From assembly GCA_027068915.1 (NCBI GenBank), contig JAMOLT010000007.1, positions 1-48,392 of the forward strand: DNA of 48,392 bases. The letters run 5' to 3'. Below are positions 1 through 48,392 of the stretch, in pieces. This DNA comes from Sedimenticola sp. GTDB taxonomy: Bacteria > Pseudomonadota > Gammaproteobacteria > Chromatiales > Chromatiaceae. Made by a program: the position numbers and the translations under genes. Under the pieces are notes generated by a model that had not been told where the DNA came from, searched no databases, and worked only from the letters and a program-made list of their open reading frames with translations. Each line of letters opens with the position of its first letter. Position 1 is the first letter of the stretch.

Positions 1-271
1 CGGAACGCAGAATGCCTTCAACGTCGATCTTCGCCATGAGGTCCATGGCATAGATGTCGTACCAGGCGGGCATCACATAGCCGTTGTTGACGCTCACCGG
101 CATGGCGGGCGCATTGGGAAACACGAAGCGCACCCGCTTTTCTTCCGGCAGGCGCAGCCCCGGCACGATGGGGACGAAATCGTTGCCGTCGGCGCCCAGG
201 CCATGGAGCCAGATCACCGTGTATTCCGCATTGCCTTGGGGGTTGATTTCGATACAGGGTGGATATTCCAT
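1..271 (-). CDS. Alpha/beta-hydrolase carboxylesterase, 3' end outside window
   Basis: Only the first 90 codons are inside the window. The translation begins MEYPPCIEINPQGNAEYTVI and continues with WLHGLGADGNDF, then FVFPNAPAMPVSVNNGY and MPAWYDIY. These are the oxyanion-hole loop and the proline-rich strand of the phospholipase/carboxylesterase (acyl-protein thioesterase-like, YpfH/EstB) family of soluble serine esterases. The catalytic GFSQG, Asp and His lie beyond the window edge, so activity cannot be judged. An in-frame ATG two codons upstream (277) is an alternative start; neither has a clear Shine-Dalgarno sequence. The gene is divergent from the lptM-lysA operon. Family assignment is from motifs seen; the physiological substrate is unknown. 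Confidence 0.85.
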   Translation of the reverse strand, partial: MEYPPCIEINPQGNAEYTVIWLHGLGADGNDFVPIVPGLRLPEEKRVRFVFPNAPAMPVSVNNGYVMPAWYDIYAMDLMAKIDVEGILRS

Positions 272-337
272 AAACATATACGCGCAGAAAAAACGCTATA
301 CTAGCAAGCCCTGAAGAAAAACGACGGAAACAGGCCC

Positions 338-451
338 ATGAATTCACGTCTCCTGCTGTTGATCAGCGTCGTGTTGCTGCTTCTGGCGCTTGGCGGCTGC
401 GGCAACAAGGGCCCCCTGTATACCCCGGAACCCGAACAAAAAAGCAACTAG
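338..451 (+). CDS. lptM: LPS translocon maturation chaperone LptM-like lipoprotein
   Basis: A 37-residue lipoprotein. It has a short basic start, a leucine/valine-rich segment and a lipobox LALGGC followed by the family signature GNKGPLYTPE. Cleavage before the cysteine would leave a very short lipidated peptide. LptM (YifL) homologues assist oxidative maturation of the LptD/E outer-membrane translocon; that role is family knowledge. Its place directly before lysA is conserved in gammaproteobacteria. Its TAG stop is followed at once by the lysA ATG, so the two are translationally coupled. A TATACT hexamer at 297-302 may be the -10 of the operon promoter, but no matching -35 was seen. Confidence 0.85.
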   Translation: MNSRLLLLISVVLLLLALGGCGNKGPLYTPEPEQKSN

Positions 452-1699
452 ATGGATCATTTCAACTACAAGAACGGCCAGCTCCATGCCGAAGATGTTT
501 CCCTGAAGCGCATCGCCTCCACCCACGGCACACCCTGCTATGTGTACTCCCGCGCCACCCTGGAGCGTCACTGGCATGCCTTTGACGATGCCTTCAGCCA
601 GCACCCGCATCTGGTGTGTTATGCGGTAAAGGCCAATTCCAATCTGGCGGTGCTGGATATCCTGGCACGCCTGGGCTCCGGTTTCGATATCGTCTCCATG
701 GGCGAGCTGGAGCGGGTGATCAAGGCCGGCGGAAAAGCCGGCAAGACCGTGTTTTCCGGCGTGGGCAAGCGCGCTGACGAGATGCAACACGCCCTGGAGC
801 TGGGCATTCGCTGCTTCAATGTCGAATCCGAACCGGAGCTGGAGCGCCTTTCCCAGGTCGCCACGGGCATGGGCGTAGAGGCTCCCGTGGCCCTGCGCGT
901 GAACCCGGATGTGGACGCCCAGACCCATCCCTATATTTCCACCGGCCTGAAGGAAAACAAGTTTGGCGTACCCGTCGATACGGCAGTGGAGCTGTACAAG
1001 AAAGCCGCCCGGCTGCCGGGGCTGAAAATCTCCGGCATCGACTGCCACATCGGTTCCCAGCTCACCGAGCTGTCGCCGTTTCTGGACGCCCTGGACCGGA
1101 TATTGCTGCTGGTGGACAAGCTGTCCGCCCTGGGTATCTCCATTGATCACCTGGACGTGGGCGGCGGCCTGGGGGTTCCCTATCAGGGGGAAAACCCGCC
1201 TTCGCCGGCGGAATACGCCCAGGCCATTTCCGGCCGTCTGCAGGGCAAGCCCTATGAAATCTTCATGGAACCGGGACGCGCCATCGCCGCCAATGCGGGC
1301 GTTTTGCTGACCCGGGTGGAATACCTCAAGCCCACCGCGGAAAAGGATTTCGCCATTGTGGATGCCGCCATGAACGACCTGGTTCGCCCGGCGCTGTACC
1401 AGAGCTGGCAGGAAATCATTCCCGTGGACAACAATCATGGTGGAAGAGACGGACGTTACGACATCGTCGGCCCGGTATGTGAGACCGGCGATTTCCTCGG
1501 CAAGAAACGGCAGTTGAGCCTGTCCCCCGGTGATCTGCTGGCGGTGCGCTCCGCCGGCGCCTATGGCTTCGTCATGGCCTCCAACTACAACAGCCGCCCC
1601 CGGCCCGCCGAGGTAATGGTGGATGGGGCTGACATGTATCTCGTTCGGGAAAGGGAAACCCTGGCCGAGCTCTACCGCGGGGAGCACCTGATCCCATGA
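452..1699 (+). CDS. lysA: Diaminopimelate decarboxylase
   Basis: A 415-residue pyridoxal-phosphate enzyme that converts meso-diaminopimelate to lysine, the last step of lysine synthesis in the cytoplasm. CYAVKANSN carries the PLP lysine (K60). HIGSQ, the glycine-rich GGGLGVPY phosphate-binding loop, EPGRA and the C-terminal GPVCETGDFLG active-site cysteine motif are all present in order. Length matches the family. The start follows the lptM stop with no gap, and the gene overlaps the next by four bases (ATGA). Clustering with dapF places it in a diaminopimelate/lysine operon; expression probably depends on the promoter ahead of lptM. Confidence 0.97.
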   Translation: MDHFNYKNGQLHAEDVSLKRIASTHGTPCYVYSRATLERHWHAFDDAFSQHPHLVCYAVKANSNLAVLDILARLGSGFDIVSMGELERVIKAGGKAGKTVFSGVGKRADEMQHALELGIRCFNVESEPELERLSQVATGMGVEAPVALRVNPDVDAQTHPYISTGLKENKFGVPVDTAVELYKKAARLPGLKISGIDCHIGSQLTELSPFLDALDRILLLVDKLSALGISIDHLDVGGGLGVPYQGENPPSPAEYAQAISGRLQGKPYEIFMEPGRAIAANAGVLLTRVEYLKPTAEKDFAIVDAAMNDLVRPALYQSWQEIIPVDNNHGGRDGRYDIVGPVCETGDFLGKKRQLSLSPGDLLAVRSAGAYGFVMASNYNSRPRPAEVMVDGADMYLVRERETLAELYRGEHLIP

Positions 1700-2367
1700 A
1701 GCGCATCCCCGAAGCCGAAGAACTGATGGATCAGCAGGATCAGGCGCTGGCCTATGCCGAAGCGGATTTTTCCACCTCCAACACCCTGTTCATCGAGCTG
1801 TTCGAGGCGCTGCATCCCGGCGAGTTTGGCGGAACGGCGCTGGATCTTGGCTGTGGCCCCGCAGACATCCCCATCCGCTTCGCCCGCCGCTATTCCCAGG
1901 CGCAGATCGACGCCCTGGACGGCGCCCGGGCCATGCTGGATCTCGCGCAAGCCGCCATCGATGACAATGGCATGGCGCAGCGCATCCACTTGCACTGCCA
2001 GCATCTTCCCGCCTCCGGCCTGGCGCAAGAGTATGACACCCTGCTCTCCAACAGCCTGCTGCATCATCTGCACAACCCTCAGGATCTGTGGGAGACCATA
2101 TACAGCTGCGCCCGACCCGGTGCCACCGTGCTGGTGATGGATTTGCTGCGCCCCGAATCCCCCCGGCAGGTAGACAAACTGGTGGTGGAATACGCCAGCG
2201 ATGCTCCCGAAGTATTGCGCAGGGATTTCGAGGCCTCCCTGTACGCCGCCTACACCCTCGAAGAAGTACGCGAGCAACTGGCCACCGCATCCCTGCCGGG
2301 GCTGGAGGTTGCCCAGGTCAGCGACCGGCACCTGGTGATTCGCGGCAGGCTGGGTGGGATGCCATGA
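1696..2367 (+). CDS. Class I SAM-dependent methyltransferase, substrate unknown
   Basis: A 223-residue protein with a Rossmann methyltransferase core. ALDLGCGPADIPI at about residues 48-60 is motif I for S-adenosylmethionine; an acidic end of strand 2 (ALDGA) and the SNSLLHHL motif after strand 4 follow. It resembles UbiE/COQ5-type methyltransferases in layout but lacks features that would name a substrate. It overlaps lysA and dapF by four bases on each side, so it is an integral part of the operon and probably translationally coupled. A methyltransferase between lysA and dapF is not part of the commonest gamma arrangement. No function is assigned. Confidence 0.85.
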   Translation: MKRIPEAEELMDQQDQALAYAEADFSTSNTLFIELFEALHPGEFGGTALDLGCGPADIPIRFARRYSQAQIDALDGARAMLDLAQAAIDDNGMAQRIHLHCQHLPASGLAQEYDTLLSNSLLHHLHNPQDLWETIYSCARPGATVLVMDLLRPESPRQVDKLVVEYASDAPEVLRRDFEASLYAAYTLEEVREQLATASLPGLEVAQVSDRHLVIRGRLGGMP

Positions 2368-3194
2368 AACTGCAGTTCAGCAAAATGCAGGGGCTGGGCA
2401 ACGACTTCGTGGTGTTTGACGCCATCCACCAAACAGTTCAGTTGAGCACGCAGCAACTGCGCTTTCTGGCAAACCGGCGCTTTGGTGTGGGCTGCGACCA
2501 GATCCTGCTGGTGGAGCCTCCCCGGTCGGAAGACACCGATTTCTATTACCGCATCTTCAACGCCGATGGTGCCGAAGTCGAACAGTGTGGCAACGGCGCC
2601 CGCTGCTTCGCCCGTTTCGTCCGGGACAAGGGTTTAAGCCATCAAGACATGATCCGGGTAGGAACGGCCAGCGGCAATATCGAGCTGTTTCTGCAGGAAG
2701 ACGGGCAAGTGCGAGTCAATATGGCTGCCCCCGAACTGCAACCCCGGGCAATACCTTTCATTGCAGAGCAGCAACAGACCGTATATGACATCATGGTAAG
2801 CGGAAAAAGCTGGCAGATCAGCGCCGTATCCATGGGCAATCCCCATGCTGTGCTGGTCGTCGATGATGTGGAGCAGGCGCCGGTGGAAACCTTGGGGCCA
2901 GCCCTGGAACAGCATGAGCGCTTTCCCCAACGCGTGAATGCAGGCTTTATGGCGGTGCGTTCACCCACAGAAATCGACCTGCGGGTATACGAACGCGGCA
3001 CGGGAGAAACCCTGGCCTGCGGCAGCGGCGCTTGCGCGGCAGTGGTTGCCGGGCGATTGCGCGGCCTGCTCGAGGAACAGGTAAAGGTGCACCTTCACGG
3101 CGGCGATCTTGTGGTAAGCTGGGCGGGTGGGCAATCTCCAGTATGGATGAGCGGCCCCGCAATAGGGATTTTTGAAGGAACGATAGCATTATGA
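2364..3194 (+). CDS. dapF: Diaminopimelate epimerase
   Basis: A 276-residue cofactor-independent epimerase that interconverts LL- and meso-diaminopimelate for lysine and peptidoglycan synthesis. MQGLGNDFVVFD near the start, EQCGNGARC (first catalytic cysteine about C75) and ETLACGSGACA (second catalytic cysteine) are all intact, as is the typical GGDLVV strand near the end. The start at 2364 begins MKLQFSKMQG as in homologues; a longer in-frame extension into the methyltransferase gene has no support. It overlaps the methyltransferase stop and the DUF484 start by ATGA junctions. Together with lysA this gives the last two steps from LL-diaminopimelate to lysine. Confidence 0.97.
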   Translation: MKLQFSKMQGLGNDFVVFDAIHQTVQLSTQQLRFLANRRFGVGCDQILLVEPPRSEDTDFYYRIFNADGAEVEQCGNGARCFARFVRDKGLSHQDMIRVGTASGNIELFLQEDGQVRVNMAAPELQPRAIPFIAEQQQTVYDIMVSGKSWQISAVSMGNPHAVLVVDDVEQAPVETLGPALEQHERFPQRVNAGFMAVRSPTEIDLRVYERGTGETLACGSGACAAVVAGRLRGLLEEQVKVHLHGGDLVVSWAGGQSPVWMSGPAIGIFEGTIAL

Positions 3195-3865
3195 GCAGCA
3201 ATATCGACCGGGAATTTGAACAGCAGATTTGTGACTATCTGCTGTATCACCCTAGCTTCTTTTTACGTCACACCGACATACTCAATGACCTGCGTGTGCC
3301 GCATAAAACCGGTGGTGCCGTTTCTTTGCTTGAGCACAAAATCCGCATGCTCCAGGACAAGGCAGAAGCCTACCAGAAGCAGCTGCAGGAGCTGCTCACA
3401 GTCGCCCGCGACAATGAACAGCTCAACCAGCGCCTGCACCGGCTGACGCTGAACCTGATCGAGGCGGAAAGCCGGGAAGACATCCTCGCCATCCTGCAGG
3501 ATGAATTGCGTGAGCGCTTCAATGCCGATGCCGTGGAGCTCAAGCTGTTTTCCACCCGCGAGCTGGAAGAAGCCCGGGTCAGTGAGTCGGGGCTGGCCCT
3601 GTTTCGCACCTTTATGGACATCGACAAGCCCACCTGCGGCCCCCTCAAGGCAGACAAGCTCAAAACCCTGTTTGGCAACCAGGCCGGAGAAGAAGGCTCC
3701 GCCGCCCTCATCCCCATCCGCACCAGCGACCTTTCCGGCATCCTGGCCATTGGCAGCCAGGATCGGGAACGCTTCCACTCCGGCAAGAGCGTGGACTTCC
3801 TGGTGCGCCTGGGAGAACTGGTCAGCCTTAGCCTGCAGGCCATGGATTCCCGCGAAACACCATGA
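3191..3865 (+). CDS. DUF484 family GAF-like protein
   Basis: A 224-residue soluble protein of the DUF484 family. Its N-terminal helical part contains YLLYHPSFFLRHTDIL and LRVPHKTGGAVSLLEHKI, the usual family signatures. This is followed by a predicted coiled coil (about residues 45-85) and a GAF-like C-terminal domain. DUF484 genes lie between dapF and xerC in most gamma- and betaproteobacteria, as here, with ATGA overlaps on both sides. The biochemical role is not established; the conserved neighbourhood suggests a link to XerC expression or action, which is inference. Confidence 0.9.
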   Translation: MSSNIDREFEQQICDYLLYHPSFFLRHTDILNDLRVPHKTGGAVSLLEHKIRMLQDKAEAYQKQLQELLTVARDNEQLNQRLHRLTLNLIEAESREDILAILQDELRERFNADAVELKLFSTRELEEARVSESGLALFRTFMDIDKPTCGPLKADKLKTLFGNQAGEEGSAALIPIRTSDLSGILAIGSQDRERFHSGKSVDFLVRLGELVSLSLQAMDSRETP

Positions 3866-4770
3866 GCACTGCCGCCACCAGCGACCCACTGGTGGAAAAA
3901 TTCCTGCAGCACCTCGCCCTGGAAAGGCGGCTGTCGCCCCGCACCATCGACGCCTATCGCCGGGATCTGGCAGATTTTCTCAAGTGGCGCCCGGACCAAG
4001 GCCGACTGGACTGGAGCAAGCTGCATCAGTCGGAAATACGCAGCTACGCCGCCCAACGCCACCGCCAGGGGCTTTCCGCAAAAAGCCTGCAGCGCCGACT
4101 GGCGGCCCTGCGGTCATTTTTCCGCTTCCTGAACAGGGAAGGACTTGGCCAGCAAAATCCCGCTATCGGGGTTCGTGCGCCCAAGGTAAAACGCAAACTG
4201 CCCGCCACCCTGGATGTGGACCAGCTCGGCCATTTGCTCGAACTGCCCGGCGAAACACCCCTGGATCTGCGCGATCAGGCAATCATGGAGCTGCTGTATT
4301 CTTCCGGCCTGCGCCTGGCGGAGCTGGTCTCCATCGACCTTCACAACCTTGACCACAATGACGCCATGCTGGAAGTGACCGGCAAAGGTAACAAAACCCG
4401 CCGCCTTCCGGTTGGCCGCAAGGCGCTGGAAGCTGTCGATCAATGGTTAAAGGTACGCGGAGAGCTTGCCAACGCTGGTGAAATAGCGCTATTCGTCAGC
4501 CAGCGCGGTGGCCGCCTGAGTGCCCGGTCGGTGCAAAGCCGTCTGGCTCTGCGCGCCAGAGAGCAAGGCTCCCCCCGCCATGTGCATCCCCACATGCTGC
4601 GCCATTCCTTTGCCAGCCACCTGCTGGAATCTTCCGGTGATTTACGCGCCGTGCAGGAACTACTGGGTCATACCGATATCAGCACCACCCAGATCTACAC
4701 CCACCTGGATTTCCAACACCTGGCGGAAGTCTACGACCAGGCCCATCCCCGGGCGCGGAAGAAGAAATAG
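3862..4770 (+). CDS. xerC: Tyrosine recombinase XerC
   Basis: A 302-residue site-specific recombinase that acts with XerD at dif to resolve chromosome dimers during division. The N-terminal SAM-like DNA-binding domain (LALERRLSPRTIDAYRRDL) is followed by the catalytic domain. The conserved residues are in place: R151 (SGLRLAEL), K175, H244 and R247 (HMLRHSF), H270 (LLGHTDIS) and the nucleophile Y279 (TQIYTHLD). Length and lack of phage-like neighbours argue for the housekeeping enzyme rather than an integrase. It ends the lptM-lysA operon. In many relatives hslV follows directly; here about 7.6 kb of accessory DNA comes first. Confidence 0.96.
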   Translation: MSTAATSDPLVEKFLQHLALERRLSPRTIDAYRRDLADFLKWRPDQGRLDWSKLHQSEIRSYAAQRHRQGLSAKSLQRRLAALRSFFRFLNREGLGQQNPAIGVRAPKVKRKLPATLDVDQLGHLLELPGETPLDLRDQAIMELLYSSGLRLAELVSIDLHNLDHNDAMLEVTGKGNKTRRLPVGRKALEAVDQWLKVRGELANAGEIALFVSQRGGRLSARSVQSRLALRAREQGSPRHVHPHMLRHSFASHLLESSGDLRAVQELLGHTDISTTQIYTHLDFQHLAEVYDQAHPRARKKK

Positions 4771-4879
4771 CCACCACAGTCAAATTCAACAATTACCCTG
4801 CAAAACCAAATTTATTGTCTATATTTAAAGTAGTCAATCTGGACTGAAGTTGGATCCACGATTCGAAAGGAAGTAGGAA

Positions 4880-5014
4880 ATGAACATTATTTGCTGCAGA
4901 TTCAGGCAAGTATCATTTTATTCTATTGGTGCACTCAGCACCCCGTGGACGCACCCCCTGTTTCGGCAAATACTCTGGCGGATTACTTCTCGGTTCAGGT
5001 TCTTCATTGCATAA
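4880..5014 (+). CDS. Possible 44-codon leader ORF ahead of the beta-helix gene
   Basis: A short ORF with a purine-rich ribosome binding site (AAAGGAAGTAGGAA directly before ATG). The product would begin MNIICCRFRQVSF and be rich in arginine and aromatic residues; no family is recognised. Its TAA at 5012-5014 overlaps the start of the AAGGAGG that serves the next gene, so ribosomes finishing here would sit on that site. It could be a coupling or leader ORF, or chance. The rest of the 4771-5025 gap holds AT-rich sequence without a convincing promoter or terminator. Confidence 0.3.
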   Translation: MNIICCRFRQVSFYSIGALSTPWTHPLFRQILWRITSRFRFFIA

Positions 5015-5025
5015 GGAGGTTCACA

Positions 5026-6369
5026 ATGTTTCGCAAGCTAGCTTTGATTTTTTTCCTGTCCATGTTCTTGGGCATTACAGCAACTCATGCCGCTACCACT
5101 GTGGTTACACCGGGGATAGGCACATTGAAAACTGCCGTTGATGCCGCAGCGGAAGGAGATATCTTGTTACTACAAACCGGCAACTACAACCTGAATGCGA
5201 ATATAAATGTGGCTGTAGGCATTACCATTCGCCCGGAAGACAATACCCACCAGCCACGCATTATCTTGAACAATTACAACATTCTACTCAACCACACCGC
5301 CGGCTCCACCACCTTGCAGAAGCTGGAGGTCATAGGAGCTGGCCAGGTATATACTTCCAATGCCAAGGCGATCAATATCCTGGAGAACAACTTTACAGAC
5401 ACGCGTCTGAACTTCTACAACATTTCCAGCTTTTGCTATTTCATCGGCAACCATGCCCAGCGCTCAGCAGGTGCCACCAGTGGCTTCGACGTTACCCTGG
5501 GCGCCAGCTGCTATGTTGCGGGTAACACCTTTGAAAAAACACACACTTTTACCACTTATTCCGGTTATTTCATCGGTAACAAAGTGAGCACCAGCCACGC
5601 TCAAAATGTTGCCATGAATCTCTATACCGCCTATGTTATCGGTAATGAATTCATCCGCGACCTGGATACAAACCCGCCCACCTACGCAAACTCCGACTAT
5701 AATTTAGCCGTCTTCAATGCACCCACGCAAAGCGGCCTGACCGGCAAATGGCCATTAATCAGCAACAACATTTTCAGGGTGATTGGCGCCCTGGGCAGCG
5801 CTCCTGGCAGCCCGATAAAAGACATGGTAGCAGTGAATCTGGCCACCAGCAGCCAATTGCACAACAATATCATTGACTACGCAGCCTTCCAGTGGAGCAC
5901 AGGTGGTGACCATGGAATGATCTATGTAGGCAGCAACTCCACCGTTCAGGGCAATATTGTGATCAATGGCAGCAACAACGGTATGCCTGCCATTACTTTC
6001 ATCAATGATACCGAGCGCACCCAAAGCGACGCCTCCTACAATGATTGCTTCAACAACGCCGGAAACTGTGGCTCTACCGATGGCAACATCAGTATCGATC
6101 CCGACTTTGTCGATTTCATTGATTACGTTCTTTCTCCGGGCTCATCACCTGCCATTGATGCCGGCCCGGCCAATGAACACCTCAATGATCTGGACGGCAG
6201 CCGCAATGACATGGGCGTTCATGGCGGCCCTCATCCCATCAGCCAATACAGGAACCAGCTGAACCCGGCAGCGACGGCGCCTTTCGTATATCCGGTATTC
6301 AAAGATATCCAGACCCTCTCCGGGGCACAGGTCGAAGTAACTGCCATCGGCGTGGCACGCTTCAAGTAA
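5026..6369 (+). CDS. Secreted right-handed beta-helix protein with choice-of-anchor-Q-like C-terminus
   Basis: A 447-residue exported protein. The start is set by AAGGAGG at 5013-5019, six bases before ATG 5026; an upstream in-frame extension to 4891 lacks such a site. A signal peptide (MFRKLALIFFLSMFLGITAT, cleavage near THA/A) is followed by Asn/Gly-rich repeating turns (INILENNF, YFIGNKV, YVIGNEF, ISNNIF, LHNNIIDY, VQGNIVING) typical of parallel beta-helices. Near the end SPAIDAGPANEHLNDLDG, then a GVHGG turn, matches the choice-of-anchor-Q type terminus. Such proteins bind or cleave polysaccharides or act as surface proteins; no catalytic residues can be named. It is followed after 25 bases by another secreted protein, likely co-transcribed. 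Confidence 0.8.
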   Translation: MFRKLALIFFLSMFLGITATHAATTVVTPGIGTLKTAVDAAAEGDILLLQTGNYNLNANINVAVGITIRPEDNTHQPRIILNNYNILLNHTAGSTTLQKLEVIGAGQVYTSNAKAINILENNFTDTRLNFYNISSFCYFIGNHAQRSAGATSGFDVTLGASCYVAGNTFEKTHTFTTYSGYFIGNKVSTSHAQNVAMNLYTAYVIGNEFIRDLDTNPPTYANSDYNLAVFNAPTQSGLTGKWPLISNNIFRVIGALGSAPGSPIKDMVAVNLATSSQLHNNIIDYAAFQWSTGGDHGMIYVGSNSTVQGNIVINGSNNGMPAITFINDTERTQSDASYNDCFNNAGNCGSTDGNISIDPDFVDFIDYVLSPGSSPAIDAGPANEHLNDLDGSRNDMGVHGGPHPISQYRNQLNPAATAPFVYPVFKDIQTLSGAQVEVTAIGVARFK

Positions 6370-6394
6370 TTCACGAATACGAGGAGCAACGATC

Positions 6395-7576
6395 ATGTGT
6401 ATTCATCAACAACTCAGGAGCCTGAAGAAAGGGGTGCTATGCAGCTCGCTGGCAATATTATGCGGGCCATTGCTGGCAGCCGAGCCGGTAAAAATCCAGG
6501 CGGCGGAGGTCTTTTTCGACGCCGACCCCGGCCAGGGCAATGGTGAGGTGCTGACGCTTGCCTCACTCAGCAACGAGCCTGTGATCCAGATCGGCGTTAG
6601 CGGCGCACTAAACAAGCCCACAGCAGCAGGCACCCACAGCCTGGCAATGCGCTTTCAGGATGATGGCGGTCAATGGTCCGACCCGGTAAAAATCGGCTTT
6701 GCGGTTTACTCCACGGCAACCGCCAGCAGCAACAACGTGAAAGCCATGGAGGCCTTTATCGACGCCGACCCCGGCCAGGGCTCAGGAACAGCCTTCAGCG
6801 GCATCGGCGGCGACAATCTGGCAGAGCAACCCCCGGTGGTTCGCTTGGCGAAAAGCGGACTCGGCGCTGGCACCCATGTACTCTCGGTGCGCACCCAGGA
6901 CAGCCAGAACCAGTGGTCAGCCCCGGCGCAGATCAGTTTCCCCATTTACCAGCCACCCGCCACGGTACCCAACCGAATTGCCGCAATGGAGGGATTCATC
7001 GGCCACCCACCACCCTCTCCTGGTGGTGGAACCGCCTTCAGCGGAGTATTCGATGAGGTACTGGAACGATCCACTGGCTATGTAAGCATGCTCAACCTGC
7101 CTCAGGGCTCCCATCCTTATGGCGCCCGGGTACGCGACGCTGAAGGGGAATGGTCCAGCGTCATAACCATGGCATTCGACTATATTGACAGCGATGGGGA
7201 TGGAATACCCGATGCCTATGAAGATGCGATGGGCATGGACAAAAATGATCCATCCGACGCAAACAGCGACAGCGATGATGACAAGTTCAGCGCTCTGGAT
7301 GAATGGCTGTTCGATACCGATCCCCACAAGTATTTCGACCAACCCACTGGCGACCCCGGCTGCAGCAGCGGACCGGATAATGTGGTGCTACCCAACAGTT
7401 TCGCCCCAGGCAAATACCTGTGCATCGGCAATCTGAGCATCAGCACCAATGGCGCCACAAGCATTCAGGATGGTGCCTATCTGTACCTGCGTGCGCCAGC
7501 GGTCAACCTCAACCAACAGTTGCAAGTAGAGGATGGCGGCAGAATGCGCACCAGAACCAGTGATCTGATTCCCTAA
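6395..7576 (+). CDS. Secreted repeat protein with thrombospondin type 3-like calcium-binding segment
   Basis: A 393-residue exported protein with a signal peptide (cleavage near LLAAE, residue 29-30) and a GAGGAG ribosome binding site eight bases before ATG 6395. Three tandem repeats of about 80 residues start at residues ~36, ~116 and ~196. The first two carry FFDADPGQGNG and FIDADPGQGSG, and all share a (A)GTH/GSH-x-L-x-R-x-D-x2-G/QW pattern; the third has lost the DADPG motif. Residues 264-310 are Asp-rich (DSDGDGIPDAYED, DANSDSDDDKFSALDEW), like thrombospondin type 3 repeats that bind calcium. The C-terminal ~75 residues with two cysteines look like a small beta domain. The function is unknown; an extracellular or surface role is inferred. 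Its TAA falls in the tetranucleotide flanking the next element. Confidence 0.75.
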   Translation: MCIHQQLRSLKKGVLCSSLAILCGPLLAAEPVKIQAAEVFFDADPGQGNGEVLTLASLSNEPVIQIGVSGALNKPTAAGTHSLAMRFQDDGGQWSDPVKIGFAVYSTATASSNNVKAMEAFIDADPGQGSGTAFSGIGGDNLAEQPPVVRLAKSGLGAGTHVLSVRTQDSQNQWSAPAQISFPIYQPPATVPNRIAAMEGFIGHPPPSPGGGTAFSGVFDEVLERSTGYVSMLNLPQGSHPYGARVRDAEGEWSSVITMAFDYIDSDGDGIPDAYEDAMGMDKNDPSDANSDSDDDKFSALDEWLFDTDPHKYFDQPTGDPGCSSGPDNVVLPNSFAPGKYLCIGNLSISTNGATSIQDGAYLYLRAPAVNLNQQLQVEDGGRMRTRTSDLIP

Positions 7577-7821
7577 CCCGGATGTTTCACTCAGGAGTCC
7601 GATGATCGTACTGAGATTGCCGTTCAGAGGCGGATTTCCGATTGAATCAATAGCCTAAGCTATTGATGATTGAGGAGATACCATCTCTGGGCGGCAAGAT
7701 CAGTGCGAGGGCGGACTCAACCTGTAGCTCGGTTACACTTTGTACTTTGCTAATATTTCAATAATATCCATAGATAACACGCGCTTAACTTTATTTCTCG
7801 GTGACTGGGTGAAATATCCGG
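7577..7821. mobile_element. Inverted-repeat element, MITE-like or IS remnant (element 1)
   Basis: The left end CCCGGATGTTTCAC (7577-7590) and the right end GTGAAATATCCGG (7809-7821) form imperfect terminal inverted repeats; extended to include the flanks they match at 17 of 21 positions. The tetranucleotide CTAA flanks both ends (7573-7576 and 7822-7825), as a target duplication would. Four-base duplications and short CC-starting ends are known for IS1380-family elements, so a non-autonomous derivative of such an element is one reading. A small hairpin (TCAATAG/CTATTGA, 7647-7666) lies inside. No transposase fragment was recognised. The same terminus recurs at 25963-26100. The remainder of the 478-base gap holds a hairpin at 7877-7900 and the nrdD control region. 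Confidence 0.65.
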
Positions 7822-7961
7822 CTAAGCTACCAGCTTCCTGCAGCAGGCATTTTTCCACCCCCAGACGATAACGATTTTGGGCTGATTTCAACAAGCCCAA
7901 CCAACCACCGTCCTGTAAAAAAGCGAAACCTGACATTCCTCAGTGTAATATCCACATTTGT

Positions 7962-7975
7962 TTGATTTGGGTCAA
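7962..7975 (+). promoter_or_regulatory. FNR/Anr-type box upstream of nrdD
   Basis: TTGATTTGGGTCAA matches the FNR consensus TTGAT-N4-ATCAA at nine of ten defined positions. It lies 80-93 bases before the nrdD start and upstream of two NrdR boxes. Oxygen-sensitive activation of an anaerobic ribonucleotide reductase by an FNR-family protein is well known in other gammaproteobacteria; operation here is inferred from the sequence alone. Confidence 0.65.
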
Positions 7976-7987
7976 AAACCCCATGCA

Positions 7988-8003
7988 ACACTATATCTTG
8001 TGG
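7988..8003 (+). promoter_or_regulatory. NrdR box 1
   Basis: ACACTATATCTTGTGG matches the NrdR consensus ACACWATATATWGTGT at 14 of 16 positions. NrdR is the ATP/dATP-sensing repressor of ribonucleotide reductase operons and binds paired boxes about three helical turns apart. The centre of the second box lies exactly 32 bp downstream. Confidence 0.7.
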
Positions 8004-8019
8004 GTGATAGTATTTCATG

Positions 8020-8035
8020 GCACAACATAATGAGA
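8020..8035 (+). promoter_or_regulatory. NrdR box 2 (weaker)
   Basis: GCACAACATAATGAGA matches the NrdR consensus at 11 of 16 positions. It lies 32 bp centre-to-centre from box 1, the usual phasing, and ends 19 bases before the nrdD ATG. Spacing rather than match quality supports it. Confidence 0.55.
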
Positions 8036-8054
8036 CTAATACAAAGAGGTTTTC

Positions 8055-10082
8055 ATGCCCACTCCTGCCACGGTTGCCACCCTGCCCGTCAGTCTGCACA
8101 AACGCAACGGTCGCATTGCTGCATTCGACTCGGCAAAGATCCTATCCGCTATCCGCCGCGCTGGGGAGGCCAGCGGCGAGTTTGACCAGACCGAAGCGCA
8201 GCTGCTCACCACCCAGGTCATCAAGATTCTCGCGCATCTTCCCGAACCCGTTCCCGAGGTTGAGCGCATCCAGGACATCGTTGAGCAGGTTCTGATCTCC
8301 GCCAACCACTTCGCCACCGCACGCGCCTATATCGTGTACCGCGAGCAGCACCGGCGCCAGCGTGAAGACAAGAAAACCCTGGTGGATGTCGCTGCATCGA
8401 TCAACGAGTATTTGGATCGCGCAGACTGGCGAGTAAGTGCCAATGCCAATCAGGGCTACTCATTGGGGGGCTTGATCCTCAACACCTCCGGCAAGGTCAT
8501 CGCCAACTACTGGCTGAATCATGTGTATCCACCAGAGGTCGGACAGGCCCACCGCAATGCAGATCTGCATATTCACGATCTGGACATGCTGGCCGGTTAC
8601 TGCGCCGGGTGGTCCTTGCGCACCCTGCTGCACGAAGGGCTAAACGGCGTGCCGGGCAAGGTGGAGGCCGGGCCGCCGAGGCATATGTCCTCGGCAGTGG
8701 GGCAGATCGTCAACTTCCTCGGCACCTTGCAGAACGAATGGGCAGGCGCCCAGGCGTTCAGCTCCTTCGACACGTATATGGCGCCCTTTGTACGCAAGGA
8801 CGAACTGAGCTATGCCGAAGTACGGCAATCGATTCAGGAATTGATTTACAACCTCAATGTGCCCTCCCGCTGGGGCACGCAGACCCCTTTCACCAACCTG
8901 ACCTTTGACTGGGTCTGCCCCGAAGATCTGCGTAATCAGGTTCCCGTTGTCGGGGGAGAGGAAATGCCCTTCACCTACGGCGAGCTGCAATACGAGATGG
9001 ATCTGATCAACCGTGCCTACATCGAGGTGATGACCGCCGGAGACGCCAAGGGACGGGTATTCACCTTTCCCATCCCCACCTACAATATCACCCCGGATTT
9101 TCCCTGGGAAAGCGAAAACGCCGAGCTGCTGTTCGCCATGACGGCGAAATACGGCCTGCCCTATTTCCAGAACTTCCTCAATTCTGAACTCACGCCCAAC
9201 ATGGTGCGCTCCATGTGCTGCCGCCTGCAACTGGATCTGCGCGAGCTGCTCAAGCGCGGCAACGGACTGTTCGGCTCCGCCGAGCAAACCGGCTCCCTGG
9301 GTGTGGTGACCATCAACTGCGCCCGCCTGGGGCATCTCTACCAGGGGGACGAAACCACCTTGATGGCACATCTGGATGAACTGCTGAATCTGGCCCGCAA
9401 CAGTCTGGAGATCAAACGCAAGATCATTCAGCGGCATATGGATGCCGGACTGTTCCCCTATACCAAGCGCTATCTGGGCACCCTGCGCAACCATTTTTCC
9501 ACCATCGGTGTGAATGGCATCAATGAAATGATCCGCAATTTCAGCCGGGATGCACATGACATCACGGACGACTGGGGCAGCCGGTTCGCAGAGCAGTTTC
9601 TCGATCATATCCGCAGCCGCATGCTGGAATTCCAGGAAACCACCGGCAACATGTACAACCTGGAAGCCACCCCGGCGGAAGGCACCACCTACCGCTTTGC
9701 CAAGGAAGACCGCAAGCGTTGGCCAGATATCCTGCAGGCGGGCACCGATGAAAAGCCCTACTACACCAACAGCTCCCAGCTGCCGGTGGGCTATACCGAC
9801 GACCCCTTCGAAGCCCTGGTGAAGCAGGAAACCCTGCAAAGCAAGTACACCGGCGGCACCGTGCTGCATCTGTACATGAGCGAACGGCTGTCCAGCGCCG
9901 AGACCTGCAAACGCCTGGTGCGGCGCTCCCTGGGGAGCTTCCGCCTGCCCTATATCACCATTACACCCACGTTTTCCATCTGTCCGGAGCACGGCTATCT
10001 GGATGGAGAGCACGAATTCTGCCCTCGCTGCGACGAGGAACTGCTACAGAAAAAACCCCTACAGGAGAACAGCCATGTCTGA
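8055..10082 (+). CDS. nrdD: Anaerobic (class III) ribonucleoside-triphosphate reductase, large part without glycyl-radical tail
   Basis: A 675-residue protein that reduces ribonucleotides to deoxyribonucleotides without oxygen. An N-terminal ATP-cone (about residues 10-105, PVSLHKRNGRIAAFDSAKI) gives allosteric control. The barrel follows with ADLHIHDLDMLAGYCAGWSL, RWGTQTPFTNLTFDW, SMCCRLQLDLREL and TGSLGVVTINCARLG, which contain the conserved active-site cysteines. The C-terminal zinc site is CPEHGYLDG and FCPRCDEEL. The protein then stops: the RVxGY glycyl-radical motif that ends most NrdD chains is absent and is encoded by the next, overlapping ORF. FNR-like and NrdR boxes upstream suggest anaerobic and nucleotide-dependent control. 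nrdG follows. Confidence 0.93.
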   Translation: MPTPATVATLPVSLHKRNGRIAAFDSAKILSAIRRAGEASGEFDQTEAQLLTTQVIKILAHLPEPVPEVERIQDIVEQVLISANHFATARAYIVYREQHRRQREDKKTLVDVAASINEYLDRADWRVSANANQGYSLGGLILNTSGKVIANYWLNHVYPPEVGQAHRNADLHIHDLDMLAGYCAGWSLRTLLHEGLNGVPGKVEAGPPRHMSSAVGQIVNFLGTLQNEWAGAQAFSSFDTYMAPFVRKDELSYAEVRQSIQELIYNLNVPSRWGTQTPFTNLTFDWVCPEDLRNQVPVVGGEEMPFTYGELQYEMDLINRAYIEVMTAGDAKGRVFTFPIPTYNITPDFPWESENAELLFAMTAKYGLPYFQNFLNSELTPNMVRSMCCRLQLDLRELLKRGNGLFGSAEQTGSLGVVTINCARLGHLYQGDETTLMAHLDELLNLARNSLEIKRKIIQRHMDAGLFPYTKRYLGTLRNHFSTIGVNGINEMIRNFSRDAHDITDDWGSRFAEQFLDHIRSRMLEFQETTGNMYNLEATPAEGTTYRFAKEDRKRWPDILQAGTDEKPYYTNSSQLPVGYTDDPFEALVKQETLQSKYTGGTVLHLYMSERLSSAETCKRLVRRSLGSFRLPYITITPTFSICPEHGYLDGEHEFCPRCDEELLQKKPLQENSHV

Positions 10083-10239
10083 CCAGAACATCCCACTCAA
10101 AGACGAAGAACGCACCCGCTGCGAAATCTGGACCCGGGTGATGGGTTATCACCGCCCGGTAACTTCTTTCAACCCCGGCAAGCAATCCGAATACAGCGAA
10201 CGCAGGAACTTTGAAGAATGCCGCATGCCTTGCGAATAG
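10075..10239 (+). CDS. Small glycyl-radical subunit of anaerobic RNR (split NrdD C-terminus)
   Basis: A 54-residue ORF that contains the missing end of NrdD: CEIWTRVMGYHRPVTSFNPG, then GKQSEYSERR. The glycine of RVMGY is the expected radical site that NrdG would activate. ATG 10075 overlaps the last eight bases of nrdD in another frame (+1 relative to nrdD). A good site, AGGAG at 10063-10067, lies seven bases upstream, so separate translation is more likely than an accidental frameshift, although +1 frameshifting cannot be excluded. The ORF overlaps nrdG by 22 bases. Separately annotated short NRDD proteins exist in other proteobacteria, as far as I recall. Confidence 0.85.
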   Translation: MSDQNIPLKDEERTRCEIWTRVMGYHRPVTSFNPGKQSEYSERRNFEECRMPCE

Positions 10240-10802
10240 GCGGTTTCGTTCCCTTCACCAGCATCGATTATCCGCAGCACCTGTCCGCTGTCGTATTCTG
10301 CCAGGGTTGCCCCTGGCGCTGCGGCTATTGCCACAACCAGCACCTGCTGACTTCCCGGTCAACAGAGCTGCTGGACTGGCGCGACATCCTGAAAAAACTG
10401 CACCAACGCCAGGGGCTCCTGGATGCAGTGGTTTTCAGTGGCGGAGAGCCCACCCTGCAAAAATCGCTGTACGATGCCATGGAACAGGTCAGGGCCATGG
10501 GCTTCAAGGTTGGCTTGCATACCGCCGGCTGCTACCCGGATCGTCTGAAAATCCTGCTGCCCCTGGTGGACTGGGTGGGGCTGGACATCAAGGATCTGCC
10601 GGAAAACTACCCCGCACTTACAGGAGCAGGTGGCAGCGGCAATCAAGCCTGGGATAGCCTGGATATCCTGCTAAACGCTGACATTCCGCTGCAGGTACGC
10701 ACCACCATGCACCCCGGCATGGAAAAAGAGCAGATAGCCCGGTTGTGCACAAATCTCTCCCGGATGGGGGTGACAGATCACAGCCTGCAAGCCTGCCGTT
10801 GA
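10218..10802 (+). CDS. nrdG: Anaerobic RNR-activating radical SAM protein
   Basis: A 194-residue radical SAM enzyme. FCQGCPWRCGYCHNQHL carries the CxxxCxxC cluster that binds [4Fe-4S], and VVFSGGEPTLQ is the SAM-binding GGE motif. It would generate the glycyl radical on the RVMGY peptide encoded just before it. The start at 10218 overlaps that peptide's gene by 22 bases and gives MPHALRIGGFVPFTSIDYP, the usual family N-terminus. The protein ends soon after GVTDHSLQACR; longer Pseudomonas-type homologues seem to continue for some 20-30 residues, so the C-terminus may be slightly shortened. The next 20 bases separate it from a convergent gene. Confidence 0.9.
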   Translation: MPHALRIGGFVPFTSIDYPQHLSAVVFCQGCPWRCGYCHNQHLLTSRSTELLDWRDILKKLHQRQGLLDAVVFSGGEPTLQKSLYDAMEQVRAMGFKVGLHTAGCYPDRLKILLPLVDWVGLDIKDLPENYPALTGAGGSGNQAWDSLDILLNADIPLQVRTTMHPGMEKEQIARLCTNLSRMGVTDHSLQACR

Positions 10803-10822
10803 CCGGGGCGTTTCAGCGGCCT

Positions 10823-12208
10823 TTATTCGAATCCGTCTGCGAACAACCCCTGTCCCACGGTGGAAAAGTAACCCCGGCGACTCCATACTCCTTCCCTTCC
10901 CCCGCCGTAGGCCTTTATCCACCACACTAGGTTTTGCTCCCAGGGAAGATTTTCAGGCAGGACAAACCGGCACGGTTCGCCCGGGCTTTCACAACCAGCA
11001 TCCAAGGTGGTGATGCCGGACACGCCATAGCTGCTGTCCCAGTCGGGCTCGCCATCGGCCAGTAGCGGTCGGATCTGCAGAAAATAAGATTGTGCTGTCA
11101 CAACAGGCTCCCATGCAAACAGCGGGGAACGCGGGTTGATCCGCTGGTGCTTCACCGGCTGCTGCAGTACGCTGGCCGGCAGTTCCTGATCATACTCCGC
11201 ACAGTGGCTGCGTCGTGGGTTGCCGGGAATATCACAGGGGTAGTCGTAGCTGATGCCGGGGATGGGGCGAGGGGCATCGGTGGAAACCAGATCGGGCAGC
11301 ACTCCCATTTCGATCTGCGCAGCAATGCCATTCCCCAGTGACTGCCGCCAACCTTCCATATTGCCGTTGAAAGTATAGTCCGCCAGAGCTTCCACGATCC
11401 GGAACACACCATAGTCATCCATGGCGTCAAATACGCCATAGCCGCCACCAGTGCCCGGCACAGCATGATTGGCACTGTAGTCATAACCGTTGATGCTGGC
11501 AGAACGCAGGGTGATGTATTCCTTTTCCGCATCCGCGATGGGCAGGCTTTCAAATTGCTGGATATAGGTGCGCAGATCCGTGGTCAGATCATCTTCGTAA
11601 GTCTGCACAATCAGTTTTATATCGCGGGGATAATCCGCCAGCATGGCATCGGAAATATCGAAATCAATCCATGGCGCAGAAGAAAATATGAATGCGCCAC
11701 TACTTCCCCAACCCCGGTTGCGAACCAGATCATAAGCAACGGAGGTCAACAGGCCCGCTCCTGACGAATGGCCCATGAGACCAATCCTGCTGGTATCAAT
11801 CAGGGCAGGGTAACGTGCGGCCGCCTCGGCAAAAGCACTGTTCAGTTGCGCACCGATCAGCCCGACATTTTCCACATAATCATCACATACGGCAGTGTAT
11901 CCCTTGCTGGCGAGAAAGCGCAGAAGCTCTCCATAACCTTCGCAGCTCACATTCCAGCCCGGTGCGAAAAAGATACTGGCGGCAGGGGCGAGAACAGCTT
12001 CCGGGTGATAGATGCTGATCTGATTGTCATACCCCTGCGTATTGAAGGAGAAAACCGTGGGCGGCGCAACGACCTGGCTTCCCCAGCTTCCGTAACCGGA
12101 TGATGGTGATGCTATCGGCCCCAGGTGTGTGGCAGCCATCGGACTTGCTGCCCAGCCCAGCAGGAGGAGCGCTATGGGGAATAGTCTTATCTTGTTGTTT
12201 TGCTTCAT
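10823..12208 (-). CDS. Secreted alpha/beta hydrolase with C-terminal FADGFE tail
   Basis: A 461-residue exported hydrolase. The start at 12208 gives a signal peptide (MKQNNKIRLFPIALLLLGWA, cleavage near PMAA); a longer reading frame to 12877 runs antisense to hslV and is rejected. FFAPGWNVSCEGYGELLRFLASKGY is the oxyanion region, and GLMGHSSGAG (S148) is the nucleophile elbow, as in cutinase/PETase-like and dienelactone hydrolases. The C-terminal part has a fibronectin-like WEPVVTAQSYFLQI segment. The chain ends GLFADGFE, a short tail seen on many secreted proteins of Xanthomonadales and relatives; its role is not known to me. The gene is convergent with nrdG. Confidence 0.75.
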   Translation of the reverse strand: MKQNNKIRLFPIALLLLGWAASPMAATHLGPIASPSSGYGSWGSQVVAPPTVFSFNTQGYDNQISIYHPEAVLAPAASIFFAPGWNVSCEGYGELLRFLASKGYTAVCDDYVENVGLIGAQLNSAFAEAAARYPALIDTSRIGLMGHSSGAGLLTSVAYDLVRNRGWGSSGAFIFSSAPWIDFDISDAMLADYPRDIKLIVQTYEDDLTTDLRTYIQQFESLPIADAEKEYITLRSASINGYDYSANHAVPGTGGGYGVFDAMDDYGVFRIVEALADYTFNGNMEGWRQSLGNGIAAQIEMGVLPDLVSTDAPRPIPGISYDYPCDIPGNPRRSHCAEYDQELPASVLQQPVKHQRINPRSPLFAWEPVVTAQSYFLQIRPLLADGEPDWDSSYGVSGITTLDAGCESPGEPCRFVLPENLPWEQNLVWWIKAYGGGREGVWSRRGYFSTVGQGLFADGFE

Positions 12209-12367
12209 GGCGACAATTGTATTGCGGGGGTGAACACTAGTGTACTGCAGAAGCCAGGGGCGGATACACGAATATGGATGATGAGCCCCTGACCACCCTG
12301 GAGTTTCTATGCCAGCCCTTCGCGAATCAGGTAAAATCAGCAGTTTCCCAATAGCGGATTCAGCACA

Positions 12368-12910
12368 GTGGAACAGTTCAGAGGCACGACCATTCTTTCC
12401 GTACGGCGTAATGGCATGGTAGTCATTGGCGGCGACGGCCAGGTATCCATGGGCAACACCGTGATGAAAGGCAATGCCCGCAAGGTGCGGCGGCTGTACA
12501 AAAAGCAGGTGATTGCGGGTTTTGCCGGAGCAACCGCCGATGCCTTCACCCTGTTTGAGCGCTTCGAGGGCAAGCTGGAGAAGCACTCCGGCCATCTGCT
12601 GCGCGCCGCCGTAGAGCTGGCCAAGGACTGGCGCACCGACCGCATGCTGCGCCGCCTGGAAGCCCTGCTTTGCGTAGCAGACAAGGAGGCCTCCCTGATC
12701 CTTACCGGCAACGGTGACGTAATTGAGCCCGAGAACGACCTCATGGCTATCGGTTCCGGTGGCCCCTTTGCCCAATCTGCCGCCCTGGCGCTGCTGGAGA
12801 ACACCGAGCTTTCCGCCCGGGAGATCGTGGAAAAGGGCCTGGCCATCGCCGCTGACATCTGCGTCTACACCAACCACAACCGCGTCATCGAAGAACTGGA
12901 AACCAAATAA
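12368..12910 (+). CDS. hslV: ATP-dependent protease HslVU, peptidase subunit
   Basis: A 180-residue proteasome-like threonine peptidase of the HslVU (ClpQY) protease. Translation starts at GTG 12368, giving a six-residue propeptide MEQFRG before the catalytic [10 protein letters not shown]; Thr7 becomes the N-terminal nucleophile. [43 protein letters not shown] and [13 protein letters not shown] are typical. It overlaps hslU by a single base. No clear heat-shock (sigma-32) promoter was recognised in the 159 bases upstream; a TAAAAT at 12332-12337 could be a -10. Confidence 0.97.
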
Positions 12911-14250
12911 TGTCTCAAATCACCCCCCAGGAAATCGTAAAGGAACTCGATAAACATATTATCGGACAGGATCAGGCCAAGCGCGCTGTGGCCATCGCCC
13001 TGCGCAATCGCTGGCGGCGCACCCGCGTGGATGAAGAGCTGCGCGACGAGATCACGCCCAAGAACATTCTCATGATCGGCCCCACCGGTGTGGGAAAAAC
13101 CGAGATTGCCCGCCGTCTTGCCCGCCTCGCCAATGCGCCTTTCCTCAAGGTGGAAGCCACCAAATTTACCGAAGTGGGCTATGTGGGCCGCGAAGTGGAT
13201 TCCATCATCCGCGACCTGGCAGATGCCGCGGTGAACATGGTCAAGGAGCAAGAGCTGATCAAAGTGCAGGATGAAGCCGCCATTGCCGCAGAAGACCGGA
13301 TACTGGATATCCTGCTCCCCCCCCCCAGAACCAGCGGCTGGGAGGAAGACGCCAATCCGGAGCCGGCGCCAGCATCAGCCACCCGCGAGAAATTCCGCAG
13401 CAAACTGCGCAATGGTGATCTCGATGACAAGGAAATCGAGGTGGATCTGAGCGAAAACCCCATCGGCGTGGAAATCATGGCCCCTCCCGGCATGGAGGAG
13501 ATGACCAGCCAGCTGCAAAGCATGTTCCAGAACATGGGTTCGGGTCGCACCAGCAAACGCAAGCTGCGCATCAAGGATGCCATCAAGTTGCTGCGTGACG
13601 AAGAAGCAAGCAAGCGTATCAACCACGAAGACCTGAAGCTGCGCGCCATCGAAATGGTGGAACAACAGGGCATCGTGTTTCTGGACGAACTGGACAAGGT
13701 GACCAGCCGCGCCGATCGCAGTGGTGCGGACGTATCCCGGGAAGGCGTACAACGTGACCTGCTACCCCTGGTGGAAGGCTGCAGCGTCTCCACCAAGCAT
13801 GGCATGGTCAAGACAGATCATATCCTGTTCATCGCCTCCGGCGCCTTTCATCTGTCCAAGCCATCGGATCTGATTCCCGAACTTCAGGGCCGTCTGCCTA
13901 TCCGGGTCGAGCTGTCCGCCCTCAGCGCAGAAGACTTCACCCGCATTCTCACCGAGCCGGATGCGTCACTTACCGAGCAATACAATGCCCTGATGGCAAC
14001 CGAAGGGGTGCAGCTGACATTTGACGATTCCGGCATCCAGCGCATCGCCCAGATCGCCTGGGAAGTAAACGAGCGCACCGAAAACATCGGTGCCCGGCGC
14101 CTGCACACGGTCATGGAGCGGCTGCTGGAGGAGATTTCCTATGCAGCTTCCGACATGCAGGGGCAGCACATCCGAATAGATGCGGACTATGTGGACGCCC
14201 ACCTGGGCGAGCTGGCGGACAATGAAGATCTGACGCGGTTTATTCTGTAA
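12910..14250 (+). CDS. hslU: ATP-dependent protease HslVU, ATPase subunit
   Basis: A 446-residue AAA+ unfoldase that feeds substrates to Hsl[21 protein letters not shown] near the start, Walker A GPTGVGKT (57-64), the GYVGRE pore loop, the intermediate domain (about 110-230) and Walker [11 protein letters not shown] follow in order. Sensor and lid motifs [18 protein letters not shown] are intact, and the chain ends LTRFIL, the tail that docks into HslV. The first base of its ATG is the last base of the hslV stop, so the subunits are translationally coupled. Confidence 0.97.
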
Positions 14251-14343
14251 ACCGGAGGAAACCGGAATATCTGTACCCATTAGCGGGACGCTGATCGAGG
14301 CATAATCACCTGCTATATTGTTTTCATCGAGGAAGGAGTAAAG

Positions 14344-14712
14344 ATGTCTCATCCCACACCAACAGAGCTGAACCTGCATCGCGTCTCGCGGGTGCTGGAA
14401 GTCAGTTTCGACGATGGTTCCAACTTCAAACTGCCGGTAGAATACCTTCGCGCCTTTTCCCCTTCCGCCGAGGTCATGGGGCATGGCCCCGGACAACGCA
14501 AGGTTCCCGTGGGCATCGAAAAAGTCAATATCGACCAGATCGAACCCGTGGGCAACTACGCCATCGTGCTGCACTTTGATGACGAACACAACACCGGCAT
14601 TTACTCCTGGGAAACCCTGTATAATCTCGGGAAGAATTACGATCAATACTGGCAACAGTATCTGGACGAACTGAAAGAAGCGGGCTACCAACGCAAGGAT
14701 CCTGCTTCCTGA
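14344..14712 (+). CDS. DUF971 protein (gamma-butyrobetaine hydroxylase-like N-terminal domain)
   Basis: A 122-residue protein of the DUF971 family. RVSRVLEVSFDDGSNFKLP, EYLRAFSPSAEVMGHGPGQ and GIYSWETLYNLG are family motifs. The domain resembles the N-terminal part of gamma-butyrobetaine hydroxylase and is thought to be linked to iron-sulfur proteins; its role is not settled. A strong GAAGGAG lies before the start. Its position after hslU and ahead of the ubi genes is common in gammaproteobacteria. A 175-base gap containing a REP-like repeat separates it from ubiE. Confidence 0.9.
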   Translation: MSHPTPTELNLHRVSRVLEVSFDDGSNFKLPVEYLRAFSPSAEVMGHGPGQRKVPVGIEKVNIDQIEPVGNYAIVLHFDDEHNTGIYSWETLYNLGKNYDQYWQQYLDELKEAGYQRKDPAS

Positions 14713-14756
14713 GTCTTTGATTGCTTGGTGCATTACGAGACATCCCAGTATCATTG

Positions 14757-14825
14757 TCATTGCGGCACAAGCTGGAATCCATACGCACCAAGAACTCTGG
14801 ATCCCGGCCTGCGCCGGGATGACGG
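14757..14825. repeat. REP-like palindromic repeat pair
   Basis: The second half is a clean hairpin, ATCCCGGCctgcGCCGGGAT (14801-14820), followed by GACGG. The first half (about 14757-14780) is a degenerate partner reading GTCATTGCGGCACAAGC and GGAATCC. Translated on the minus strand the pair gives VIPAQAGIQ and WIPACAAMT, the familiar false peptides of this repeat class in proteobacterial genomes. It lies between the DUF971 gene and ubiE. Confidence 0.75.
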
Positions 14826-14887
14826 CAAACCATTTGGACTTGACTTCCTTGACGCTTCGGGTCTGATTAGAAAGGTATCTAGCGCAA

Positions 14888-15643
14888 ATGAGCAACAGTC
14901 AGAACAACAGCACCCATTTCGGCTACAAAACCGTCGATGCCGATGAAAAAGCCGATCTGGTGCGGGGCGTGTTCGATTCCGTAGCCTCACGCTATGACCT
15001 GATGAATGACCTCATGTCCATGGGCGTCCACCGTTTGTGGAAGCGCTTCGCGGTAGAACTTTCCGGAGTGCGTACTGGCCAGCAGGTGCTGGATCTGGCC
15101 TCGGGAACCGGTGACCTCGCCGACCGATTTGCCGGGCTGGTGGGGCCGGAAGGCCTGGTGGTGATGACCGACATCAACGCCAATATGCTGGTCACCGGAA
15201 GGGATCGCATGGCCGACCGGGGGCACGCCGGCAACCTGGCCTATGCCCAGGTCAACGCCGAAGCGCTGCCCTTTCCTGACAACAGCTTCGACTGCATTAC
15301 CATTGGCTTCGGCCTGCGCAATGTCACCGACAAACAGAAGGCGCTGCGCGCCATGTATCGCGCACTCAAGCCTGGCGGTCGCGCCCTGGTGCTGGAATTT
15401 TCCAAGCCGGTGGTCAAACCCCTGGAAAAAATCTACGATCTGTATTCCTTCAGTCTGCTGCCCAAGATCGGCAAACTGGTCACCCATGACGAGGAAAGTT
15501 ACCGCTATCTGGCTGAATCCATCCGCATGCATCCTGACCAGGAGACCCTGCGCGAGATGATGGAGCAGGCAGGTTTTGAAAACTGCGACTACCACAATCT
15601 TACCGGCGGGATCGTCGCCGTACATCGCGGCTTCAAACTCTGA
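14888..15643 (+). CDS. ubiE: Ubiquinone/menaquinone biosynthesis C-methyltransferase
   Basis: A 251-residue methyltransferase, the same length as the E. coli enzyme. It carries out C-methylation in ubiquinone (and menaquinone) synthesis in the cytoplasm or at the membrane face. [52 protein letters not shown] (SAM motif I), [13 protein letters not shown] and [11 protein letters not shown] are all diagnostic. It begins the ubiE-ubiJ-ubiB string, with five bases to the next start. The ribosome binding site (GAAAGG, about 11 bases upstream) is weak. Confidence 0.97.
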
Positions 15644-15648
15644 TTTCC

Positions 15649-16275
15649 ATGTCCACCCGAGATCTGGCACTGGAATCCCTGGAGCGCAGCATCAATGCCC
15701 TGCTGCAGCTTGACTCTGTTGCCTGCAAAAAACTGGCGCTCCACCATGGCAAGGCAATCGGCATTCACTTGCGCGGGCCGGAAATCACCCTCTACTTCAT
15801 CCCCAACCAACAAGGGCATTTGCAGTTATTCAGCCAGATTGAAGGCAACCCCGATGCGTTGTTGAGCGGCAGCCCCCTGGATCTGTTGCGCAGCGGCGAC
15901 AAGGAACAGGGCAGCGCACAATTGTTTGCCGGTCGCGTCAGCATCACCGGCAACACCGCCCTGGCCCACGATTTTGGCGCCACCCTGGGTGGACTGGAGA
16001 TCGACTGGGAAGAACAACTGTCGAAATTCACCGGCGACATTCTCGCCCATCAAATCGGCAACGCCGTCCGCAAAGCCGGACACTGGATCCGCAACACCAG
16101 CTCCCGCATGGAAGCCGATCTTGGCGAATATCTCACCAGTGAAGCCAGGCTGCTGCCCCACCCGCTGGAAGTCGAGGATTTCATTACCCGGGTGGATGAG
16201 CTGCGTGAGCATACTGACCGCCTGGAAGCCCGCATCCGCCTCTTGCAACGCCAGCTGCAACAGGAGGAGAAATGA
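15649..16275 (+). CDS. ubiJ: Ubiquinone biosynthesis accessory factor UbiJ (SCP2 domain)
   Basis: A 208-residue protein with an N-terminal SCP2 lipid-binding fold (about residues 10-115; [51 protein letters not shown]) and a C-terminal helical part ending in a short coiled coil. UbiJ organises ubiquinone enzymes and presents polyprenyl intermediates; this is family knowledge. Its place between ubiE and ubiB and the four-base ATGA overlap with ubiB support the name. Confidence 0.9.
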
Positions 16276-17924
16276 TTCCGCTACGCCAGGGAATACGGGT
16301 CATACACATCACCTGGGTTCTGCTCAAGAACGGCCTGGACGAGTTTGTCCTTGCCGCCCATTTGTTTCGTCCGATCCGTTTTTTCCGCTTTCTTTCGCCA
16401 TTTTACTGGCTGCAAAAAGGGCAACGCCCGAATTACGGCATCCGAATCCGCCGCACCCTTGAAGATCTGGGGCCGATCTACATTAAATTTGGACAGATTC
16501 TCTCCACCCGCCGCGACCTGCTGCCCGATGAGATTGCCGAAGAGCTGATAAAACTGCAGGATGACGTACCCCCTTTCCCGGCAGAACAATCCCGCCAGAT
16601 CGTGGAGAAGGCACTGGGAGGAAAGGTAGATGACCTGTTCGCCCGCTTTGACCCCGAACCCATGGCGTCCGCATCCATTGCCCAGGTACATGCCGCCCGG
16701 CTGCACAGTGGCGAGGAGGTCATCGTCAAAGTCGTGCGCCCCGGCATCGAGAAAGCCATCCGCAAGGATGTGGATCTGATGTATACCCTTGCCGGGCTGG
16801 CGCAAAAATACTCCCGGGAGGCACGCCGCCTGCGCCCTACAGAGGTGGTGGAAGAGTACGAAAAGACCATTTTCGATGAACTGGATCTCACCCGCGAAGC
16901 CGCCAACGCTTCCCAGCTGCGGCGTAATTTCCTGGACAGTGAGATGCTCTATGTTCCCAAGGTTTACTGGGACTACTGCCATCGCAATGTGATGGTCATG
17001 GAGCGCATCTACGGCACTCCCGTGGATGAGGTGGAGACGCTAAAGGCCCAGGGTGTGAGCATGGCCATGCTTGGAGAGCGCGGGGTGGAGATCTTCTTTA
17101 CCCAGGTCTTTCGTGACAATTTCTTTCACGCCGACATGCACCCGGGAAACATCTTCGTCGAGCCCAATGGCCGTTACATCAGCGTGGACTTCGGCATCAT
17201 GGGCACCCTCACTGCCGAGGATCAGCGCTATCTGGCGGAAAACCTTTTGGCCTTTTTCCATCGTGACTACCGCCGCGTGGCGGAGCTGCATGTGGAGTCC
17301 GGCTGGGTGCCCAAGGGAACACGCATCGAGGATTTTGAAGCGGCCATCCGCACCGTCAGCGAGCCTATCTGGGAAAAGCCCATCGCCGAGATTTCCTTCG
17401 GGCACTTCCTGCTGCGCCTTTTCCAGACGGCCCGGCGCTTTGACATGGAAGTGCAGCCACAACTGGTGCTGCTGCAAAAAACCTTGCTGAACATCGAAGG
17501 CCTGGGACGCATGCTGTATCCGGAGCTGGATCTGTGGACCACAGCCAAGCCCTTCATGGAAAAATGGGTTGCACAACAGGTCGGCCCCAAGGCCTTCCTG
17601 CGCAGGGTGAAGGAAAACATGCCACAGATGTCTGAAGAGCTGCCGGAAATTCCGCGCCTGGCCTATCAGGTACTCAAGAGCGCCCAGAACGGCAAGCTAC
17701 GCCTGGAATGGCATTCAGAGGAACTCAAGACGCTGCGCCAGGACCTCCAGCAGGGACAGAGCCGCACCCGGCAAAGCATCGCGGGGAGCGCCCTGATTAT
17801 CAGCGCCGCACTTCTGGCCGGCCTGGGAACTCCGTTGCTATCCGCCAGCCTGCTGCCCCTGCTCAGCGGCGGCCTTGGCATCGCTGGCATCGGTTTGTTG
17901 GGAAACAGCCTGCTGCGCCGCTGA
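16272..17924 (+). CDS. ubiB: Ubiquinone biosynthesis protein kinase-like UbiB
   Basis: A 550-residue protein of the atypical ABC1/ADCK/UbiB kinase-like family needed for ubiquinone synthesis. The KxGQ motif ([15 protein letters not shown]), the alanine-rich loop [14 protein letters not shown], the catalytic [10 protein letters not shown] and the metal-binding VDFGIMG are present. Two hydrophobic segments at the C-terminus (about residues 500-548) anchor it in the inner membrane. Its last 87 bases overlap the 3' end of a convergent gene on the other strand. It ends the ubi operon. Confidence 0.96.
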
Positions 17925-19235
17925 CGCCGGCGCCGGCACTTTTACCCGCAGCCGGGCCTGGGCAGAAGCAATATTGCCGGCCTGCAAATGCACGGTAAAT
18001 TTTCCTCCGCTGATGCGCTGCTGGATGGAGATACGGCCACCTTTTGCCTCAACCAGTATTCCCTTGTGGATTTTACCATTGCGCTCCTTGAGGATAACCC
18101 TGCGGTCAAGATAGCCTGACAGACGGTCAACGGGAATCTTGCGGTATTCCCACATATACTCCACTTTTGGCGGCAGAGGCTTCTGCTTCTTCCCCGCCCC
18201 GCTGTTGCGCCGCACCAGAGACACGCCATCGAGGATGCGGAAGCTCAGATCCGTAACAAGGCGGTCATTGACGGCCAGTTGCAAACCAAGCTTTTCTGCG
18301 ATTTGTTCCCGGGACAGCTGCATCAATGCAAACATGCCAATGGGGCTCGGGGGGCTGAGTTCAATCAGCAGGGCACCCCAGCTGGTGACATATTCCTTCA
18401 GTGCGTGCTTCAGGCCAAAACCCGGCACAATGCCGTTCCTTTCGATTTCGCGGATCAAGTCATCCGCCATCAACAACTTGAAATCTTCAGGTGTCACACC
18501 CCGCTTCTGGGCACAGTACTCCATTACTTTCTGCCCGAACTCCGGGGCGTTTTCGTAGGTGATCTTCAAATTGTTCAACAAGACACCCAGCATTTTCTGC
18601 GCTTCCAAAGCCGGTACATTGCTCAGAGACAGCGACATTGCCAAATGCTGCATGCCCTGGATATCAACAGAAAAATCGCTGTAAAGTTTTTGCGCCGAAG
18701 GAATATACTGATAGCCGAACCTCATGTCTCCCTGCAACCTTTCAAACCCCATCTCCTGGAGCTGGATCAGCGATGGCCCGCTGCCAGCCCTGCATACATC
18801 CGGTTGCTTGCCATCGGTTTTTCTGTATCCGGCGCGCTCTCCGAAGCGATCCAGCTTCGCTGCCCGGCCACCGGAGATATCAAGCACTACATCTTTTACC
18901 ACAATGCTCAACGTATCCGGCGGACCGATTTTCCCCAGCGCCGGGAGCCTCCTGGCAAGATAGGAAATGGCATCCGGACCCTGGACATGTACGGCACGAA
19001 TGGAAAAGCCCTGCTCCTGGCCGGCGGGCACAACATCTATGCCCTGGACATCAATCTTTCCGCTTAGGCTGGTATTGAGATCCCGGTAATGAATCGTGGC
19101 ATGAGGGGCAGCCTGCAAAATAGCGTCATCCAGTTTGGATTTTACAAAATAATAAAATCCCCAATGCGCGATTGCCCAGAAAATGATGGGCATGCCGATC
19201 AGCCATACCCAGATATTTCCCTTTCTTCTCACCAT
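17838..19235 (-). CDS. Membrane-anchored hypothetical protein, YdgA/AsmA-like in layout
   Basis: A 465-residue protein with one N-terminal membrane segment (about residues 9-30, [20 protein letters not shown]) and a long extracytoplasmic part. Repeated short beta-strand patterns ([52 protein letters not shown]) recall YdgA/DUF945 and AsmA-type proteins, without a firm match. Near the end [20 protein letters not shown] and the following strands look like a small Sm-like barrel, and the tail is Ala/Gln-rich. The last 29 codons overlap ubiB antisense. A near-palindrome ATTAACTGTTAAT (19246-19258) lies just upstream of the start. The function is unknown. Confidence 0.7.
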
Positions 19236-19275
19236 AGTCCCCTTTATTAACTGTTAATGGAAAACCCCTGACTCT

Positions 19276-19412
19276 AGCAGGCTGTACGCCGCACAAGGAC
19301 GTGCGGCCATTTTCCATGCCCATACGTCATTGAGAATGGAGGAAAGATAAAATCACATTTTTGTCTTTCCGGGTTGAAAACAGCCATGGAAGGCTTTTTT
19401 CAACATCCTGCT
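19276..19412. repeat. Dispersed ~138-bp structured repeat, copy A
   Basis: The ends are AGCAGG (19276-19281) and CCTGCT (19407-19412), inverted. A second copy lies at 24752-24889, about four in five positions identical by eye. Inside, GCCGCAC/GTGCGGC and GGAAAGA/TCTTTCC (19341-19347 with 19364-19370) form hairpins. It sits between yajL and the membrane-anchored protein gene. It has no coding capacity and looks like a MITE or other small palindromic element. Confidence 0.75.
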
Positions 19413-19422
19413 TAGGGCACAA

Positions 19423-19986
19423 CTATCGAATGACCGGGCGCATCAGCGAAGCCTCCACGGCATTGCGCTGCTCTGACCCCACAAGTATCTCAATCAGTTC
19501 AAGCGCAAAATCCATGGCCGTACCAGGCCCACGAGAGGTAATGACCTTGCCATCGACAACCACTGCCCGGTCATCAACATAGCGGGTATCTTCCAGCTGC
19601 ATGGCATCGATGACGCCCGGATAGGAGGTTGCCTGTTTTCCCTGCAGCAAGCCGGCACTGGCCAGCACCTTGGGCGCGGCACAAATGGCGGCTGTATATT
19701 TTCCCTGCTCCGCCATACGCTTCAACATACGCTGGATGCGCACATCCTCATCCAGATAATCGGCACCTGGCAAACCCCCGGGCAGCACAATCATGTCGAA
19801 ATCATCACCCAGCACTTTGTCCAGACTGGTATCAGGAACAAGCACCACTCCGCGGCTACAGGTGACAGCACCATCCGTCAGGCCTGCGGCAACCACCTCG
19901 ATGCCAGCCCGCCGCAACAAATCAATGATGCTGACAGCCTCCAGCTCTTCACAACCCTGCGCCAGGGGAACCAATACTCGCGCCAT
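19423..19986 (-). CDS. yajL: DJ-1/PfpI family protein YajL
   Basis: A 187-residue protein of the DJ-1 superfamily. ARVLVPLAQGCEELEAVSII holds the conserved glutamate, VLPGGLPGADYL follows, and the nucleophile elbow AAICAAPKVLAS carries the reactive cysteine (C102); SRGPGTAMDFALELIEILVG closes the fold. YajL is linked to protection of thiols and to chaperone or deglycase activity; the exact reaction is debated. ATG 19986 is preferred because GAGGG lies eight bases upstream; another in-frame ATG at 19992 is possible. A repeat copy separates it from the downstream gene. Confidence 0.9.
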   Translation of the reverse strand: MARVLVPLAQGCEELEAVSIIDLLRRAGIEVVAAGLTDGAVTCSRGVVLVPDTSLDKVLGDDFDMIVLPGGLPGADYLDEDVRIQRMLKRMAEQGKYTAAICAAPKVLASAGLLQGKQATSYPGVIDAMQLEDTRYVDDRAVVVDGKVITSRGPGTAMDFALELIEILVGSEQRNAVEASLMRPVIR

Positions 19987-20067
19987 ATTCATGCCCTCGG
20001 TTTCAATATAACCCCGATTGCTCCGGAAAAACCGGAAGTATTCTATCTTTTGCCGGATTTCGCAGGC

Positions 20068-21354
20068 TTATTTTTGGCTGAGAATGGAGATCCCCTTGAG
20101 AAGGTTTAGCGCCTCGTTCAACTCGTAGTCTTCTTCGAGGAGTTTTTTCTCGCCGTTGCCATTGTTCTTGTTGGGCTTTTTCTTGTTAGGATTAGCCAGA
20201 TGGTCAGTCAGATCGGCTTCTTTGAGCTGCAACAGGCTCTTTTTTAGCTCCTTGAGCTTTACCTTGCTCAGTTCGATATCCGGCTCGATTCCTTCCGCCT
20301 GAATGGAGCGCCCATTGGGGGTGTAATATCTGGCCGTAGTGAGCTTGATGGCGATTTTGCTACTGATGGGAACAATGGTCTGCACCGAGCCCTTGCCAAA
20401 GGTGGTGCGCCCCATGATGACCGCCCGCCTGTGATCTTGCAGCGCGCCCGCCACGATTTCCGAGGCCGAGGCCGAACCCTCGTTTACCAGCACCACCAGA
20501 GGAGCTCCATTCAGGACATCGCCGGGGCGGGCGCTGAGCTTCAATGCAGAACTGTCGCCCCGCCCCTTGGTATAGACGATCAATCCCTTCTCCAGAAACG
20601 CATCACTGACCGCAACGGCGCCCTGCAACACACCTCCAGGATTATTGCGCAAATCCAGCACCAGCCCCTTTAGCGGCGTGCCGGATTTCTTTTGCAGCTT
20701 GCGTATGGCCTGCAGCATGTCGTCTGCAGTGGGCGCCTGAAACTGTGCCAGGCGCACATAGCCAAACCCAGGCTCCAGCTCCCGCGATTTCACGCTTGCC
20801 TGCTTGATGACTGCCCGGATAATTTCAAATTCCAAAGGCTTGGGTTCGCCACCACGCTGCACCGTAAGCTTGATTTCGGTTCCTGGCTTGCCGCGCATGA
20901 TTTTTACTGCATTGCTCAGACTCATGCCTTTTGCGGGCTTGCCATCCAGGCGGATAATCAGGTCTCCTGCCTGGATACCCGCCTTCTGCGCCGGGGTGTC
21001 GTCAATGGGGGATATGACTTTAATGAAGCCATCCTCTACACCGACTTCGATGCCCAGGCCACCGAATTCTCCACTGGTTCCTTCTTGCAGCGCCTTGAAA
21101 TGCTCTTCGTCCAGATAGGCGGAATGGGGATCCAGGCCTTCCAGCATGCCGCGAATGGCATGATCCAGAAGTTCCCGGTCGGTAACCGGCTCTACATAAT
21201 CCTGTTGCACCCGGCCGAACACCTCGGCAAAAATCCGCAGTTCCTTCAGCGGCAGCCCTTTTTCTTCCGCCGGTGTTTCCTTGGCAAGCGATGCCGAAAA
21301 CGGCGCTAAAACCACGCAGCCCCATAAAATACTTCTGATTGCCCACTTGCTCAT
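20068..21354 (-). CDS. ctpA: Carboxy-terminal processing serine protease (S41, PDZ)
   Basis: A 428-residue periplasmic protease. The signal peptide (MSKWAIRSILWGCVVLAPFS, cleavage near SLA/K) favours the start at 21354; an upstream ATG at 21378 is in frame and would extend the N-terminus by eight residues. An N-terminal helical region (LDPHSAYLDEE) precedes a PDZ domain (about 96-180; GGLGIEVGVEDGFIKVISPI, AGIQAGDLIIRLDG). The S41 catalytic domain follows, with the serine in NEGSASASEIVAGAL and the lysine in TFGKGSVQT. A lysine/asparagine-rich tail (about 375-405) is unusual. In relatives CtpA-type proteases act with envC-like neighbours on cell-wall hydrolases. It follows envC in the gpmI operon. 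Confidence 0.93.
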   Translation of the reverse strand: MSKWAIRSILWGCVVLAPFSASLAKETPAEEKGLPLKELRIFAEVFGRVQQDYVEPVTDRELLDHAIRGMLEGLDPHSAYLDEEHFKALQEGTSGEFGGLGIEVGVEDGFIKVISPIDDTPAQKAGIQAGDLIIRLDGKPAKGMSLSNAVKIMRGKPGTEIKLTVQRGGEPKPLEFEIIRAVIKQASVKSRELEPGFGYVRLAQFQAPTADDMLQAIRKLQKKSGTPLKGLVLDLRNNPGGVLQGAVAVSDAFLEKGLIVYTKGRGDSSALKLSARPGDVLNGAPLVVLVNEGSASASEIVAGALQDHRRAVIMGRTTFGKGSVQTIVPISSKIAIKLTTARYYTPNGRSIQAEGIEPDIELSKVKLKELKKSLLQLKEADLTDHLANPNKKKPNKNNGNGEKKLLEEDYELNEALNLLKGISILSQK

Positions 21355-21390
21355 TTCAACGTCTCTGTGTATGACCATAAAATCTTACTA

Positions 21391-22557
21391 TCACCTGTTA
21401 CGGCGCTTTCTGCACCAACGCATGGGATTTAGCGCTTTGCCCTGATGGCGGATGCCAAAATAGATCCCGCTGTCTTTGCGCCCTTCGTTGCCACTGGCTT
21501 GGGCAATAATTTCACCCGCCTCCACCCATTCACCGGTTTCCTTGAACAAACTTTGGTTGTGGCCATACAAGGTCATAAAGCCGTCACCATGTTCAACGAT
21601 AGTCAACAGGCCATAGCCTCGCAGCCAGTCTGCCCATGCGACTCTTCCCGCATGTACGGCCCGCACATCCTCACCGGCTCTGGCACTGATTATAACCCCG
21701 TCCCAACGCAAGTTACCGATTTTCTGGGCGCCAAAGGTTTTCAGCAGTTTCCCCGGCAATGGCCAGATGAGCTTGCCCTTGTTCTCCCGAAAGGATTTCT
21801 GCTCAGGCAGATTCAGCACCTGGAAGGCATCTTGCAAATGCTTTAGCAATTCCGCCAGCCGACGCTCATCCTCCTGCCAGCGCTTCAGCTTTTCACCCTG
21901 CTGCGCCAGCCGGGAATCAACCTGCTGCAGCAGCTGCCTGCGCTGTTGCTGTCGCTGTTGCAGGCTTTTCTTTTTTTCCTGCTGCCGGTCGCGCAATTGC
22001 TCCAGTGAAGCTTGCTGGCGCTTGATCTGTACTGTCAGACTGCGTTTTTCTTTCAAATCCCGATCAAAAACCTGCAGCTGCCGGGCACGTTCCCTGCTGA
22101 TGTAGTCATGATAGGCCAGCAGGCGGCTGAGTGCAGCGGGATCTTGTTGATTGAGGAATAGCTTGAGCCGCTCCTGGCGTCCCGCCATGTACGCAGAACG
22201 CAGCAACAGCGCCAGTTTGTCACGGGTCTTCCCGAGGCGCTGCCGCAGGTCCTGTTGCTGACGCTGGAGTAGTTGCAGCTCCTGTTGCAACTGCTCCCGC
22301 TGCGCTTCCAGCTGGCGCTGCTGCACGATCAGGGAGCCTATTTCCTGCTCTGAGTCCGCCAGTTCAGCGGCCAGACTATCCTTTTCCTGGCGGGTTTTTC
22401 TGATGGTTTCCCGCAAGCGAGAAATACGCTGTTGCAGTTGTTCTCTTTGCTGCTGGGTGCGCTGCTGCTCTTCTTGCCTGTCCGCCGCTGTTGCAGAAGC
22501 GTCCGCCCCCGCAAGCAGCAGCACGCCACAGACAGGGAAAAGCAATCTGGACACCAT
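21391..22557 (-). CDS. envC: Murein hydrolase activator EnvC-like (coiled coil + LytM)
   Basis: A 388-residue periplasmic protein with a signal peptide (cleavage near ASATA). A very long Gln/Arg/Glu-rich coiled coil spans about residues 25-250. The C-terminal LytM/M23 domain (LIWPLPGKLLKTFGAQKIGN, LRWDGVIISA, WADWLRGYGLLTIVEHGDGF, LYGHNQ, IYFGIRHQG) lacks the full set of zinc ligands, as in E. coli EnvC, which activates the amidases AmiA/B at the septum rather than cutting itself. Its ATG overlaps the gpmI stop by one base (TGATG). Order gpmI-envC-ctp is conserved in gammaproteobacteria. Confidence 0.92.
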   Translation of the reverse strand: MVSRLLFPVCGVLLLAGADASATAADRQEEQQRTQQQREQLQQRISRLRETIRKTRQEKDSLAAELADSEQEIGSLIVQQRQLEAQREQLQQELQLLQRQQQDLRQRLGKTRDKLALLLRSAYMAGRQERLKLFLNQQDPAALSRLLAYHDYISRERARQLQVFDRDLKEKRSLTVQIKRQQASLEQLRDRQQEKKKSLQQRQQQRRQLLQQVDSRLAQQGEKLKRWQEDERRLAELLKHLQDAFQVLNLPEQKSFRENKGKLIWPLPGKLLKTFGAQKIGNLRWDGVIISARAGEDVRAVHAGRVAWADWLRGYGLLTIVEHGDGFMTLYGHNQSLFKETGEWVEAGEIIAQASGNEGRKDSGIYFGIRHQGKALNPMRWCRKRRNR

Positions 22558-24131
22558 CAGGCAGTTTCAGGTTCCTGTTCCTGATCTTCGTACTCGATAA
22601 GCGAATGGCCGGTCATTTCCGCGGGCTGCGGCAGCCCCATGATTTTCAGTAGTGTGGGCGCCACATCGCAAAGGGAGCCACCTTCGGAAAAACGGGCAGC
22701 GCGATCTCCTACATAAATCAACGGCACCGGGTTGGTGGTATGGGCGGTATAAGGCTGGCCGGTTTCTTCATCCAGCATTTTCTCGCAGTTGCCATGATCT
22801 GCGGTGATCAACATGGCGCCGCCAACCTTGTGAATAGCCCGCGTCACCCGCCCCAAGCATTCATCCAGGGTCTCCACCGCCTGCACGGAGGCCTCGAACT
22901 TACCCGTATGCCCAACCATATCGCCATTGGCATAGTTGACGATGATCGCATCATACTTGCCTTCTTCTATCGCCTGCACCAGATGGTCGGTCACTTCCGG
23001 CGCACTCATTTCCGGCTTGAGGTCGTAGGTCGCCACATTCGGCGAGGGCACGAGAATATGATCTTCCCCCTCGAAAGGCTGTTCCTGACCACCGTTGAAG
23101 AAGAAGGTCACATGGGCGTACTTCTCTGTTTCGGCCAGCCGCAGCTGGCGCAGGCCCAGCTTGGAGATGTATTCTCCAAACACGTTTTCCAGGCGCTCCG
23201 CGGGAAACGCCACCGGGATATCCCATTCCTTGTTATATTCCGTGAGGCTGACAAAAATGCCAAGGTCGGGTGTCACTTCCCGGTGAAAGGCATCAAAGTC
23301 CTTTTCGATAAACGGGCGGGTAATCTGCCGTGCACGATCAGAGCGGTAGTTCATGTTGATCACCACATCGCCATCACGCACACCTACCCTTTCTCCGCTG
23401 GCGGGAACGATAGCTGTTGCCTCGACGAACTCATCGGTTTCCCCCCGTTCATAGGCCATTTCCAGACCTTCTGTGGCACTGGCGGCCACATATTCCGCCT
23501 TGCCCTGGGTAATCAGATCATAGGCTTTCTGTATGCGCTCCCAGTGATGGTCCCTGTCCATGGCGAAATAACGCCCGATGATGCTGGCAATACGACCCGT
23601 TCCGATTTCTGCAAGCACCTCATCCATGGCCTGCAGGGAAGCCATGGCGCTTTTTGGCGGCATGTCTCTTCCATCGAGAAATGCATGTACGAAAATCTTT
23701 TTTGCACCACGCTCCGCCGCCAGCTTGACCATGGCATGAATATGTTCTTCGTGGGAATGCACCCCTCCCGGAGAGAGTAGCCCCAGAATATGCACCGCCG
23801 ATTCATTGTCCACGGCGATATCCACCGCCCCTGTCAGGGTGGCATTGCTGAAAAAAGAACCCGTGCGAACGGAGCGGCTGACGCGAGTAAATTCCTGGTA
23901 AACCACTCGCCCACTCCCCAGATTCAGATGCCCGACCTCGGAGTTACCCATCTGGCCGCTGGGCAATCCCACAGATGACCCCGAGGTTTCCAGTGCGGTA
24001 TGCGCGCCTTCGTTCCAGAGCCGATCCCATACCGGCGTACTGGCGGCGGCAATGGCGTTGTTTTCCTTTTCCTCGCGCAATCCCCAGCCATCGAGGATGA
24101 TCAGCACAACAGGACGGGGCGTGTCATTCAT
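22557..24131 (-). CDS. gpmI: 2,3-bisphosphoglycerate-independent phosphoglycerate mutase
   Basis: A 524-residue manganese enzyme of lower glycolysis/gluconeogenesis that interconverts 3- and 2-phosphoglycerate. [13 protein letters not shown] holds a metal aspartate, [17 protein letters not shown] the catalytic serine (S64), and [11 protein letters not shown] plus [14 protein letters not shown] complete the metal sites. The start at 24131 gives [10 protein letters not shown]; a TTG start seven codons upstream is less likely. It is divergent from the arsR-yibN side, as gpmM and yibN are in E. coli, except that arsR and a repeat are inserted here. Confidence 0.97.
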
Positions 24132-24365
24132 TTCAAAAAGCTCACTGTACAAGATGAATATACAGGTGTAATTTTATCAGACTTCCGCCCGTAGCCTCGG
24201 CTGCAAATTCATGACTTGATCCAAGTTTCTAAAAAAGCCCTGCCATTCCGTTTCCCCGGCGGCTTTCAGCTTTGGAGCCGAGCCGGGTACTCGAGGTAAA
24301 AAAAAAGGATTTGCTTGCAGTTTCCATAGTAAAACAGTGTATTATTGTATTAGCGTGTAATAAAT

Positions 24366-24377
24366 AACGCATACGTT
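24366..24377. promoter_or_regulatory. Candidate operator at the arsR start
   Basis: AACGCATACGTT is a 4-4-4 palindrome ending one base before the arsR ATG. Just upstream, TTATTGTATTA and TAATAAATAA (24342-24367) form a second AT-rich imperfect inverted repeat over a possible -10 TATTAT. ArsR/SmtB-family repressors typically bind AT-rich dyads over their own promoters, so autoregulation is likely. Inferred from sequence only. Confidence 0.4.
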
Positions 24378-24378
24378 A

Positions 24379-24753
24379 ATGGCATTGGAGAGGCTTGTGA
24401 AGACTTTTTCTTCCTCCCGAAAAAACAAGATTCAGGAATTTGGCGACAACATGGCGTTGATGCAGGATGATGGCGATATTGAACGCGCCTCCCGGTCACT
24501 GAAAGCCATGTCCCATCCTTTACGGCTCAAGATACTTTGCACCCTGGGCGAAGACGAGGTCAGTGTGCATGACATTGTTGCCAAGGTTGGATCATCACAA
24601 AGCAATATTTCCCAGCATCTGGCCATTCTGCGCGACAAAGGCATCCTGGATGCACGCAAGGACGCCAACCGGGTTTTCTACCGGGTCAGCGACAGTCGCA
24701 CCCTCCAACTCATCGATATGATGCGCCAGGTATTCTGTACCCACGCCCGTTAA
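24379..24753 (+). CDS. ArsR-family regulator with BigR/SqrR-like cysteine pair
   Basis: A 124-residue winged-helix repressor. AMSHPLRLKILCTLGEDEVS, then VHDIVAKVGSSQSNISQHLA and KDANRVFYRVSD are the winged helix-turn-helix. It lacks the ELCVCDL metal site of classical ArsR. It has only two cysteines, C54 (KILCTL) and C120 (QVFC), 66 residues apart, the same spacing as the persulfide-sensing pair of SqrR and BigR as I recall them. A role in sensing reactive sulfur is therefore proposed, supported by the rhodanese gene next downstream. ATG 24379 has no Shine-Dalgarno site; Met25 (24451) is an alternative start. Its TAA lies inside the terminus of repeat copy B. Confidence 0.8.
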   Translation: MALERLVKTFSSSRKNKIQEFGDNMALMQDDGDIERASRSLKAMSHPLRLKILCTLGEDEVSVHDIVAKVGSSQSNISQHLAILRDKGILDARKDANRVFYRVSDSRTLQLIDMMRQVFCTHAR

Positions 24754-24889
24754 CAGGCTGTACGCCGCACACGAACATACGGCCATTTTCAATGCTCATT
24801 AAGTCATTGAACATGGAGAAAAGACAAAATCATATTTTTGTCTTTTCGGGTTAGAAAAAGCCATGGAAATTTTTTTTCGACATCCTGTT
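24752..24889. repeat. Dispersed ~138-bp structured repeat, copy B
   Basis: The second copy of the element at 19276-19412. Its inverted ends are AACAGG and CCTGTT (TAACAGG/CCTGTTA including 24751 and 24890), so the end pair has changed together relative to copy A. The internal hairpin GAAAAGA/TCTTTTC (24818-24824 with 24841-24847) also differs from copy A by a matched base pair. The arsR stop codon (24751-24753) overlaps the left end. Confidence 0.75.
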
Positions 24890-24959
24890 ATGAAGCGCTA
24901 ACCAAGCCTGGGCACCAGCGTGGCGTACCTGTAGAAAGCGTGCGCATAGGACTCATGAC

Positions 24960-24990
24960 TTGATCAGAGGCCCCCCAAGTACGCTATAAT
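24960..24990 (+). promoter_or_regulatory. Promoter of the yibN-secB genes
   Basis: A perfect -10 TATAAT (24985-24990) with TTGATC (24960-24965) 19 bases upstream as a possible -35. Transcription would begin near 24997, some 27 bases before the yibN ATG. The -10 is convincing; the spacing is longer than ideal. Confidence 0.5.
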
Positions 24991-25023
24991 CACGCTCTTT
25001 TCTCCGCGAGACTCTAGATTCGG

Positions 25024-25446
25024 ATGGAACAACTGGCAGAATTCATCACCAATCATCTGCTCCTGGTTATTACTTTTCTTGCTCTGGCCGGGGCGCTGAC
25101 CTGGAACATTTTCTTCGACCCTGTAAACAAGGCGGCGGTAGATGCGCTGCAAAGCACCATACTCATGAACCACGATGATGCCGTGGTTGTGGATGTGCGT
25201 TCAATCGCCGATTTTAACAAGGGTCATATTACGAATGCGCTCAACATCCCTTTGAACAGCCTGGCCAAGCAGCTGCAGCAGCTGGAAAAGTACAAGGACA
25301 AGCCGATCATCGTCGCCTGCCGTTCTGGCTCACGCTCCGGCATGGCCTGCAAGACACTCATGAAGGCCGATTTCAAGGATGTACACAACCTCCGTGGTGG
25401 CATGATGGCTTGGGAAAGCGCCGGGCTGCCGGTCAAACGCAAATAA
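25024..25446 (+). CDS. yibN: Membrane-anchored rhodanese-like protein YibN
   Basis: A 140-residue protein with one N-terminal membrane helix (about residues 11-29, HLLLVITFLALAGALTW) and a single rhodanese domain (about 40-138). VVVDVRSIADFNKGHITNALNIP is the CH2A-like motif and IVACRSGSRSG the active-site loop, with C99 as sulfur acceptor. It could carry persulfide sulfur near the inner membrane; the physiological partner is unknown. yibN followed by secB and gpsA is a conserved gamma order (a glutaredoxin gene often in between is missing here). Confidence 0.9.
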   Translation: MEQLAEFITNHLLLVITFLALAGALTWNIFFDPVNKAAVDALQSTILMNHDDAVVVDVRSIADFNKGHITNALNIPLNSLAKQLQQLEKYKDKPIIVACRSGSRSGMACKTLMKADFKDVHNLRGGMMAWESAGLPVKRK

Positions 25447-25473
25447 CTTTCAGACAATTTCAGGAGCCACACC

Positions 25474-25929
25474 ATGACAGAAGAAGTTCAGCGCCAGTTC
25501 TCCATTCAGCGCATCTACACCAAAGACATCTCCTTCGAGACCCCAAATTCCCCCGAGATTTTCATGCAGGAATGGAAGCCGGAAATCAGCGTGAATCTGA
25601 ACAATGCCGTCAAGGATCTTGGTGAGGGCAACCTCGAGGTGTCGCTGACGGTTACGGTTACCGCAAAAATCGAAGACCGCACTGCCTATCTCGCAGAAGC
25701 CACACAGTCAGGCATTTTCCTGGCCCGCAGCATCCCGGAGGAAGAAATGGGGCCCATGCTTGGCGTCTATTGCCCCAACGTGCTCTTTCCCTATGTCAGG
25801 GAAGTGTTGTCCGACCTGATCAATCGCGGCAGCTTCCCGCAGTTCCTCCTTGCGCCAGTGAACTTTGAGGCGCTGTATGCCCAGCAGATACAACAGCAAA
25901 AACAGGAAGCGGCGCCGGCAGAGCACTGA
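25474..25929 (+). CDS. secB: Protein-export chaperone SecB
   Basis: A 151-residue cytoplasmic chaperone that keeps precursors unfolded and hands them to SecA. FSIQRIYTKDISFETPNSPEI, EWKPEISVNLN, LEVSLTVTVTAKI and the SecA-contact region MGPMLGVYCPNVLFPYVREV are all typical, followed by FPQFLLAPVNFEALYAQQ. AGGAG lies ahead of the ATG. It is 27 bases after yibN and probably co-transcribed with it. A 164-base gap holding an inverted-repeat element separates it from gpsA. Confidence 0.97.
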   Translation: MTEEVQRQFSIQRIYTKDISFETPNSPEIFMQEWKPEISVNLNNAVKDLGEGNLEVSLTVTVTAKIEDRTAYLAEATQSGIFLARSIPEEEMGPMLGVYCPNVLFPYVREVLSDLINRGSFPQFLLAPVNFEALYAQQIQQQKQEAAPAEH

Positions 25930-25962
25930 AGCAGAACCGCCGATGCCCACAACCAACGCTAA

Positions 25963-26100
25963 CTCGCTTATTTCACCAGGCCGCTCTAGTATTGAATGTT
26001 TTTCTTTACCATTCAGATGCTTGAATAAACCATGGCCGGGGCACACTTTGTCCCCGATGAGACTCTCCGGCTTTCCCCGGAGCCTGGTGAAACATGCGGG
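25963..26100. mobile_element. Inverted-repeat element 2, overlapping the gpsA start
   Basis: The left end (from 25963) and the right end (to 26100) form inverted repeats matching 19 of 23 positions with their flanks, including a perfect 11-bp core TTTCACCAGGC (25971-25981) / GCCTGGTGAAA (26082-26092). The right end reads TGAAACATGCGGG, close to the TGAAACATCCGGG of element 1. Flanking tetranucleotides are CTAA (25959-25962) and CTAG (26101-26104). Inside are hairpins at 25991-26018, 26037-26056 and 26065-26082. The gpsA ATG (26094) and its GGTGA ribosome binding site lie in the right terminus. It may be an element remnant, a structured leader RNA, or both. Confidence 0.55.
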
Positions 26101-27092
26101 CTAGGCTTTCCGTATTAGGCGCAGGCTCCTGGGGTACCGCCCTGGGAATACTGCTGGCCAGACACGGCCACCAGGTAAGCCTCTGGGGGCATATGGCAAA
26201 CGAGATGGCCGTCCTCGAGCAGGATCGTGAAAACAAACACTATTTACCCGGCGTTCCTTTTCCAAAGACCCTGTTTCCTACTGCCAACCTGACGAAAAGT
26301 ATCAGCGGTGCGGACGAAATCCTCATCGTTGTCCCAAGCCATGCCTTCGCCAGCGTACTGCAACAAATAAAGGCCCTGGCCCCTTCACTACGCTCTTTGA
26401 GCTGGGCAACCAAGGGGCTGGAACCGGCACATCGGCGCCTGATGAGTGAAGTCGCCAGAGAAACCTTCCCCGAAGCGGATATTGCGGTGGTATCTGGCCC
26501 GACCTTCGCCATGGAAGTCGCCAAAGGCATGCCTACCGCCGTCACTGTCGCCTCCAGCAACCTGGAATACGCCAAAAAGCTTGCAGACTATCTGCATGGT
26601 GAAACATTCCGCGCCTATACCTCCGATGACATCATCGGCGTACAGGTAGGCGGTGCCGCTAAAAATGTCATGGCCATCGCCGCCGGCATGTCTGATGGCC
26701 TGGGCTTCGGCGCCAACGCCAGAGCCGCATTGATCACCCGTGGGTTGGCCGAAATCACCCGCCTGGGCCTGGCCCTGGGGGGCAAGCATGACACCTTCAT
26801 GGGGCTGGCAGGATTGGGCGATCTGGTGCTGACCTGCACCGACGACCAGTCCCGCAACCGGCGCATGGGGTTGGCCCTTGCCAGCGGTCATGGCATCGAA
26901 GAAGCCAGAAAGCGCATTGGACAGGAAGTGGAAGGGCTGGCTGCTGCAAGGGATTTCCGCATCAAGGCCAGAGACCTTGGCGTGGAAATGCCCATTACCG
27001 AGCATGTCTACCGGATTATATACAAGGGACTGGATCCGGCAGTTGCAGTAAAAACCCTGTTGAGCCGCGAACAGAAGCCTGAGCTGGGTTGA
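26094..27092 (+). CDS. gpsA: NAD(P)H-dependent glycerol-3-phosphate dehydrogenase
   Basis: A 332-residue cytoplasmic enzyme that reduces dihydroxyacetone phosphate to sn-glycerol 3-phosphate for phospholipid synthesis. The dinucleotide-binding VLGAGSWGTALGILLARHGH, SWATKGLEP, SGPTFAMEVAKGMPTAV, QVGGAAKNVMAIAAGMSDG (catalytic lysine) and FMGLAGLGDLVLTCTDDQSRN are intact. The first residues MRARLSV are encoded by the right terminus of an inverted-repeat element, and the weak GGTGA site would be paired in the closing stem of that element, so translation may be limited. It is convergent with trmL. Confidence 0.96.
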   Translation: MRARLSVLGAGSWGTALGILLARHGHQVSLWGHMANEMAVLEQDRENKHYLPGVPFPKTLFPTANLTKSISGADEILIVVPSHAFASVLQQIKALAPSLRSLSWATKGLEPAHRRLMSEVARETFPEADIAVVSGPTFAMEVAKGMPTAVTVASSNLEYAKKLADYLHGETFRAYTSDDIIGVQVGGAAKNVMAIAAGMSDGLGFGANARAALITRGLAEITRLGLALGGKHDTFMGLAGLGDLVLTCTDDQSRNRRMGLALASGHGIEEARKRIGQEVEGLAAARDFRIKARDLGVEMPITEHVYRIIYKGLDPAVAVKTLLSREQKPELG

Positions 27093-27107
27093 CCGGAGAA
27101 CTATTAA

Positions 27108-27244
27108 CCCGGCAACAATGTATGTCGTGTTCAGGGCTCCAGGGAAGTGTCGCCTCGGCATTATCGAAACTGGCTGTAGGAGTATTCGATGCCTTGCCGT
27201 GAACAGGCACACGGCGGCTGAACACGATATACATTGTTGCCGGG
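27108..27244. mobile_element. Inverted-repeat element 3 between gpsA and trmL
   Basis: A 30-bp arm at 27105-27134 and its inverted copy at 27218-27247 match at 29 of 30 positions. They begin TAACCCGGCAACAATG, the same TAACCCGG terminus as element 1, though the sequence then differs. Flanking tetranucleotides are TTAA (27104-27107) and TTAC (27245-27248). The interior folds further: GCCGTG/CACGGC (27196-27201, 27210-27215) and TATCGAA/TTCGAT. The element fills the space between the convergent gpsA and trmL stops, abutting the trmL TAG, and could serve as a two-way terminator. Confidence 0.65.
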
Positions 27245-27247
27245 TTA

Positions 27248-27712
27248 CTACCCTGCACCGGAAAAATCCCACTGCCGCCAGGCTTCATAGGCAACCACCG
27301 CCGCCGCATTGGAGAGATTCAGGCTGCGCTGATCCGGCAGCATGGGCAGGCGCAGGCAGTGCGATAGCGGCAAACTGTCAAGAATGCTTGCCGGCAGGCC
27401 CCGCGTTTCCGGGCCAAACAACAACACATCCCCAGGCTGGTAGGCAACGCTCGCATGGGAAGCGTTGCCCCGGGTACTGAACGCCATCACCCGTGGCTGA
27501 TCGAGGCTGGCGAGCATGGCCTCGTAAGAGTCATGCAATGTTACCCCCACGAACTCATGATAATCCAGCCCCGCCCGCTTCAGCCGGCTGTGATCAAGCG
27601 CGAAACCCAGTGGCTTTACCAAGTGCAGACTGCAACCGGTATTCGCGCACAAACGGATGATATTTCCCGTGTTTGGCGGGATCTCTGGCTGATATAATAC
27701 AAGATTGAACAC
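27248..27712 (-). CDS. trmL: tRNA (cytidine(34)-2'-O)-methyltransferase TrmL
   Basis: A 154-residue SPOUT-class (trefoil knot) methyltransferase that 2'-O-methylates the wobble base of two leucine tRNAs. LYQPEIPPNTGNIIRLCANT, then FGPETRGLP and MLPDQRSLNLSNAAAVVAYE are the three conserved motifs forming the knotted SAM site. Translation starts at GTG 27712 with AGGAG six bases upstream; the same palindrome serves the divergent pyrD. The order gpsA-trmL is conserved in gammaproteobacteria, but here trmL is on the opposite strand. Confidence 0.95.
   Translation of the reverse strand: MFNLVLYQPEIPPNTGNIIRLCANTGCSLHLVKPLGFALDHSRLKRAGLDYHEFVGVTLHDSYEAMLASLDQPRVMAFSTRGNASHASVAYQPGDVLLFGPETRGLPASILDSLPLSHCLRLPMLPDQRSLNLSNAAAVVAYEAWRQWDFSGAG
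27690..27698 (+). promoter_or_regulatory. Extended -10 promoter of pyrD
   Basis: TGATATAAT is a perfect extended -10 (TGnTATAAT). No -35 at 17 bases is needed for such promoters and none is clear. Transcription would start near 27705, 30 bases before the pyrD ATG. The element lies inside the first codons of trmL on the opposite strand. Confidence 0.6.
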
Positions 27713-27718
27713 TATCTG

Positions 27719-27727
27719 CTCCTGGAG
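27719..27727. promoter_or_regulatory. Palindromic Shine-Dalgarno shared by trmL and pyrD
   Basis: CTCCTGGAG reads TGGAG seven bases before the pyrD ATG on the plus strand and AGGAG six bases before the trmL GTG on the minus strand. Only 22 bases (27713-27734) separate the two start codons. Confidence 0.6.
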
Positions 27728-27734
27728 TCCGACT

Positions 27735-28694
27735 ATGAGCGACCCCCGGCTTGCCGTGGATTTTTGTGGACTAAAGTTTCACACACCGCTGGTGCTGCTT
27801 TCCGGCTGCGTGGGGTTTGGCGAAGAATACACCCGTGTGGAGGGATTCTCCAATCGTGACGCCGGCGCCGTGTGCTTGAAGGGCACCACCGGCACCGCTC
27901 GCCCCGGCAATGCGCCTCATCGGGTCTGCGAAACCCCCGGCGGTATGCTCAATGCCATTGGCCTGCAGAACCCTGGTGTTGACCAGGTAATTTCCTCCAT
28001 CTTGCCCCAACTGGATTTTGAGGAAACCCGCTTTATCGCCAATGTTTCCGGTTCCACCCTGGAAGAATACGAGGAAGTCACCCGCAAGTTCGATGATTCA
28101 CCCGTTGACGCCATCGAAATCAACATTTCCTGCCCGAACGTAAAAGAAGGCGGCGTGGCTTTCGGCAACGATCCGGACATGTCCGCCCGGGTGGTGGAAA
28201 TCTGCCGCAAGGCTACTGACAAGCCTCTGATCACCAAATTGTCCCCCAACCAGACCGATATTGCCTACAACGCTAAACGTTGTATCGAAGCGGGCACTGA
28301 CGGCCTGGCGGTGATCAATACCTTAATGGGTATGGCCATCGACATCGAAAGCCGTTCACCAGTGATTGGCAACAATCAGGGAGGACTGTCCGGCCCGGCA
28401 ATCAAGCCCATTGCGCTGCTCAAAGTACATCAGGTTTACCAGGTTGCAAGAGAACACAGCATCCCCATTATCGGCCAGGGAGGAATCACCAGCGCTGAAG
28501 ATGCTCTGGAATTCCTCATCGCAGGCGCCAGTGTTGTAGGCATAGGCACGGCACTGTTCTATGATCCGCTGATCTGCAGCAAGATCAACGCAGGCATTCT
28601 GGACTATCTCGAATGCCAGCAACTGGCGGAAGTCGGACAGATAACAGGCAGCCTGCGCCTGAATGAATCTTCTTCACCAAAGTGCGGCGGCTGA
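27735..28694 (+). CDS. pyrD: Dihydroorotate dehydrogenase, class 1B-like catalytic subunit
   Basis: A 319-residue flavoprotein that oxidises dihydroorotate to orotate in pyrimidine synthesis. SGCVGFGEEY, KGTTGTARPGNAPHR, INISCPNVKEGG (catalytic C133, where class 2 enzymes have serine), TKLSPNQTDI, GGLSGPAIKPIAL and GIGTALFYDP are typical of the cytosolic class 1B enzyme. That class normally pairs with the iron-sulfur flavoprotein PyrK, for which no gene is present here. Most gammaproteobacteria use membrane class 2 PyrD instead. ATG 27735 follows TGGAG; a longer start at 27705 falls at the predicted transcription start and is rejected. An HDOD gene follows after 13 bases. Confidence 0.85.
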   Translation: MSDPRLAVDFCGLKFHTPLVLLSGCVGFGEEYTRVEGFSNRDAGAVCLKGTTGTARPGNAPHRVCETPGGMLNAIGLQNPGVDQVISSILPQLDFEETRFIANVSGSTLEEYEEVTRKFDDSPVDAIEINISCPNVKEGGVAFGNDPDMSARVVEICRKATDKPLITKLSPNQTDIAYNAKRCIEAGTDGLAVINTLMGMAIDIESRSPVIGNNQGGLSGPAIKPIALLKVHQVYQVAREHSIPIIGQGGITSAEDALEFLIAGASVVGIGTALFYDPLICSKINAGILDYLECQQLAEVGQITGSLRLNESSSPKCGG

Positions 28695-28707
28695 GGAGCA
28701 TCCCCGA

Positions 28708-29979
28708 ATGAGCGCAGCCGAACCAATAGCCCCGCAGTCCGTAGAAGAGCTGAAGCGGTTTACGCCGCTTGCGGATTTGTCTTACGACAAACTACTGGAA
28801 ATTGTCGAAAAGGCGCAATGGCTGAAAGCAAAGAAACGCTCTCAGCTGATGGACCTGGGCGATACGGAAGAAAGCAGCTTGTTCCTTCTGCGGGGGAACG
28901 TCCTCATGGAAGCAACAGACGGGCGCCAACGTATCATCAAGCATACCGATACGGCGGCCCGTTCACCCCTTTCGCGCCTGCGCCCAAGCAGATATCGCGT
29001 ATCCGCACTCACGCTGGTGCAATACATCAAGATCAGCAATGCATTGCTGGATGAACTGGCGGATCTGGACGACTCTTCCGAAATGATTTCCACCCATTAC
29101 CTGGTCGAGGAAACCAGTGAGGGAAACGCGGATTTTTCCACCCAGGTGGTTGCCCGCATCTATGATGACCTACACAAACATGTCTTGTTGATGCTGTCCT
29201 GGCACCCCGTTGCCCTGGGTGTCAGCCGCCAGATCCTGGCACAGCCAAAAGATGTTTCCGCCATTGCCAGATGGGCCATGCTCGACCCGGTGCTCGCTCT
29301 CAAATTCATGAAAGCCGCCCAGTTTCAACACCGGCCAGGCGGAACCGTGCCCAATGTCGCCTCGGCCGCATCACAGATGGGCTCGCAAAAGACCCGCAAA
29401 CTGGCTTTCATGAACCTGTTCCGGGAGTCACGCGATCCCCGCACCCTGGTTCTCCAGGAAGCCTTCCGCAATGCCTGGGAGCGCAGCGTCAGCGTTGCCG
29501 CCGTGGCCAAACGGCTGGCCGGGGAACTGGGCCAGAAAGACCCCGCCGAAGCCGAGCTGGCGGGGTTGCTGCACAATACAGGGGAAACGGCCATCATCAG
29601 TTACGCCTACAGTTTTTACAGGGAGATCTCTGTGCAGGAGCTGCACAATTGTACGCTGATGTTTGGCAAGGAAACCGGCCGGATGCTGTTTTCGCACTGG
29701 AATATTTCCCACTCCCTGGCACAGAGCATCTGTGACGCGACGGAATGGCTGCACGACCACGGCAGCAAGGAACCCGATCTGTCAGACATCGTCATAGCCG
29801 CCCGTGCCTGTGTGCAGATCAGCCGCAAGGATGAGAGCAACCCACCGCCGCCCTTGCCACAGATCCCCGCATTGAAAAGACTCAGGCTGGACACGCCAAA
29901 CAGCATACTGGCAACGGAGTTACGCGCTTTCGCCAACGATTATCTGGAAGAGACAAAACAAAAGCTCGGTATTGAATAG
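28708..29979 (+). CDS. HDOD-domain signalling protein with cNMP-binding-like N-terminus
   Basis: A 423-residue cytoplasmic protein. The N-terminal ~120 residues (FTPLADLSYDKLLEIVEKAQ, SLFLLRGNVLMEA) resemble a cyclic-nucleotide-binding fold. The C-terminal HDOD domain (about 165-400) shows LSWHPVALGVSRQIL, AIARWAMLDPVLALKFMKAA, LLHNTGETAII and SHWNISHSLAQSI. HDOD proteins are linked to signalling and motility control; no specific partner is known here. GAGGAG (28693-28698) supports ATG 28708; a start at 28663 would overlap pyrD by 32 bases. The stop abuts the stop of the convergent hypothetical gene with no gap. Confidence 0.82.
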   Translation: MSAAEPIAPQSVEELKRFTPLADLSYDKLLEIVEKAQWLKAKKRSQLMDLGDTEESSLFLLRGNVLMEATDGRQRIIKHTDTAARSPLSRLRPSRYRVSALTLVQYIKISNALLDELADLDDSSEMISTHYLVEETSEGNADFSTQVVARIYDDLHKHVLLMLSWHPVALGVSRQILAQPKDVSAIARWAMLDPVLALKFMKAAQFQHRPGGTVPNVASAASQMGSQKTRKLAFMNLFRESRDPRTLVLQEAFRNAWERSVSVAAVAKRLAGELGQKDPAEAELAGLLHNTGETAIISYAYSFYREISVQELHNCTLMFGKETGRMLFSHWNISHSLAQSICDATEWLHDHGSKEPDLSDIVIAARACVQISRKDESNPPPPLPQIPALKRLRLDTPNSILATELRAFANDYLEETKQKLGIE

Positions 29980-30378
29980 TCAACCCCGCAAGTGCTCAAT
30001 GTACTTCGGCATCCCCTCACACACCAACCGCACGCCTTCCGCCTGTACGCATACACGCGAAACGCCGCCTTCTATCTCGAGATCACAATGCGCCCGACCA
30101 CGGCTCTCCAGCGGAACAGGAATCATATCCCTGTAGGTATAGATATTTTCTCCCACATCTCCTCCACAGCATATCCCGGGAAGCTCCAGGGCTCCACCTT
30201 CCAGCAATTCCCCGTTTTCAAAAACCAGTTCAATGTTCTGCCGCCACTTGGTACGCTCTTCGGATCCGGTCATGGTTTTGATCAGGCAGGCAGGTTCGAA
30301 GCGAATACGCACCTCATCATCAACGAGCCTGATGTCTGTAATTCGGGAGCCGGACAATTCAATGCTGGTCAGATCCAC
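29980..30378 (-). CDS. Conserved-looking hypothetical protein, 132 residues
   Basis: A small soluble protein of unknown family. It opens DLTSIELSGSRITDIRLVDD, then EVRIRFEPACLIKTMTGSEE, with alternating strand patterns; GICCGGDVGENIYTYRDMIP and GGVSRVCVQAEGVRLVCEG follow. It has four to six cysteines but no recognisable motif pattern. The start is GTG 30378 with a weak purine stretch upstream. Its codon use and amino-acid pattern look coding, whereas the overlapping frame on the plus strand does not. It is convergent, without gap, with the HDOD gene. Confidence 0.65.
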   Translation of the reverse strand: MDLTSIELSGSRITDIRLVDDEVRIRFEPACLIKTMTGSEERTKWRQNIELVFENGELLEGGALELPGICCGGDVGENIYTYRDMIPVPLESRGRAHCDLEIEGGVSRVCVQAEGVRLVCEGMPKYIEHLRG

Positions 30379-30398
30379 CTTATTTGAGCCTCAAAAAA

Positions 30399-30473
30399 AT
30401 GTTTATCGAATTGTTTATTATTCTAGCGTTGCTGGCCCTGGTCATCGCCCTGTTGAAGCCATGGAAATGGTAG
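30399..30473 (+). CDS. Possible 24-residue single-pass membrane peptide
   Basis: A short ORF in the gap between the hypothetical gene and ntrC, on the opposite strand to both. The peptide starts MFIELF, has an uninterrupted run of about 15 hydrophobic residues (IILALLALVIALL) and ends KPWKW. A short hydrophobic helix followed by a basic/tryptophan end is the usual look of small bacterial membrane proteins. No clear ribosome binding site is visible and no family is recognised, so this may be chance. Confidence 0.35.
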   Translation: MFIELFIILALLALVIALLKPWKW

Positions 30474-30479
30474 CAGCAG

Positions 30480-31871
30480 CTATCGGATGTCCTTGAGCTT
30501 GCGCGTGAGGGTATTTCTGCCCCAGCCAAGTAGCTGAGCCGCTTCCTGCTTGCGATCACCCGTGGCCTGCAATGCTGCCTTGATCATGGTGGCTTCCACT
30601 TCGTCCAGCAGTCCGCTTCGCCCCTCTTCATGGCAAGCCTGCACCCAGCCCTGCAACATGGATCGCCAGTCACCCGCCGCTTGTTGCGATGACTGCGGAT
30701 CAGGTCCATCGGCGGCAATTTCCGGAGGCAGATCCTGGATATGAATTTCCTTCCCGGATGCCATTACCGTCAACCAGCGAGCCGTATTCTCCAGCTGCCT
30801 GACGTTGCCTGGCCAGGAAAAGGCTTGCAACTGCGCCAGAGCATCCGGCTTTAGCCGCTTGGTATCAACATCAAGCTCGAGCGCCGCCTTGCGCAGGAAA
30901 TGCCCCATCAGCAAGCCAATATCCTCACGCCTTTCACGCAAAGGAGGAATATGAATACGAATCACATTCAGGCGGTGAAACAAATCTTCCCGAAACAGCC
31001 CCCGGGTAACCAGTTGTTCCAGATTCTGATGGGTTGCGGCTATGATCCGCACATCGGCTTTTACGGTGCTGGCACCACCCACGCGGTAAAACTCTCCATC
31101 GGCAAGCACCCGCAACAGCCGGGTCTGCGCCTCTGCCGGCATGTCACCAATCTCATCCAGGAACAGGGTGCCGCCTTCCGCTTGCTCAAAACGCCCCACC
31201 CGCCGCGCCTGCGCCCCGGTGAATGCACCTTTCTCATGGCCAAACAGTTCCGACTCCATTAGCTCACGGGGAATTGCCGCCATGTTCAGGGCAATGAACG
31301 ATCGTTTAGCCCGCGGACTGTGCTGGTGCAGGGCGTGCGCCACCAACTCCTTTCCGGTTCCCGATTCGCCGTTGATCAGCACCGAAATATTGGAGCGCGC
31401 CAGACGCCCGATAGCCCGGAATACTTCCTGCATGGAAGCTGCTTCACCGATAATGCCGCCACTTCCCCCCAGCTCACTTCCGCCGGCGGCGGCATTCTTG
31501 TTGCGGCTCGCCACTGCACGCTCAACCTGATCGATGGCCTCTTTCAGATCGAAAGGCTTGGGCAGATATTCAAACGCCCCGACATCATAAGCCTTAACCG
31601 CGCTATCCAGATCGGAATGGGCAGTCATGATGATAACCGGCAGCTCGGGATGAATCTCATGGATCTTGCCAAGCAATGCCAAGCCATCCATATCCGGCAT
31701 ACGGATGTCAGATACAATGACCATGGGTTCAAAAGCCTGTAACGCCTTGAGCAAATCGCCAGGGTGCTCAAAGCCACGCGCATCATACCCGGCCTTGGTG
31801 AGCGCCTTTTCCAGCACCCAGCGGATTGATCGGTCATCATCCACAATCCAGACGGCAGCAGCTTTGCTCAT
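30480..31871 (-). CDS. ntrC: Nitrogen regulation response regulator NtrC
   Basis: A 463-residue sigma-54 activator. The receiver domain has the acidic pocket DDD (11-13) and the phosphorylated aspartate D55 (VSDIRMPDMDG). The AAA+ domain has Walker A GESGTGKE (168-175), the sigma-54 contact loop GAFTGA (215-220) and Walker B GGTLFLDE. A Fis-type helix-turn-helix (KAALQATGDRKQEAAQLLGW) ends the protein. It activates nitrogen-assimilation promoters when phosphorylated by NtrB. It overlaps ntrB by four bases (ATGA). Confidence 0.96.
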   Translation of the reverse strand: MSKAAAVWIVDDDRSIRWVLEKALTKAGYDARGFEHPGDLLKALQAFEPMVIVSDIRMPDMDGLALLGKIHEIHPELPVIIMTAHSDLDSAVKAYDVGAFEYLPKPFDLKEAIDQVERAVASRNKNAAAGGSELGGSGGIIGEAASMQEVFRAIGRLARSNISVLINGESGTGKELVAHALHQHSPRAKRSFIALNMAAIPRELMESELFGHEKGAFTGAQARRVGRFEQAEGGTLFLDEIGDMPAEAQTRLLRVLADGEFYRVGGASTVKADVRIIAATHQNLEQLVTRGLFREDLFHRLNVIRIHIPPLRERREDIGLLMGHFLRKAALELDVDTKRLKPDALAQLQAFSWPGNVRQLENTARWLTVMASGKEIHIQDLPPEIAADGPDPQSSQQAAGDWRSMLQGWVQACHEEGRSGLLDEVEATMIKAALQATGDRKQEAAQLLGWGRNTLTRKLKDIR

Positions 31872-32953
31872 AGGTTTTGTTCCAGCGGCAGGTAAATGGT
31901 AAACACGGTTTTTCCGGGTTCGCTGGTGAATTCTATCAGACCACCGTGGCGGTTGATCAGGGATTGGGCCAGAGACAGACCAAGCCCAGTGCCTTCCGAT
32001 TTGCCCGTAACCATCGGGTAGAAAACCCTTTCCTGCAGCTCCTCGGGGATGCCGGGACCATCATCGACAATATTGATTTGCACCACCAGGCGATGACGGA
32101 CGCTGACCAGGGTGAATTGCCGGAGAATTCGGGTTTGCAGCAGGAGCTTCCCTTTCCCTTCCGTCGCCTGCACTGCATTTTGTACGATATTCAGAACCGC
32201 CTGGATTAGCTGGTCGGCGTCCCCCTGCAGATCGGGAATGCTTGGATCATAGTCTCGTTCCAATGCCACACCATGTTCGGGATCCGCGGCGATGATCGTG
32301 CATACACGTTCAAGGATATGATGAATATTGACTGTGCGCATCACAGGCAACTGGCGCGAACCCAGCATCTGATCCACCAGGGACTTCAGCCTGTCCACCT
32401 CTTCGATGATGATGCGCGTATATTCCGCTAAACCGGTATCTTCCAGCTCCATGGCCAGCAATTGGGCTGCGCCCCTGACGCCGCCGAGAGGGTTCTTTAT
32501 TTCATGGGCCAGGCCGCGAATCAGATCCCGGGTCGCCAGATTCTGGCTGATCAACTGCTCTTCCCGCGTCAGGCGCAACTGTCTGTCCACACGCCGGATT
32601 TCCGCCAGGGCCATGCCCGGCCGTTCTTCTATCTCCACCGGCATCAGCGTGCAATCTACCGTAATGCTGCGGCCATCCGGCAACAGCAGTGCAACCTCAC
32701 GCTCACTGAGGGGTTGATTGCTCTCAATGACTGTTACCAGGTGCTGCGTCATGACATCCTGGGGGCAACGCAGCAGTTGCTCCATGGGTTTCCCCAATAC
32801 CATGCGCGCACTCACGGACAGCAGCATTTCCGCTGCCGCATTCATATACCGCACATTCAGTTCATGGTCGAACAAGACCAGGGAGGTCACCTGGTTGGAA
32901 AGAACCGCATTTGCCAGATCACTGGGGAAACTGCTGGGAAGTTTGTTGTGCAT
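31868..32953 (-). CDS. ntrB: Nitrogen regulation sensor histidine kinase NtrB
   Basis: A 361-residue cytoplasmic kinase. An N-terminal PAS domain (about 15-120; LVLFDHELNVRYMNAAAEML) precedes the HisKA helix GLAHEIKNPLGGVRGAAQLL with phospho-accepting H150. The ATP domain has NIVQNAVQA (N box), DDGPGIPEEL (G1) and GTGLGLSLAQSL (G2). In the family PII controls the switch between kinase and phosphatase toward NtrC. No membrane helix is present, as expected. The 59 bases upstream contain no evident promoter. Confidence 0.95.
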   Translation of the reverse strand: MHNKLPSSFPSDLANAVLSNQVTSLVLFDHELNVRYMNAAAEMLLSVSARMVLGKPMEQLLRCPQDVMTQHLVTVIESNQPLSEREVALLLPDGRSITVDCTLMPVEIEERPGMALAEIRRVDRQLRLTREEQLISQNLATRDLIRGLAHEIKNPLGGVRGAAQLLAMELEDTGLAEYTRIIIEEVDRLKSLVDQMLGSRQLPVMRTVNIHHILERVCTIIAADPEHGVALERDYDPSIPDLQGDADQLIQAVLNIVQNAVQATEGKGKLLLQTRILRQFTLVSVRHRLVVQINIVDDGPGIPEELQERVFYPMVTGKSEGTGLGLSLAQSLINRHGGLIEFTSEPGKTVFTIYLPLEQNL

Positions 32954-33012
32954 GAACTGCGAATTTTATACGCCTCAAAATAACCAGACACCCAGAATAC
33001 GCGATACTGGCT

Positions 33013-33618
33013 TCATGAGGAAGGCGGTTTTGGCTTCGGCTTGGGCGGAGGTGGGGGTGGGGGTGGGGGTGGGGGCTTTTTCGCAATGGTACGATGGAGC
33101 TGGAAAGTAACCGTTGATGATTGCAACAGTTTCTTGCCACTCTTGTCGTAAACGGCTACGGCAATACTGTGTTCACCGCGATCAACATTCTCCAGCTTCA
33201 GTATCGTGCTTCCATATTTTTTCTCCAGCACGCTCCCATCCAGAATCGCCTTCAGATAATCCCCTTTGCGCAGCACTGGCGCCAGGGCCACGAATACGGA
33301 GACGGTTCCCGGGCTGCTGCGTACCGTACCGCCCTCATCCGGGCTTACAATGGTGATTTCCCGATAGGAAAACTTCTTGGAGACCACTTCGACAGGAGGC
33401 GCATCTGGCTGGTTTTCTTCTACCTCTTGTATCGGCTTTTCCGGCACCACAGGAGGCGCATAGGTGGATAAGCCCGGTAATTTGTTCATTTTTTTCGCGT
33501 TTGATGCATCAGGCTGGTCGCCATAATGAACATTACCGGCACTGTCTACCCACTTGTAGATTTCCGCCTGGGCAGCAGCGACAAAAAGCAACAAAAGGAG
33601 GATCGCGTATCTTCTCAT
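33013..33618 (-). CDS. DUF4124 exported protein with polyproline tail
   Basis: A 201-residue exported protein. The signal peptide MRRYAILLLLLFVAAAQA is followed by the DUF4124 motif EIYKWVDSAGNVHYGDQP. A beta-rich domain (about 85-175; ITIVSPDEGGTVRSSPGTVS, GDYLKAILDGSVLEKKYGS, GEHSIAVAVYD) follows. The chain ends with eleven consecutive prolines and then KPKPKPPSS. Such a run would need EF-P for translation. The prolines come from a perfect six-base repeat that can expand or contract in frame. DUF4124 proteins are common envelope proteins of unknown role in gammaproteobacteria. Confidence 0.8.
   Translation of the reverse strand: MRRYAILLLLLFVAAAQAEIYKWVDSAGNVHYGDQPDASNAKKMNKLPGLSTYAPPVVPEKPIQEVEENQPDAPPVEVVSKKFSYREITIVSPDEGGTVRSSPGTVSVFVALAPVLRKGDYLKAILDGSVLEKKYGSTILKLENVDRGEHSIAVAVYDKSGKKLLQSSTVTFQLHRTIAKKPPPPPPPPPPPKPKPKPPSS
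33052..33075 (+). repeat. (TGGGGG)4 simple repeat, G-quadruplex motif
   Basis: Four perfect copies of TGGGGG give four runs of five G separated by single T on the plus strand. This is the template strand of the DUF4124 gene, whose proline codons it encodes. It meets the strictest four-tract, one-base-loop definition of a G-quadruplex. Six-base units keep the frame when the number changes. Confidence 0.85.
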
Positions 33619-33705
33619 AAGCCAAATACTAGCCCAGGGTAAGGTTTTTTACCAGAAAGCCCTCGGCGCTTCTGGATGAATGGTAGTTTTCAGCCGACTA
33701 CTGAG

Positions 33706-34452
33706 CTATTGGCACACTACATTCACAGGATGTCCGATACACAATTGCAACACTTCCGCAGCGCATCCCTGGTTTACCGCAATTTCAAGCAGGCCAATGG
33801 AATTCACATAACAAAACGGCTCTCCAACCCCCACAGAAGAAAAGGTAGTAGCACGCCTTAGTGCATGGCCACCCACCTTGATTCCCTGGAAACCTGGAAC
33901 ACTGCTGACGGAAATCCCCGTCATGGCATTGCCAAACCCGTCGATATAGACAATCTCCTCAAGATCGGATGGCCAGGATGCACCGACCATGGCCTCCCTC
34001 TCCACAGGTTGTAATCGCGGAATCTTCCCTTGGGCAATCATCCCCGCAACAGGCGCGAAGACATCACGGCCATGAAAACTGGCCGATACCGCTGGCATAA
34101 GGGATGGGTCGATCTCCCACAAGGAACAATCGCCGGCAGTGGCAGACAATACCGATAACAGCCCGTTGTCCGGCGCAACATACCAACGCCTGCCGATATT
34201 CAGACAAAGGGCCTTGCGGGCGCTGCCAACGCCAGGATCGACAACTGCCACCACCACCGCATGTTCCGGCAAATACCGGGACAGCGCAGCCAGCAGATAA
34301 GCCGCCCCCCGCGGATTGGCGAACGGCGCATCACACATCAAATTGACAACCCTGATGTCCTGACAGGATGCGAGCAATACTGACTCCATCTGCCCAAGGT
34401 AGGGGCCCTGGACGCCAAAATCAGTAAAAAAATAAATAACCGGGAGCGGCAT
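33706..34452 (-). CDS. SAM hydrolase-like protein (DUF62, chlorinase/fluorinase superfamily)
   Basis: A 248-residue protein of the DUF62 family. IYFFTDFGVQGPYLGQME, NLMCDAPFANPRGAAYLL, VVVAVVDPGVGSARKAL, WYVAPDNGLLS and SFHGRDVFAPVAG are its conserved motifs. Characterised members use water or hydroxide to cleave S-adenosylmethionine to adenosine and methionine; the halogenase branch is less likely in such an organism. The start at 34452 begins MPLPVIYFFTDFG. Downstream is a hairpin (33651-33674) without a T-tract. It lies just after the rplQ terminator on the same strand. Confidence 0.85.
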   Translation of the reverse strand: MPLPVIYFFTDFGVQGPYLGQMESVLLASCQDIRVVNLMCDAPFANPRGAAYLLAALSRYLPEHAVVVAVVDPGVGSARKALCLNIGRRWYVAPDNGLLSVLSATAGDCSLWEIDPSLMPAVSASFHGRDVFAPVAGMIAQGKIPRLQPVEREAMVGASWPSDLEEIVYIDGFGNAMTGISVSSVPGFQGIKVGGHALRRATTFSSVGVGEPFCYVNSIGLLEIAVNQGCAAEVLQLCIGHPVNVVCQ

Positions 34453-34474
34453 GCTCTTATTTTATCCTACGCAC

Positions 34475-34498
34475 AAAAAAGCCGGGACGACGCCCGGC
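34475..34498 (-). terminator. Rho-independent terminator after rplQ
   Basis: On the minus strand GCCGGG-CGTCGT-CCCGGC is followed by six T (A6 at 34475-34480 on the plus strand). It lies 29 bases past the rplQ stop and ends the long ribosomal transcript before the DUF62 gene. Confidence 0.88.
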
Positions 34499-34527
34499 TC
34501 CTTTGATACTGCTGTCTGCCTTTGCTG

Positions 34528-34920
34528 TCAATCTTCAAAGATTTCCTCGGTGTCTTCACTGATGGGGCGATCCACCAGCTCGACATAGGCCATTGGCGCT
34601 TTGTCGCCGCTACGGTATCCACATTTCAGAATGCGCAGGTAGCCGCCCTGGCGCTCCTGATAGCGGGGGCCAAGTTCGGCAAACAATTTACCCACCGCCG
34701 CGGCATCACGCAAGCGGGAAAACGCCAGGCGCCGCTTGGCAACGCTGTCCTGCTTGGCCATAGTGATCAATGGCTCGGCAACGCGGCGCAGCTCCTTGGC
34801 TTTCGGCAAGGTGGTCTTGATCATTTCGTGCTCGATAAGAGACACCGCCATATTGCGATACATGGCTTTGCGGTGAGAACTATTTCTGTTTAGTTGCCGT
34901 CCGGCTTTGCGGTGACGCAT
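34528..34920 (-). CDS. rplQ: 50S ribosomal protein L17
   Basis: A 130-residue large-subunit protein, last gene of the alpha operon. [20 protein letters not shown] is the nearly invariant start of L17, and [17 protein letters not shown] is also typical. The tail is acidic ([11 protein letters not shown]), slightly longer than in E. coli. It follows rpoA by 44 bases and precedes the operon terminator. Confidence 0.97.
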
Positions 34921-34964
34921 GGGTCGACTTTCCTGAGTAAAGGTTAAATTTCAACAGACAGCGA

Positions 34965-35969
34965 TTATTTCGCTACCAGTTCCTGTATGTTTTCCGGTGG
35001 CCAGTTTTCCAGCCGAACGCCCAGCGACAAGCCGCGGGTCGCCAGTACGTCCTTGATTTCATTGAGCGATTTTTTGCCCAGATTCGGGGTTTTGAGCAAC
35101 TCCACTTCCGTGCGCTGAATCAGATCACCGATAAGAAAAATGTTTTCCGCCTTGAGGCAGTTGGCGGAGCGCACCGTCAGCTCCAGGTCGTCTACAGGAC
35201 GCAGCAGGATCGGATCGATGGCAGGCGCTTCAGGTTCTGCAATGTGATCATCCTCCGGGCCGATTTCCTCCAGATAGACGAAGGCTTCGAGCTGCTTCTG
35301 CAGAATGGTCGCAGAACGGCGAATTGCATCTTCCGGATCAATCGTGCCGTTGGTCTCGATGTCGATAACCAGGCGATCCAGATCGGTGCGCTGCTCGACC
35401 CGGGCAGACTCCACGCTGTAGGAAACACGCAACACCGGGCTGAACGAAGCGTCCAGCTGCAGATGACCGATGGGGCGATCTTCACCGGCAGCACTCTCGC
35501 GACTGGAAGAGGCTTCATAGCCGCGTCCACGGCGCACCTTGAGCAGCATGCTCAACTCACCCTTTTCGGTAAGATGGGCAATCACATGGTCGGGATTCAC
35601 TACATCCACACCATGGGTGAGCTGTATGTCACCGGCAGTAACGACTGCAGGCCCCTTCACCTTGAGTGTCAGCTCTGCATTGTCACGGTCTTCCATGACA
35701 ATCGCCACACCTTTAAGGTTAAGGAGGATTTCCAATACATCTTCCTGCACCCCTTCAATGCCGCTGTACTCATGCAGCACATTCTCGATTTCCGCATCGA
35801 CAATAGCGCAGCCCGGCATGGATGACAGCAGGATACGGCGCAGTGCATTTCCCAGGGTGTGACCAAAACCTCTTTCCAGAGGCTCCAGAGACACTTTGGA
35901 GCGACGATCATTGACTTTATCCACGCCGATAATGCGTGGCTTTAAAAAATCTGTGACGGAATCCGCCAT
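34965..35969 (-). CDS. rpoA: DNA-directed RNA polymerase subunit alpha
   Basis: A 334-residue subunit that nucleates RNA polymerase assembly and contacts activators and UP elements. The N-terminal dimerisation domain shows [32 protein letters not shown] and [16 protein letters not shown]; the C-terminal domain shows [20 protein letters not shown] and [22 protein letters not shown] 35969 is chosen because AGGAAGG lies about seven bases upstream, while the ATG at 35975 leaves almost no spacing. It lies 17 bases after rpsD. Confidence 0.97.
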
Positions 35970-35986
35970 GAACATACCTTCCTAGC

Positions 35987-36607
35987 TTACTTGGAATAAA
36001 GCTCAACAATGAGCTGTTCGTTGATTTCTGCTGGCAGATCAACACGCTCGGGAACCCGTTTGAATGTGCCGCTCATGCCTTTCACATCCACCTCGACCCA
36101 ATCGGGAAAACCGTATTGCTCGGCCAGGGCAAGGGCATTGGCGATACGCGCCTGTTTGCGGGATTTTTCACCCACGGTTACAACGTCATCAGCCTGCACG
36201 CGATAGGAGGCAACATTAACGACTCCGCCATTGACTTCAATCGCCTTGTGGCTGACAAGCTGACGCGCTTCGCTGCGGGTAGCGCCAAAACCCATGCGGT
36301 ATACCACATTGTCCAGGCGCTGCTCCAGCAGTTGCAGCAGATTTTCACCAGTAGGTCCTTTCTGCCGGTCAGCGGTTGCATAGTAGTTGCGAAACTGCTT
36401 TTCCAGCACACCATACAGACGGCGAACCTTTTGCTTTTCGCGCAGCTGAACACCATAATCAGACAAACGGCGGCGACGCTCCTGGGTCTGTCCAGGCAGC
36501 TTCTCCATGTTGCATTTTGAGTCAACCGAGCGGGCGCGGCTTTTCAGGTACAGATCTGTACCTTCGCGGCGCATCAGCTTGCATTTTGGTCCGAGATACC
36601 TTGCCAT
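35987..36607 (-). CDS. rpsD: 30S ribosomal protein S4
   Basis: A 206-residue primary 16S rRNA-binding protein, the same length as in E. coli. [19 protein letters not shown] opens the protein; the S4 RNA-binding domain holds [20 protein letters not shown] and [15 protein letters not shown]. In E. coli S4 represses the alpha operon at the rpsM leader. The start at 36607 is four bases after rpsK; a longer frame to 36646 runs into rpsK and is rejected. Confidence 0.97.
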
Positions 36608-36611
36608 GAGA

Positions 36612-37001
36612 TTAAACCCGACGTTTCTTGGGTGGACGACAACCATTGTGTGGTATGGGTGTCACATCAGTGATACTGGTAATTTTGAAACCAGCGTTAT
36701 TCAGCGCGCGAACAGCGGAATCACGCCCGGGACCGGGGCCCTTGACGTTGACATCCAGGTTCTTCACGCCATATTCCTTAGCCGCCTGGCCTGCGCGATC
36801 TGCTGCGACCTGAGCGGCAAATGGCGTACTCTTGCGTGAACCGCGGAAACCGGATCCACCGGAAGTGGCCCAGCACAGGGCATTCCCCTGGCGATCAGTG
36901 ATCGTGATAATGGTATTGTTAAACGACGCATGGATATGCGCGATACCATCGCTCACTGTCTTTTTAATCTTTTTCTTGGAACGGGTTGTGGACTTGGCCA
37001 T
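36612..37001 (-). CDS. rpsK: 30S ribosomal protein S11
   Basis: A 129-residue small-subunit platform protein that contacts mRNA near the exit of the decoding centre. [42 protein letters not shown] and [16 protein letters not shown] are near-invariant. It has the same length as the E. coli protein and lies between rpsM and rpsD in the canonical alpha operon. Confidence 0.98.
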
Positions 37002-37034
37002 GCCTGTACCTACACTCTCGAATTAACTGTACTG

Positions 37035-37391
37035 TTAGCGTTTGATCGGACGACGCGGACCTTTACGGGTACGCGCATTGGTTTTCGTGCGCTGCCCCCG
37101 CAATGGCAAGCCACGGCGGTGACGGATACCACGATTACAACCAAGATCCATGAGGCGCTTGATATTCATGGAGATTTCACGACGAAGATCGCCTTCCACC
37201 ATGAACTTGGCAACTTCAGCACGCAGTTTCTCGAGCTCATCCTCGCCAAGCTCGATAATTTTCCGATCCTCTGCCACACCGGCTTCATCACAGATTTTTG
37301 CCGCGCGTGAGCGGCCAACGCCATAAATCGCGGTCAGCGCGATGACCGTATGCTTACGGTCTGGAATATTTACGCCTGCTATGCGGGCCAT
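37035..37391 (-). CDS. rpsM: 30S ribosomal protein S13
   Basis: A 118-residue head protein that contacts 5S/L5 bridges and t[23 protein letters not shown] and [20 protein letters not shown] are diagnostic. GAGGAG lies ahead of the ATG. It is the first gene of the alpha operon, 141 bases after rpmJ, and that gap contains a good promoter. Confidence 0.98.
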
Positions 37392-37457
37392 CCTGTCATC
37401 TCCTCAGATGCTTTAACTTGGGTTGTCGCAGCAAATTACATACCACGAAGCCGCGGG

Positions 37458-37486
37458 ACTATAACTCAACTGCAACAGTTTTTCAA
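37458..37486 (-). promoter_or_regulatory. Promoter of the alpha operon (rpsM)
   Basis: On the minus strand TTGAAA (37481-37486) and TATAGT (37458-37463) are separated by exactly 17 bases, close to the sigma-70 ideal. Transcription would start near 37451, leaving a leader of about 60 bases before rpsM. In E. coli the alpha leader folds into the S4-binding pseudoknot; the fold was not traced here. Confidence 0.7.
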
Positions 37487-37532
37487 TATCGACTTTTGCC
37501 TATCCGATCTGCTTGCGCAATCGAATATCTGA

Positions 37533-37646
37533 TTACCCCTGGCGCTGCTTATGCCTGGGATCAGTGCAGATCACTCTGACCACGCCCTTGCGCTTGACGA
37601 TCTTGCAGTTGCGACACATTTTTTTTACCGAAGCACGAACTTTCAT
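37533..37646 (-). CDS. rpmJ: 50S ribosomal protein L36
   Basis: A 37-residue zinc-binding large-subunit protein. [20 protein letters not shown] and [13 protein letters not shown] show the C-x2-C...C-x4-H zinc ligands (C11, C14, C27, H32), so this is the zinc-dependent form. It lies 28 bases after secY and ends the spc operon. Confidence 0.97.
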
Positions 37647-37674
37647 TTTCTCGGTCCTGTATACCTCACCAGGT

Positions 37675-39024
37675 TCAGCGGATCATACCCGCGCCACCAT
37701 GGCCTTTAAGATTAGCTTTTTTCATCAACCCCTCATACTGATGAGACATGAGGTGCGACTGCACCTGGGCGATGAAATCCATGATTACGATAACCACGAT
37801 CAGCAGCGAAGTTCCACCGAAATAAAACGGCACGTTCCAGCCAACGATCAGAAATTCAGGCAATAAACACACGGCTGTAATATAAATTGCACCGACCAGG
37901 GTCAATCTGGTCATAACACCATCAACGTATTTTGCGGTTTGCTCACCAGGCCGGATGCCGGGAATAAAAGCACCAGAACGCTTCAGGTTATCTGCGGTAT
38001 CCCGGGCATTAAACACCAGTGCCGTATAGAAAAAGCAGAAGAAAATAATCGCCGCCGCATACAGGGCCACATAAATTGGCTCCCCTGGAGACAGCTTTGC
38101 CACAATATCCTGCAACCATCGCATATCCGGTGTACTGCCAGCCCACTGCGCCAAAGTAGTGGGGAACAGGATAATGCTGGAAGCAAAAATTGGCGGGATA
38201 ACGCCAGCCATATTCAGCTTAAGGGGCAAAAAACTGCTCTGTGCAGCCAGCAAGCGCCGCCCCTGCTGACGCTTTGCATAGTTGATCGTAATGCGGCGCT
38301 GCCCGCGCTCGACAAACACGACGAACGCTGTCACCCCAAGCGCCATCAAGAACAGGAACAATGCAAACAAGGCATTCATCTCGCCGTTTCTTACAAGCTC
38401 CGCCACGGAACCAAAGGCGGATGGCAGGCCCGCCACAATGCCCGCAAAAATGATCATGGAAATGCCGTTGCCCAGACCCCGCTCGGTAATCTGCTCACCC
38501 AGCCACATCAGGAACATTGTTCCGGTAACCAGTGAAACCGCAGCGGTAAAAACAAAGCCCATACCCGGCGTCATAACCATGGACATGCCACCGGCCGATT
38601 GGCTCTGCAGCGCAAAGGAAATACCCACGGCCTGAAATGTAGCCAACACCACGGTTCCGTATCGAGTGTATTGGGTAATTTTCCTGCGGCCCGCCTCTCC
38701 TTCCTTTTTCAGCTGTTCCAGCTTTGGCACTACCGAGGTCATCAGCTGTACAATAATGGACGCTGAAATATACGGCATGATTCCCAGTGCCAGAATGGAA
38801 GCACGCTCCAGCGCGCCCCCGGAAAACATGTTAAACATACCCAGAATGCTTCCCTGTTGCTGGTCAAACAGCGCAGCCAGAGATGCGGGATTGACTCCGG
38901 GAACAGGAATATAGGTGCCGATGCGAAATACAATCAGCGCTCCCAGCAGAAACAGAAAACGCTGACGCAGCTCGGTTAACTGACCGATCTGTACGCCACT
39001 ACCTGCTGAAGGATTCAGAGCCAT
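37675..39024 (-). CDS. secY: Protein translocase subunit SecY
   Basis: A 449-residue inner-membrane protein with ten hydrophobic segments that forms the Sec channel. [20 protein letters not shown] is the first segment; [36 protein letters not shown] and [21 protein letters not shown]-like loops (here [19 protein letters not shown]) are conserved SecA/ribosome contacts. It lies eight bases after rplO in the usual spc order. SecB encoded elsewhere in the window feeds this pathway. Confidence 0.97.
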
Positions 39025-39032
39025 GATCCGGA

Positions 39033-39467
39033 TCAGTCCTCTACCTTACCGCCAGCAGCTTCAATGGCAGCCCGCGCACCCTTGGTTGCCCGCAATCCCT
39101 TTAGCGTAACAGCGCGTTTGATTTCACCGGAAAGAATCACTTTTCCCCGCTTCATCGTACGCGGCAGGATGTCAGCTTCGTACAAGGCATTCATGTCCAC
39201 AACGTCGCCGGAAACCTTGCCCAGCTCGTCCAGACGAATTTCAGCAGTATATTTTGCCTTGCGCGAACGAAAACCAACCTTTGGCAAACGACGCTGCAAG
39301 GGCATTTGTCCGCCTTCAAAACCGACTTTGTGGAAGCCGCCGGAGCGTGATTTCTGGCCCTTGTGGCCACGACCACAGGTCTTGCCAAGTCCGCTGCCAA
39401 TGCCGCGGCCAACGCGCTTTCTGTCAGTTTTGCTGCCGTCTGCTGGCTTGAGTGTATTCAGGCGCAT
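39033..39467 (-). CDS. rplO: 50S ribosomal protein L15
   Basis: A 144-residue large-subunit protein. [20 protein letters not shown] and [20 protein letters not shown] are the glycine/lysine-rich family start, and [18 protein letters not shown] follows. Its length equals that of E. coli L15. It is one base from the rpmD stop. Confidence 0.98.
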
Positions 39468-39468
39468 C

Positions 39469-39660
39469 TTATGCGTCCTCCACGAGCTGTACCATATAGG
39501 ATACTTTATTCAACATGCCGCGAGTGGAAGGCGTATCTTCCACCTCAACCACCTGGTGCATGCGACGCAACCCGAGGCCACGAGCACAAGCCTTATGGGA
39601 TTTAAGACGACCGCTCATGCTGCGCACCAGTTTCACTTTCATCATTTTTGACTCAGCCAC
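39469..39660 (-). CDS. rpmD: 50S ribosomal protein L30
   Basis: A 63-residue protein if translated from GTG 39660, five bases after rps[41 protein letters not shown] and [14 protein letters not shown] match L30. ATG 39645 or 39642 would give 58 or 57 residues; GTG is preferred since homologues carry a few residues before the first strand. A longer frame to 39741 lies inside rpsE. Confidence 0.93.
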
Positions 39661-39664
39661 CGTA

Positions 39665-40168
39665 TCACCCCAGTATTTCTTCGACAGTCTTGCCGCGTTT
39701 GGCAGCGACATCTTCCGGACTGACCATGTCTGCCAGGCCATTCATTGTGGCGCGAACCACATTGATGGGATTGTTGCTGCCAATACACTTGGCCAAAACA
39801 TTGTGGACACCCGCAGCTTCACAGATTGCACGCATGGCGCCACCTGCGATAATGCCGGTACCATCGGATGCGGGCTGCATATACACCTTGGCCGCACCAT
39901 GGCGCCCAATAACCGGATATTGCAGGGTGCCGTTGGCAAGCTTGATGCTTCTCATGTTGCGACGCGCAGTTTCCATTGCCTTCTGGATGGCGATAGGCAC
40001 CTCTTTCGCCTTGCCCATGCCGAAGCCAACCTTGCCATCGCCGTCACCAACAACCACCAGAGCTGAAAAACCGAACTGACGGCCGCCTTTTACTACCTTG
40101 GCAACGCGGTTTACAGCAACCAGTTTCTCAATGAAATCATCGCCGGCGTTTTGTTCATAATTTGCCAT
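39665..40168 (-). CDS. rpsE: 30S ribosomal protein S5
   Basis: A 167-residue decoding-accuracy protein. [60 protein letters not shown] and [20 protein letters not shown] are typical of the double-stranded-RNA-binding-like and C-terminal domains. It lies ten bases after rplR. Confidence 0.98.
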
Positions 40169-40178
40169 TATCCAATCC

Positions 40179-40535
40179 TCAGAACTGGAGCCCGGCTTCG
40201 CGGGCTGCTTCCGCCAGCGCTTTTACGCGGCCGTGATATTGAAAACCCGAACGGTCAAAAGCAACCGCATCCACGCCAGCAGCCTTGGCCCGCTCTGCGA
40301 CGAATTTGCCGACGACTGATGCTGCACTGGCATTTCCCGTAGAACCTTCAATGCTGCCACGCACGTCTTTGTCCAGAGTAGAGGCGCAGCATACGACCGT
40401 ATTGCCATTCGGCGCGATTACCTGTGCGTAGATATGGCGTGGCGTGCGATGTATGTTCAGGCGATGAACGCCCAGCTCGCAAATCTTTGCTCTGGACCGG
40501 CGGGCCCGACGTATGCGACTTGATTTCTTGTCCAT
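40179..40535 (-). CDS. rplR: 50S ribosomal protein L18
   Basis: A 118-residue 5S rRNA-binding protein. [40 protein letters not shown] and [20 protein letters not shown] are conserved. ATG 40535 is favoured because AAGAGG lies about eight bases upstream; ATG 40541 has too short a spacing. Confidence 0.96.
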
Positions 40536-40547
40536 CGTCATAACCTC

Positions 40548-41084
40548 TTATTTCTTCTTCGCTTCTTTGCGGATTACGTGCTCATCCGCATAGCGGACAC
40601 CTTTGCCTTTGTAAGGCTCGGGCGGACGATAACGGCGAATTTCGGCCGCTACCTGCCCAACTCTTTGCTTGTCGGTACCAGAAACCACGATTTCTGTCTG
40701 CGAAGGCGTTTCAATGCTGATGCCTTCGGGAATCGGGTACTCCACCGGGTGGGAAAAACCAAGACTCAGATCCAGAACCTTGCCTTTTACCTGGGCGCGG
40801 TATCCAACGCCAACCAGTTGCAGTTTCTTTTGGAACCCCTGGGAAGCACCGATAACCATGTTGTTTAACAGCGCACGCATGGTGCCGGCCATGGCCCAGC
40901 CTTGCTTGCTGTTAACGTCTATGGGCTTCACCCGCAGAACGCCATCATCGAAACTGACCTCCACCGAGGGATGGATCTCATATTCCTGGGTGGATTTGGA
41001 ACCCTTGACCGTGACCTTCTGCCCTTCCAGCTTGACTTCCAAGCCAGACGCGATGGTTACCGGCGCTTTTGCTATACGTGACAT
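40548..41084 (-). CDS. rplF: 50S ribosomal protein L6
   Basis: A 178-residue protein near the factor-binding site, made of two similar domains. [47 protein letters not shown] in parts, and [20 protein letters not shown] are diagnostic. It follows rpsH by 14 bases in the spc operon. Confidence 0.98.
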
Positions 41085-41098
41085 ACCGACCCCCCGCT

Positions 41099-41494
41099 TT
41101 AGGCTACGAAGGCAATGACTTCGCCGCCATGACCCTGCTTGCGGGCCTCACGATCTGTCATTACACCACGGGAGGTGGAAACAATTGCGATACCAAGTCC
41201 GCCACGCACCTTGGGCAACTCATCACGCCCCTTGTAGATACGCAGACCCGGACGGCTGACGCGTTTTACCATATCAATAACAGGACGCCCCTGAAAATAC
41301 TTCAGCGTAATTTCCATCACTGGCTTGCCATCGACATCAGAAGCGTTTACATCGCTGATGTAACCTTCGTTTTTCAATACTCCGGCAATCGCCATCTTTT
41401 TCTTTGATGCAGGCAGCGCTACGCTGACCTTGCCAGCAGACTGGCCATTACGGATGCGTGTAAGCATATCCGCAATCGGATCTGACATACTCAT
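41099..41494 (-). CDS. rpsH: 30S ribosomal protein S8
   Basis: A 131-residue primary 16S rRNA-binding protein. [40 protein letters not shown] and [20 protein letters not shown] are typical. In E. coli S8 represses the spc operon by binding near rplE. GGAG lies ahead of the ATG. The 178-base gap before it is unusually long and structured. Confidence 0.98.
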
Positions 41495-41597
41495 AGTTTA
41501 AAGGCTCCTCGGGTCAGGCAACTTCTGGCACGAAGTCCGATACCCATTGACGAAATCGACTCCCATTACAGGAAGCCGATAACTTTAGCTAATTTTT

Positions 41598-41631
41598 CTA
41601 TAAAAATCCAGAAATATTTTGCATATTCCGG
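41598..41631 (-). terminator. Attenuator-like hairpin in the rpsN-rpsH gap
   Basis: On the minus strand CCGGAATAT and ATATTTCTGG pair (one mismatch, one bulge; 41631 to 41608), followed by ATTTTTATAG. This resembles a weak intrinsic terminator or attenuator between S14 and S8. Full termination is unlikely, since essential genes lie downstream. Confidence 0.4.
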
Positions 41632-41639
41632 ATCTCCCC

Positions 41640-41664
41640 GTCGTCATCGCCACCCGACAACGAC
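41640..41664 (-). promoter_or_regulatory. Strong 10-bp hairpin just after rpsN
   Basis: In the transcript GUCGUUGUCG (41664-41655) and CGAUGACGAC (41649-41640) form ten continuous pairs including two G-U wobbles, with a GGUGG loop. It begins nine bases after the rpsN stop. It could be an mRNA-processing site, a stabiliser or a protein-binding site. Confidence 0.45.
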
Positions 41665-41672
41665 AGGCAACT

Positions 41673-41978
41673 TTACCAGCTGGCTTTTTTCAGTCCTGGC
41701 ACATCACCACGCATGGCTGCTTCCCGCAATTTGTTGCGGCACAGGCCAAACTTGCGGTAGACGGCATGGGGCCGGCCGGTAATGCGGCAACGGCGCTGCT
41801 TTCTTACCGGGCTGGAATCCCTTGGCAGTTTTTGCAAGGCCAGGACCGCTTCGTCCACCTGCTCCAGACTGCTTTCAGGGTTCTTGATAACAGCCTTCAG
41901 CTCAACACGCTTTGCTACGTACTTCGCCGCCAGACTGGCCCGCTTCTTTTCACGGGCGATCATGCTTTTCTTTGCCAT
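41673..41978 (-). CDS. rpsN: 30S ribosomal protein S14
   Basis: A 101-residue S14 of the long, zinc-independent type. [20 protein letters not shown] opens the protein; [20 protein letters not shown] has two cysteines rather than the four of the short zinc form. It follows rplE by 23 bases. Confidence 0.97.
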
Positions 41979-42001
41979 AATATCCTGGACTCTCTGTTCA
42001 A

Positions 42002-42538
42002 TTACTTGAAGGGAAAGTTGAACCCCTCAAGCAGGGCGCGCCCTTCCTCATCGCTACCAGCACTGGTAGTAATAGTGATATCCATGCCGCGCAGGGCATC
42101 GATCTTGTCATATTCCACTTCCGGGAAGATAATCTGCTCCCTGACGCCCATGCTGTAATTGCCACGACCGTCGAAAGATCTTGCATTCAACCCGCGGAAA
42201 TCACGAATTCTTGGAATGGCAATATTCACCAGACGATCAAGAAACTCATACATGCGATCGGCGCGCAAGGTTACCTTGCAGCCGATGGGCCAACCTTCGC
42301 GGATCTTAAACCCGGCAACAGACCTTCTGGCCAGTGTAACGACAGGCTTCTGCCCGGCGATCTTGACCATGTCTCCCGTTGCATTCTGAAGGATTTTCTT
42401 GTCCCCGGTCGCCTCGCCCACGCCCATATTCAGGGTGATTTTTTCGATACGGGGAACCTGCATGACGCTTTTATAACCGAATTTCTCGATCAGCGCGGGA
42501 ATAACCTGTTCTTTATAATGATCCTGTAACCTAGCCAT
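42002..42538 (-). CDS. rplE: 50S ribosomal protein L5
   Basis: A 178-residue 5S rRNA-binding protein. [60 protein letters not shown] and [20 protein letters not shown] are conserved. The start at 42538 gives the family N-terminus; the longer frame to 42607 overlaps rplX. Confidence 0.98.
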
Positions 42539-42551
42539 TGGATTAGCTGCC

Positions 42552-42872
42552 TCAGACGTCCACGACTTCGCCGTTGGATTTAAATACACGCACCTTGCGG
42601 CCGTCATCGAGAGTTTTGAAACCCACGCGATCGGCCTTGTTGCTTACCGGGTTGAACAATGCGACATTGGAGATATCCGTGGGCATTTCCTTTTCCACGA
42701 TACCACCAGGCTCACCCTTCATGGGATTGGGCTTGGCGTGCTTCTTTGCCAGGTTGATATTCTCAACCAGGACACGATTGTCGCCAACCAGCTGGAGCAC
42801 CGTGCCTCGCTTGCCCTTGTCCTTACCAGCCAGGACGATGACATCATCACCTTTACGAATCTTGCTTGCCAT
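42552..42872 (-). CDS. rplX: 50S ribosomal protein L24
   Basis: A 106-residue assembly-initiator protein with a KOW motif ([20 protein letters not shown]). [20 protein letters not shown] and [20 protein letters not shown] are typical. It lies nine bases after rplN. Confidence 0.97.
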
Positions 42873-42881
42873 GACTATTCC

Positions 42882-43250
42882 TCAAAGCACCTCTGGAGCC
42901 AACGAAATAATTTTCATAAAACGTTCGCCACGCAATTCACGGGTCACCGGGCCGAAAATACGGGTGCCGATGGGTTGCAGTTGGGTGTTGAGCAGTACGG
43001 CTGCATTTCCGTCGAAACGAATAACCGAGCCGTCAGGGCGGCGCACACCTTTCTTGGTACGCACGACCACTGCATTATAAACGTCACCCTTTTTCACTTT
43101 GCCGCGGGGAATGGAGTCCTTTACGGAAACCTTGATGATATCCCCAACGCCAGCATATCGGCGATGTGAACCGCCCAGCACTTTGATGCACTGAACACGC
43201 TTTGCGCCGCTGTTGTCGGCAACGTTCAGTATGGTTTGCATCTGGATCAT
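42882..43250 (-). CDS. rplN: 50S ribosomal protein L14
   Basis: A 122-residue protein at the subunit interface. [39 protein letters not shown]-like strands (here [20 protein letters not shown]) and [20 protein letters not shown] are nearly invariant. It is the first gene of the spc segment; the 51 bases before it show no clear promoter. Confidence 0.98.
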
Positions 43251-43301
43251 GACACTACCCTTATGTTGTCAGTATTTTCAACGAAGGTTGAAAATATTTG
43301 C

Positions 43302-43562
43302 TCAGTTTGCACGTTCGACCAGCTTGACGAAGCGCCATTTCTTGGTCTTGGACAGCGGACGGCACTGTTCTACCACCACTACATCACCTGCACGACATTC
43401 ATTGTTCTCATCGTGGGCATGAACCTTGGTGGAACGCCGAATAAATTTTCCGTAGATAGGGTGCTTAACCCGGCGTTCAATCTGCACGGTGATGGACTTG
43501 TCCATCTTGTCACTGATGACCCTACCTTGCAGCGTACGGTTTGTCTGGCCTTGCTCGCTCAT
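43302..43562 (-). CDS. rpsQ: 30S ribosomal protein S17
   Basis: An 86-residue OB-fold protein that binds the 5' domain of 16S r[43 protein letters not shown] and [20 protein letters not shown] are typical. ATG 43562 is preferred over GTG 43565; it lies two bases after the rpmC stop. It ends the S10 segment. Confidence 0.97.
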
Positions 43563-43564
43563 CA

Positions 43565-43759
43565 CTAACCTGCCTTCCGCATTTCGTTCATTACTGTCTT
43601 GATGCGCGCAATATCACGGCGCACCTCTTTTACAACGTGGTGACGCGCCAGTTGGCCGGTGCCATGCTGCATACGCAGACTGAATTGCTCTTTGAGTTTT
43701 TCGTGCAATTCCTTAGTCAGCTCATCCAGGGACTTGTCCCGCAGTTCATTCGCCTTCAT
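43565..43759 (-). CDS. rpmC: 50S ribosomal protein L29
   Basis: A 64-residue protein at the nascent-chain exit. [20 protein letters not shown] and [16 protein letters not shown] are conserved. Its ATG overlaps the rplP stop (TGATG); the GTG one codon upstream is unnecessary. Confidence 0.96.
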
Positions 43760-44172
43760 CACATTATCGTCCGCTTAACAAATGTTGTTCCCACAGGCAA
43801 TTTGGCGGAAGCCAGTTTGAATGCTTCTCTTGCCAGCTCTTCGGATACACCTTCGATTTCATAGAGCATGCGACCGGGTTGTACCAGGGCCACCCAGTAT
43901 TCCACGTTACCCTTGCCTTTACCCATGCGCACTTCCAGCGGCTTTTTGGTAATGGGCTTGTCTGGAAAAATCCGAATATACAATTTACCGCCCCGCTTTA
44001 CGCGGCGGGTAATGGTACGGCGTGCAGCCTCGATTTGGCGAGCAGTAATGCGCCCGCGACCGGTTGCCTTGAGGCCGAACTCACCAAAACTGACGTTGCT
44101 GCCGCGCTGCGCCAGGCCGCGGTTGCGGCCGGTATGCTGTTTACGAAATTTGGTACGCTTTGGCTGTAACAT
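43759..44172 (-). CDS. rplP: 50S ribosomal protein L16
   Basis: A 137-residue protein near the peptidyl-transferase centre and A-site t[43 protein letters not shown] and [20 protein letters not shown] are near-invariant. It follows rpsC by three bases. Confidence 0.98.
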
Positions 44173-44175
44173 GAT

Positions 44176-44865
44176 TTAGCCTCTCCCACCGGATTTCTTG
44201 CCTTTTTTGCCGGATTTGGACTCCAGCAGCGCCTCATCACCGAAAATCTCGCCTTTGAAGATCCAGACCTTGATGCCGATGATTCCATAGGTGGTCTCAG
44301 CTTCGGCGGTTCCATAATCAATATCTGCACGCAGGGTATGCAAAGGCACACGGCCTTCCCGATACCATTCGTTACGGGCAATCTCTGCGCCGTTCAAACG
44401 ACCGGAGATATTTACCTTGATGCCTCCGGCACCCAGGCGCATGGAGTTCTGTACCGCACGTTTCATGGCGCGGCGGAACATGATGCGCCGCTCCAGCTGC
44501 TGGGCGATGCTTTCGGCAACCAGCTGGGCGTCCAGCTCAGGCTTGCGGATTTCCTCGATACTGATGTGTACGGGGCCACCCATCATGCGGGAAACCTCAC
44601 GACGCAAGGCATCGATGTCTTCTCCCTTCTTGCCGATCACCAGGCCCGGGCGCGCGGTATGCACGGTAATATGCGCATTGTTCGCCATGCGATCGATCTG
44701 GATGCGCGATACGGAGGCATGCGCCAGCTTCTTTTTCAGAAAATCGCGTACCGCCAGATCTTGGTTGAGCAGATCCGCATAATCGCCACTGCCTGCATAC
44801 CATTTTGAGGTATGCTGCTTGACGATGCCTAAGCGGATACCGATTGGATTTACTTTTTGACCCAT
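44176..44865 (-). CDS. rpsC: 30S ribosomal protein S3
   Basis: A 229-residue mRNA-entry protein. [20 protein letters not shown], the KH motif [20 protein letters not shown], and [20 protein letters not shown] are diagnostic. The C-terminal tail is lysine/glycine-rich ([13 protein letters not shown]). It follows rplV by 12 bases. Confidence 0.98.
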
Positions 44866-44877
44866 AACTCTGCCTGC

Positions 44878-45210
44878 TTACTCGTCGCCAACGGTGACGG
44901 TGATATGGCTGGTGCGCTTCAAAATCTTGCTCGCACGGCCTTTTGCTCTTGCCCGGATGCGCTTCATGGTAGGTCCTTCGTCAACCATAATGGCTGTGAC
45001 CTTGAGCTCATCAACATCGGCACCTTCGTTGTTTTCTGCATTTGCAATTGCAGAATCCAGAATTTTTTTGATCAGCACAGCACCTTTTTTCTTGCTGAAC
45101 TGCAATGTCTCCAGAGCACGCTCTACCGGCAAACCCCGAATCTGATCGGCAACCAGACGCCCTTTCTGTGCAGACAGGCGTGCATGACGCAATTTTGCTA
45201 CTGCTTGCAT
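44878..45210 (-). CDS. rplV: 50S ribosomal protein L22
   Basis: A 110-residue protein whose beta-hairpin lines the exit tunnel. [40 protein letters not shown] and [20 protein letters not shown] are conserved. The start at 45210 gives the E. coli length; the upstream frame to 45255 overlaps rpsS. Confidence 0.98.
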
Positions 45211-45220
45211 ATCCCGCTCC

Positions 45221-45496
45221 TTAACGCTTGGATTTCTTGTCGGCAGCGTGACCACGATAAGTACGGGTCAGCGCAAATTCACCGAGTTTGTGTCCAACCA
45301 TGTTTTCCGAAACCAGCACGGGAACATGTTGACGACCGTTATGTACGGCGATAGTCAGCCCCACCATATCCGGCAAAATCATTGAGCGACGCGACCAGGT
45401 CTTTATAGGACGGCGGCTGCTGGTCGCTACGGCATCTTCCACTTTTTTCATCAGATGATGATCGACGAAAGGACCTTTACGTATTGAACGTGGCAT
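45221..45496 (-). CDS. rpsS: 30S ribosomal protein S19
   Basis: A 91-residue head protein. [40 protein letters not shown] and [20 protein letters not shown] are nearly invariant. It follows rplB by 20 bases. Confidence 0.98.
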
Positions 45497-45516
45497 TATT
45501 CTCTTACCTCACCCGA

Positions 45517-46344
45517 TTACTTACGGCGACGATCGCGTACGATGAATTTATCGGTACGCTTGTTACTGCGGGTCTTGTAACCCTTGGTAGGCACACCCCA
45601 GGGGCTCACCGGATGGCGACCGCCGGAAGTGCGGCCTTCACCACCACCATGGGGGTGATCTACCGGATTCATTACTACACCGCGAACGGTGGGACGAACA
45701 CCGCGCCAGCGTGTGGCGCCCGCCTTGCCCAGTTTCCGCAGGCTGTGCTCGGAATTTCCGACTTCGCCAAGCGTGGCGCGGCAATCTGCATGGATCTTGC
45801 GCATTTCACCGGAACGCAGACGCAGGGTGGCATAATCGCCTTCACGAGCCACGAGTTGCGCGGAAGTACCGGCGCTACGCGCAATCTGTGCACCTTTTCC
45901 GACTTTCATCTCAATGCAGTGGATGGTGCTACCTACCGGAATAGTACGCAAAGGGAGGGAGTTACCCGCCTCGATGGGCGCCTCGATGCCGGACTGAATA
46001 CTATCCCCGGCTTGCAGACCTTTGGGGGCAATAATATAACGGCGCTCGCCGTCGGCATACTTGATCAGACAAATATGCGCGCTACGATTGGGGTCATATT
46101 CCAGACGCTCGACTACACCCGGAATCCCGTCCTTGTCACGCTTGAAGTCGATGATCCGGTAGCGCTGCTTGTGACCACCACCACGATGACGAGTGGTGAT
46201 GCGCCCCTGGTTGTTGCGCCCGCCCGTTTTGGACTTCTTGGCCAGCAAGGGCTCGTAAGGAGCGCCTTTATGCAGCCCAGGAGTTTTTACCTGAACAACA
46301 AACCGGCGACCGGGTGATGTCGGTTTAGCTTTAACGATTGGCAT
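45517..46344 (-). CDS. rplB: 50S ribosomal protein L2
   Basis: A 275-residue primary 23S rRNA-binding protein important for peptidyl transfer and subunit joining. [60 protein letters not shown] and [20 protein letters not shown] (with the key histidine) are conserved. A long open frame on the opposite strand is a shadow. Confidence 0.98.
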
Positions 46345-46385
46345 CTTTCTGCTTCCGCTTTACTTAACTTGTTGCGCTAACGCCC

Positions 46386-46685
46386 TCAGGCGCCAGCTCC
46401 AAAATCGATATCCTGACCTTCCGCAAGGCGTACAACGGCCTTTTTCCAGTCTTTACGGCGGCCTGGAATCTGGCCGAAACGCTTGCTTTTTCCCTTGACG
46501 TTGATGGTTTGCACTTTCTCCACACTCACCTCAAAAAGCATTTCAACGGCTGCCGCAATCTCCGGCTTGGTCGCATCAGTAGTTACCTTGAAGGTGAACT
46601 GTCGTGCACTGTCCGCTGCGTTAGCGGTTTTCTCTGAGGTCAGGGGACCGAGCAGGACTTTCAACAGACGTTCTTTATTACTCAT
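46386..46685 (-). CDS. rplW: 50S ribosomal protein L23
   Basis: A 99-residue exit-site protein that docks trigger factor and [43 protein letters not shown] and [11 protein letters not shown]-like sequence (here [20 protein letters not shown]) are typical. It overlaps rplD by four bases (ATGA). Confidence 0.97.
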
Positions 46686-47284
46686 GCCAGCTGCTCCTCG
46701 ATCTTTTTCAGTGCATCCGCCGTCATCAACACTTTTTCATAACCCACCAGAGAGACCGGATCCAACTGCTCGGCATCCCGCACATCTACATGGTAGAGGT
46801 TACGCGCCGCAAGCAGCATGTTCTCGTCCAGCTGCGCAGTGATAATCAGCACATCATCCATATCCAGATCCTTGAGCTTGCTAACCAGCTCCTTGGTCTT
46901 GGGCGCTTCCACAGCAAAGCTGTCAACCACAACCAGACGTTCCTGGCGAAGTAGTTCGGAAAGAATGGAACGCAGCGCGCCACGATACATTTTCTTGTTC
47001 ACCTTCTGCGCGTAGCTACGTGGCTGTGCGGCAAAAGTGACCCCGCCTTTACGCATGATGGGGCTACGGATCGTGCCCTGACGTGCGCGACCTGTGCCCT
47101 TCTGGCGGAAAGGCTTGGCACCACCACCGCTAACGGCAGCGCGGTTCTTCTGCGCTTTGGTACCAGAACGGGCTGCTGCCATATAAGCAGTAACCACCTG
47201 ATGAACCAGCGCTTCTTTGAAGTCAGCGCCGAATACGGCGTCAGATACTTGCAGGGAAGCCCCGCCTGTTACATTCAAGTCCAT
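46682..47284 (-). CDS. rplD: 50S ribosomal protein L4
   Basis: A 200-residue tunnel protein. [40 protein letters not shown] and [20 protein letters not shown] form the conserved loop. In E. coli L4 represses the S10 operon at its leader; here there is no separate leader before rpsJ. It follows rplC by three bases. Confidence 0.98.
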
Positions 47285-47287
47285 GAC

Positions 47288-47938
47288 TTAGCCCTTATTC
47301 TTCAATTTGATCGCGGGAGTGACGATAACGTCACCGCCAGGAGCGCCAGGTACGGCACCTTTGATCAACAACAAACCACGCTCTGCATCCACCCGAACGA
47401 TCTCGAGGGTCTGCACGGTAACTTTTTCACTACCCATATGCCCGGCCATTTTCTTGCCCTTGAACACCCGTCCAGGAGTTTGGCACTGACCAATGGAACC
47501 GGGAGCACGATGAGAAATGGAGTTGCCGTGGGTTGCATCCTGCATTTTAAAGTTGTGACGCTTCACGCCACCCTGAAATCCTTTACCCTTGGATATGCCA
47601 CTGACATCCACTTTCTGCCCTTGCTCGAACAGATCCGCTTTGATCTCACTACCCAGTTCAGGAACATCGCCTTGATGATCTTCCAGGCGGAACTCCCATA
47701 AGCCACGTCCGGCTTCGACACCCGCCTTGGCGAAGTGACCGGCCATAGGCTTACTCACGCGGCTGGCTTTGCGCTTACCAACCGTAACCTGTATAGCTTT
47801 ATAGCCATCAGTTTCCGGTGTGCGCACTTGCGTAACCCGGTTGGGCTCTACCTGAACAACAGTCACAGGTACAGAAACTCCGTCATCATTGAAGACCCGG
47901 GTCATGCCTGCTTTGCGTCCGACTAATCCTAATGCCAT
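47288..47938 (-). CDS. rplC: 50S ribosomal protein L3
   Basis: A 216-residue protein that reaches the peptidyl-transferase centre. [60 protein letters not shown] and [20 protein letters not shown] are diagnostic and include the glutamine methylated by PrmB in E. coli. It follows rpsJ by 11 bases. Confidence 0.98.
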
Positions 47939-47949
47939 GATTTAAAACC

Positions 47950-48261
47950 TCAGTTCAGTTTAATCTGAACATCTACCCCAGCCGCCAGATCCAGCTTCAT
48001 CAATGCATCTACCGTCTTGTCAGTAGGATCGATGATGTCCATGAGGCGCTTGTGGGTGCGAATCTCGTACTGGTCGCGCGCGTCCTTGTTGACGTGCGGT
48101 GAAATCAGTATTGTGTAGCGCTCTTTGCGCGTTGGAAGCGGAATTGGACCCTTGACCCGGGCGCCTGTACGCTTCGCGGTATCCACGATTTCCTTGGTAG
48201 ATTGATCTATCAAGCGATGATCGAAGGACTTGAGTCTGATTCTGATACGCTGGTTAGCCAT
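47950..48261 (-). CDS. rpsJ: 30S ribosomal protein S10
   Basis: A 103-residue protein that also acts as NusE in antitermination. [40 protein letters not shown] and [20 protein letters not shown] are near-invariant. It is only five bases after tuf, so the S10 genes are read as a continuation of the str operon. Confidence 0.98.
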
Positions 48262-48266
48262 AATGT

Positions 48267-48392
48267 TTACTCAATAATCTTGGAAACAACACCGGCGCCA
48301 ACCGTACGGCCACCTTCACGAATGGCGAAGCGCAAACCTTCTTCCATCGCAATCGGTGCAATCAGCTTCACCGTCATCTTTACATTGTCACC
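48267..48392 (-). CDS. tuf: Elongation factor Tu, C-terminal end (5' part outside window)
   Basis: The last 41 codons of EF-Tu. [20 protein letters not shown] and [20 protein letters not shown], ending in E, form the strands of domain 3. EF-Tu brings aminoacyl-tRNA to the ribosome. Its place directly before rpsJ shows the usual str-S10 junction. Confidence 0.97.

Follow-up and report, generated by a model that had tools for sequence, protein, structure and literature searches.

Where is the radical carried in an anaerobic (class III) ribonucleotide reductase whose catalytic subunit ends before the glycyl radical loop? This question is raised by the nrdD gene of the window, by which we mean the whole stretch of 48,392 nucleotides that was analysed (Table 1). 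The nrdD product is built from an ATP-cone, the barrel, an MCCR finger loop and a zinc site, its ATP-cone (76 bits) and NRDD (574 bits) matches both exceed the Pfam cut-offs, and the zinc-site residues C643, H646, C656 and C659 are invariant in 57 aligned rows. A sequence-only reading of this DNA had noted that the protein ends after its zinc site, and this is indeed the case, since the final 33 residues start at the first cysteine of CPEHGYLDGEHEFCPRC and hold no glycyl motif, and the match to the 562 positions of the NRDD profile covers only 2-529. The motif that a class III reductase carries on its own chain is instead found solely in the small ORF that follows, which includes RVMGYHRPVTSFNPGK and, as had also been pointed out, lies in the +1 frame relative to nrdD and has its own AGGAG; the two ORFs overlap by 8 nt. 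The small ORF covers the remaining profile positions 532-562 and by itself exceeds the curated NRDD cut-off (32.1 against 26.2 bits), and it and the NrdD of the window are the only NRDD matches in the entire source genome, in which one class I/II-type large-subunit match is also present. A weak local alignment (1.4 bits for this stretch) pairs the stretch around Gly24 with the glycyl loop at the C-terminus of T. maritima NrdD, and both this glycine and the RVMGY loop are invariant over 15 aligned rows. (In alignment A2 MAFFT had put the short tails in wrong places, and A2 therefore gave way to row set A4.) Furthermore, NrdD is adjoined by a dedicated radical-SAM activase as is characteristic of class III reductases, the first 22 nt of nrdG being shared with the small gene. 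Of the two regulatory motifs found upstream of nrdD, the FNR-like site is on its own a weak indication, since the window holds three such matches where 1.67 are expected by chance, and NrdR-box-like matches with at most three mismatches number two against 0.14 expected.

Table 1. Features of the nrdD locus in window coordinates
Feature	Coordinates	Strand	Basis
FNR/Anr-like site TTGATTTGGGTCAA, upstream of nrdD	7962..7975	+	1 mismatch to the FNR consensus TTGATN4ATCAA
NrdR-box-like site ACACTATATCTTGTGG, upstream of nrdD	7988..8003	+	2 mismatches to the NrdR-box consensus ACACWATATATWGTGT
nrdD, tail-less class III reductase catalytic subunit, 675 aa	8055..10082	+	PRK08270 1139 bits, NRDD 574 bits
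Zinc site CPEHGYLDGEHEFCPRC, retained on NrdD	9981..10031	+	sequence
Shine-Dalgarno-like AGGAG of the small gene	10063..10067	+	sequence
Gene of the putative separate glycyl-radical subunit, 54 aa, ATG at 10075	10075..10239, stop included	+	ORF, NRDD match
Conserved Cys16 codon, small subunit	10120..10122	+	locus comparison
Predicted radical glycine codon, Gly24 in RVMGYHRP	10144..10146	+	invariant over 15 rows
nrdG, NrdG2-type activase	10218..10802	+	TIGR02495 200 bits, cut-off 131

Judging from sequence comparison, we consider it highly probable that the class III reductase is here a two-chain enzyme with a radical subunit acting in trans. That the two parts are separate chains appears near certain and that the radical is carried in trans very likely, and we infer as plausible extensions that the small subunit would be exchanged, that oxygen damage would be repaired in this way and that phages would re-arm the host enzyme. 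In known NrdDs a covalently attached loop inserts in the barrel and passes the radical to an active-site cysteine, the glycine being otherwise buried in the barrel, and oxygen cuts glycyl radical enzymes irreversibly at the radical site. In the two-chain enzyme the tail-less NrdD would supply the ATP-cone, the barrel, the active-site cysteines and the zinc site, and the separately translated 54-residue subunit would carry the glycine that NrdG turns into a glycyl radical. The small subunit must then insert its RVMG loop in the NrdD barrel, from where the radical would move on to the active-site cysteine, so that assembly would take place in trans and NrdG, acting on the small chain, could charge a free or loosely bound peptide. 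Oxygen would in that case destroy a cheap 54-residue part and spare the 675-residue enzyme, the small chain could be swapped, and phages would provide fresh small chains to the host enzyme. A detachable radical domain is made plausible by P. copri NrdD, since the glycyl radical domain of that enzyme, comprising zinc site and loop, is highly mobile according to PMC11226230 and would by expectation move as one rigid unit.

AlphaFold was applied to an artificially joined chain, in which the small part reached a pLDDT below 50 when the alignment held NrdD-only rows and about 53-75, with an overall pTM of 0.65, when tail rows were added, and neither model gave a reliable docking of the small part. 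In Foldseek searches of the PDB the joined-chain model was matched to the class III fold only, with class III structures as the top matches.

Among relatives the split appears to be retained across a wide clade. Within a set of 55 relatives that includes the source genome, 25 are NRDD-positive and 23 of these have a separate tail match, the other two being a one-piece form (G046) and a match that ends at a contig edge (G032). A census of the class, covering 369 genomes, gave 38 NRDD-positive ones, of which 28 have a tail-less NrdD and a separate tail, seven a one-piece form and three unclassifiable fragments (G369, G262, G199); the stop between NrdD and tail was checked in all 28 split genomes, and each tail-less NrdD has its separate tail in the same genome. 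At the level of the order NRDD is found in 146 of 210 genomes, and one-piece matches over positions 2-562 are, among the matches listed, those of G862 and G882. One-piece forms predominate in a sample of the phylum (57 of 398 genomes NRDD-positive), where they mostly have, among the matches listed, a different zinc site and an RRVCGYLG loop, as in E. coli NrdD. In the genus of G529, NRDD was found in 14 of 25 genomes; the tail is separate in 13 of these, and in the remaining one the two parts share a frame that a TGA interrupts. The usual gene order is nrdD - small gene - nrdG, and it also occurs on plasmids of Sulfuricurvum kujiense, Azospira and Bradyrhizobium. When 80 of 555 relatives from a genome scan were taken further, NrdD was found upstream in nearly all of the matches listed, the exceptions being L140, L149 and L171. 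Searching genomes for the small protein, as the sequence-only reading had suggested, hence confirms that its gene usually adjoins a tail-less NrdD, but not without exception, since in G692 (L095) nrdD and the sole small gene, although on the same strand, are 9.5 kb apart. Over a 39-codon core the pooled pN/pS is 0.118 for pairs of 12 genus copies.

Fusion had been considered for G007, G018, G029, G033, G299 and G386, in which main and tail matches have equal open-frame lengths, and was rejected; a stop separates the parts in L010, L014, L053, L022 and L066, and the joined loci do not include L049 (G029). The idea of a cysteine specific to split forms was weakened when Cys16, which is shared by 77 of 79 copies from the genome scan (the majority being NrdD-linked) and by 77 of 79 viral copies, was also found in four of ten fused forms. 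As separate observations, L053 (G033) holds an intein-like insertion in NrdD between PSRWGTQ and TPFTN, with a Cys start and a TGN end, and the NRDD matches of many order genomes break at positions 156/158 as in L053 (among the matches listed), and in-frame TAA codons occur within the NrdD match in L104 (G592) and L103 (G561), both from genomes of about 0.9 Mb, and may reflect gene decay, a different genetic code or an assembly problem.

The small protein does not always follow a tail-less NrdD, lone copies being found in phage contigs and on plasmids. A viral scan gave 277 stretches and 258 relatives, 80 of which (L186-L265) were taken further, and among the 79 viral loci with the motif NrdD is found in the locus for just one (L252) and a window-type NrdG match for none. 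Of 50 of these 80 viral records searched whole, 49 contain the small gene without NrdD and one (G817) has NrdD too, and a search of 36 viral records for NrdG2 found none in 35 and two weak matches below cut-off in G817; the records reach 212 kb and may be fragments, for which reason a missing NrdD is not proof of its absence. Neighbours were sampled at ten viral loci, of which five (L223, L205, L192, L259, L224) have clear structural or packaging genes, one a weak terminase match (L186), two a phage-family DNA polymerase (L232, L187), one an HNH endonuclease (L227) and one nothing (L220), and cultured phages gave only two weak matches. The pN/pS over the same 39-codon core is 0.163 for 92 viral pairs, pN being lowered by the choice of pairs with at least 80% amino-acid identity, and conservation of the glycyl motif in the viral set is partly by selection, since the fetching patterns contain the motif. 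With these provisos both the cellular and the viral small genes look to be under purifying selection. In six phage copies (L191, L195, L201, L206, L225, L248) the glycyl part is preceded by an N-terminal stretch that is rich in Cys, such as CAHL...C...CPTCAAY of L206, and is perhaps a metal site of its own.

On the plasmids pALVIN01 (A. vinosum) and pAt1 (A. tepidum) the small gene has no NrdD among its annotated neighbours, and what are presumed to be the same Allochromatium genomes also hold a small-gene copy adjoining NrdD. At least two small-gene copies at separate places were found in 13 of 44 genomes, which is not a frequency, since most of these genomes were chosen on account of unusual or additional NRDD matches, and some extra copies lie on small contigs where contamination is possible. 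Five extra unlinked copies (G830, G834, G835, G870, G916) have a stop inside the match, which suggests that mobile copies are gained and then decay. The second copy of G299 (L140) is found near RecT- and RecE-type genes and an NrdA-like piece.

The lone phage and plasmid copies strengthen the notion that the small subunit is exchangeable, and we lean, by a narrow measure, towards the reading that such a copy, made in the infected cell and charged by the host NrdG, would dock to the tail-less host NrdD and restart dNTP synthesis once oxygen has destroyed the radical subunits of the host, and would be a spare part in a glycyl radical system distinct from that of pyruvate formate-lyase. The small protein might conversely be a permanent, non-exchanging subunit, left by neutral gene fission and held in one tight lifelong complex. 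This is in agreement with the fact that the small gene usually adjoins nrdD, and also with the fused forms, which occur in Acidiphilium, Actinomyces oris and Geoalkalibacter, and six of which were found as joined loci in the survey of linked loci. In a quick maximum-likelihood tree with 135 rows of NrdD, of which 125 are split and 10 fused, the split/fused label changes at least seven times, six of these changes being forced by strong branches. The fused L274 and L275 are single tips inside groups that consist mostly of split rows and have good support (95), L281, L282, L019 and L105 are likewise placed among split rows, the placement of L281, L282 and L105 being unsure on account of long branches, and four further fused rows are found outside the split groups on long branches. 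In L275 (G882, from the same family as the source) the fusion is in frame and retains both the NrdD end and the start region of the small protein, the junction region reading CDDALLANKQ...ALKDEERTRCEVWTRVMGYHRP. Since support is weak for 51 of the 128 inner branches and the tree is rooted at its midpoint, the order of split and fusion events is not settled by this tree, whose rows include Omnitrophota, Verrucomicrobiota and Chloroflexota MAG records with binning as deposited, and in which the split label of L104 is doubtful owing to the in-frame TAA in its NrdD reading; some re-fusion at least would nevertheless be the simplest reading. Because fused forms are tips among split ones, separation is not mandatory and one chain works as well. 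However, a permanent subunit is in poor agreement with lone phage and plasmid copies and extra unlinked ones, which suggest the use of copies made elsewhere, and with a split that is kept across a wide clade, and we therefore regard it as a doubtful alternative that should be kept in mind.

Much less probable is that the radical site is another glycine on NrdD itself, for example that of the CPxHG motif, and that the small protein does something else. The case in point is Cupriavidus necator H16, in which plasmid pHG1 encodes an NrdD of 676 residues followed by a 142-nt gap, a 66-residue protein (WP_011154154.1) and the activase. The sequence-only reading had surmised that short stand-alone NRDD proteins may be annotated elsewhere, and rightly so, for NCBI naming calls this 66-residue protein "nrdD". 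A 1999 study of the C. necator enzyme is said to have given 76.2 kDa for H16 NrdD and to have discussed Gly650, pointing to it as the radical site; the H16 NrdD (L015) has a calculated 76.19 kDa, and its residue 650 is the glycine of the CPTHG zinc motif. The glycine of CPxHG is, however, located outside any glycyl-radical motif and replaced by asparagine in L036 (CPRHNYL), whereas the RVMGY loop of the small protein matches the C-terminal end of the NRDD profile and is invariant over the aligned rows. If Gly650 was indeed assigned as the radical site, that assignment needs review, since the glycyl motif sits on the small protein. In PMC2864759, NrdDG of H16 is cited as essential for complete denitrification and C. 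metallidurans NrdDG is listed as Rmet_5137 and Rmet_5139, with one gene number in between.

The sequence-only reading had offered two alternatives, a small separate subunit or a +1 frameshift that joins both ORFs into one chain, and the latter, although suggested by the 8-nt overlap and +1 offset of the window, is scarcely credible by comparison with other loci. Among 131 distinct linked loci, which show arrangement and not frequency since census loci are mixed with loci fetched for holding the small gene, the frame of the tail relative to NrdD is +1 in 59, +2 in 41 and the same with an intervening stop in 31. Counted from where the NrdD stop ends, the small gene starts at -41 to +425 nt (median +22, with overlap in 40 of the 131), it begins with ATG in 129 and is preceded by a Shine-Dalgarno-like motif in 127, and no frame relation or overlap is fixed across homologues as would be expected of a frameshift gene. 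In addition, the tail is unlinked in G692, and the junction RNA is no more stable than its shuffles (z = 0.58, for one 101-nt stretch folded without pseudoknots). A separate small subunit is on the other hand strongly supported by the variable gap, the three frames, the unlinked copies and the presence of its own Shine-Dalgarno motif and ATG. Four loci have no tail within 1.5 kb, namely L047, where the contig ends 186 nt on, L095 of G692, L180, in which the tail is present and the NrdD match is in two pieces, and the phage fragment L266. The count of 131 leaves aside L001, L002, L063, L065 and L041 (duplicates), L104, L017, L018, L038 and L283, and any locus with an NrdD match that stops short of residue 600.

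That the split reflects gene decay or an error in sequencing or assembly, the latter to be told by in-frame fusion in close relatives according to the sequence-only reading, has a virtually nil probability and is in our view already refuted by the comparative data, since fused relatives do exist but L275 is a single tip among split ones, and since the same layout recurs in many independent assemblies, complete plasmids included, with low pN/pS.

If the two-chain reading is true, a reductase that confines its oxygen-sensitive glycine to a disposable chain of 54 residues would give bacteria an inherent means of coping with changing oxygen levels. Several questions become testable now, such as how an activase gains access to a buried glycine, where NrdG could here act on the free small chain, and why phages carry the small gene. 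As a practical matter, if nrdD and nrdG of C. necator H16 or another species of the split type were cloned and the small gene between them left out, the enzyme would lack its predicted radical site. Within the open-licence literature, as far as its texts were accessible and with subscription journals mostly outside it, no description of a two-chain class III reductase or of a separate NrdD glycyl-radical subunit was found, and in the search for mass-spectrometric support of the small protein the P. stutzeri paper PMC10433244, in its accessible part, gave a match in the reference list only.

Among the closest known systems is the class III NrdD of E. coli, T4, T. maritima and P. copri (PF13597, PRK08270/TIGR02487), with which the present enzyme shares the profile family, the ATP-cone, the zinc site, the sequence of the glycyl loop and an NrdG-type activase alongside, but from which it differs in that the radical glycine is on a second chain and in that the canonical glycyl radical domain is itself divided, its zinc site remaining with NrdD. 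A C-terminal functional piece is also encoded by a separate gene in the split class II reductase NrdJa/NrdJb of P. aeruginosa (PMC5704485), but this enzyme belongs to another class, and its separate gene encodes a zinc domain that is rich in cysteine and serves reduction, and no radical carrier. The viral family phrog_4132 matches the small protein and three phage copies over about positions 113-156 of 179, but its profile is longer and without assigned function. YfiD/GrcA of E. coli and the phage-encoded Y06I of T4 are likewise small stand-alone glycyl-radical proteins, and according to PMC8683613 they are spare parts of pyruvate formate-lyase, the only two validated, and other glycyl radical enzymes may have spare parts too; whether there are such parts beyond pyruvate formate-lyase, a question raised there, is now testable as well. 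Unlike GrcA/YfiD, the small protein matches NRDD only and not the pyruvate formate-lyase-type Gly_radical profile (Pfam, E up to 0.1), and the cellular protein would be the radical subunit of a tail-less enzyme rather than a replacement for a damaged tail, a target with a glycyl domain of its own, as GrcA has, being absent from the window and the 28 split genomes of the class census. The links drawn from YfiD/Y06I and P. copri NrdD to the present small protein are by analogy, and as GrcA-like restorers in trans of an oxygen-cleaved enzyme the lone phage and plasmid copies are suggestive only. Many related bacteria have the same two-piece design, and some phages hold the small piece alone, much like a spare part.
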